The notes under the pieces are model-generated. The model saw nothing but the letters and a program-made list of their open reading frames with translations. It was not told where the DNA came from and ran no database searches. A DNA stretch of 64,000 nucleotides from Neelides folsomi (Eukaryota > Arthropoda > Collembola > Neelipleona > Neelidae). A program made the position numbers and the translations under genes. Of this stretch, positions 1 through 64,000 are shown piece by piece. Within the stretch, counting starts at the first letter, position 1; every line of letters starts with the position of its first letter. Location of the stretch: the NCBI GenBank assembly GCA_034687125.1, contig JAQGBZ010000285.1, forward strand, positions 18,908-82,907, given 5' to 3'.

Positions 1-2
1 AT

Positions 3-191
3 GACGACGACGCTTGGGAGGAGGATGATGGAGCGAAAGCAAGGAATGAGGCTTCCCCTTGGCCTTCTCAGCCCCAATTACACTCCCACTCTGAGCCGAC
101 GAGAGTCGATGTGGGACCACGATGCAGCAGTGGGATTCACAACTACGTCTTCTCCACCCTTTCACCAAATCCTATTCAAATCTCCTTATGA
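3..191 (+). CDS. Possible 3'-terminal coding exon, partial at the window edge
   Basis: From base 3 a frame stays open for 62 codons and stops with TGA at 189-191. The first 150 bases are much richer in GC than the AT-rich DNA that follows, as in other exons of this window. The translation begins with an acidic stretch (DDDAWEEDDGAKARNEASPW) and is then rich in Ser, Pro and His. An AATAAA-type signal lies near 345. No domain is recognised. The opposite strand is also open across about the same bases, so strand is not settled. It could be the tail of a gene lying mostly to the left, or an exon of a minus-strand gene. Confidence 0.25.
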   Translation, partial: DDDAWEEDDGAKARNEASPWPSQPQLHSHSEPTRVDVGPRCSSGIHNYVFSTLSPNPIQISL

Positions 192-1029
192 TAATATTAT
201 AATTTATCGAAAAGACAAAATACGCATTAAAGATCCATGTGATGAATGATTAATTATTTATAATAAAAAGGATCCAAGATATCTGCTTTTATCTGGCATA
301 AAGGAACATAAGATGTAATGTATAAGGAATAAGATTTTTTATAAATAAAGTTGTATTCGATTCAAAAAATTATTTAAACTTGATGTTTAAAATAATAAGG
401 GTTTAATATTGAATAAATGGCACTGTTAATATTTAGCTGAATACATTTAACTATTTAATTTTTCAATTTCAATTTATAAATTTTCTTTTGAAGCATACTA
501 ATTATTCAAAGACCTTGACTCAATTCCAAATCAAATGTTTATAAACATTTCGTCGAAATCAACGCAAAGTTTCAAACTATAATAGTCAATAAAACATTTC
601 CTTTGTATAATTTTATTTATTTATTTAATTAATATTAATTATGCTCTTTATTTTTTAATTATATAATATAAAATTATATTATATAATTGTGTAATGTTTA
701 TTATTATTATAATATTGTGTAATGACGATTGTAAACAGCCCAGTTCATATATAAAAAACCTTGTATTATTTGATGGGACAATAAGAAATGTATTAAAATC
801 GGTGGGATGATTTTCAATGAAGTTGACCAACTTCGTGCGCGTTTCTTATAAAAACGATGAGAAAAAAATAAGTGTAATTTGAATAATAAGGAGCCATTCG
901 TGTGATAGTAGAAGCGCAATAAAAATGTCGCGACTTTATTTCTCATATTAATAGAAATGATAATGATGATGCATTGAGGATCATTCGCGAACCTACTACA
1001 CGTAATATTCCGGATTATGTGGCACGCGG

Positions 1030-1760
1030 TTGAATAATAAGGTGAGAGCCGGCCGAAAGAGCAAGTTGGTCATTGTTGAGATAATCGGTAATGGGGTTCG
1101 ATGGGAGTTATTAAACGAACGTTGTTTGGACGGTGAGTCGAGTCTTGAAGCGAGGTTCTCGTCAGAGTCTCCGAGTGTCCCACTGACCCACTTCCCCAAT
1201 AAACTAGACATACTTTCACTTTTCTCACACGTTGCGCAACGAGAGTCTATTGATTAAACAATTAACCTATATGAGGGGACGGGGCATCACGGCCTCCGTC
1301 GTCCCCGCCACGTCCCAACCCGCCACCACCAAGAAAGAGCGACAAGACAAGGGGGGAAATTACCTTCGACGAAATGGAGCTCGATGTCGTCGGCCTCTTG
1401 GATCACGATCGCCGTCGTCGACGTGGCGATCTCTTCCATGGGACCGGATGGAGGGTAGTGTTGACCCAGGACGGTGGTTCAGGAAATCCCTCACTCCGAC
1501 CCCGACAGATCCTCCAGTCCCAGGGCCACCATTTATAAATGTAGGTCTTTGGGACTTCTTTTTTTCTCCATGGGCTGGATTGTGTGTTGGGGGAGGTGGG
1601 GAGAAGCTCTGCGTCTGCCCCACCAAGCCCCTCTTATGTAATTCACTCTCTTCGCACTGCGTAGCGCCTCCGAACCCTCGACAAGACAAAGATGCAAGAA
1701 CAAGAATGAGAACAACAACAACAATGACAATGGCTGCTGTGTAAACACCAGCATTCCTAA
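1030..1760. promoter_or_regulatory. GC-rich island, possible promoter region
   Basis: This 0.7-kb stretch has clearly higher GC and CpG content than its surroundings. It contains a TATA-like box at 1531-1540 and frames open on both strands, none with a recognised domain. A donor-like GTGAGT on the plus strand at 1132 suggests another possible exon. The most economical reading is a promoter plus first exon(s), but neither the direction nor the gene can be fixed from sequence alone. Confidence 0.3.
1364..1439 (-). CDS. Possible first coding exon of an unidentified gene
   Basis: On the minus strand an ATG at 1439 opens 25 codons beginning MEEIATSTTAIVIQEADDIE, followed by one base and a donor-like GTAATT at 1363. 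About 90 bases upstream is a TATA-like ATTTATAAAT (1531-1540), correctly placed for a short 5' UTR. The exon sits in a GC-rich island (about 1030-1760) in otherwise AT-rich DNA. The protein start is not recognised, and the next exon would lie to the left, possibly outside the window. Overlapping frames on both strands are also open here, so this is a suggestion only. Confidence 0.25.
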
Positions 1761-1844
1761 TCTATTTAGTATTATATTATTCTTGTTCGCCTAAGTTGGG
1801 AGACACGGGATGGAAATAAAAATTCGGAATTTAATTAACTCATA

Positions 1845-2229
1845 CAGGGTGGACCAGAGATCGATGGGTTTTTTATCAATCATAAATTTAAGATGGTTAA
1901 TGATAAAAAACTGTTCCGATCTGACTCCCCTCGATTTCTTCATCTAGGGTCATTTCAAAAAACCAGTCTACTCTGGTTAAATTGAAAGAGGCTATTAGCC
2001 AAAACCATTCGCGGAAACCCCGGTTGCTATGTGCTAAAGAGGATGCGGGGCAACTGAGTGTTGGTTGCAGAGAGCTATTGAAGTAAATCGGGCTCAATTG
2101 AAGAGTTTGGGGTTTTACTTATATTATACGATATATAAAGTATATACTTACCAATTTTAACAAAATTCGGTTAATAAATAAAAAAGATATCACTCATTAA
2201 AAATACGCATCGACCTCTGGACCACCCGA
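1845..2229 (+). mobile_element. Relic of a Tc1/mariner-superfamily DNA transposon
   Basis: The ends are inverted repeats: CAGGGTGGACCAGAGATCGATG on the left and its imperfect complement on the right (about 2208-2229). Each end is bordered by TA (1843-1844 and 2230-2231), the target duplication of IS630/Tc1/mariner elements. Inside, from 1918, one frame reads DLTPLDFFI, a stop, then GHFKKPVYSG, and later WLQRAIEVN. This resembles the C-terminal catalytic segment of these transposases, in which the Trp of the FFxWG motif is here a TAG stop. At least four in-frame stops interrupt it and everything before this segment is missing. The copy is a deleted, non-coding fossil. Confidence 0.7.
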
Positions 2230-2231
2230 TA

Positions 2232-4569
2232 CATGATACATGCTCATGTAGTGTCATTTGTGTCAATGGTCATAGTTTATGGGGTTTAGGATGCGTTTTA
2301 ATGACCAAGTAATGTTTTATGAAAATTTGAGTTTTGAAGATATGAGAAATGAAATAAAAATGCGAATTGGAAATTCATGAGATGATATAACTTTAAGAGG
2401 TATGGTATGCATAATCATAATATTTAATCAAAAAGAGAAGGGAATTTTGTATGCGTAAGGGTATTTGTGTAAAAATAAATGCAAATAAATATTATTTATT
2501 GATTTTGAAAGTCTCAATTCTCTTTTCCTTACGTGTCGGTGTCATTATACAAAGATGGAATTGGAGTGTGTCAGACTGTGTCAGATGTTCTCTGTAAAGG
2601 CGTTTGCAGTTTTGTTTTGTCTTCAAATTGGATCAACGACGACGCAAGAGTTAAAAATGAATCTGGAATCTCTCAAGAATGACAATTACAGAGATCAGGC
2701 GATCATTGTTTAAAAATTTAATTTTGTTTTGTTTCAATGATTTATGCAACTTGAGAAAATAACGCAAGTTGGTTAAAATCATAAGCTAATAATAATAAGA
2801 ATAGCTGTTGTAGTTAAACGGAATAAAGAGACATTTATTTGGCTTATATAAATAAATAGCATGTTGAGAAATAAAAATCATTCAAGACTTTCACGGGAAA
2901 CTTCCACATGGATCTGAGGAACCTTCAGTCGTATCACACACGTGCTATTTTTGTTTACTTTGCTGCTCTGCTGCATGGTCATTGATTAATTTGACAAAAC
3001 AATTAATTATAATTAGATCCCACTTACTTTATCAGCTTGTAATTTGTCGTAGTTAAAAGCCATATTGGTGATTTCGAAAATAAAAACCCTAGATTCTTAC
3101 CAAAACATAATTTTTGAATAGAGCACTCTTGAGGTTAATTACAAGATGGACCAATTTAAATACTATTTAATGATATCATATTGTGAAGGATTACTATGTA
3201 TGTCTTATAATATGTTAAGCCCAAATTCAGGAATAAAACATAAAGAACGAAATAGTTAACATACATTAAAATATGATCGTATGAGATGATAATTAGATAT
3301 TAAATGTCACTCTCACTTAATGTTAATCTCGTCAAGATGAAGGAACTATTTTTAGCACCTCAAAATGTTCAAGTCATCTTACATATGCCTTTTTTCGCCA
3401 TCTTTTACCACTTGAATAATTGAGTCAACTTGTTCAAAAACTCATTTTATTGAATAACACACTCAAACCAACTCGTAGCTTCATCGTCATCTCTTCTTTA
3501 AAGTTTACAATCTCTAGTGCTTATAATATGAATAACATACTAAAAATCAAAAAGATATTTTTCCTTTTTTATAATATTGCATTAATAGCTCTTTGAATAA
3601 TCTGACGTCTTAAATAACTTCAAGTTGAGTACAGCAGGTAAATTTTTTATAAGTATGTATTTGTAAATGCACTTCTTGATTATAACATCCATGATTAAAA
3701 TATATCTCTCGTAATTTAATTCCGACGGATTCATCGTATAAAAAAGCCACTTCCTTACATGATATATTTTTGCTCGAACAGCAGCCAGGTCGATTCACGA
3801 ATCTTTTACTCACAACTTAAATAATTATTAAATCATTTATAACTAATAATTGATTATGTGGATATTCGGGTAGTTGTATACAAATATATCGCTTTTTCGT
3901 CTTTCTCTTATACTCTTTTCCATATTATTAAAACAAAGATCATGAAAATATTCATTCATTCAACATCTTTTCATCAACTTCATGATATCATTATTATTAC
4001 ATTTATTTTAATATTATATAAACCATACATACAAAAAACGCTTTCAACATTATTCAGTCATTATTCCTCAGTCATTCCTCACAGTCAGAAAGATGAGAGT
4101 AATAAGATTTGATTCGTATATAATAATAATATAATAGGTACGTTCCTCAAATATACAATCATACACCATGTGATATAACTCTCAATGATATTTTAATCCA
4201 TGTTGCATGGATGTATATAAGATTATACATTGATTATAAGCTGCTGAAAAGTTAATTCAATTGTCAACACTTTGTATTTTCTCTCTCCACCGGTCTCCAT
4301 ATATCCTTGCGGCAATGATCTATGAAGAAAAACAATACAATGTACATTCTAATCTCTTCCCATCAAATCTAATAATTTCTTCATATTAGAAACATGAAGC
4401 TCTTAAGCATCAAATAGAAATATACTCCATAATATTATATAACTCATAACTCCTCGGTTTCAAACAGGCAAATTGAGAAAAGGGTAATAATACAGTAAGG
4501 GAGACTTCCACCAAAGGAGTGCATAATGATTCACATGACATTAGAAAAGTAATAAACCCATTTATAGCC

Positions 4570-4602
<33 letters not shown>

Positions 4603-4634
4603 AACATGGTGTTTATCAAAAGACGACAGCTGAC
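2232..4634. other. AT-rich stretch with no recognisable gene
   Basis: No exon with domain similarity was found on either strand. Short open frames here are AT-rich and look random. Downstream exons of the minus-strand Schnurri-like gene should lie here or further left, but none was identified. Confidence 0.5.
4571..4612. repeat. (GA)n microsatellite
   Basis: About 42 bases of nearly pure GA repeat on the plus strand, read as CT on the minus strand. It lies just downstream of the last recognised Schnurri-like exon. Reading through that exon's donor would encode a run of Leu-Ser, which supports splicing at the donor. Confidence 0.9.
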
Positions 4635-7600
4635 CTCGAGGGAGGAAAGGGACATCGAGCAGTCCGTCGTGTCAATCTCGTTGAGGTTGAAGCCGCCCTT
4701 CTCCATCTCGAAGTAGATGCCGAACGGGAGCTTCCCTACAAGTGTAAAATTAAGGGAATAATAATATGTGAGCCCCATTCTCTTGTTGACAAAGATTTGG
4801 AGGAAAAGGGTGTTGGAAGGGCTGCCAAGAATAGCCCAAGTGTTGTGGGAAGGAAAGGGAGAGTTTTGTGGGTCGAAGGCCGTTTATTCTTAACTTATTA
4901 TAATATTTATCCCAAACTCACCGATGCACTCCATCCTCATGATGTGCATTTTGGAACGGAGGTGCTTGGCCAAGTGGCCGTGGATTCGGAATGCTATCTT
5001 ACAATCAAGGCACTTAAAGGGACGAGGATTCGACTCGTTCGCGGTTCCCCAAGCTTCAGTCAAATACACCTAAAGACACGAATAAAGGAATAGATAATTT
5101 TACAATATAATATATTGACCATATTATGCGAAATGGCTAAAAAATAAATTCCATTCTCTCATGATCATATCAATAGAACATTGAGAGAACATTGTGCGAG
5201 AGAGACTCCAATGTGTTCCTCATGTAGGTCGTGTACGCACTTTTGAACTCTTTGCTTTCAAAATACTCTTAATATAAGCTTCACATACATTTCTTCAAAT
5301 GTTCTAATTTTATGAACAATCAAGTGGGTTTAAATGTTTGTATGGGGTCATGAGATTTTTTATCTTTCAACTTCATCGAATTCACTCGGGATGAAAATTC
5401 CCGAGATTTGAGTCAATGAAGTGTGAGTGCCCTTGGTTCTTTTTCGAACCTCAATCCCTTTCTTTCGTGACCAAATATAGGAGCATTGAATGAGTACTAT
5501 GAAAATTACCCATACGCACAATCACAAAACTATTCTTCAATGACTCAATGTGAGAACATTTGCAGTATTATTAAAGTCGGTTATAAGTAGTAAATTAATC
5601 TCATTACATCTCTATGTTGTAAAGATTTTGTAATCGGAATGGCATGCAAGAGCACGCATCTATAAGAAATTTGTAAGTAAACAAAATCTTTATCGTCAAA
5701 CTCTCCATTCAAACAGTTTAAATATATAACCTATATTAAATATATATATATTTAATATTACTTGACGCATTGAGCTTAATGGACCATTAAGTTGAAAAGG
5801 AATAAAAGTGGAGGAGTAAATTGAAGATATACACCTGAGCGTATTTAAATGTGTCAATTGGCGAAATAACCATTAAAGCTCCAATGAAAGTTAAGTCAAT
5901 GAAATATAAAAAGGCGACCTACTCAATTAATCTGCCGATGAGAAATTGATTGAATATAAATAGGTAGTTAATTTATAACTATAATTTTATGTATAAAAAG
6001 GCAACGAATAAGTTTGGTATAAATTGTCTATCCAGCACTAGATCAGAAACTTCTATTTTTTTTATTCTTACATCAAAAATATACAATATTAGTATATTTT
6101 TTAAAATGGTATACTTTCAATATTTCAAACAAGAGTCAGAAGTTGAAAAATTCATAAAAATATAATTGTATAAATACATAAGTTGAAATAAATTGTATAA
6201 TTCGGCAAGTTTTTGTACATTGGCAATACTCTATAACAATATAATATTTCCAGTATAAAATATTCATAATTCATAAAGGGGAAGAATAATAAAATATTAT
6301 TATTATTATTCAATTGTATTGGACTTATGTTGAATCGTACAAAAAGCTACATAAATTTCAATAATAATTATGATAGCCGTCACGTTTAGTATAAAAAATT
6401 CTTTATAAGAAAATTGCATAGTGTATCTATCTAGGATAATATCAATATGGAGTTTTGTTCATATAAAAGTCTATTAAATTCTTGTATAAGTATATTCATG
6501 AATAAAATGTAGCATATTGTCCTATGCTGATAGCTCATCGAGTGATTCAAGTTTTTTATGCTTCATCGTTTCCTTTGAACTTTTATTTAGAAAACTCATG
6601 AATGTATGCAGATGTAATGGGTGACCCAATATTGCGAGTAACCTTCACCCATTTCTTTTGAGCCTGAATTAGATAAAGAATCCTATTCGCTCACAGCTTT
6701 TCCTTTCTATATCTACTGTAATAATCTAACAAACGTGTGGATTTAATCTAATCGATCCACACATTCCACACAATTAAATAATGAAATGGAGTCTCTTATT
6801 ACAATGAAATATAATGTAGACTAATATAAGTACTTAATGTTAATAAAATTGATTTATTATGGGACTGTAAATAATAATACGTTCTATGTTTTTCTCTGAT
6901 TCTAGTAATTTAAAATATCAATTATCCCAATGGCCATTGTTGAATTTTTTGTATTTATTTATTTATACAATTAATATTTATTCAAAATCAACGTTAAAGC
7001 ATTGAATCGATGATGCTTTTTGATTAATTAGAACATGTAAACTAATCATAAGCCAGCCCGGAAAGGACGTGAGTTTGAACGAACCGCTAAAATAATATTG
7101 AAAATGCATATGTTGGGCCCAGGAAACTCTTGTGCAAGTTACCATGTAAGCCCTATCATGAATATTTTCAATAATATTTTAGCGGTTCGTTCAAACTCAC
7201 GTCCTTTCCGGGCTGGAATAAAATATAGGCATTACTATTTAAACCCTTATCAATCACGTATTTAAAGAGAATGAAATATAATATAAGTAGACTCAAGATA
7301 TGTATTGAAGAGTAAATTACTTAAATATGTTGATCATTGAAATTAATGGTAAAAATGAAAAATTTTATATTTACCTAACATTAAGCGAAAATATTAACGT
7401 AATAAGTTAATAAATAATACAAGTAAAAAATGAGTATGGATAAAATAATCTAAATTGAAAGTTTGGAATATGGCTAAATGAACGTAAACATTTCTATCTT
7501 GCATAAATTCATCTCTGGCGTTTTAAGAGATAAGTTCATAGAATTACAAATATGTTAGTTTGACCAATCAATTTATTATCTAAATGTATATTTTGTACTC

Positions 7601-8583
7601 GCTACATATTGCTAACTACCTTAATAATGATATGTTACTTTATGACAGTTCTATATAAAATTCTAAAATGAAAAACGTAAAAATATCAATTGCAATGGGA
7701 TCAAATGGCAAAATGAAAGATTACGACAAAATGATATGAATAATAATTACAATTGATGCATGATGGAAGTGTAATGGCATTCCTAAATATAAAATTGAAT
7801 TTACTTTGCTTAGGTAAGTGAAAACAGGTGAAAACAATCTAAATTAAACTAGTATAATGTGTACTAAATATAGTAAAAGTGATAATAAACGAGGTAAAAT
7901 AATTTAATTTGACACTCTGTTAAAAATATGGAGTTGGATATAAAAGATCCATACCTTGCAATCATGTGATGAAGATCTCCTATGCTTGATGAGATGACCC
8001 CGCGTTCTAAATGAGACTCCACAAGGATCGCACCTGAAGGGTCGTTCGAGGTAGTGAATGTTAATGTGAAGTTGGAGCTGACTGGATTTGAGGAAAGTTT
8101 TTCCACAAAATTGACACTCGGGCTTTGATTCCTTTCTTGTGATTGATAAATCCATTGGCCCCGTGGCATTTTTGGCAAGTTTTCCAACGAGCCTTGGGAG
8201 AATCGCTTCCTCTTCCTTCCGTCTCCGAAGCCCTTCTTCATTTTCATTCTCATCAAGGTCGGTTTTCACAGGTGTGCCTTCACTCGATAATTCCGCCTTC
8301 GACGTCTCCTTTCGATTCGGTTCATTCTGGAGTTTGGGAGATAAAGGAGGACTCAAACACTTTTCTTCTTTGCTGCCAACGTCGTTTAGACCGATGCTGC
8401 GAAAATTAAAACGCTGACTTTCAACAGGTTTCTCCTCCTTTGGTTCTGAAATTTCAGGGCCATCACCAGTCCTCCGGCGTTTGATTCGTTTCTTTTCTCT
8501 TTCAGATTCCGGTTCGATCTTGGCGATTTTCTTAAATTTTTTATGTAAATAGTAGCTCATCTTAGATTTATTCTTTCGAAAAT
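4635..8583 (-). CDS. shn: Schnurri/HIVEP-like C2H2 zinc-finger protein, partial
   Basis: Three phase-compatible minus-strand exons are recognised: 8583-7955, 5069-4922 and 4735-4635. The first encodes a basic, charged region, a PMDLS sequence that fits the PxDLS CtBP-binding motif, and two C2H2 fingers (ECQFCGKTF..., then RPFRCDPCGVSFRTRGHL). The second encodes a further finger, CLDCKIAFRIHGHLAKHLRS. The third continues with KLPFGIYFEMEKGGFNLNE and IDTTDC. From memory of the family, this finger order and the following segment resemble Schnurri, the zinc-finger cofactor that represses transcription in BMP/Dpp signalling; this was not checked by alignment. The first and last exons of the gene are not identified. 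A candidate upstream exon at 9282-9232 (APPPVSSPRIKEEGET) joins in phase. An intron of about 2.9 kb holds a palindromic element. Confidence 0.6.
7053..7216. mobile_element. Palindromic MITE-like element in an intron
   Basis: The left arm starts CCAGCCCGGAAAGGACGTGA and the right arm is its reverse complement, ending CCGGGCTGG. The arms are about 55 bp each with only a two-base difference near their inner ends, separated by about 50 bp of unique sequence. There is no coding capacity. A clear target duplication is not visible. TA dinucleotides occur two bases outside each arm, so a TA-flanked origin is possible. It lies within the long intron of the Schnurri-like gene. Confidence 0.7.
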
Positions 8584-9566
8584 CTAAAAAAGGATAAAGA
8601 ATTTATCGGTATTTTGGCATTAAAACATTATTAACTTCATATTTTAACAAAAATTATTTTTACTACTAGAATATAATAATTACCTGCAATAATTCATAAT
8701 TATCACTCTTTATAAAAACAATTTATTGCTATTTTATGCCTTATTAAAAAGAAATTTTGAAATCATGGTCGACATCTTATTGTTTAACTCCTTCACTCAT
8801 TTATATAAAAGGACCATTTAAATATCGATAATGTAGCTCAAATTGGGAATTCGTGTTTGAAGATAATAAGCTGAGTTAAAAAATAATAGTGCGAATATTG
8901 GACTTTGGATTTTAATTTTTGAAGGATTCCTATCGAACAAAAAATATCACTGCGCCTTCGCTCTTCGGTATCAAGGTTCGTGGCGCCAGGAAGTCTGTCC
9001 CTTGATATGACTTTCTAAATTTCATATTTGACTTCGTGGTAATTGTTAAAAATTCTGTTGATGTTGGTTCCTAAACCCCATTAACTTCCCTGTCAAGATG
9101 GGTATTTCCAAATATTGATATAAAAACAATATATGTAAATGTATTACATTTTTTAGTTGAAAGTAGAAGGAAAGTACGTCGTCAACATGTAAAAGTGAAT
9201 CGGGTTAGAGAGCGAGATAAATCACAGTCACTGGTTTCCCCTTCTTCCTTGATGCGGGGAGATGACACGGGAGGAGGAGCTCCTGATGATCATGGCCGAG
9301 ATCGAAATATGCAGGTGGATCCGAATTGAAGATGATTGCGGAGAAATGATCAAGTTATATATTTTTATGCAATAAGAGAAGAGAGGAAAGGAAAAAAGGG
9401 GATGAAAGGGACGACGAACGAAGAGATTTACATACTATGGAATCTAAGCCAAAGGTGGCGCCATGAGCGCCTTTGTTTATTCAAATTGCAAATCTCAAGC
9501 AGAAGAAGACACAAAATTCCCTTCATGTCTTTGTCTGAGCAAGACAAAGACCCCGAAGACCCCGAT
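8584..9566. other. Intergenic or upstream intron of the Schnurri-like gene
   Basis: This is mostly AT-rich. One short minus-strand segment (9282-9232) looks like a coding exon: acceptor-like CAG, 51 bases encoding APPPVSSPRIKEEGET, then donor-like GTGACT. Its phases match the first recognised Schnurri-like exon. Another GC-richer patch at about 8947-9005 is open in more than one frame but has no recognisable content. Confidence 0.3.
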
Positions 9567-11641
9567 TCAGACTCCGAGAGACTCGTTCGGCACAGTGACC
9601 AGTCGACCCCCGACAATGGTCGTCTTGTATTGTTCTGGAACGGCCAGCTCCACCTGATGAAATGAATAAGATAATTTATTTTTATAATCTCGCTTATTCA
9701 AAATTCTCCCATTCTTTGATGTAAAATGTAGGAGTACTGCATGAGGTAAGGAGTAATCTTTATTAAAACATGGCAAATTGCTTTTGGATATCGCATGTCA
9801 TATAAATTAGCGGGTTTGTCAGGTTTGTTTAGCATACGTGTATTTATAATGAGTTTATAAAATTTTGATGTGACTTATCATAGATAGTGTTTATAAAATA
9901 AAATAAATAAATAAAATATCTTACATAATCTGGGCCCTTCGGGATGAGTACGTTGAGCCCCGAAGATTTTGACGAAACGATTTCGACACCGAGTGACTCT
10001 TTGTTCAAATACAGCTCAAGCCCGTCAGATTTATCAATGGTGATCGTTGGGACGGTCTGTGTCACCTATAAAAATATACATTATTATAACTTCTGTAATA
10101 GTTATCCTTGCACTATTTAGGTCATCTTTATAATAGGCAATTCATACCTGAGCTTGGCAACTTATGCAATTCACGAATTCGACAGATGAGACCACGGAGT
10201 CAAAAACGAGTCCGAGTTTCTTGCAGCTATCCAACTGAATCGAATTGACCTTTCCAGTCACTTTGAGTACGGTGTCTTTGCAGTTAAAGGCGTAGATGAC
10301 TTGACTCATCTGTCCATTGATGGACAAATCTTTTGCGCCAACTTGATGTTCCACAACCCATTTCTTGCCAACGAGCTCAAACACCGGAGGTTTGGTGGAT
10401 TGAGCCTGGTTAGCAGATCGAGATCCGGGTGCTCCGGAACCGAATCCTGATCCTCCACCTCCACCACCAGAGACTTTCACCGTTTTCTTCAACATTGAAG
10501 TAATCCCTTCACCACGGTTAATTTCTGCAAAGAGAGCAGAAGTTGCTGATGGAGCAGGCATAGAGAAATCATCTCCGTCCATCGGTGGAGGAGGAGGAAG
10601 TGGTGGTGGTGGTCCCACTGGTGCGCCTCCTGTTCCTGTAATTATAATTTCAATTATATTATTAATGCCTAATCCCTTTTCAAAATTATAATATTAAAAG
10701 AAATTGAAGGAGGAATCTAAAAAATATTAGGTATGATACATTAATTAAAAAATATTATAATTAATAATACGGCGTTAAATAAATAATTAATAGTTTACCC
10801 CAAACAAGGCCAGTTGTGTGTACAGCTTTGACATGTGTCTCCATTGACTTGAGAACTGCTTGCCAATCCTTGGCCCATTCGGTGTCAAGTCCATCCTTTA
10901 ATACTCTGTTCCCATAAAATTCACCAGCTTCCTTGAATTCTCTTATGAACGGAGCCGGCGTGGGCGACTGCGAAAAACAAAGCAAAGTTTAGGAATTCAA
11001 AACACTCAAATAGTCTCTCAATAAAAGAATATATTTTTGCAAATCGAATCAATTTGTATTATTCAAAATTAAACAGTTGATGAATTCAACTCACCACCGT
11101 GACCCAACCAAGAGCCGGGATTGACTCAGACACGGCCGAGAAGTGATTAAAATACTTGTGTGACCTCGGCACTTTCTCTCGGTAACTTTGAATCGACTCG
11201 ATGCATTTCGATGTTTCAGCCAAGAGTCCCGGAAGTGCATCCGGGCCCGGTTTCTTGCCCACAAGCGCAATGCTCAGAAACTTCCTTTGGGCCCTAAAAT
11301 GAAATTAAAACCAACCCCTGTAAGATCATCTTTCCAATATTGATTAAATAAGCAAATGACAAGTGGGAATACAAATATTTGAACAAGATAGAGCTAAAAG
11401 GATAAAGTTTTTATAAGCTTGTGCTATGATCAATTAGAGAGCTGTCAAAATTTATACTTGAATGCCGCCTCAACGAGCTTGTTGTATTCCTGGAGTTCCT
11501 TCGGCTGGTTCTTGAGAAACTTCTCAAAGGTTAAGTACACATCTCGGTCGTACGCCTCCAATTTGTCTGGAATTAGAAATATAAGTTGTCAACGAGGTCA
11601 AAGGGAATATTAAAAGAGAGCTTTAAGTTGACCTCACCCAT
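9567..11641 (-). CDS. CAP: Adenylyl cyclase-associated protein (CAP), actin regulator
   Basis: Seven exons (11641-11638, 11566-11458, 11293-11095, 10967-10799, 10635-10148, 10065-9925, 9653-9567) join in phase to 398 residues. Residues 1-160 form the helical folded domain, with [15 protein letters not shown] and a conserved HTTGLVWG. Then come a polyproline run ([11 protein letters not shown]), a WH2-type segment ([10 protein letters not shown]), a Gly-rich linker and the C-terminal beta-sheet CARP domain ([28 protein letters not shown]), ending [20 protein letters not shown]. In the family, CAP binds G-actin, recycles ADP-actin with cofilin and binds adenylyl cyclase in some species. The first coding exon holds only ATGG, giving MDKLEAYD. 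The usual N-terminal oligomerisation segment appears to be absent or encoded by another first exon. Stop is TGA. Confidence 0.92.
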
Positions 11642-11942
11642 TGTGGTGATGGATGAAGGAGGAAAAGAAGTGGGGATGATTCACACTCTGCTTCACACAC
11701 TCTCGTCTATTTCCATCTCCACTTCCATTCTTGTACAGAGTGAGATGAGAGAGACATCTACTACTCCCATAGACTCTCATGTGATAGATAGGAGGATCAA
11801 ATGAGCTAACGTAAATTACCAAATAATTCATTCCATTACATCTCCATTTATGTACATAACTTCCAAACAACTGGAGATTATGGAGCGGGATTGTCTCCCA
11901 ATGACAGCAAGATTAAACGAGAGGAAAAATGAGCAAAAAATG

Positions 11943-12024
11943 CGCAGTCTGTAGGATTCGAACCTACGCGGACGTAGTCCATTGGATTTCGAGTCCAACG
12001 CCTTAACCACTCGGCCAAGACTGC
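11943..12024 (-). tRNA. tRNA-Ser(CGA)
   Basis: The minus-strand sequence folds as a class II tRNA: acceptor GCAGTCT pairs with AGACTGC, the anticodon loop is CTCGAAA (anticodon CGA), the variable arm is long, and the T arm contains GGTTCGAATCC. The discriminator base is G, as expected for serine. No intron is present. A run of six T's just downstream on the minus strand would serve as RNA polymerase III terminator. It lies between the divergent CAP and PKN genes. Confidence 0.97.
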
Positions 12025-13273
12025 TGTGATCCCATATCGACTGACAAAGAACCCATTCGTACCTGATTTGATTCGGAGAGTTCATTTGAGACGAAGAACG
12101 GTTTGTGAACAAAGAGATAAGTCGGAATGGAACATTTAAATGATTTGGGAGCTCATAAAATGTCTTTGCGTATGGTTCTTATATTATTTATATGGAATTT
12201 GATATAGTTTTTCATTCCATTTTATCTACAACTGGAGATAAAGCTGGAATAAAGATGCAGAGTCAGGGTTGAAATATGAGCTCTTGTGCTAATAAATTAG
12301 TATAAAAATATATGAAATATTTTATAATATAGTATAAAATTAAATGCATTTTGTAAGTAATAACAATGATAAACACATTTTAATTTAGTCGCCTGTTAAT
12401 TGGTGTAGAGGTCTAAAGTCTTATCGGCTATTTTTTAATACCCTCCTCTCTCTTTGTGTTTTTGTCAAAACGTTGAGCTCACACCAAATTTTAACCATTT
12501 TTATGATTTAGGAATTTAGGAACATAAAATGATTAAAGCAAATAATTTTATTTATAATGATTTTATATTTCATTCATATATAATCTTTGGCCAATGACTT
12601 TAACTTAATATTAAATCGATGATTAAATATGTATAAAAAGGAATATAGTAGGATGCATTTAGCGGAATGCTATTAAAAACACTTATCACACCATACATAT
12701 TCTGTAATTGTGTAGAGTATTAGAAAAAATGCGGACGCAGCAGTCGAGTTTAATAAACAAGTCAAGCGAAGCGGGGACGCGGCCAAAGATTTAAGTGGCG
12801 CAGGAACCCCAAAATAATTATTCACCACAAACAGCTAGTGAAATGGAATAGTGTTGAAGAAATTCATTTCATCAAGTGAATTTAATTAGATAGGATATGC
12901 AACTTGAACGAGGTAGTAAAAGCTTTTCTATTATATCAGTAATATAGCCGTAGTTGGTTGCATACAAAATTCCTTTTTTGTTCAAATGATGGGTCAGATT
13001 CTGACCCCACCCCAGCTATAAAATTTTTAATGTAACGACTTTAAAAACAAGCTACAAGCTTATTAACCATTGTTGAAGCGTGTGAATTGTATAAAAAGTT
13101 TAAAAGAGGTGAAGAGTGCCAAAGTGAGTGGAAACTGCAAAAGCCAGGAGAGGAAAAAGGGAGAGAAAATGGGAGAAAAGGAATTATAAAAAATGTGGGT
13201 ATCGTGAGAGGATAATCTTCGTCTGTCCGCCACCTACGAATTCCTCACCCCACTATTCCTCCAACAATCAACC
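12025..13273. other. Upstream region of PKN, no gene seen
   Basis: This is mostly AT-rich. A GC-richer patch near 12730-12815 has no recognisable coding content. The last 150 bases before the PKN start codon are the probable 5' UTR and promoter. Confidence 0.4.
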
Positions 13274-17726
<4,453 letters not shown>

Positions 17727-19094
17727 GGAACCTGAGATACCTCATTTAATGTCTTGTAACTTTAAATATCGTACTTTACCTTCAATATTAATATGAGAGT
17801 TTTGTATAAAAAAGCGCATGATGAAGTCTCCCGTGGCTTTGCCTATTTCCGATTCACAATACCACAAAATCCCACATAGGTCTCTTGGGTTTGTTGCCTT
17901 TGTGTATATAAATGTATTTATTTATAAAATATTTGGTGGTGTATTGAGGCGGCTACAAATAAGTATTCATTTTGCTTTACTCTTCAAAATGAAAGATTGG
18001 AGACGAACTGTGACATGAACGACAATATAATCAATATAATAATTTAATTATTATATTTCCTACTTTATATTCTTAAAAACCATTTCGATTGATATTACAT
18101 GTAATTATTTGTAATTATATATATTACTTGTAACCATTTAAGAATGTTGTTATTTAATGATTTATGGTAAATCATTAAGATGAATCATATCAATATTGTC
18201 CATTTTAACTTGTAAATATAAACAAGTTCAATTTTATTTAAGCTATAACCATAAGCATTTAATAGCATATTTATACGCTATGAATAAATTTCATAAATTG
18301 ATGGTTATGATATGTGTGTAAATATGTTGGTGGGCTGGAAGACTTTGGAATTTGTCACTTTTTTGCAATGTTTAAATATCAAATATTGCCAACTTGCCTG
18401 CATTTTTGTTCATTTGTATATCGTATATAATTTAAACTTGTTATATAGTCTCTGATACTAATTAGACTATTATGATTTATAGATGAAGACATCTGTAAAA
18501 TTTAATTTCTGAATATACTTAATTATCAAACACTAGTATTTTGACTTGATTGTTAGCCATATACCAGTTTATATGATCGTACAATACATGATACTTTTTC
18601 TCTCTTATAAGTTTAAACAATTTTGTAAGAAATTGATACACATACATAAAAATACAACACATATCATGTTCGCGCTACTTGACACACGTACGAGTAGGAA
18701 AAGAGTGCAAGAAGGAAGTATGAATCCCTAGCTTTCTTATTATTGTTCAATCTATGTTATACCTATTTAGTAAATTAGTAAATTCTATGATAGAATTGTT
18801 TTATTCGATAAAAGAAATAAAAATGAGATTAAAATGATTTATTGGTCAACTTTGATTTATCATTAATCATATTGTATGTTATACATATTGATATTTTATA
18901 CATAAAACAATAAAAATTATAAAATATTGCACAAAAATAAGAAAAGGATTATACATATCTGTATTTGTCCTATATACATACATGATCTTAATTTTTAAGT
19001 ATCAAATTATTATCATCATTGCATTGTAGTAATGTGTAGTAAAATCATTAATATGGGAAGCTGATTGCAAGAAACAAAAAAGTGTGACAATTGA
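17727..19094. other. PKN 3' flank and intergenic DNA, no gene seen
   Basis: The PKN 3' UTR presumably occupies the first part. The remainder is AT-rich with short random frames. The downstream neighbour (CFA1) ends convergently at 19095. Confidence 0.5.
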
Positions 19095-21132
19095 TTAGCG
19101 AACTGCAAGATATCCTCCCTTGAGACCATTTTTGCTCATCACCACTTGCCATAGTTGAAATTTTCTAGCTTTAAAAAATCCAGCGGCCATGAGAAGATAA
19201 AAGTTCCACATGCGATAAAACTTTTCGTCATATCCTTTTTTACGAAGTTCAGGCCAAGCTGCATTGAAGTTTTTATGCCAAGCTATAAGGGTCTTGTGAT
19301 AATCGTCACCAAAATTGTGCCAATCTTCAATCACAAAGGAACCTTCGATGAATTTGGGAATGTCTCGTGCATATGGAAGCATTCCGTTGGGAAAGATATA
19401 CTGAAAAAATAAAATTACCACTTGTAAATAAACGTCTCATTATAATAATAACTCGGTTCTGTATTTAAATTGCTATTTGTGAACATTACTTTGTGAACCC
19501 AGGGATCCGTGATGATCATGTCTTCATGAGAAACTCCAATAGTATGGAGCAAAAAAATCCCTTCATCCTCCAAACAATTCTTTACAATGTCAAAGAATTT
19601 TTTATAATTTTTCGATCCAACATGTTCAAAAAATCCAACCGTGACGATTCGATCGAACTTCTCATCGACGTCTCGATAGTCGCAAAGGCGAATTTCAACA
19701 TTTGGGAGATGAGATGTTGAATGCTTGGCCCATTTAACTTGCTCTGATGATAAATTGACTCCTACTGTGATCACACCGTAGTTTTCCGATAGATATTTTA
19801 CAAGGCTTCCATATCCACATCCAATATCAAGTACCTTCATGCCTGGCTTCAACATCAATTTCTTGGCAATTAAATCCATTTTGGCTATTTGTGCCTCTTC
19901 GAGATTCTTTGCCTCTCTCCAGTAACCGCATGAGTAGTTCCGATTTTGGTCGAGCATAACTCCATACAAATCATTTCCTGTATTGCAAATTAAAACATTC
20001 ATTTCAAGATCATTGGCAATTGCACTAATCAAAATAGTTTATATCTGTTCTGGTGTAATAAATATTTTAAGACTTAATTAAAAGCATAACTATCTGAGGT
20101 AACGAGTTGGATACTTTTTGTCTTGTTAAGTAGGTAAAATACTCAATTATTCGTACTTTGTATTAATAATATGTTAATGCTTATTTAACATGAGTAGGAG
20201 GCAATAAAGATAATGCAAACGAAGCGTGAATTATGATAGAGAAACACGTTCTCACGTTGATGCACATTTTGTTAAATTATTTAGGATCATCCTATACAAA
20301 ATATTTGTGCATAGGTATGCTTTTATACGTCTTGTTTAGTTTGTTTATACCTACATAATATAGTTATAGTTTAATATACTGATACTTTAATTATGCACAT
20401 ATTTATTACATCTGTATTAGATTATTGTAGATATTTTATAGGTTGAAATCCCTCATTCGCAAGTCAAACAGTTAGTTACTAATCAGAGCGCATAGAATGT
20501 GGATATTGCAAATTAAAAAGTAAACGCCAAAAATCCTAATTGTTTTAGTTAGGATTAGTAAAAGCGAGAAAATGAACAAATGTTACCTCTACAAGTAGAT
20601 TAAAAGAATTAGGACATAATGTATAAGAGTTTTAATTATTAGAAATAAATATTTATATGCTACATATTTGCTATTGTATACCTATATTTCTTATATAAGT
20701 GCATTCGTTTCTCCCCTCAAACTCACCAAGATTGTAATGCTTTTCGGCGACTTCGATTGATCTCGCCCTCGTTTGAAGATTAAGACTCCGGAGCATCACA
20801 TTATTCGTGAATTTGGTAATTGGATTAAAGTCTTGATGAGCTTTGACCCGATAAAGGCGATAGTTCATTTCACATAAGTCTTGACATTCGAACCATCCGT
20901 CCATGTAGGCTTCTCCAAATCCAACAGACGCTTCGACGGCTTGTCTTGCATAAAATTTCTCATTCTTCACTTGAATATCCCAGGGATCGGAACCTCCAAT
21001 GACAATCCCACGACGTTTGAAGTATTTGTATGCAATCTCTTTAAGTTGCTTTTTCATGAAAAAGCATACTCCATAACCTATCACTTGGTAAACTTGGAGA
21101 AATGCAGATATTAAATTTACAAAGAAATCCAT
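19095..21132 (-). CDS. Cyclopropane-fatty-acyl-phospholipid synthase, paralogue 1
   Basis: Three exons (21132-20727, 19977-19490, 19400-19095) encode 399 residues. The protein matches the bacterial CFA synthase layout throughout: N-terminal segment DPWDIQVKNEKFYAR and GEAYMDGWFEC, then NYSCGYW, the SAM-binding motif VLDIGCGYGSL, DYRDVDEKFDRIVTVGFFEHVG, FLLHTIG, YIFPNGMLPY, and the C-terminal KARKFQLWQVV. Residues corresponding to the bicarbonate site known from E. coli (Cys in NYSC, Glu in FEHVG, His in LHTIG, Tyr in NFYLL) are present, so it may be active. The known reaction adds a methylene from S-adenosylmethionine across a double bond of membrane phospholipid acyl chains. The start was chosen at MDFF because paralogue 2 begins the same way; an ATG 18 codons upstream is also in frame. 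The family is uncommon in animals and horizontal origin is likely. Confidence 0.9.
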
Positions 21133-23605
21133 ATTATTTCTTATATGAATATATTCAAAATATTTGAGACGAACAATATAATCCAAACTAATCCTTATCC
21201 AGTCCTAAGGAATGCTGTGTATAAACTATTTGGAGAGCCACTTTGTATTTACCTTTAGATCAGAAATCATTTAAAAGAGAATAAAAGGGCAATTTGAATA
21301 TGAGAGCAATACAAACGAGAACTGTGAACTACCGAGTTCAACTTGAATATGAATGTTTCTCCTTTCTTTCCTTTGGTTTTACCTCAATTTTGGAGCTAGA
21401 AGGGTTGTAAGTCAAGGATCTATACTTATGAGGTATTAAAATGCATAAATGTATATGATATAGTGAGAAATTGTGAAAATACACTCACGCATAATGATAA
21501 CTACCTATGTGTGTAGTTGTATCTTTTATTAAGTTAACATTAAACAATGTTTCCGTGTTTCACTTCGCGGTTAGGGGAGTCTGGTGTAGCACTTGAAACA
21601 AAAAGAGTTATTTTTTCTTTAAATTATAAAGAAACTGATTCTCTCTTCCCAACAACATTCATAGATATCGAGACCCAAATACACCAGCAGGTTTTAGATG
21701 TGATGCTAAGAGAAAAAGTTTTTATAATCAAATCTTTTCCATTTGCGGATTCCTTAATTGTTGTTGGGAATTGTATCAAGAGGATTTATAATGTCAACCA
21801 CCAATAGGGATCTGACTGATCTGCTTTCCACGCTATGTTTATATACAAAATAGTTTACAGTATATACCTAGGTATCTACATTATTATATACCTCCAGTGC
21901 CTATGAGTTTGGAAGTGATACCTAAAATTATAAGGCACATTTGAATAGAAATTCTACTTTAACAATTATAGACTTGGGTAATTATTATTTACGGGTATAT
22001 TAGCAATGAAAGCTGATGTGAGTTTTTTTATGACATACACTTTTTGTGTAGGTAAATTGGTTTACAATACTTATATCTATCTACTTCTACAGAAGACTTC
22101 TGTACTTTAACATTCTACAAATACGTTTGCACCGGTGCGGTAGTTGGCATTTTTGGCATTGCATTGTTTTTGAAAAAAATGATTTCATGCCTTGATTTTT
22201 CAAAATGTACTATATTTTAATGCAAAGTGTGTTATACTTATACATACTTAACAGTTAACTCTCAATACTGACCAGTCCGTTGAAATCTCAAAGGCAATTA
22301 ACTCAAGTAATGTATTTTCAAATCTAAACGTGGTTAGTTGATTAACTTTCAACCTCGATACCGCCCTGAGGATTTCAAGGGACTGGTATCAATTAGGATT
22401 TAACTTAGAAAGGTTATAGTTAAACACACAATTGGTATAGCTGGCATACACAAGAGGAACGAAGAAGTGTTGAACTAATATGTATGGATGATTGATTTGC
22501 ATTGAACTTTCATTTTCTATTTTAGTCGAGAAAGGCAGGAAGCAGAAGGCTGAAATTTTGACATTTTTCTTATGAATGTCGAAGAAGAAACTTTTAAAAT
22601 AACAACGATGATTGATCCTTCAAATCCATTTTACTTAATTTCAAGCTTAACAATACAGAATTTGCGACTCAAACTTTAAATAGGATGTAAGGGCGTGGGA
22701 AAGAAAATCACAATTCCAAAAATCCTAATTCTAAAGGCCGAATAATAAATTGGACAACATTAGAATACAATTTAGTACATAACATTCATATCAGTATACA
22801 TGATATGTAATTATAATTGGATATTGTTAATTCATTATTTTTATAACCGATTGTTATAATAGTTTAATGAAAGTTTTAATAGGCAACCTTAAAGTTAATA
22901 GTGTTAATTATTTATCTTTATACAATATTTAATAAGATTGAAACAAGATATTTTTCTTGAGTACATAAACATGTGAATAAACATTCAAATAATATGCACG
23001 TGTACTTTATTACTTTGAAGGGAGGAAAATATAGAGGATAAATAAACTATGCTACAAGATCTTTATTATAAATCTTATGTATTCTAACATTCGCCAAAAT
23101 TGCCAATTGCGATACCATGATGCTATACTGAGTATACGAGACTAAAATGATATACATGACATGCCTACATATTAAGTAGCTATAATACCTACATTACCTA
23201 CCTACTACTTACACATAAATATATTTTATATGAATTACTGAATTACACTAGATATGCATACAAGGTAGGTATATATTTTTTATGTCGCACTTCTCTCATT
23301 TCAAATAGGTTCATTATGAAAATTATACGTTTGTGATTTTTGAATATTTGTCGCTTATGTCTAGTCGACGTAGTCGAACTGTCTGGAATTCTATAAATAA
23401 TGTTCAAAGTTACATTTAAATTAGACGAGTTCGAACTCAAAGTTGTCTTACAAATAACAACCAGTTCACTGGAGGAGTTGGAAGTGCAAGAATCAAGAAT
23501 CTAGTCGCGAAAATCCCCATATCTTATTACACTCAAAACTTGACATCGGCTTACAATTTTTGCTTTAAATTCCCTGTAACTCATAATTTTAACACAAAAT
23601 ACATC
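21133..23605. other. Intergenic region between divergent CFA1 and the Artemis-like gene
   Basis: This is AT-rich. One open frame of 86 codons (21547-21807, +) starts MFPCFTSRLGESG. It has no recognised domain and no splice context, and is kept as unexplained. No tRNA or inverted-repeat element was found. Confidence 0.4.
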
Positions 23606-26019
23606 ATGGCTGATTGTACGATGATGGTCAATTGGGGGATTTTGCCCGAATTTCCCGACATCTGCATCAATGAGTTCAATTTGGCTCATTTTGATCGGAG
23701 TCGGGCCTTTTTCCTCACTCATGTTGACGAAGGTATGTAATTAAAGCATTTCTAATATCAGTAAAGTACTTTTTTACTGTCATATTCGGATTCCTGTTTT
23801 CAATCCTTCTGTTCTTAACATTAATAGAATACCTAACATTAAGTTTATTTATGATCTAATCAATCTAAATCCATATTTATCGTTATGATTTTCAGTTGAG
23901 ATGATCGAGAAGGTGCTGGATTTAAAGTTTCTTCAAAGACTTGAGATGACTCACGGGAACTGTCAACGATTGTACATGCACGAGATCTCTTACGCCTACC
24001 TTAATTATACGGCCATTGTGAAAATGGGACAAAAAGGAGCAATAGCTGCCAAGAAGTTGGAGAGTCTTAAAAAAGTCGGGAAAATCATCTTGCTCAAGAA
24101 GAATATTCCTGTTCGACTAGGGTTTCCACGTGAGGGTACTTTGATTGAGGTCACCGCTTTGAGTTCCGGATCAAACCCTGGAAGTATCATGTAAGTATGA
24201 AATTCCCTAAATTCTAAATTAAAAGTTAATTTTTGGCACATTATTACTAGCATTTTCTAATATTTCTAATGCTTCTTTCCTTTTATGTTTATTGGGATTT
24301 TTTTTTATTTTCTTACATATTCGTATGTTTGCACAATCTAGTATGTATTCTGTTCTCTGTCATTTATTAGCATATATAATACGGTAGGTAAAGGAGCAAT
24401 TATTATAATGAATATGTAATTTGAATTTATTTGAATAGGCTGCTCCTTGAGAGAATTGATAACCAATTGAATCCTGAAACCCAACGTGTGCTGTTCACTG
24501 GACGTTGTCGACTTGGACTTAAAGATTTGAAATATTGTCAACCGCTTTATGAATCTTCTGGAAGGTTGAAGAAAATTTCCAAGCTTTACATTGACACGAC
24601 TTTCTGCCGTGATGGGATTGAAGAACTTCCAGTGAGGAGAACTATCATTGAAGAAGCAAATGAAGCAATGTCAAAGAGAATTCAAGAGGACCCGAGCATC
24701 AAATTACAGCTAACTTCTAAATGTAAAACTTTTATCAATTATTATAATAATAAGTTGACTTTTTAGACGTCTAGACTTCTTGACTCTTATCGCAAATGTG
24801 AATAAACTAATTTTTGTATTTTTTGCAGGTGATATTGAAAATTTGCATTTTCTAAGGTATACATTTTGTCTCATTTGTAATCAATTTGAAATTTCTAACA
24901 AAAGGAATGAATTTTCTTCTTCCTTTCTCATAATTTACCTTTCCAAAGTAGTTCAATTCTATGCAATTATGTGTGATTTACATATTTCTTATTCATTGTA
25001 ATGTATTAAGATGCATCTACGAAGAGACAAAGGAAAAGGTTCATGTATCTGCTCCTTTGTATAAATTCATTCGGACAATTCCTGCTCTTGCATCTGCTGG
25101 AACTACGGCGTCGGGACTTCAAACTCAAGTAAATATAATTATGAATAAGATTTTATCATATGACATCGAGTTATTATATTTGTAAATGTCTTTAATGGAT
25201 GCTAATTTTTTCTATAGTTTCATTTTCATTATGGTTGTGACGTTCGAACTGAACCTGAGTGCGGCCGAGAAGAAGATGAAGCTGTGGAAGATGTGACACT
25301 TGTTGGAAGCATTGAAGAGTTTAATGCTGAGACCGTTGATGAATTTAAAGGTTCGTTTATTACCATTCATACTTATTGTACTTTACACGTGAATCTTCCC
25401 TCGCTTTTCCATAAATTATCAGTATAAGTAGACATTAGGGTCCGCAATTCTAATTTAACGTTTAGTAATTCAAATAATTTTGTTTTTTCATTCTCTTAGG
25501 TGCTTATTGTGGAATTTACTCGTCACATTTATCCAAATTCGAACTTGCAAGAATGGTGAACTACCTTGAGGTTTTACCAAAGAACGTTGTTCCTTTATAC
25601 GTTCCACATGGCATGAATATCCAAGAGGTAATTATTAATTTTTTAATCTTCTCTAACAATAAGTATAAGATAATTAGTCTGATATTAAACATATTTGGGT
25701 ATTTTATGAATTTGTGAGCACGAAATGCAAATTCAATAAACGAAATCTTGAACTTACTATTTAGGTGGAGATTCTCATTTATCTTGCGTGCATCATTGTT
25801 GAGGAAGAACCCGAGGAACTTAATATTGATTATCCAAGCCAATTCCATGACTTAACTGGGTGCAGTACCTTGTACAATGTCAATTACTACAAGATTCAAC
25901 GACCTGTGTTTGTTCATACTGAAAGACACCACCACAATAACATTCAACACAATTATAAAATTCATCCAGTGAATTACTTTAATAACCCTATATTTAATTT
26001 TAAAACATTGAACATATAA
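23606..26019 (+). CDS. SNM1/Artemis-like metallo-beta-lactamase protein, catalytic residues lost
   Basis: Eight exons (23606-23732, 23896-24190, 24439-24722, 24829-24856, 25011-25128, 25218-25350, 25500-25627, 25765-26019) encode 455 residues. The layout follows DCLRE1C/Artemis: FNLAHFDRSRAFFLTH, then ALSSGSNPGSIMLLLE, VLFTGRCRLG, LYIDTTFCRDGIEELPVR, a beta-CASP-like region, and VNYLEVLPKNVVPLYVP. The family normally has HxHxDH after LSH, His in the GHCPGSVM motif and Asp in the YTGDFR motif. Here these are HVDEVE, SNPGSIM and FTGRCR. Nearly all metal ligands are therefore missing while the fold-defining parts and a long intact frame remain. It is inferred to be a pseudo-nuclease, perhaps a scaffold. 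An in-frame ATG at 23540 is an alternative start. A divergent beta-CASP protein of another type is possible. Confidence 0.72.
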
Positions 26020-27624
26020 TCACTTACTGTTTTATTTTTCAAATATGATTAATTTATTTTAAAAAGAGTTGTATTTATATTGAAAATGACAAAAATATAA
26101 TTATAAAAATGCAGATTTTATTTATATTGTAACATTGAAAGAGATACAGAGATTTATTTATTGAAAGATATACAGAGATTTTATTTATTGCAAGAGATTC
26201 AGAGATTTTATTTATTCAAAGAGATACAGATTTTATTTATTTATTGTTATATTTTATATATCATATATTAAATGTTTATTGAAATTCATATACAAATTAT
26301 GAAGCTGTACATTTAACAGCATGTTTATACATCTTTTAAAAAACTACAAAAGTATTTTGTTGGTTTTTATATCAAAACATCTTTATCTACTTATAAATGT
26401 TATTTTTTGTTATGTTGTTTGTTGTTTCACACAATGAAAGCTAAATTGACTTACCGTATGGTACTTTCATATTCCCAAAACATTCGGGTATATCTTTTAC
26501 TTGTCAAACAATGTCAATTAAGTGAACGAGTGTTAACTTGTTAATTACATAATTAAATTTGTTAATTCATATACTTTTCATACAATTAATTTAAGGTTAT
26601 TTTGTATATTTTTTGTGAAATCAATTGATGATGATATGATTCTTCATTCTAATTGTTTCCCTATATTATATTTTATTTTTTACAATATCTTCAATACTTA
26701 TTATTTATTTTCTATCTTAAAATTAAAAATATTTTGAATAAATTGACTGATGAAAATTAATTACTTATAAGTATACTGTATTCGTAAACTCATCATAATC
26801 ATAATCATTACTTCATAACTCACAACTTCATAAATGTCATGTAATTTAATTCTCGTAAATCATGGTTGAGCGTAGAATGGCTTGGTGGTGGCTTGTTTGA
26901 TTTCATATTTTATATAAAATAATATCTTTTGCAGACTTTTATGCATTCAATTATTCGAATACAAAAACTGTGGAAATATTTAGGGAAGTATTTCTTCCTG
27001 GGCTTATTTCATCCCGACCTCAGCTCAGGTTCCATGAAGTTCTCAAATGACTCAAACTTAATTATTTTCCCCTAAAACCCATCAAAAACTCTGTCTCAAA
27101 GCCGAAACTCTCAACATTATAACCTTGTTTCTTCCAACTTCCTAATTTGCATTCATGATATTATGAATTTCCTTCAAGTTCTCATAAGACTTAAAAACTT
27201 GACGTCTCGTTTTGGTCTAACCTTGACCTAGAACCTTGACCTAAGGTTTTACATTTTATTCAAAATCTTTTTAAACCTTGCCTTGTGTTGAGTACGCTTA
27301 TTCAAGATCTAGGGGTAATTTGTAAAATACGACTAAATGTTGATCTAGAAAACTTCATCTCAATTCTCAATCGTCTTTTCGTCTCTGGATTTTTGGTTCC
27401 ATCAATTTCGACCCAAAGATGAAATTAATTTAAAGATATCATATAATTGATTGTATTTCATAGATAAATTGATATTAGGATTAAATCAATTTATTACTGC
27501 CTTGTGAGATTCATCCCATTTTCCAAATCACTTCAATTTTCAATAAAGATCGTCCGACAGGCATAATTATCACAAGGTAAAAACTTTTCTTTTAAATTAT
27601 AAAATTCAATTTATTTTAATCTTT
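26020..27624. other. Intergenic region, no gene seen
   Basis: This is AT-rich DNA downstream of the Artemis-like gene. It contains a short tandem repeat (26134-26250, listed separately) and no convincing exon. Confidence 0.5.
26134..26250. repeat. Degenerate tandem repeat, unit about 29-30 bp, four copies
   Basis: Four imperfect copies of a unit of the form TTGAAAGAGATACAGAGATT followed by TTATTTA lie about 115 bases after the stop codon of the Artemis-like gene, probably in or near its 3' UTR. The copies differ by single-base substitutions. Confidence 0.85.
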
Positions 27625-27633
27625 GAACTATTA

Positions 27634-28159
27634 GGCTGGGCTAAAGCAGACGGGGTTCAAAAATATAAGACAGGTCTGTTAACCTGTCTTCGAAACTTTC
27701 ACATGGGATTCGGTGTTTATTTGGTGCTTCCAATTTAACCCGATTAACCATCGGTGGTATCCTTCCCCCATTGACCTCCCCTCAAACCCTGGTGACTATT
27801 CCCCTTATCCCGGTGACATTTCCCAAATCCCCTACCCAAATCAAGTTTCGGCTGCTAAATATTATAATTTTGCCAATTTACCTTTTACTCCGGTGCTACT
27901 TCGGTGCTTCCAACTTATCCCGGGTATCCTTCGGTGGTGTCCCTCCCCCGGCATCTTTCCTCCTTATCCCGGTGACATTCCCTAATTCCCCAAAATGCCC
28001 AATTTAACTCTTTTGCAAGTAGAAGACTCTATTTTCAATATGAGACTATTTCCTGAAATAACATGTGAATCTTGGCCAAAATGCAAAATCCCATGAAAAG
28101 TTTCGAAGACAGGTCTGTCCTGACTTATATTTTTGAAACCCGTCTGCTTTAGCCCAGCC
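27634..28159. mobile_element. Non-autonomous Mutator-like (MULE-type) DNA element
   Basis: The terminal inverted repeats are about 75 bp and begin GGCTGGGCTAAAGCAGACGG. Both ends are flanked by the same nine bases, GAACTATTA (27625-27633 and 28160-28168). A nine-base target duplication with long inverted repeats is the mark of the Mutator superfamily. The 526-bp interior has no transposase. It contains two diverged direct copies of a segment of about 100 bp (around 27715-27830 and 27898-27990) sharing GGTGCTTCCAA and TTATCCCGGTGACATT. It ends 76 bases before the CSN7 start codon, so it may supply or disturb that promoter or a 5' UTR intron. Confidence 0.85.
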
Positions 28160-28235
28160 GAACTATTATATTTGAATATTCAGAGCACTTCAATGTTTAG
28201 TTTACTAACTAATACATTTAATTTAAACATTTTAG

Positions 28236-29213
28236 ATGATGGGGGAAGGAGTTCCAACCGTTCCTCAACACCACGGGAGCGGAAGCAATCCATTGGAACA
28301 ATTTGTTCTTTTGGCAAAGTCTGCTCGAGGTGCTGGAGCAGCCGAATTGATCAAAACGGCCCTTGAGGCCCCTGGACTTTACGTATTCTCTGAAATCCTC
28401 GATATGCCAAACATTAAGGACGTAAGTCATTAATCATTATATTAATTTAACATATTTTTATGAAATTATGAAATGGATGACTGGAAATTTCTATTCTTTA
28501 TTTCTAGCTCGCTACAGGAGAGCACAGCGGTTACCTCGAATTGCTCAACATCTTTGCTTATGGGACATTCCGAGATTACGTTGGTCACACAGGATTGCCT
28601 CCTTTGACATCCGGACAGCGGAGGAAACTTCAGCACCTCACCATTGTTCGACTGTCAGAACGTGAAAAATGTATTCCGTACAGCCGACTCCTCACGGAAC
28701 TTCAAATCGATAACCTGCGAGAACTCGAAGATCTGATCATTGACGCAATTTATGCCGAGATCATTCAGGGAAAGCTTGACCAAGCAGAGGGTATGTTGGA
28801 GGTCGACACCAGCATTGGAAGAGATATCCGCCCAGCTGACATGGCCGTGATTGCTGGAACGCTCGAATCGTGGTGTGAAGCATGTGAAAATGTTCTCACC
28901 ACGCTTCAAAATCAAGTTGATAGAGCAAATGGCGAGAAAACTGCCAAGATTCAAAGAAAAGCTGATCTTGAAGTCGAGGTTATTTTCATAAAATTAATAT
29001 ATTATTATTCAGTTGAGTTGCATTAAAATTAAAATGCTAATTAAAGAATTTAACTTTCAGATTTCCATGTTGAAAAAGAATGTGAAGAGCCTTCCGCCCG
29101 AATCTGATGAAATGATGACAGACTCGAGAGAAGCTCTTGGAGTTGATAAAACTCCGAAGAAGATGTCTAAAAAGGGAATGCGAACTTCGGGCAATCGACT
29201 CTTTAATAAGTGA
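28236..29213 (+). CDS. CSN7: COP9 signalosome subunit 7 (CSN7)
   Basis: Three exons (28236-28421, 28508-28978, 29061-29213) encode 269 residues, the usual length for CSN7. Recognisable parts are the N-terminal helical region ([29 protein letters not shown]), the PCI domain ([50 protein letters not shown]) and a C-terminal coiled coil ending in a Lys-rich tail ([16 protein letters not shown]). The signalosome removes Nedd8 from cullins in the nucleus and cytosol; CSN7 is a structural PCI subunit. The ATG follows directly after an acceptor-like TTTTAG, so an upstream non-coding exon is likely. A palindromic element begins 18 bases after the stop. Confidence 0.93.
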
Positions 29214-29230
29214 TCTCTTTCTGTACAATA

Positions 29231-29343
29231 CTCCTCTGGTTCATATGAATTGAGACTATTTATTCGGCTTTTTACCTTCATTTTCCTTGGCCGAGCCAAG
29301 GAAAAGGAAGGTAAAAAGTCTCAATTCATATGAACCAGAGGAG
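29231..29343. mobile_element. Palindromic TA-flanked MITE (Tc1/mariner type)
   Basis: Outer arms CTCCTCTGGTTCATATGAAT (27 bp) and their perfect complement at 29317-29343 enclose a second inverted pair (TTTTACCTTC... and GAAGGTAAAA). The whole 113 bp can therefore form a nearly complete hairpin. TA stands at both borders (29229-29230, 29344-29345). It lies in the probable 3' UTR of CSN7. Confidence 0.8.
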
Positions 29344-29663
29344 TAATTATAAATTATCCATTCTATGTAAATAATAAATATAAATTCTTTCTGGGAATAA
29401 TTCACTCATTTGCTGATGTTATATTACTACTTTAAAAACAATAATCTGTCTAAATGTAAACTATTCCACACTATTCTATCTACGAATTCCCACAATTTTT
29501 ATAAACAAGGTAAAATTTAATTTTAGATGAATTGATTAAATGAATAAATTTAATTGTGAATATAAAATGCTCATTTTTATAACTTTAAACTAAAAATTCC
29601 ATTTAATAGGTAAACCCAACTAGGTACACAACTTAGCCACTCTGATAATATTAGTAGTTTTTA

Positions 29664-29806
29664 CAGATATTGATATGTACAGCGTGTTTACTTTGTACCT
29701 TTCTTTTTTAAATTATTAATAACTAATGAAGTATTATTATTATAGTATTATTAGGAATTTAAAAAAGAAAGGTACAAAGTAAACAAGCTGTACATATCAA
29801 TATCTG
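29664..29806. mobile_element. TA-flanked MITE with about 50-bp inverted repeats
   Basis: The left arm CAGATATTGATATGTACAGC and the right arm are reverse complements over about 50 bp with one mismatch, separated by about 42 AT-rich bases. TA flanks both ends (29662-29663 and 29807-29808). The CAG...CTG ends and TA duplication fit the Tc1/mariner superfamily. It has no coding capacity and does not share arm sequence with the neighbouring element at 29231. Confidence 0.82.
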
Positions 29807-29839
29807 TAAACATAAAATATAATTTAATCAGATTAAAAT

Positions 29840-32666
29840 TCAATTAGTGTGGGCGTGTGGAAAAACTTCATATGGTACGGATGTAAAGAACGGTTGCATC
29901 CATCCTCCTCCAGTTCTTGACTTTTCATTCCGGTGAATGCCATAAAGTTCTCCATTGCTTCCGTAAACGTAGAAAGATTTTGCTGGCATTTCGTCGCCCC
30001 ATGAGAAAACTCCTCGAACGAAGTTGACAAATTCAGACTCGAGAAGAGCTCGAATTGAATCAACTAATGAAATTGATTCAAATGACACTTTGGGGGTCAT
30101 CAATGGATCTCGTGTCCTATTTGAATTACGCAATATTACATTATTTATTCATGAAAACAAATAACTTTGTATTTATCTAGATTATAGATATAGGATAAAA
30201 TATGTCAATACGCTATTAACTTACTTGTCAAAAAGAATACAACCCGACGATCCATCTCCTTTTGGAACTTCATAAAAGGCCTCAATTTCCATTGGTCCAA
30301 AAAACTTGTCATTTCGGTCAAACCCACAAACAGAAGTTAAAAAGTCGATCTTTGACAATGAGAGGGTTTCAGGAGAGTTTTCCAATTTAAATGATGATAA
30401 TCCAATCGGATATTTCCAAACTCGTTGATCTATATAAAAAATAGTACACATTTCATAGATGTTAAATTAAATAAATATTTCCTAATTGTTCGTTAGTTAA
30501 TTAATCTTTTCTATTTACTGTGTGAAGAGTCGAAAAGATAAATTGAATCATTGAACGTTCCTGCTGCAACAACTTTCTCGTTTTGGGGAAAGTCCTTAAA
30601 AACTCTTCTCAAGGGTAGCAAAACTTCAGAGCCAGTTTTACTAAAAAGTAAAATTACAAATCTCCAATTAAAGGGCACTTAATGTTAGTACTCAATTATT
30701 TAATGTTCATCAGATAAATTACTTTGTATCACACATGAGACAAGCATTTATACAAGTACGTTTAATGGTATAATATACATATGTACCATAAATGGTATAC
30801 CATACATGCGTTAAAGGTTTTTTAAATATTATGTTTTTCTTACTTGAATGCTGCAAGACAATGGGAGTTTTCAATGAACGAAATCATCATAGGTGTTCCA
30901 TCCAAAAATCCGAAAGTGATGGCTGTGAGGAACCGTTTAAACAATTCTCGATCTTCGAACAAACAAGCTTCATCTGTTGCTGAGGCTTTTTGAATTTCCT
31001 TCACTTGTGGAATTTGCGGACTCTGAGGGAATCTTTCTTGTGCGTTGGGAATAATGGGGATTTTGAAGAAAAGAGGATGATTTTCACTCTTGTCAAATAT
31101 AACATTGACAGGATGAGAATCAACGATTAATTGAGGAAGAATTTGATTAGATTTTGACCAAGAAGGTTTGGCTTCGATCTCTTGAACAGGAGTTACAATA
31201 TTTGAAGGTGCTTTTTGTGAATTTTGTGGGAGTTGACCATTAAATGGGTTTGGAACTTGAACCATGTGAACTCCAGTGGTTGGGTTTGACATGAGTGATG
31301 GCGATGCCAATGTTGAAATTGTTGCTTGATTAACAATGTTTTGATTTCCTTGTGGCATTGGAGGAACTGCCATATTTTGTGGTGGTGGAATTAATGGCAA
31401 TGTTAATGGCTTAAGCGTTGTTGACTTGCTCTGTAAGTCGTGGCTAACAAGTTTGAATGGAATTTTCTTGGATTTGAATGACTGGGTTACTCTTTGGTTC
31501 TCGGGCCCTGGATTTATGGAAGACGCAAGAATTTTTCGAATCTCGTCAGCATCCGTTTGAGGGAATAATGTAACTTGTTCTTCTGGAGTTAAAACGAATG
31601 AACTAATTGTGGACGTTTGTTCTGTTCCGCTTTCTTCAGTGGTTTCAATTCCATCCGAAGTTGTTGAAGTTTCTCCAAATCTTTCATCAATCAGGTCGTT
31701 GACATCATTCTTATCATGGTTCTTTTTCTTTCCCGACTTTTCATGTTTTGTACCCAAAACTTCCAATATTTCTTCCTTACTTAATTCTGGCTCCGATTCA
31801 GAAATTCCCTCAGGATGATTTTCTTTTAATTTGCTCTTTAAGTCCTTTTCAAATTCATTGGCCACAAATTCGGGAGATTTGATTTTTTCTGAGATTTCTT
31901 GAACCGGTTCGGAGAGTTTTAAATGATTTTTATCTTCAAAGTCTTCAACTTCTTTGAATAGATCCGGATGGTTTGGGTCGACATGAGCTTGATTTGGTTT
32001 CGGAGTGCTGACAATCAATTGGTTCGGATCAGGTATTAACTTTATCTTCAGTTTAGGTTCATTTAAATCGTGGTCAAGTTTTTGGATACTCAAATCTTCC
32101 TCATTCTCGCTATCATAATCTGACGAATCCGATTCTGATTTTTCCTCGTCCTTTTCAGTCTCAATTATTGGGTTGGTTGGGGTTTGAGGGAGAGGTGAAA
32201 AAGTAATTTTTTTATCTTTAGGAGATTTAGGACTCAGAATGGGAAAAATGCTTTCTTTTTCTTCTTCTCTCAAATCTCTTTTCGTTGTTGAACGAGTGAG
32301 TCGCTTTGCACGGAGAGATTTAGTTGATTGACGCCGTTTTGTGTATGGGAGATGGCGAACTTTTTTGAGTTTGCTCTTCAAAATGGCTCTGTAAATAATT
32401 GTTTTATTCTCTTCCTTGTTGGTAGGAATTACTGAGTTTAAGCATTGGAGTTCATCTGAAGAGTCTTCCTTGTAAAGTGTAATTCCAATACATTGTTTCT
32501 CCTTCTCACATTCGGCAGAACAATTTGTGTAAAGAGCATTCTCCTTTTCTTCCTCTGTTTTGTTCAATAAGTCCAATTTAAGGGATGATAAATTAATTTT
32601 GACATCTTCGGATTTACAGAATAATGGGAGGACCACGAGAGCAAAAATGCACAACAAAAGATTCAT
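29840..32666 (-). CDS. Unrecognised secreted protein with apple-like N-terminus and long disordered region
   Basis: Four exons (32666-30844, 30640-30519, 30429-30225, 30116-29840) join in phase to 808 residues. The start is a clear signal peptide (MNLLLCIFALVVLPLFCKSE). Residues about 45-80 hold four cysteines in a spacing like PAN/apple modules (YTNCSAECEKEKQCIGITLY). A basic segment with RAKR at 119-122 fits a furin site. Residues about 130-560 are low in complexity, rich in Glu, Ser, Lys and Pro, and probably disordered. The last 250 residues look folded (SIYLFDS, RVWKYPIG, SFYVYGSNGELYGIHR) but match no family I recognise. It is probably an extracellular or matrix protein; its function is not known. 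Confidence 0.75.
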
Positions 32667-34400
32667 TTTCTCACTTTATCAAAAATCCAACGGTCGGAAT
32701 TATTTCATTATTATGTTATACGGTTTTCGTGAAATTAAAATTGAAGCTTCAATGTTCATCAACTAATTATTGTAATTTTAAAATTATAATAATTAACCAT
32801 AACCCTTTCCACTTACTTTTATATCTTTGGGTATTGAATAACCTTACAACTTTAACCTTACATTATTAAGCATTTAAGGATATTTTGTAAACAATTTGTT
32901 CTAATTTATTGTTCATCATTAAATTATGTCATTAGCGTTTAAATTGAGACAAACATTTAACATAATTGTACTTAAGATTTTGAGAGTATGAGTCGAATAT
33001 TGAATGTAATTTAATCTTAATTGTTCCAATTTTGAGCCATTGTACAACATAGTAGGTATTTACGAAAAAATTCCAACTTATGGTTAGTTATCTCTCGTTA
33101 TGAATTCATTACTCTGCATCAGGTGGATCGTCAAATTAAATTAAAATGTTTATATATTTTCTTTGTGTAGTATCATATGTAACAACTTAATATATTTAAA
33201 TATGTTATAATGTTATAATGACATACAAAATTACAAGGATAAATTATTTTTAGAAATCTGACAAGTTTTCGTCTCTTGAAAATAAACATTGTGTAGAATA
33301 ATAATATGTATCTTTAATGGGATGTTCTTGTACATTGTAGTTGAGAATGACTATAATATTACAAATGAGCATTAATCATATTGAAAGTTTGATCTCATAA
33401 AGAACGGTTACATGGGAGTATATTGATAAACAAATACTTATGATTCAAAGTCAACCGTTTCAGGGAATAAAGATAGTGATGAATAAATATAGAAATAACT
33501 ACTTTGTAAGTCAATGGCAAATGAATGTATTAAATAACTGGAGGATGTTAACAAACTCATTTAACTTTTTGTATTACACATGTTAGTTGATCTTTGACTT
33601 TAAAGTTTTATAACACGACAAAATTAATTGGTTCTCAAAGTTCAGTGAATTCTCTGACCTTAAGAACTTTTAATTGCACAGACAAAAAAATACTTTATGT
33701 ACCTAATATCGTATTTTTTCATAACTATCAATTTTGTATAGTAAGATACATAGTTTTTAATGATTGATTGTAAATTTTGAGTTTCATTCATGAAGTCAGA
33801 TCTCTGGAGAAGATTTAATATTAACTCCAGTTTAGTACTTTAGTTTACAAATAATTATATCAATTTGGGAAATTTTTAATTCGACATAAATACATATTAG
33901 CTAATTGTAAGTGCACTTGAATGTGTTACTATTTATAAATACATGTATTAATTAATTATAGGTATTTTGTATTGCATTGTTATTTTCGGTTAGTAAATCT
34001 AGTGCGACTCATTACTCATTATTATTAAATATGAATGCCAAGTTAATTTAAAAACTACATATCTAAGTTTATGATTAGTTTATGATTACTAGAATTTTTC
34101 TTGTTCGCACATTTAATCAATATGTTACCTTGATTATTCATATCATATAATACTGGTATGAAGACAGCTATTTTGATCTCTTTTCAGCTTATTATCTTTG
34201 CTGAGATTATCAGACAATTGAGTTGAGTTGTATTGCCAAATTATAAATGATTACAATTTGTGAACAAGTCCCTGGAACATCGTTACCAAGTGGGTAATTC
34301 AGGAGTGGATAAGCAAAGTGTTCAATAATAAATAATTTAGTTTAAATAAGTGAAATTGAAACCACACAAAGAATAAATTGAGCGTTGTGGACCTGGGAAA
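32667..34400. other. Intergenic region between divergent genes, no gene seen
   Basis: AT-rich DNA with no recognised exon, RNA gene or inverted-repeat element. It must contain the promoters of the secreted-protein gene (-) and the transporter (+). Confidence 0.5.
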
Positions 34401-37277
34401 ATGACTGTTCAGCAAGAGAATGGTAATTTAAACTTCAAATACAATATTTATTTTAAACCATTTAGAGACTTATTTAACAAATTCTTGCTAATTGTTATTT
34501 AATAATGCAATTTAAACTAAACTAACATGTATAGTAAACCATATTATCACTTTTTGTAAATTATAAGCGTTTTTCAATTAAATTCTAATATGAATATAAG
34601 ATTATTTTTAACAAGTTTACCGTATACTCATGTATGAACACATTTACTTATAGTAGATATTTTACTATACCGAATGTTCGCTTATATAAACAATTTTTTT
34701 GGCCACTCCACTTATTGTAATATGATAAATCGTAATAATTATTAAATGCAAATAACATTGCGCTTCAAAACCTTCTATCACAAACTATTCCTGTTTCGCG
34801 TGTCTGTCTACTAGGCTTGGCATATTTCACTAAAAATACGAAATATAAAAATAATATAAGAAAAATAAGAAAAATGGTTTACAAAATTATAAAATTGTAT
34901 CCAAAAGGGTCGCAATCGCAAGTTGTGCATACTAACATACTATCACACACGCCGCTTGAACAGCATACTAACCACAACAATGATGGAACCGTTAGGATGA
35001 AAAGGGAAATTGGACTTTTTGGTGGAATTGCAATGATTGTTGGAACAATGATAGGTATTTAACCTAAATAATTTATTTTACAAATAATGAACAATTCAAT
35101 GCAATCATGAACATAACAAAATGGAAAATTACATATTTGATTATGTAAAATTAAACTATACATTTAAATAAACAGGTTCGGGAATTTTTGTTTCTCCGAC
35201 TGGTCTTATAAAGAAAGTTGATTCAATCTCATTAAGTCTCGTTGTTTGGGCTGGTTGCGGTGTTTTAAGCACACTTGGTAAAATATCATTTTCAAATATG
35301 AATGAAAATATTCCAAAATGATAGTTTGAGCAAATTCACATAATTAATGTTTGTTTAGCCGCTCTGGCATATTGCGAGCTTGGAACTTTGATTCGCCGTT
35401 CAGGAGGCGAACACGCTTATTACTCAGATGCCTTTCGTATACCCCCAGGAAAGAAAAATGAACTTCATAGGTTTCTCGGTGACCTTCCCGGGTTCATCTT
35501 TTCATGGGTCACAGTACTTTTGTTGAAGCCTTCTTCTCTTGCCATTAACAGCCTTGCATTTTCAAAATATGCTCTCGGACCACTTTTGAAGAGTGCCGGT
35601 TATTGCGATAATATTGATACTACTGTTGAATACGATTACACAAGCATCCTTCTAGCCATTTGCATTGGAAGTTGGTGAATAAATAACATTTATGTTTGTG
35701 AATTTAATTTCTAAACAAAAGACTGTTAAAATATTGATATTAATAATTTGAATTTGAATTATTACAGGTTTTGTTGGATTTGTAAATTGTTTTAGTGCAA
35801 AAATAGCTACCAAAGCTCAAATTGTCTTCACGTTTGGAAAAATATCAGCCTTGCTTATTATCATCACAGTTGGAATTGTGAATTTGGTCCAAGGCAAAAC
35901 AGGTCATGTTCCGAAGGAATTTGACAAAAGTGATGCAAATGCAGGAGTAATTGCTTCAGCATTTTACAGGTTTGCGTTTAGTTTAAGGCTTTCTTATATT
36001 AAGCATTACATGTTAGTTAAATTATATTGTTGTAAAGAATTTTATAAAAAAGTATTTTTTGTATAGTGGATTATGGGCTTATGATGGATGGAACAATTTG
36101 AACTTTTTAACAGAAGAATTAAAAGAACCAAAAAAGAATCTCCCCCGAGCCATTTTAGTTGGAATTCCCCTTGTCACTCTTTTCTATGTTCTTGTCAACA
36201 TTAGTTATTTTACCGTTTTAAGTAAACAAGATATGATTGACTCATCGGCTGTAGCTGTTGTAATTAAAATACTCTGTATAAAAACAACAATATTTACTTA
36301 TAATAATGCCAAACTATTCTTTGAAAATATCTTTCTCCCAAATATGTGAAGGAAATTTTATCATAGACCTTTGGAGATAAAACACTAGGAGTGTTTAGCT
36401 TTCTGATGCCATTGCTCGTAGTTTTATCCGTAATTGGAACATCTAACGGCTCTCAATTCACTGCTGGAAGGTTTAATTCAATCTTTGAATTTAATGGCTT
36501 TTTTTAAATTAATTTACATTTTTATGTCATTTTTCAGAATCTCATATGTGGCAGCAAGAGAAGGTCATATGGTTGAATTTGTATCTTATGTCCATGTGAA
36601 ACGGTTAACTCCGGTGGTAGCCATTTTATTAAATGTAAAGGATTTTAACTTAAGATTTGTAATTTCTTAATGTCTGTTAAATTTCATTTAAGGAGACTTT
36701 AATATTATGGTTTTAAATGTAGATTTTGTTGGCCGTGATTATGATTTTCATTAGTGATATTAATGAGCTTATTGATTTTTTCAATTTTCTTGCCTGGATA
36801 TTCTACGGAACCTCAATGGTTGCTCTTATTACATTGAGATACACCAAACCAGACGTTCCTCGTACATTCAAAGTATACAAATAAATTACAATTTTGTAGT
36901 GTAAAGTTAAATTAAGATATTGTTATTTATAATGCTAATTGGATATTATTCGACAGGTTCCACTGATCATTCCAGCAATAGTAATACTAATGAGCATTTA
37001 CCTCGTTCTTGGACCTATTATTGATGAACCAAAAGTTGGCTATGTTTTCGCATTAGGATTTATTGTTTTAGGAGTTGGGGTTTACGCAATCTTTGTGTTT
37101 AAGAAATTCACCTTCTCTTTTATGCGTAATTTCACGTTACACTACTTTTCCATTATAACAGTTTCTTATATGTATTTTTAATTAATTAACTTATTTTTTA
37201 ATTTCTATTTAGCTAAACTTACTAGAACAATTCAAGCTGCCGTCTTCGTAGCGCCGTCTCCTTATAAAGAAGATTGA
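34401..37277 (+). CDS. SLC7-family (LAT/b0,+ type) amino-acid transporter light chain
   Basis: Eleven exons (34401-34422, 34923-35054, 35176-35277, 35359-35670, 35768-35969, 36067-36259, 36367-36470, 36538-36634, 36723-36872, 36957-37125, 37213-37277) give 515 residues with about twelve hydrophobic segments. Family signatures are [20 protein letters not shown] followed by GIFVSP in TM1, [20 protein letters not shown], and [20 protein letters not shown] in TM6. In this family the light chain pairs with an SLC3 heavy chain through a conserved Cys and exchanges amino acids at the plasma membrane. The second exon's acceptor (GCAAG) is weak and was chosen because it restores phase from the short first exon. 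Starts at 34817 or 34874 are alternatives. The substrate cannot be inferred. Confidence 0.88.
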
Positions 37278-37760
37278 TTTTTATATTTATTTATTACTTA
37301 ACAAGAAATTAATGAAACAATTTTTGTAATAACAAGTATTTATATAAAGTTTTTGACATTGGTCATATTGTTCAATATTTATTTACTTCATATTCATACT
37401 TACCAATTATAATATTCTAAATGATAACATGACATAAAAGAGATACATACAGGAAGGAATATATGTAGGAATAGATGCTTGACGAATTGATGAGATTTTG
37501 TTTTTTTTAAAACAATAATTCATTCATTTCTGAAGCAGAATATTATTTACATAACTGGAATAGTAAGGCAAGTAAGAATTAATTGTACTAACATAAAGAG
37601 AGAAATCAACGAAGAGAGTATCGTTCCATTCAACGTGCAAATAAATACATGAGTCCGAATTTCAATATGAGTAAAAAGAATATAAAAATGAGAATATATA
37701 ACAGTTGGAGCTGAAACTCCAACATTCTATCAAGAATTGAGTCATTTGATTTGATGTGAT
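37278..37760. other. Convergent intergenic spacer, no gene seen
   Basis: AT-rich space between the transporter stop codon and the CFA2 stop codon, which face each other. It presumably holds both 3' UTRs. Confidence 0.5.
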
Positions 37761-39239
37761 TCATCTTGGAGAGTGATATCCACCAGTTAGTCCATTTTTA
37801 GAGAGTACAACTTGCCACAATTGGAATTTACGTGCCTTGAAAACCCCAGCGGCTGAGAGAAGATAATAATTCCACATTTTGAAAAACTTGTCATCGAATC
37901 CGTTCTGTCCTTTCAATTGGGGCCATCCGGCAATGAAGTTCCGGTGCCAGGCCAGGAGTGTTCGGCTGTAATCATGGCTAAAATTTTGCCAATCTTCCAT
38001 TATGAACAAACCATCAAAAGCATTTGACATTTCCAAATGGTAAGGAAGCATTCCATTAGGGAAAATATACTGCAAATCAAATATTAAAATAATATATGTT
38101 AGGTATATCTTACCGGCGCTCTTACATAATATAGTATTTAGAATAAATATTTAACTATTTATTTTAATACTTTTTGAAAACAATTAAGAATTTAAATTAA
38201 GAATTTTTAAAGTATGATAATTAATTTTTGGTTTTTACTTTGTCGACCCAAGGATCCGTTTTAATAACACCTTTATGAGCTTGTCCAATTGAATGTACAA
38301 GAAAAATTCCATCATCAACAAGCCAACTGTGAACAAGAGTGAAGAATTCTTTATAATTTTTGACTCCAACATGTTCCATGAGGCCAACTGAGACAACTCG
38401 ATCGAATTTCCCTTTAATGTCTCGATAGTCAGAAAGGACAAACTCAACATTGGGCAAATGTTTGCATTTATTTCTTCCCCACTTGACTTGCTCTGTTGAA
38501 ATATTCACTCCGACCATTTGGACCTTATAATTTTCTGCCAAATATTTGGCCAAGCTTCCATATCCGCAACCAAGATCCAAAACCCGCATTCCGGGTTTCA
38601 ACATCAGTTTCTTTGCTACAAGGTCCATTTTAGCTATTTGAGCATCATTCAAATTGTCAGCAATTCTCCAATATGCACATGTGTAATTCATTGTTGGGTC
38701 GAGCATTTTTTCATAAAGAGAATTTCCTATAATTTTAACAGAGCCAAATTAAATCATTTCCAAGAATGTATAAAATCATAAGCATACAATCACTACCAAT
38801 TGTAAAATTTTATAAACGGATTTTAGATCTTACCAAGATCGTAGTGTTTTTCAGCCACTTCTTTTGATTTGATTTTTGTCTGGAGATTAACAGTTTTGTA
38901 CATTAAATTGTATGCGAAGCTTCTCAATGGATTGCAATCTTTGAGAAAATTGTCTCGAGTGAGACGATAGAAAAATTCAGGAATGTCTTTGATGTCAATC
39001 CAACCTTCCATGTAAGATTCACCCACTCCGAGAGTGAAATCCACAACTGCTCTCGTGTAGAACTTTTCATTTTTAACTTCAATATCCCATGGATTTTGTC
39101 CATGAAAGAAAACTCCCCTTGATTCCAATTGCCACCGACAAAGTCTCTTCATAATTGATGGACAAAACCATCCCAAGCCGTAAGCCACTTTACGGTAAAT
39201 ATACAAATAGAGGGAGAAGATCGAATGGAGAAAATCCAT
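37761..39239 (-). CDS. Cyclopropane-fatty-acyl-phospholipid synthase, paralogue 2
   Basis: Three exons (39239-38834, 38726-38239, 38069-37761) encode 400 residues. The first two exons have exactly the lengths of paralogue 1 (406 and 488 bases), and both introns fall at the same positions and phases, so the two are duplicates. Motifs present are NPWDIEVKNEKFYTR, ESYMEGW, NYTCAYW, VLDLGCGYGSLAKYL, DYRDIKGKFDRVVSVGLMEH, FLVHSIG, YIFPNGMLPY and KARKFQLWQVV. The residues expected at the bicarbonate site (Cys, Glu, His, Tyr) are retained. The protein differs from paralogue 1 at many positions, so the duplication is not recent. An upstream in-frame ATG at 39266 is an alternative start. Confidence 0.9.
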
Positions 39240-41354
39240 TTCGATCAATTTAATGGACGTGTACACTTCAGGAGAACTGTCTATCTCCTTCCTTGGCGGA
39301 AAAGGGACTGGAAAATTCAGGAATGACTACTTTCTTACAAAAGTAGATTTTTGAGAACTTGACCAATTTTATATATTTAGAAAGAAAATGAACCATTTCT
39401 TCATATGCGTCGTAACCAAATTCATATCTTTATTTCAAACCTCCAGGTACAGGATAGATTCTATTGTATTAAAGAGTTAAATATATAATTTATGGTATTT
39501 GGGTTCGGTATGTGTTTTGTAAAGGAAAGCTATATAGTTTAGTGAGTACATATATTCCAATATTATTAATATTGTATGGTACATATTTTTAATCCTTTTC
39601 GGAAAATGTCCTTTGGAGTAGGATAGTACTGTTAAATGGAAAAGGGACACATCCACACATGGCAAATTGGTTTATTAAACAAGGGTCAGAACCTATTATA
39701 GGTTAGTCGGATTCTGCCAAACAATTCTAAATATGAACAATACAAAAATACTAGTACACATCGATTTCAAAGCTTCAATTTTGTGTTCATGCATGCCCTA
39801 TATTTGTATAACTGTATGGAGGGAGCCGGGTGCTATTTTAATCTTAAACTGTATCACTCCCTCCTTACTTTTGATGAATTTTAAGTTTATTAAAAGTTAG
39901 AATAAGATTTATTTATGAGCCATTATATTAGTTTGTACCTAGTAAGTATGCTTAATGTTAGTTAATATGAAAGGTTCAAACAAAGTAATTAGGAGTTTTG
40001 AGTTAATTTATTCTGTTTTCCGACCATCACGTCACGACACAACATCAAGAATCATTCTAAATTATTTTATCTGTTTTACATTGAAAGTACTACCCAAGAG
40101 CATAAAGGTTTGCGCGACCCCTCGTCTAACATTGAACAAAGGGAGCGCAAGCCTTTCTGCTGTTGGGTAGTAAGAATGAGAAGGGTGGAAGACACCTCTA
40201 ATACACAGATATAATTTCCTTATTTTGTCTATCACTTATCACTTAACAATAACATTGGTTTTCTACAGGCATTAATAAAAGATCATAGCAAATAATAACT
40301 TGTTTAGTATTAAATATGTAGAATTTCCCGTTATTACTTTATTGCAAAGACAAAAATATAAACAATTATTGTTAGTTTTTAATGCAATATGTAATGTATA
40401 ATATCTCATTAACTTTTGGTGTTTATTTTTGTAATTATTTAAATCTACATAAAAATACGGTAATACTAATCATAATAAAAACTATGATCATTACATAATA
40501 TTTATATTGTATATATAAGCTATTAGTAAATAGTAAGTAATGTAATAGTAAATAAATCATACGCGTTCATACAAATTCGTAAATACAGATTCGTTTCATT
40601 TGTTTCATTGTTTCAGTACGTTGCCACTTTTTTGAGTCTTTTAGCGTTCCATTAATTGGCTTTTCATTTCAATTCTTTTCTTTAAGGGATCGAAAAATGA
40701 AATTGAACGAGCTCATTGTCCTTTTCTCGTGTAAGATTTGTGCATATGGGATTGTAAATTGTAATTAATTGTGGTGTAGCTAAAATAAATAAATCTTTTG
40801 ACTGATAATTAATATAACTAATTTTTCTCATAATTCATATTTATGTTATTAGATATTAAACTTTAAATATAGAATAAATATTTGGGATAGATAAATATTA
40901 TATTTATATTCAATACATAAAATGAAGGAGACACAAGGAGTCATCCAAGATCGTAAAGAATCTTCAATATGTTTTAACTTAAATTTTATATCTTTATTGT
41001 TAAAAGTTATTGTTAAATTGTCCTTAACTTACAATTCGTGACATTTGACACCTGTATTTGGTACTTGACAAGTTTAAAATTGACCATATATATTAATTAT
41101 AATGGTTGTAAAACTCGTACTTATAGAGAAAGAGAAATTGAATTCTACTTTTTCTATCCACATCAATTCAATGCTGGAATACACAAGAAGTGTGTATTTC
41201 CACAAGAAGAGTTCATGCATGTAAGTAATTTTTTATTATTACTTACGAAAGAGTTTTATAAATTTATGATAGTGTCAACTAGGAAAAGTCTACATGTGAG
41301 AATCGAGGCCGTTGATCATTGCTGGAAAGGGATTTATATTAATTTATAAAAGGC
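39240..41354. other. Intergenic region with one hairpin, no gene seen
   Basis: AT-rich DNA between CFA2 and the end of the sushi-domain gene. The only structured piece noted is an imperfect hairpin at 40088-40172. A 103-codon open frame at 41038-41349 is AT-rich and looks random. Confidence 0.45.
40088..40172. other. Imperfect hairpin of about 85 nt (precursor-miRNA-like shape)
   Basis: The left arm TACTACCCAAGAGCATAAAG, continuing GTTTGCGC, pairs with the right arm GCGCAAGCCTTTCTGCTGTT, continuing GGGTAGTA. This gives a 28-bp stem with two mismatches and one G-U pair, and a loop of about 29 bases. The size and imperfection resemble an animal miRNA precursor. Either arm could also be the remnant of an inverted-repeat element. 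No known miRNA seed was recognised. Confidence 0.35.
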
Positions 41355-44300
41355 TCAGTTCGACTTTGTTCCATTAGGCTTACTATCATTAGGGACACAA
41401 GTTGGGATTGAATTCGACCACTTCGCACTCCTCAAACAATGAAGGAGTCGTGCTCCTTTGATCGTGTACCCGTCCATACAGTCAAACGTCACCGTTTCCC
41501 CGACCATGTAGTAGAACTTCACGGTCGAGATCGTCCCGCCGAATGTTGCTCCAGGGTATGTACAAGCTTGTGTACCTAATATAACAAAATTCAAGTTATA
41601 TCAAAAGGAAAATACCAAAGTACGCGCTTATTAAATGATGTGGAATATCGGTTGTAATCTGAAATTTTGAATTATATTTAAATGACATACATTTGACACT
41701 CGTTCCTTTCGACCATTTCCCATTGTCCTGACAGGCAACGATGGGTTGCCCTTCCATCATAAATCCTTGATTGCAGTCGAACTGAGCCAGATTCCCAGCT
41801 TTGTACGGCGGCGTCCCACTCACATATCCATTTTCAGGAGGTGGGGGTTCAGGGCATTCCACCTCTTGGCAAAAGACAATTAGCTCACCTCTCAGTCAAT
41901 CTCAAAATGGTAAATAAATATAAATATACTCACCCCGACAGGAAGGAACGGGATTGGACCATTTACCGTCCGTCCCGCAAGTTGCTTCTGGGTAAGCGGC
42001 TGAATAGCCCTGAGAACATGAGAAGATCGCTCGGCCTCCAACATCACGTCCGGTCACCACCACTTTAGCAACGCTTTCGTTTTTGCTTCGTCCTTGGCTA
42101 ATGTCAGGGCATTCAACGTCTAAAATTAAATTCCATTTAATGCCTTATTAAAATTACTTATGTAAATAATTTTAATTGTATAATATTGCTACACATTACA
42201 CATAATAAAGTAATTTCTATGTATAGGTAATAAAAATGACTTTTCCTATATTATGCATTTTTGTAAGTAGGTCTTTGAACTTACTTTCGCAACGAGGGAG
42301 TCTGTGACTCCAGCGTCCGCTTGCTAAACATACAATTTCCTGGGCCCCGACAAGAGTGTTTCCAGATTTGCATTTAAATGTGACGCGAGTTCCAAGTAAA
42401 ACGGAGTCCGTTGAATATTCAAGTTCTGAATATGGAGAAAGTGGTTCGCACTCCGTCCCTTTATTTAAATTTTTGAAAAATGGTTTGCATTACATTGCAT
42501 TTACACTTGTAGTTAATGTACAATCTTAATCATGGAGATTATTATCCATTGACTATTTCCTCACCTTTAACAATAATACTAATTTTATGATTATGACGAG
42601 CTGGTGTAGTGCAAGTGTAAACACCAGAATCTTCAGCCTGAGCGTTAGTGATTGTAAGACGATATTCAAGATTTGGATCTCTTCCGTCTTCCTCTCTTGT
42701 CCATCCTTGTACATATTCTTTTTCTTTTTCAGGTCCTTCCCACATTGGTTTCCCAAATTTCCGAATCCAAAGACATTCCATGTGAAGAGTTGTTCCGGGG
42801 AAGACGATCAGTTGACCGTCGTTACTTTGTGTGATTGATCCGTTCACATATCGGAAAAGAATTGTTGGTTTTTTGTCCACTAAATTATGAATTTTTAATT
42901 TAGTTAAATAGAAAGATTTTTATGCACATATTTATTTTTCTGAATGTAATCTATTATTTACAACAATTATATTTTCATAAGCATAAGTAAGCACTTACAT
43001 GCTAAGTCGTTCACCTGGTTCAGACCTTCGCATTTGGGAGTTATTCCAATCCATTGGCCGCTTACACATTTTCTTTTCACATTTCCTTTTAGTAAGAATT
43101 TTCCAATATCTGAACATCTTGAAATCTAAAGTAGTTATAATAAAAATAACAAAAGCTTAGAAATTTCAAATATGAGTTATATCCTAGATTTCATTTACAA
43201 GTTCTGATCCGGTCGGAAATTCTTCATCAGCCAAGAGTTCACGATCATCGTGAAATGCAACAACGTTGGGTTGATCTTTTATAAATGTACATGACTCGTT
43301 AACGTATCTCATGATCTCGGCTGCACTCAACATTGGAATCTCTGCTCTGAATTCCTATTAAATCAGCAAATATAATTATTCAATGCATTGTTTTTATTTA
43401 TATCGAAATGGGATAATAAATTACGGCTCCGCTACTGTGAGCTTGTACATTTCCAGAACCATCAATAATTTTTTCTATAAAAATAAAGAAATGCATAGTC
43501 ATTTTATTTACTTATATTTATAAAACATGAAAAACATTGAAAACATACCACAAGACATTGCTTGTCCAATCCATCCACCATCTTCGCATGTGATCTTCCA
43601 ACGATTTTTGGCTTTCCTTTTCAATGCTTTACACCTGAATAAAATCTCCGTTCCATCCGAGTAGCTACATGTAAAAATGCATAATTTTTTATTAAAAATG
43701 AGCTAAAATGAATTAATGAATTTAAGTTGTCATTATCACCTTCCAACTCCATCATAGTCAATTGGCAATCCTTCAAAGTGAGCAAATGCATCCCTCTCCT
43801 TGGGCGGTCGTCCACATGCTCTACGTGGACCTGGCGGAGCCAACATATTTGCATTCGTTCGATTGTAATTGATTGAAGGATGTAAGCAAATTGGCTTTTG
43901 AGGACGCCATTCGCTGAATTCGCACCGGCCCGGCCCAGAACTCATCTTTCTATGTTCTCCATTGCAAACGTAGTCAACCTAAATGTAAATACGAGTACAT
44001 AATATTATTTATCTGAATAAGAGATCAACCAATAACTGTTTACTAATCACAAGTAATTAGTATATTAATTAAAAAATAAAATATTACTTCGGTTCCATGT
44101 GAGACATTTTGCCCATCTTTGAATCCGCTTACATAATTCCCATATTCAAGTTTTGGAAGCTGACAAGGAACTAAATACATTGGATAAAATTAGAGTAAAT
44201 GAATTACAAGAGATTTAAGGGAAAGAGAACACCATTACAAGGATGAATTAAATAAATATTCATTTCACTCTTTCTTAAAATTTCCTTACCTGGTGTGCAT

Positions 44301-47300
44301 TCTGGAGCTTCTTCAACAGCCCATTCTCCAAATGAGCACGGAAGAACTTTATTCCCGTTCCATTCATATCCTCTTGTACAGCGAAGTTCAATAGATTTCT
44401 CATGTTTTACGGCTTCTTGAAAGTAAAGTGCCTTGCTTCCTTCGTACAACGTTCCGTGAATTATGTATGGCGCTTTACATGGCACTGTTTAATTAATACA
44501 TTTTATCGGTTATTTCAAGTTCATTAATGAAAGAACACAATGATACAGATAGAATAAGAGATCTAAATGTTTGTTGACGAAACTTACAGGCATTGCATTC
44601 TGGAACATCCGGTTTCCAATATCCTTTAACACAGACAATCGTCTCATTTTGAAGATTAACTCCATAGCCATGAGTGCAACTTAATTTCACTACAGCTCCT
44701 TGCGAGAAAGCTGTTTGATTTCCGTCCTCCCCAGGATTTATTATTTCGTATTCCAAATATTCCACAGCCAAATCCTCGCAAATGAATGAAGCTGTCAATA
44801 AAAGGAAAATTAAATTAATTATTGTAATTAATATTTTTCGAATTATAACATTGTTTATAGATACTTACGTTTTTCATTTTCAGCGGATTCTCCTTGCTTA
44901 TTCTTTTTCTTTCCTCTTCGAGAGCTTGGACCTGAACCACCACCGGGTTTGTTATTTCTGTTAACGACAGAACCTCCTGGCTTAATTGCCCTCCTCCTTC
45001 GTTTCAATGAGCGAATCCAACGGAAAGATGGGTGTTGACTTGGAATGCATCTGTATTTAGCACATCATTAGTATTTATTGATAGATTAACAATTTGGTAT
45101 TATTGCATAAAAGGCATTAAACTTTCAAAACGACTTTTTTAGGTGATGAATTTTTAATACTAAAATATGTGTACCTTGGTGGATCCGTTTTAGGGGCCCA
45201 TTCTCCCCTAATGCAAGTTTTTCCTTGTGGTCCATCAGCCAAAGTAAATCCCCTGTCGCACTCAAACATGATTTGTCGGTTGTTTGCGACTTTTGTGACA
45301 TAATTTCTGTAGTCATACAATCCCATGTTTCCGACAAGAAGAACACGGCCGTCAGGAATATTTCCAGGGAATTTGCAGAAGGCTAATCAAGAATTGTGTA
45401 ATTTAGTACACAGCTTCTATCTTATACTCCTATTAATTTGGGTTTAAAATGTAAGTTGCATTGTGTAAACTAAAGTTATCTACTTTGATTGCAAACAGGA
45501 GGATCGCCAATCCAATCGCCATATGAGCATTCTGTTACATTATTTCCCACGAGGATATATCCATCTCGACATGTAAATCTCGCTTTCATCCCATGTTCCG
45601 TTTTAGGAGCTATGACAAGACCATGCCGTGGAGATCTTGGAAGATATTTGCACCGTGCTAAAATATGATTTTAATGACGTCTCAAAATCTAAAATGCTTT
45701 TTTAAAGATTGGGTTTTTTGATTTTACCAGGTTGACAAGTTGGTTCATGAGACCAAGAACCATTATTGCAAGTAACAGAAGTTGAAAAGTTGTAGAAAGC
45801 CGGTTCAAAATGTTCTTCACATTCCAAGTCGATGGATTTCCCATGTTGGAGCATAACGCCCGGTGCGGTCCGCGTTCCATTCAAGGTAGCATTCCCATGT
45901 TTGACAATGGCGACTCGACAGGGAGCTGGAAATCATTAAATATAAAGGTTAACCACATGAAGTGAGTTTTCCAAAGGTCAAACCGAGGCACTTTGGTAGA
46001 GGGTTAAGCCAAGTGCCGTTGCCCAAGCAGACCGTCGAGCTGTTCCCCACCAAAACCATTCTATCGTAGCAGCGGAAAATGAGGCTCGAACCCAGAAGAG
46101 TTCCCTGGGCATCGATGCCATCCAACCCCTCAATCCATCCGTTATTCAGAACACCAGGATGCCCGCAATTGATTTCTATAGATAGGATTTGTGAATGCTT
46201 GGAAAATCTCCTTTTAAACTATTTGCTCTCGAGGAACGGATGGCTTCGAAGCTGTCAATGGAACTCAACTCACTTCAACTTCATAAAAGCTGCTTTAACT
46301 CCAAAAACTCCAATTGTATTCCTTTGAACTGATTTCATTCTTATAATGTATTCATGACTTTTTTACATAATACAATATAAGTAATATTATTTATACAAAT
46401 CTGTATGTATTATTTTTTGGGTACTTTCCAAAATAAATTTTTTAACAGAGTTAAATTTAACATTCATTTAACCTTTTTAATCGGTTGACCTTTGGAGGAG
46501 CGATCGAATGGTTTTGACAAAGGACAATTGTTAATTCAAAATGAGTGAGTATTTGTAAGTGAGTAAAATACCAAAGCATGAGGGAAGGGAAGATGACCAT
46601 GAGCCATCCGATTGGCATATGGACCGATCCGCTCCGACCAGAATCATATTTTCCTGGCAGTGGAAGAGGACGACGGCGTGGAGGGTCGTCCGTGTCCCTT
46701 CGAGCCATCCGTTCCACAACAGCCCCGGAGACCCGCAGTTGATTTCTGCCACAATTCCTCACCAATTCATTCTTTCAACTTCCAAGCTTACCTTTACATG
46801 CCGGTTCTCCGCCCGTCCACCGTTTATCGGGGCCACAGCGTCGCGTCCCTTCTCCTACAAGCCCGAACCCGTACTTGCACTCGTAGCTCACGATAGAGTT
46901 GAAACTCACAGATGTAAATGAGGCTTTGCCGTTCGTTGGGTTTTCGGGTATTGGACATTGAACGGCTGGTAAAAACAGAAATTAAATAACAATTTATGCC
47001 AATTTCTTATTGCTTCAAATTCCAGTTTTACTTATAAAAACAATTAAATGCTAATGATTTCATCGGAGAACATTTCGCTTATGATGAAGTGATGTAATTA
47101 ACCACAAACATTAACATACAAAATGTTCCCAAATTCACCTAAATATCTACCTGTACTTATTTGGTATCTACCCGGTATTTGTGTTAAATAATTCGAGATT
47201 GTAATTAAAAAGGAATTACATCTATACAATTCTAATCTTACAGTTATCATCTAAATTGCTGTAATGAAGCGCAAGAAATTACTGTATGTATATGCCAATA

Positions 47301-48803
47301 GTATCCAATTTATTATTCGGTAGCATGTTATGCTAAACAAGATTAAATTGTGCTGATTTATTGCCAAATTATATGCCAGATTCTAGAAAAATAATTAAGT
47401 TTTAACGTTGTAGAGTATCTTATAAATAATGATCCGACTAGCAAGCGTCTACTAATTTGTTGATTGAACATAAAGTATGCATATTTATACTTATTGTTAG
47501 CTAAAGGTATTTGAAATAAAACACATACGGACACATGATGGAATTTCCTTGGGGCTCCAATTTCCATCAGCATTGCAGATGAACTTTGAAATTCCCAAGA
47601 GCTCGAATCCAGGCTGGCAAACATAGGTGATGACGCAGTTGAAATGGAGGCAGGGACCCTCCATCCGCCCGTTGATGATCGACGCGGGTTCGGAACATGG
47701 TTTGGCTAACCATTCAAGAATATATGATTAAGATTTTAAGAATGGGAGTCTCAAACCTTGGGAAATCGACTCACGTTCGCAAGTGATGTCAGGACCAAAC
47801 CATTTGGCGGTTTGATTATAGAAAAAACATTTGGTTCGAGCAAATCCCTTTGTTGTGAACCCCGGATGACAATTGTATTGCAGGCTCGTGTCAAGATCGA
47901 ATGTCGATTGACCTGCAGGAGCATTATGCCGTGCATTCTCGATTTTTGGTGGCGTTTTGCAGTAAACTGAAAGTATAAAGGTCTTAACCGCAGCCCATGT
48001 ATTTGTATACTCATGCTATTTAATTTTAATTTTGAATTTCTTAAATTAATTTTAATAAAGATCCTCATCTTATCATTTATGTAAAAGTGGTAAAATAAAT
48101 TAAATGTATCAATTACTATTTTTCTTGCACAATGGTCTTGTCCCCGACCATGTTCCGTCTGCTTGGCAGACTCTCTCTTCATTTCCAATCACCCGGTACT
48201 CTTCGGGGCAATTGTAGTGTGCCCTTGATCCAAATGTTTTCCCATTCGAGGTGACTTTGCCTATTTCCGGCGGCGGTTCAGGGTCTGGGCACTCTTTCTC
48301 TATAAAAAACAAAAAGCGTCTAGTGAAAATCGATTTTAGCTTCTCTATACATCTTCACCACATCCTCGCGTGTATACAAGATCCTTTATTTCTTATACGC
48401 AGTGCATAGGATTTCGATGCACAATTTCTCATCGCCCCTTCCTTTCCCCTCCTCTCCAATAAAGAGCATCTGGGCCTCACGGTCATTGTCAGATCGTTAA
48501 TATAAAAATGATAAATTAGACAACGGAAACAATGAAATATGATGACCCTTACCCGGCTTGACACAACTAAGTCCGCAAATTCCATCACACAGGCATTTCT
48601 TCTTCTTGCTCTTGCAGTCTTCGTCAGAGATGCATTTCCTCAAGCACGCCCTCCCTTCAAGTTGAGCCTGTCCTTCGTCTCTAGGGCAGGACTTCAACCA
48701 AGCAGAGACGGTGGCAAACGCTGCAAGACAAAAAAAATCCAATTAGATCCAATCACACCAACGTGACCTCCTGACCTAGAGTGAGGATGAGGATCGTCCT
48801 CAT
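41355..48803 (-). CDS. Secreted WAP + sushi (CCP) + Ig protein, Hasp/LEV-9-like synaptic matrix protein
   Basis: Twenty-five phase-consistent exons encode 1429 residues. The order is a signal peptide (MRTILILTLAFATVSA); a WAP-type module with eight cysteines (48720-48553); nine CCP/sushi modules, one per exon, from 48299 to 45175; a basic linker (45050-44869) with LKRRRR and KKKNK; two CCPs (44791-44290); two CCPs split between exons (44170-43549); an atypical Cys-poor segment (43474-42999); one Ig domain (42879-42565; MECLWIRK, DSGVYTC); and four CCPs to the stop at 41355. WAP plus many CCPs is the layout of C. elegans LEV-9 and Drosophila Hasp, secreted proteins that organise acetylcholine receptors in synaptic clefts. 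LEV-9 is known to need proteolytic cleavage, and the basic linker is a plausible processing site. Hikaru genki (Ig + CCP) is the nearest alternative. Confidence 0.85.
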
Positions 48804-49098
48804 CACTTTCTCCGCCTTTCTCTCGTGTTCCCTCAATCGATTGGTGGTGGAGAAAGTCCCCGGAGAAACTCCCCCATTGCGGCATCTCGCGGTGGGCCAA
48901 ACCCTCGCCCCAACACATCCAATGGGAAGAAGTCAATAGGGAAAGGGTAAATGTAGGGAACCTTCTTTGGTGTAGTTATGTAGTAATGTGGAGCCCAAAA
49001 GGGGTTAAACTCATTTCACATTAAGTTTAAATACTTCAAGACGGGAGGCTAATTGACCTCAAGAGGGCCCAAGAGACCCGTCCAAGACCAGGAAGGCC
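48804..49098. promoter_or_regulatory. Shared upstream region of the Hasp-like gene (-) and Abl (+)
   Basis: The start codons of the two divergent genes are separated by only 295 bases, so promoters and 5' UTRs must be packed here unless upstream non-coding exons exist. The region is GC-richer than typical intergenic DNA nearby. No TATA box is clear. Confidence 0.5.
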
Positions 49099-52000
49099 AT
49101 GGGGGGTCAGCAGACGAAGTCCGCGACTCGTCGACCAGCCCACCGGCCAAACTTCGGCTCTAATGTCTTCGCTGAACATCACGGTACATTACTCTCGATT
49201 TATTATTTATTAATCTTCATTCCCCATTCCTCATTGTTCTTCCCATATTGCACCGTAGGGGAATTGATGGTTAATTGGCCTAATTTAACTCCTGGATGGT
49301 CAGAACACCCAGAAGGGATTTATTTACCAGTAGCCATTTTTAATGAATGTTTAATTAGTTTGACATTTAGGATATGATTCTTCTATCATCATTTCTTATT
49401 CATGATTATGATTATTGATTTTTATAAGAATGTTGATTCCGAAGTGGAGCGAGTTCGAACTTGCTTATTTGAATAAGTAAATAGATACTTTGAACGATTG
49501 AAGAAATTGAGTTCTGTTGAGTTTAGTTTAGGATGTTTAAATTCCTTTTATATTAACAATGATATGACCGTTCTAATTATTGTACATTTTTTAATTTTTA
49601 GAAGCGTTGCTAGCGGGTCGACCTTTACCCGATCCTCCGGAATGGCTCTCTTCGAATGAAAATTTCACCGATGAGGACCTTTTCGTTGCTCTCTATGATT
49701 TCCAGGTTTGACAAATACCGATAAAGTTTTATTCCTAAAACTGCTTTGCTACATATTAATTCATTAATGGGCTAAAATTACCAGAATTAACTTATTAAAC
49801 TGATTAACTTGGCAGGTGTCGGGAGAAAATCAACTGGGTCTCATAAAAGGAGAGAAGGTTCGGGTTTTGAGCTACAACCGTAACGGGGAATGGTGCGAAG
49901 CCCAAGGGATAAATGGGCGGATTGGCTGGGTTCCCTCAAACTACATTTCTCCCGCTAATTCACTCGAGAAACACTCTTGGTATTCCATTAACAATAAATT
50001 GTGATGTGATTTATCATGCTACACCGTTCCTGATACGATCGATATCTTCGATTCGGATCGGATTTGGGTGCAATTGGCCCATGCACATAACTAATCATTC
50101 TTTACTTTCTCTACAGGTATCACGGACGAATTAGTCGTAATGCGGCCGAGTATCTATTGAGTTCTGGGATCAACGGGTCTTTCCTAGTAAGAGAGTCAGA
50201 ATCGAGTCCCGGTCAGCGAAGTATCTCACTTCGACACGAAGGGAGAGTTTACCACTATAGGATCAGCCAAGATCTCATTGAAGGTCGAGTATATGTCACT
50301 GCCGAGTCGAGGTAATTACAATTTCCTAAATACGATGTCAAAAATTGACGAAATGAATAGTTAATTTCAAACAAAATAACAAAATATATTTTCTTGAATT
50401 AGATTTTCTACATTGGCTGAGCTGGTTCATCATCACTCTATGCATTCAGATGGATTGATCACTCAACTCCTTTATCCGGCTCCGAAATGTCACAAGCCGA
50501 CTCTTTTTGCCATTTCTCCTGGTAAGAGAAAAATATTTTTATGAAATAATCAATAAATTATGATATTCGTAAACTTCGTTATACAGAACCTGATGAATGG
50601 GAGATCGACAGAAGAGACATCACAATGAGGCATAAATTGGGCGGAGGGCAATATGGTGACGTGTATGAGGCATTTTGGAAAAAGCGAGATGGTTCAGTGG
50701 TTGTTGCAGTCAAAACTCTCAAGGTTTGCCATACTTTTACAGGAACATTGTGATCAAATTATTAATTGAATATCTAATGTTTGAACGTTTGAAATAGGAG
50801 GATACAATGGCTCTTAAAGATTTCCTTGAAGAGGCTTCAATCATGAAAGCAATGACCCATCCTAATCTTGTGAGGTTGATAGGAGTCTGTACTCGTGAAC
50901 CACCTTACTATATAATTACTGAATTTATGGAGTTGGGGAATTTACTGGATTTCCTCCGAAACGCCGATCGCCGTGTTGTGACTCATCTCGTTTTGCTACA
51001 CTTTGCAACACAAATTGCTTCAGCAATGGCCTATCTTGAAGCTAGGTAATTTATCTTATTCTAATTATTAAAAATTACTTTTCTTAAGAATTGCCTTCAC
51101 TAATTTATATATCCAATGTTGAACGTAGGAGTTTCATTCATCGAGACTTGGCCGCAAGAAATTGCCTCGTTTCCGTAACATCTGACCCGGAGCCTGCTTT
51201 TGTTGTAAAAGTTGCTGATTTTGGCCTTGCTCGTCTCATGAGAGATGATACTTATACGGCTCATGCCGGTGCCAAGTTTCCTATTAAATGGACTGCTCCC
51301 GAAGGACTCGCATATAACAAATTTTCAACAAAAGTGAGTTGGAGGAATTATTCAAAAATCATAGTTATAGGAGTTCTAACCTTATAACAAAACAATATAT
51401 TAAGTTTAATGAGAACTCACTTTGCTTACAAATGATCTGCCTTGGTTTTCCAGAGTGATGTATGGGCTTATGGGATTCTCCTTTGGGAAATTGCAACTTA
51501 TGGGATGAGTCCGTATCCTGGAATCGATCTGACTGATGTTTATCATATGCTTGAAAAGGGTCATAGGTAATAAACTGAAAACATTCTTAATTCGTTGAAT
51601 TTATTATAAAATAATAGTTTTAATTAATTATAATAATGAAACAAAATAATATCAAAAATTAATTAAATCCGAATTTCGCCTATTATCAATTGATTTGAAG
51701 GGCCATTAAATTATTTTATTGTTATTAACTTTAGAATGGAATGTCCTCCAAACTGCCCAGAAATCATTTACCAAATCATGATGAGTTGTTGGAAATGGGA
51801 TCCCAACGAGAGACCCAATTTCTGGGAAATTCACGGGACATTGGTAACTCTCCAGGAGCCAGTGTTTGATCCGATTCCTTACATCTCTCGAAGGCCAAAT
51901 AAGAATCCACCTCCAGCTCCGCCAAAGAGAACTTCCTCTTTCAGAGACTCCACTTGTGAGCTCGACGAGGAACCTGAAGAAGAAGACATTCTCGTTAAAG

Positions 52001-54119
52001 CACGCACATTCCCTTCGAAAGACAAAAATATGACTAAGGTGATTTGATAATTAAACTTACAAATTACTATTACAATTGAATCTACCTATACCAATATATG
52101 TACAGATATTACTAATTAACTAATTACTTTAAGCAATAAGGGATTTAAAAGATTCTGAGGTGGATATATCGACTGGACTTTCATGTTTTACTAATCAATC
52201 ATATGTTTTAGATATTTGCCCTTGAGGAAGTGAACGTACGCAAGGCGATAAATCGGTACGGCACACTTCCCAAAGGAGCACGAATCGGAGCCTATCTTGA
52301 TTCCCTCGAGGAGCCAAAAGGAAGTCAAACTCCTGGTCATCCAGCCGCTCAACTCGTCAATGAGATCTTCGAGTCTCTCAAATCCCGCCGAGTGAACCAG
52401 GAGACCTACAGATCTCATGAAGAACTTCGACCCAAATACGACGATTTTGATGACGAAAGAGAGGACAGTCATTTGGAAACATTTAAATTTGATCCTCCAG
52501 AAGAATTTCTATCTCCTCACGAACAACTCACCTCTTTTTCATCCTTCGTCCCTTCTGGGTTCTCTTCTTCTGTTCACGAACAACTCACGAGTTTCTCATC
52601 ACCTGAAAAACTCTCAATGTCCTCCTTCCGCCCTCCCGAGGACAAGGAGAAAAAAGCCAAAAAATCCTCGAGCTCGTCAGCCTCAGTCCCTCAGCATCCG
52701 CCACCACCAGCCCCGCTCTCACCACCACATTCCCTCCAGGAGTCAGAGGAGGATAAAGAGTCTCCGAGGTCATTTGAAGAAGTTGAGTCAGAACCAGAGA
52801 GAAGGAGGGGTAAACGGGAAAAGGAACGGTTGCGTGAGCGACTCCGATTGAAGAGCAAATCCTTAAATTCTGAGGAAAAACCACTAGAAGTCCAAAGAGA
52901 ACCATCATCACGAAATACTGAACCGGAGCGGAGTGAAGAGGAACTTGAATTCTCCACTTTGAAGTCGCGGTTGAGAAAGGTTAACCCGGTTCAAAAGAAT
53001 GAAGAGGACATGAAGAGATCGAGCACTGGGTCAATTGTAAACTTAAAGAAAATTTGGGAGAACCACGGAGAACGAGAACCAAATGGGGAAGAGAGCAATA
53101 GCAGTAATAGTATGAACAGTCGGAGAGCCAACCTGGCCGAAAAGCTTGTCAATGATTTAAAGAAAGTGGAGAGAGAGCGGACTGAGCGGAACAACCAGGA
53201 GGAACCGAAGACTCCTGGGAAGAAATACGGCGAACCTCCTAAGAGCCATTTAAGTAAAGATGGAGGAAGCAAAGACACAAGGGTGCGAGATGAAAGTCAA
53301 GGAAGGATTGAGTTCAATACGAGCAAGAGTGAGCGAAGGAGGAGAGAAGAGAGGGAGAAAGAAGAGGACGGAAGAGAAAAATTTGGTGAGGATGAAAAGA
53401 GGAAGGAAAAGAAGCAAAATAGCGAAGAGAGGGGTGAGGATGAAATTCGGAAGAAGAGTAGTGACCTGGTGAGGCAATTTGAAGGGAAGAAGCCGGTGAT
53501 TGACAAGAAGCCTCCACCTGATCGTCGTCCTCCTCTGAAGAATGAAAAGAGCGGTGATAAAGGGCGTAAGGGAGTGAGTGAGAGGAATTACTCTGAAGAG
53601 AAACCAGCCATTCCCATTAAACCTAAAGGAAAGTTATTTAATCCCATTTACGCAACACCATCAGCACATCTTAAGAAAGATAATGGGAAACAGGGTAATT
53701 TTTACCTTTAATAAAATTATATTTAATTTGATACATCAAGATCAATATTTTATAACAAAAAATAATATAAATTATTTCTTTATTTGTTTTAAATGCAAAA
53801 TATGGATTAGAATTTTATGAATTTACTGTTTTTTGTATGAATAGCCGAGACGCTTGAGAAGTCAGAGATTGTAAGTAAATGGCTTGCATTAGACGCAATG
53901 ATCACGACGCTCACTTGCTCGACTGGGAATTTGATTCCGATTCTGGAAGAAGCAGCAATTATTCACCGGTGGGGAACAGCTTACGCAGAGAATTTGAGTC
54001 CGGTTCCGCGGTTTCAGCTCATTTCCATTCTATCTAAAATCGAGGCCCAAATTCGGGACAAGAATCTTGCAGAGCTCCAATCTGTTCTCAGAGAATTTTC
54101 ACATTTTATTCAGAGGTAA
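49099..54119 (+). CDS. Abl: Abl non-receptor tyrosine kinase
   Basis: Twelve exons (49099-49183, 49602-49705, 49816-49979, 50117-50311, 50403-50521, 50587-50723, 50798-51045, 51129-51333, 51454-51566, 51735-52038, 52212-53694, 53845-54119) encode 1143 residues. The N-terminus MGGQQTKS is a likely myristoylation signal, as in the Abl 1b form. Domains are SH3 ([18 protein letters not shown]), SH2 ([26 protein letters not shown]), kinase ([19 protein letters not shown]; Thr gatekeeper in [32 protein letters not shown] with the activation-loop Tyr; KWTAPE), a PxxP segment ([14 protein letters not shown]), a long charged disordered exon (residues about 559-1053) and the F-actin-binding domain ending SHFIQR. 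The family links receptors and Rac/Ena pathways to actin in axon guidance and epithelia. The start codon follows directly from the myristoylation motif. Confidence 0.96.
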
Positions 54120-54648
54120 TTATGGGATGAGCCTCAATTGAAACTTACACAAATACTACCTTTTTCCTCGACACAGCCCCAACGCCCAAATTTTTTACTG
54201 TAAATAACTCTAGTCTTTTCGATGATAATGATATGTACGTACGCCGTGACTAAAAATTTCCATTTTTTCGTACGTATAAAATATTTATAAAACTGACTTT
54301 TTTTAAAATTAAATAAATGTTCGGATGCTTTGAAATCAACCAAGTGTACATTTATTTTCACTAAATAAGAAAATCATTTGATAATCATTTAATCATATCT
54401 ATAAGCTTTATTTCTCACTCACTCGCCATCAGACCCTCATTAACACCACTGATTCAAAAGTAAATAATAATATTTAATGATTTTAATTAATTTCGGAGAG
54501 TAAAACTCTTTAAATAAAAAAATGAAAAAATCATTTTAATGGCACTATAAATTAAATAAGTTTAAAAAATAAAATTTAAAATTAACATGCATTATTTGGT
54601 ATAATTACATTACGCTTGATGAAATTATTAAAAAATTTAAAAGTAAAT

Positions 54649-54720
54649 TGACCCCAACGAGAGTTGAACTCGCAACCTTCCGATCTGGAGTCGGACGCGC
54701 TACCATTGCGCCATGGAGTC
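54649..54720 (-). tRNA. tRNA-Trp(CCA)
   Basis: The minus strand reads GACTCCATGGCGCAATGGTA and continues as a complete class I tRNA of 72 nt. The acceptor GACTCCA pairs with TGGGGTC (one G-U pair), the anticodon loop CTCCAGA gives anticodon CCA, and the T loop is GTTCAAC. The discriminator is A. It is intronless and shares the GGCGCAATGGTAGCGCGTC core of animal tRNA-Trp. It lies 530 bases after the Abl stop codon. Confidence 0.97.
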
Positions 54721-56198
54721 ACATACGAGGAAAAGATTCACGGAATTCCCCTTTATTGGTAAGAGGGATCCCGACGGGAAAAATCCGTAAAATCTCATCT
54801 CTGTACTCACGCATCTCATGATCTCGTCATAATAATGTTCTGTTTGTCCGTTGGCTCGCCTCCTCATTTCATTCAACTCTCGTATCTTCAATTAATTAAC
54901 ATCAACCTGGCGTAGTTGTTTACCTCAATTCTTGCATGCACGAGCCACATTATTTCATTAGCGAATCTCTCACTTGTATGAATTCCCTATCAAATCATCA
55001 CATGAATCAGAAAACGATCAACAACCATTAAAATGCATTTGTTGCTTCTTTGTTAATGAACTCCAATATAAAAGAGAATTGAGTAATTTGCCAATTAATC
55101 TTAAAAATATAAAATAGAGAAATAACCAAATTAAAAAATGATCTCATGATGTTGGCTGATGAAATTTTGTCTTGAGTTGCATTCATTTTTTTTATGTAGA
55201 AATTGACAAGGAAGTAATGGCCCTTAAAGGGCCTTGGGAAAATAGAGAAAACGTTCATAACAGATGGGAAATGGGAAGGTGTGTAATTACAGGTAAATAA
55301 TAAACCGATTGGCGAATCCAAATCTCGACGCTGGCGCTTGGGAGCATGTGGATGAAATTAGTGGGAAAAGAATTTGATCTCCCCTCGATAATATCCCATC
55401 AAGAATCAATTATTTAGGACGGCGGTTGGGCATGTCATCCTCCTCCCGCCGCTCGGTCATCTCCTCCATATCCTCCCAAGCCGGGCGGGTGATCCTGGGC
55501 GGGATCGGGTTAACTGGGGTTAAAAGTTAAATGGGATTCGGATTCGGGGGTGGAATGGGGGCGGGGACGTGTGGGGGAGCGGCGGCGTCCCCATCCGCCA
55601 TGCGCAAGGAAGCGAGGTGAGAGAGAGTTTCAGTTGCTGGTCCGCCATTGCGGTGACTCACTGACTCCCCTGATCCCAACGATCAACCCGACCCTTTTAC
55701 CTCACATTTATGGAGACCAGCCGGTCAGACGTCCCTCAACCCCCAGGTAATAACCCGGACCATCTTCTCCGCCGACCTTTGAACCCTCTACTTCCACCCG
55801 GGAGTGCCAGGCGACCGCGGAAGACCCGTTAGTGTGTGGCGGAACATCCCCAAATCGCCCAACTCCGTTTCCCTCCGTTAAAATTGGGATAAATAAAAAT
55901 TTGGTTCGGCCCCGCCGCTGTGGATGATGGAATGGTTTGACGAAGACTGTTCGACTTGATGACCGTGACCCTTCTTGAGGCCATGATGACCCCCGAGGAC
56001 GACCAGACCCTTTTTAAGGAAGTAGTTTGGAGGGGTGGGGAGGAGAATAAGAAATAGATGCTACGCGTTATGTGACGGCACTCTCGGGCGCCCTTTTTCC
56101 ATTCATTTCCGATCCTCTGAAGGAGTTGAAGTGTTTTAAATATCCGCACATTGTTTGTGAATTGAGTTTGTAATTATTTGATGGAAATTTCAGGAGGG
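54721..56198. promoter_or_regulatory. Spacer with GC-rich promoter region of the BET gene
   Basis: Bases 54721-55380 are AT-rich without a gene. From about 55400 to 56150 GC and CpG content rise sharply and both strands carry open frames without recognisable domains, as expected for a promoter with 5' non-coding exons. An acceptor-like TTTCAG at 56188-56193 directly precedes the BET start codon, and a donor-like GAGGTGAGAG lies near 55615. A first non-coding exon is therefore likely within the GC-rich part. Confidence 0.5.
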
Positions 56199-59100
56199 AT
56201 GAATCTCCCGGCGCCATCGGAGGGGAAGTCAACTCCCATCCGCGAAGAACCCTACATCGAGCCGGTGAATGGGATTGTCCAACCGCCTTATGTGCCCACT
56301 CCGGATCGACCCGGGCGAATGACAAACCAACTTCGCTACCTCCAGGCAAATGTTATGAAGAATGTTTGGAAACATAACTATGCCTGGCCCTTCCATAATC
56401 CCGTAAACGCTGTCCAACTAAAAATCCCCGTGAGTTATTCATTTCATTATAAAATTAATCGAATTTGACCTAGGTCGCCATTAAAATATACATTATTTCT
56501 TCCACTTATTTTATAATCAAAACAGAATTTTTGATGTAATAATTAATTTTATAAATATAAGCGGTCAAATAGAAGAAGCGTGCTGCGTTTTATTTTTATT
56601 ATTTGCATAATTAAATGCATATAAATATGAAATGTAAAATACTATAAAATAAATGTTAGAATGCCACTAATTTCATTATTTATTCTTTAGGATTACCACC
56701 GAATTATTCGTCGACCGATGGATTTGGGGACAATAAAGAAGAGGTTAGATAATGGCTATTACTGGTGCGCCAAAGAGTGTCTCAACGACTTCAAGACCAT
56801 GTTCACAAATTGTTACGTCTACAACAAGCCAGGAGAAGACGTGGTTCTCATGGCTCAAAAACTCGAGAAAATCTTCCTACAAAAAGTCGCTGAGCTCCCC
56901 AAAGAAGAAGTCGCCGTAGAGGTTCCCAAGAAAGGAAAAGGTCAAATTTTATTTTATAACAATAACCATTCAATTTAATTATTATTCATTGGTTCATTTA
57001 AAATAATGTACATTTCGTGTCTGAACGAGGCAATGCTTGTAGTTTAAAAGATAAGATAATACGATTAAATACGATAGTAGAAAGGGCTGTCTGAAACTTC
57101 TGAAAGTGTGAAGTCATTTGTAATACGATATTTGAGTAAAATTAAGAACCTTATGAGCAATAAGTATATTACTGTTATTACTCATTGGCGATGTTTGGCG
57201 TCTTTTTTTATTGCCTATCGACTTATCGACAATATCCTTCAACAACGTTCGTTTAGTCAACGATGTTTTTGAGCTTTTGTTTTTTAACAAGTTCAGCATA
57301 AAGTTTTAATTTCTTAGAATTTAATGTCTTGTTGGCTTGTTGAAGTTGTTCGTAAATTGTTTTGAGTAAACTGTTTTTCTCATGAATCATATTCTCGGAA
57401 ATTATTACTGCTACATTATTAATGTATAAAAACCCTCATATATATTTGTATTATATAAGTTTCCATTTATAATAATATGAAAAATATTATTTCAGGTCCA
57501 GCTGGAAAACGGAAAATAGGAGGAAATTTACTAAAACCCCCTGGCCCCCCAAAACTAGGGATGGGGACTGTTACGTCAACAGTTGCCGGAACCCAAAATT
57601 CTCTTCCTCTATCGGCGGCATCGGGTTCGTTGCATCAACCTGTTACAACTGCTGCAGCAACTTCCATCCTCTCACCTCCCGTGCCCATGCCAATAGTTCC
57701 AATGGCGATGCCAACACCTCCTCCACAAGCAACCCTCCTCCCCCCTGCAGTTCACCCACAGGTGAACATTCAAATATTTTAATATTTATTTTAATATTTG
57801 AATTCGTATGAAGATAGTAAATTGTAAACAAATCAATTGTTAACAATATCTAGCAGAAGATGATGATGTCCCAAATGCCCTCGACCATGATACAGCCTCA
57901 CTTCGGTCCTTCTGACCTTCCTTATGTTCAACCTCAACAAACGAAGGTTCCATCGAAGGTTGGTGACAATTATGTTAATAAAAATGTTAAAATACATATA
58001 ATTGATTATGTATTCAATTATTTTAAAAAGTTGGATAAATAAATAATTCAATATTATTTTGCTCAGATGAAGAAAGGTGTGAAGAGGAAAGCAGACACCA
58101 CGACGCCGTCAGGTTTAGTTTCGGATTCTGCCGGTAAGATCTCTACGAGGCGGGAGAGTGGAAGACAGATCAAGAAAGTGAACAAGGATCTTCTAGACAC
58201 AACACCTCCGACGAGCACGAACCACCCGAAGCCGAAAGAAAAGCTTAAGGATTCCCTCAAGGCCTGTAATGAGATTTTAAAAGAACTGTTCTCCAAAAAA
58301 CACGCTGTAAGTTTGAATTATTAAAATGTATTTGTTAAATAATTTTAATTGGATATAAAAATAGAAGAGTTGGTATTTTTTAATTTTTATTAGAACTACG
58401 CGTGGCCTTTTTACAAGCCCGTCGATGCTGAGATGCTAGGACTTCACGATTACCACGACATTATCAAGAAACCTATGGATCTTGGAACAGTAAAAGTGAG
58501 GATAATTGAAAACACAATAAATAATTTTAATTCATTATGGAAAATCTTTTTCATTTATATTTTTTTCATTTTACTTATTTAGGTGAAGATGGACAACCGC
58601 GAGTACTCAACAGGAGTTGAATTTGCATCTGATGTTCGTCTTATATTTACCAATTGCTACAAGTACAACCCACCAGATCATGATGTTGTAACGATGGCTA
58701 GAAAACTTCAAGACATATTCGAAATGAAGTTTGCCAAAATACCCGACGAACCTTTAAATTCTGACGAAGACCATGAATCAGACGAAGGTGGTATGAATGA
58801 GGATCCCAACGATGATGATTCCGAAGAAGAACGAGCCAGAAAACTCGTTCTACTTCAAGATCAAGTAATATATAATTTTAATTTTGACCATCAAATTATT
58901 ATTTTTTAAACCATTTTCAATCGGTTTTTTGATATTAAAATAAATTGGGGATATTTAAATATTGTAGTTAAGCAAGATGCAACAGCAGATGGAATCTTTA
59001 ATAGCATCTCGAGGCACTGGTGGCGGAAAGAAGAATAAAAAGAAGAAGAAGAAGGACGAAGGTCCTTTGACTCTCCCTTCAGCCGCTGCTGCTCCCATAA

Positions 59101-61819
59101 ATAAGAACCCCACTCCAGGAGCGAAAAAGCAAGGGAAACCTGCTGGAGCTCCAAAAAAACCTAAAGGAGCCTCTGGGAAGAAAAAGGCTGCGGCTTGGGG
59201 TCCTGGCGGCGGAGTAGAATATCCAACCGGTCTTCCTGAAGTGGAATCAGAAGACGAAACCGCTCGGCCAATGTCATATGATGAGAAGAGGCAACTTTCC
59301 CTTGATATCAATAAGTTGCCGGGAGATAAACTCGGCAGGGTGGTCCACATCATACAGAGCCGAGAACCAAGCCTGAGAGACTCGAACCCAGACGAAATCG
59401 AGATTGACTTTGAGACCCTTAAGCCTTCAACATTGAGGGAATTGGAAGCCTACGTTGCATCATGTCTTAGGAAAAAACCAAGAAAACCTTACTGTAAGCA
59501 TATCTCAATGGGTTTGTAGGTCTTGAATTGAATTCCAAAGGGTTTTATTGAAATACTAAATGGATACATTGTAAACATTACAAATAAAAGTAAAATATTA
59601 ATTTTTCAATTTTAAATGCTTAGAAAATTTATTAATTTATAAATATGGTGGTATAGCCAAAAAACCAGCCGGAAGTTCCACGCAAGCTAAGGTCGAATCG
59701 ATGACAGAGAGAAAACAAGAGTTGGAGAAGAGGCTTCAAGATGTGTCCGGCGTCCTTGGAAAACCAAAAAAGAAAGGTGAGAATAAAGGACCTATTTCAA
59801 TTAATGATAAATCGTTAATAAAGTTGATGGGTGCCTTGATTAATTTATTTGATTTATAATAGAAAAAGATGTTGGACAAGAGAGGTTATCAGCCTCTTCG
59901 TCTTCTTCGTCAGACTCCGACTCTTCCTCCTCGTCGTCGTCATCGAGTGATTCATCCTCTTCCGATTCGGAAGCAGGTTAGGAACAACTAAAAAACCAAA
60001 CATGCCAAAAAGTACTATGAATTATAAAGCAAGTAGAGTGCAGAATGTGGGGTAGACATATTGTGAGCCCCCCCTGCACTCTCCCCCGCCCGCCCGCCCA
60101 GCTATCAGCCTCCTCTGAATAAACTCGAAAACCACTGTTTTCTATTTCAAATAATCAACCTGATGACCTGTCTGTCTGTCTAAAATATGTACACACGAGT
60201 GAGAGAGAGAGAGAGAGAAAGAAAGAAGAGAGCCGTGGACGCATTCTGCACTCTATTATTATTTCAATCTCATGATTCGCTCTCGCGTTATTGTAGTCTC
60301 CTGTCCGTCTCATATGTAACGTCCTATAATGTTTTTGAAGCGGGTGGTGGGGGGGTTGGTGAGCCGACGGGTGGCGGCATTGGGCGCCCAACGACGCTGC
60401 CGAATCCTCCTCCAGCACCGTCCTCCGCCCCTCTCCTCCAACATCCACCTCCGATTGCCCTCCCGGCACACGTTCACCCGGCCCCACAAATCCCTCAACT
60501 CCCGCCATTGCCGACGATCCTACAAGCTCAACCCCAGGGGCATCATCAGCTGCCGATGCCACTGGGGGTCCATCAACCTCCAGCTCTACAACAACAACAA
60601 CAACAACAACAACAACAGCAAATAAAGTTGCCGGTGCAACAACATCATCAGTTGGGACCGGGGCCGATGGTCCAGCCGGTTTTGCATCATCAGGTCCAGG
60701 TCCCGGCCGTTTCTGAGGTCCTTCCTATGGTCCAACACCTGCAGAATGGGGACGGAGGAGGGAAGGGCGGAGAGTCGCCGACTGGGAAGGCCATGAAGCC
60801 AGGAGGTGGTTGGAGCGGAGTTTCGGATGTTGGGGGAGGGGACTCGAAGCCGAGGGCTCTCAACTCCTTCCAGCAGTTCAAAAAAGCGGCAAAGGAGAAG
60901 GAGGACCGACAGCGGGCCTTGATAGTGCAGCAGGAGATGAGGAGGAAGCAGAGTGAGATCCATGAGAAAGAACGAGCTCGACACGAGGCAGAGCGGCGGG
61001 CAAAGAAGGAGGAGGAGGAAGCACTCGAGAAGATTAGAAGAGCTACACAGCCCCCCGCCCCGCCGCCGCCACCCCCCAAAGAGTAACCACAGAAATTACA
61101 TGTTACAATAGGCTCAGGGACGGCTCTCATACAAACGGCATCATATAAACCACATTCATACAAGATTGGCATATATATAAAAAAAGGGCATGGTCGGGAA
61201 AAGGTCTCATACGATCCTTGGAGTTGATTGTCAATTGGGACAATGGCAATGGAAATGTCCTCACTTTCAATTCTTCTCCCAAGAACTTTCAAAAGATGGA
61301 AATTTATGATTTTGATTTTTTGATTTTAATGAGCTAGTCTGAGAGATGTGTCTCGGAGCTCGTTTTGATTTTATAAATTTTTGAAAATACATGCGAAATT
61401 AAATCGTATTGTGCCTTTATTATGATTTCATTTCTTGTCCTTGTCAATTTTTTTTTTCAATTTGCCATTTATCATTGAAAGTATCTGCATGAATTTTTGG
61501 TTACACTGGTGCCGTTGGGCCGTTCGTTTTTTAGAAGGCGAAGAGAGAATGAAACGTTGCTCATTCTTCTTATTATTTTTTAGTGACGGAGAAGGAGACA
61601 AATCGGAGCGGGAACGGCAACGGTTGAGAGAACAAGAAAGGAGAAGGAGAGAAGCTGTATGAACACATTCTTTTAATTATAAACTTAATTATGTTTTATA
61701 ATTTACATAGAATTAGATCTAAAATTTTGTATATGATTTCTTTGAAATAGATGGCTGGGCAAATCGACATGAACCTGCAATCAGAACTACTGGCGGCTTT
61801 TGAAGAGGGTATCCATTAA
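56199..61819 (+). CDS. fs(1)h: BET bromodomain protein (BRD4/fs(1)h type), long form
   Basis: Thirteen exons (56199-56429, 56691-56940, 57496-57761, 57854-57958, 58067-58306, 58394-58495, 58583-58864, 58968-59493, 59657-59776, 59863-59976, 60341-61082, 61584-61656, 61751-61819) give 1039 residues. Domains are bromodomain 1 ([25 protein letters not shown]), bromodomain 2 ([25 protein letters not shown]), each with the acetyl-lysine-binding YN; the NET domain ([20 protein letters not shown]); a Ser/Asp-rich run; a Pro/Gln-rich region with poly-Gln; and the C-terminal motif ([35 protein letters not shown]), which in BRD4 binds P-TEFb. The family reads acetylated histones and promotes transcription elongation. 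Starts at 56178/56181 are possible if the upstream acceptor is unused. Unspliced reading into TAG at 59979 gives a short form. Confidence 0.94.
59979..60123 (+). terminator. Possible alternative stop and poly(A) site of the short BET isoform
   Basis: If the donor after 59976 is not used, the frame reads EAG and stops at TAG 59979-59981, right after the Ser-rich segment. An AATAAA hexamer at about 60117-60122 follows. Short BET isoforms of fly and human also end just after this Ser-rich region. Confidence 0.5.
60199..60224. repeat. (GA)n microsatellite
   Basis: A short run of GAGAGA lies in the intron between the Ser-rich exon and the poly-Gln exon of the BET gene. Confidence 0.85.
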
Positions 61820-64000
61820 ATTGTTCGTTCAGAAATATGATTCAAGATTTGAACTTCTTTGACCACTTGATGAGTTAAATTGTTCCAGACTGTTTAACTG
61901 TTCAATTGTACGATGTTTTTCCGAATCTAAATAATCCAAGCTTATTTAAACTTTCAAATACATATGTGTACATTATTAAAATAAAAAAAGAGAATTATTC
62001 CTACAAACTAGTAAAATAAATTCTTGATTCATTACTTTGTAGATTAGTTTTGTAGGCGAAGAAAGAGGAATGAAAATGTTATTTTTTCCATGATTGAGTT
62101 CCTTTACTCTAGAATAGGATATTGAATGTAAAACTTAAAGGATCGATTTTTTAATTACATATATTATTAATTTTCCGAAGCGAAATCAATTTTAAAATAT
62201 CAAAAATTATTTTTTACTAATTAAAAACTTCAAAAAAGTTTAAGGATTAAAATACAGGATTCGATTATTTTATTCATTAAACATTTTAAGGGATTATTAT
62301 ACTTATGAGTTAAATATTCAAATCTTCGCTGTCGTTCATTGTCTTAAAATCACTTATTTACATTTGTAATCAATAAAACATATATTTTAAATATACAATG
62401 TATATAAAATTACTTCTTAATGGTTAAAAATATTTTAGAATGATTTAAAAATTCATTATATTCGAATGGTAATTTTTGGAAATTGATTAGCGAATTTAAA
62501 AAGTAAGTGTTGAAATCTTTATTGCTTATAAATGTAAATAGGAAAGCTCATTGATAATATAGATGTGTTAATTAATAATAAATAAGACGTAATCAACTAA
62601 AAACATGACACAATTTAGCTTAAATACACAAATAATCAAATGTATTTAAGGAGCCTTTATGATATAGGATTTTTCTCATTTATATTAATTAACTTATTAA
62701 CTTTAGAGAATAATTATTTTGAACAAGGCAAGAGTTTATAGAGCGTACTATTATATTTATATGTAAATAAAGTAGTAGTCATTGAATAATTACAATTACG
62801 AACTTATATTAATGAGTATATTCCCTCGCGAGACGATTCTTCCTCTACTAACAAACGTTTAATTATATGCCAATGCATACATACAATTAATTATTACTTA
62901 ATAACCAACACTAATTTTGATTTAATCTTCATTTGAACAACTTAATTATGTGGAAAAGAAAAATTAAACAAAGTTAATAGGTCTGTGTCAGTTGTATCAT
63001 TTAAGATTATATTTATTGCTTAGAATTATTATAAAAAATATCAAATTATCATACATCTGAATCATAATTATAGTGATTATTAATTGAGTATTTAGTTAGT
63101 TAACGAGAGAAAGGGATTTAAAAAAATATTTTATAGGAAAAGTTAATTACTATTATGGTTGAATTACCCATGTAAGAATTCATGACATTTGTATATGATA
63201 ATTAATTAACTATTACTTCGACCTACTTATTGATGATAAAATGATTATATACCTAATTAACTTTTAATGAAAATAGCGATGGTTTATAGACAATTACAGT
63301 TATAAGAGTTAAAACTAACAATTACATTGAGTGTTGAGTAAATATTATATATTTTGTCATATTTTGATTTAGACTTAAAAAATAAATAAGCGTCATTATT
63401 TCAATTGTTTAATGATTAAATCATATAATTATTTGTGTTTTTGGACGAGTTAAGAATTGAAAATTGATACGCCGAGAGATTGAATCGAAACATTTATTTA
63501 CTATCTATCTACTTATAGTGTTAAAAATATATAAAAAATAAAACAAGAATAGATATTAAGTACATTAAATAAAAACGAACAATTGCAATTCGGTTACTTA
63601 TTGTAATAATTAAATATAGGTGGTTTAAAATAATTATTTCGTCTAAGAAAAATGTGTAATCCCTAATGTACTAAAATAAGCTTTTGTTGAAGATAGAATT
63701 ATTTGTGATTATTGATAATGATGTGGTAAAAATTGAATAAGAAATTGCCATTTTCAATCTTTTCAAATCAACAGTTTAATCGGTTTTTATTATTTCCATT
63801 CCATATATTGCACACCAACTGCATCTTATCGATATTTAAAATATTTAAGCTAATATGAATCTATATATAAAGGCCAAAGTTTTGAAATAAAAGAAAAACA
63901 TCGTTTTGAAAAATTTTTTATTCATTGCTTGCTGGCTTGCCTTTCACAGTATTATGTAGTATGTACACAGAGATAAAAACTTGCAAAAGTCGTCACAAAA
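61820..64000. other. AT-rich DNA with no recognisable gene
   Basis: This presumably holds the BET 3' UTR in its first part. No exon, RNA gene or inverted-repeat element was found in the remaining 2 kb, which is among the most AT-rich DNA in the window. Confidence 0.5.

Follow-up and report, generated by a model that had tools for sequence, protein, structure and literature searches.

The window analysed here, a stretch of 64,000 nucleotides from the collembolan Neelides folsomi, contains a gene related to the DNA nuclease Artemis in which an open reading frame runs through a catalytic site that has lost most of its metal ligands. Is this a duplicate on its way to decay, or a pseudo-nuclease that has been kept for a role other than cutting?

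Gene structure and family assignment

The spliced translation comprised eight exons separated by seven introns, all of them with GT-AG borders, and the resulting frame of 1368 nt encoded 455 residues with no internal stops, as the sequence-only reading of this locus had described (Table 1). Past the stop codon, after a further 115 bp, comes a 27-bp tandem repeat of 4.1 copies.

Table 1. Exons of the Artemis-like gene and other features of the window (residue replacements given relative to Artemis)
Feature	Position	Strand	Content
Artemis-like gene	23606-26019	+	Eight exons
Exon 1	23606..23732	+	N-terminus to HVDE; motif 1 Asp17 to Asn; motif 2, first part, with His33 retained and His35 to Asp
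Exon 2	23896..24190	+	Remainder of motif 2 (Asp37 to Val, His38 to Glu) up to motif 3 (His115 to Ser, Cys116 to Asn)
Exon 3	24439..24722	+	Motif 4 TGRCR (Asp136 to Arg); motif A YIDTTF (Asp165 kept)
Exon 4	24829..24856	+	28-nt micro-exon inside beta-CASP
Exon 5	25011..25128	+	beta-CASP; KVHVS, His228 equivalent kept
Exon 6	25218..25350	+	FHFHYGC...PECG: His254 kept; His288 or Cys291 at Cys256; Cys299 at Cys272 (hhalign only); acidic stretch after
Exon 7	25500..25627	+	Motif B YSSHLS (His319 kept); Val341 (motif C) to Tyr near the 3' end
Exon 8	25765..26019	+	Domain end; tail of about 80 residues, terminal part rich in His and Asn; stop codon
Tandem repeat	26134-26241		27-bp unit
CMAS exon	19415-20038	-	Cyclopropane-fatty-acid-synthase-like
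CMAS exon	38221-38748	-	Cyclopropane-fatty-acid-synthase-like
Frame neighbouring a CMAS exon	20671-21204		Resembles a first exon by eye; no Pfam match
Frame neighbouring a CMAS exon	38823-39326		Resembles a first exon by eye
Open frame	30840-32675	-	611 codons; no Pfam match; possible signal peptide by eye

When the encoded protein was compared with PDB sequences by phmmer (E up to 1), the seven distinct matches obtained were all Artemis (best E 7.3e-12). Alignment by hhalign to a two-sequence Artemis profile, built from human Artemis and the Artemis gene that we found on contig C36 of the same assembly (see below), gave an E of 8.1e-22 over 326 columns (residues 7-374), against 2.1e-5 over 122 columns for a profile of SNM1A, Apollo and the SNM1A-like gene on contig C559. 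The blastp values followed the same order, with 3e-23 to C36, 1e-16 to human Artemis and nothing better than 2.9e-4 to SNM1A, Apollo or C559. The phmmer and hhalign values exclude a chance resemblance. As judged from these comparisons, the window gene is a member of the Artemis/SNM1C (DCLRE1C) subfamily by descent, homologous over the MBL/beta-CASP domain, and the family proposed from the letters alone is supported. A CPSF-type relation, which had also been raised, was rejected, since the PDB comparison, with its E limit of 1, returned no CPSF or INTS sequence. The profile check that had been recommended gave no help: the sole Pfam match was sub-threshold and to an unrelated family (E 0.13), meaning that Pfam would miss this gene, and NCBIfam returned no useful match.

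Replacement of the metal ligands

In the alignment, six of the seven residues of MBL motifs 1-4 were replaced (D17N, H35D, D37V, H38E, H115S and D136R) and H33 stayed. Relative to human Artemis and to the genome's own active copy, HVDEVE, SGSNPGSIM and FTGRCR occupy the sites of HxHxDH, AGHCPGSVM and YTGDFR, which leaves HVDEVE, Ser135 and Arg163 at the metal-ligand positions in place of HxHxDH, His115 and Asp136. The proposed loss of the metal-binding motifs is thereby borne out, with one amendment: the His of GHCPGSVM had been read as changed to Asn/Ser, and it is Ser that stands at His115, the Asn falling at Cys116. Motif A Asp165 and motif B His319, joined by a hydrogen bond in human Artemis (PMC7458816), were retained as Asp193 and His338, as were the Artemis-specific His228 and also His254, which is common to all SNM1 proteins (PMC8450076). 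In motif C, Val341, which the five active relatives compared below all share, is Tyr in the window protein. At the beta-CASP zinc site (His228/His254/Cys256/Cys272), hhalign placed Cys at positions 256 and 272 and MAFFT a gap and an Arg; position 272 is a weak test of this site, because in MAFFT the active copy on C36 likewise lacks a Cys there. In C36 the next Cys after Cys256 comes just five residues on (IHACKSGDC), as against sixteen in human Artemis.

Could the canonical motif be restored by an exon missing from our model? HxHxDH was absent from the six-frame translation of the unspliced region 23300-26200, a scan blind to a motif split by an intron. Moreover, intron 1 interrupts the same codon in the same phase in the window gene and in C36, and the altered His35 lies 5' of it, in exon 1. 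Taken together, these observations make restoration by an extra exon, as considered in the sequence-only reading, unlikely, short of a different first exon.

The consequences of such changes can be judged from human Artemis, in which Asp136 is a ligand to both metals and changing any one of His33, His35, His115 and Asp136 abolishes function (PMC7458816). The human H33A and H35D proteins are inactive and, in crystals, lack the active-site metal; their overall fold is preserved, as is the structural zinc (PMC8450076), so that loss of the catalytic metal alone need not unfold the domain. H35D, found in Omenn syndrome, is the very His35 to Asp change seen here, although there it is a single disease mutation and in the window gene it forms part of a natural multi-site replacement. 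By analogy with these structures, the window protein would still fold and would be unable to cut DNA.

An Artemis with intact motifs elsewhere in the genome and the origin of the window gene

The assembly (75.1 Mb, 840 contigs, window included) was searched with the window protein, which yielded eight matches, seven in the window gene itself and one on C36, and with human Artemis, which yielded four, of which C36 accounted for two and the window gene and C559 for one each. The gene on C36 (124451-122533, reverse strand) carries HGHSDH, AGHCPGSVM, HTGDCR and YLDTTF along with the motif B His, and its protein matched Artemis at E 1.8e-44; going by its sequence, it is an Artemis with all motifs intact, which fits the catalytic copy that had been suggested as something to look for. 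C559 harbours an SNM1A-like gene (22673-19960, reverse strand) with intact metal motifs, and it was the only hit of a DRMBL family search of the genome. That this search returned C559 alone indicates that exon-wise searches, which gave no further Artemis copies besides C36 and the window gene, can miss genes, and that more copies may exist. DNA-PKcs-like and Ku-like sequences lie on C350 and C69, respectively, so end-joining partners exist in this genome.

Three of the four C36 introns coincide in alignment column and phase with introns of the window gene, at the codons of Asp37, Met121 and a beta-CASP Ala. Among the seven introns of C559 none falls in the same column as a window-gene intron, and two are in the same phase three columns off; these near matches imply that two introns of the window gene may predate the Artemis family, one of them among those in common with C36 and the other a fourth. 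The shared introns give no date for the duplication. They do exclude a retrocopy, and a processed pseudogene was rejected given the seven introns present, three of them common with C36. In a six-sequence tree the window gene grouped with C36 with moderate support (93/90, short of what the program itself counts as firm). Its branch was longer than that of C36 (2.72 against 1.13), a length at which the program warned that placement of the row was unsure. From the alignments, introns and tree, we conclude that the window gene arose by DNA-level duplication of Artemis and has since diverged. Contamination was thought unlikely, as the window holds eukaryote-type genes (COP9 subunit 7, BET domain, CAP) and a matching Artemis is present in the same assembly.

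Other features of the window and assembly

Two CMAS exons, of a family common in prokaryotes, were noted in the window (Table 1), and CMAS gave 12 exon-wise matches on five contigs of the genome. On the mitochondrial contig, C742, a mitochondrial tRNA search located trnL(UAA) between cox1 and cox2, which is the pancrustacean order. Intradiol dioxygenase, a spider-mite marker, had no match in the assembly.

Retention, decay or altered activity

Invariant columns were defined over five active relatives (human Artemis, SNM1A, Apollo, C36 and C559). The window gene kept 25 of these 44 columns: one of seven in motifs 1-4, both of those in motifs A/B, and 22 of 35 elsewhere, motif C included. Loss was concentrated in motifs 1-4 relative to the other columns (1/7 against 22/35 kept, one-sided p 0.025), a depletion that is not significant when motifs A/B are pooled with motifs 1-4 (3/9 against 22/35, p 0.11). 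The exons scored as coding in their own frame (0.215; C36, 0.147). The other frames scored -0.01 and 0.05, the gene's introns ranged from -0.26 to -0.47, and none of 500 shuffles exceeded 0.016. Scores remained above the shuffles when the codon model was derived from the SNM1A-like gene alone (window gene 0.093, C36 0.085, shuffles at most -0.016) or from that gene plus C36 (window gene 0.150, shuffles at most 0.060). In neutral simulations started from the present sequence under an assumed mutation model (n=3000), 99% of the runs hit a stop by 0.061 substitutions per site. A stop would thus almost surely have arisen in any neutral phase of more than about 0.06 changes per site, which places the catalytic loss, if it proceeded at ordinary rates, before such a phase. 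Replacing the six ligand codons required at least 10 changes in 18 bases, an argument that is post hoc because the gene was picked for those very changes. With positive selection left out of the argument, loss of the catalytic site probably preceded any phase of neutral change.

The explanation that most directly competes with retention is that of a recently silenced duplicate, a pseudogene in which a stop or frameshift has yet to appear. Its long branch, equally expected under relaxed constraint, and the loss of 13 of the 35 non-motif invariant columns fit such a gene; the intact frame and coding signal, which as sequence features argue against long neutral decay, and the short time within which a stop almost surely arises do not, and we regard silencing as improbable. 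An altered yet active enzyme, whose Asp/Glu-rich site (His39, Asp41 and Glu44) would take another metal or perform other chemistry, could draw on these three potential ligands in the motif 2 stretch and on the retained Asp193 and His338, but it would have to work with an Arg in the place of the ligand shared by both metals and a Ser at His115, where the human enzyme tolerates no change at any of the four positions cited above (PMC7458816); we consider it very unlikely indeed.

A third alternative keeps the protein at DNA: a non-cutting competitor that binds DNA ends and protects hairpins or ends against the active Artemis. Homology to Artemis along the whole domain and the basic MBL half (net charge +8.1, compared with -3.6 to +5.2 in the five active relatives) would suit it. 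The beta-CASP half, however, carries -8.8 against +1.8 to +6.2 in those relatives, and the stretch matching human residues 254-316 carries -11.1 against +0.4 to +7.0; this stretch includes Arg257 and Lys260, which line proposed DNA pockets in human Artemis (PMC7458816). With such an acidic beta-CASP half, the normal Artemis mode of DNA binding appears unlikely and protein binding is the better guess, so that we give the competitor little chance. Weighing these alternatives, we think it quite likely, as far as selection can be read from one sequence, that the window gene is a duplicated Artemis turned pseudo-nuclease and kept as a protein-coding gene. The earlier suggestion that it was kept for another role stands to the extent of indirect evidence, namely the frame, the codon signal and the retained fold residues, and no further.

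A possible role and its relation to known pseudo-nucleases

What might a retained, non-cutting Artemis do? Tentatively, it may act as a protein-binding modulator or scaffold in end-joining, its metal centre possibly swapped for a salt bridge between Arg163, at the position of Asp136, and Asp41/Glu44. A parallel is offered by INTS9 and CPSF100, MBL/beta-CASP proteins that likewise no longer have their metal ligands and that function next to an active paralogue (PMC7980224), and this pairing makes an Artemis-related partnership the natural first candidate; an active SNM1 protein as partner, as raised in the sequence-only reading, would be possible. In contrast to the window gene, INTS9 and CPSF100 are members of the RNA-processing branch, and their pairing with INTS11 and CPSF73 runs through C-terminal domains. 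More doubtful is the idea of an SNM1/Artemis pseudo-nuclease branch parallel to INTS9/INTS11, in which an Asp/Glu-Arg salt bridge would stand in for the metals and a protein with an acidic beta-CASP half would be a non-cutting partner or inhibitor of Artemis-DNA-PKcs.

Human Artemis has a long tail. The window protein lacks it, and differs further from Artemis in its acidic beta-CASP half and in motifs 1-4 that are dismantled save for His33; it resembles Artemis in its MBL/beta-CASP homology, its Artemis-only PDB matches, its His228 and the three introns of the genome's own Artemis. In the literature surveyed, a partial sample with few subscription papers, no inactive paralogue of the SNM1 group was found and pseudo-nucleases appeared only in the CPSF/Integrator branch. 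Within the MBL/beta-CASP family, pseudo-nucleases are already known on the RNA-processing side; a dead Artemis that is maintained, if true, would carry the principle over to DNA end-joining and would provide a natural experiment on functions of Artemis other than cutting.
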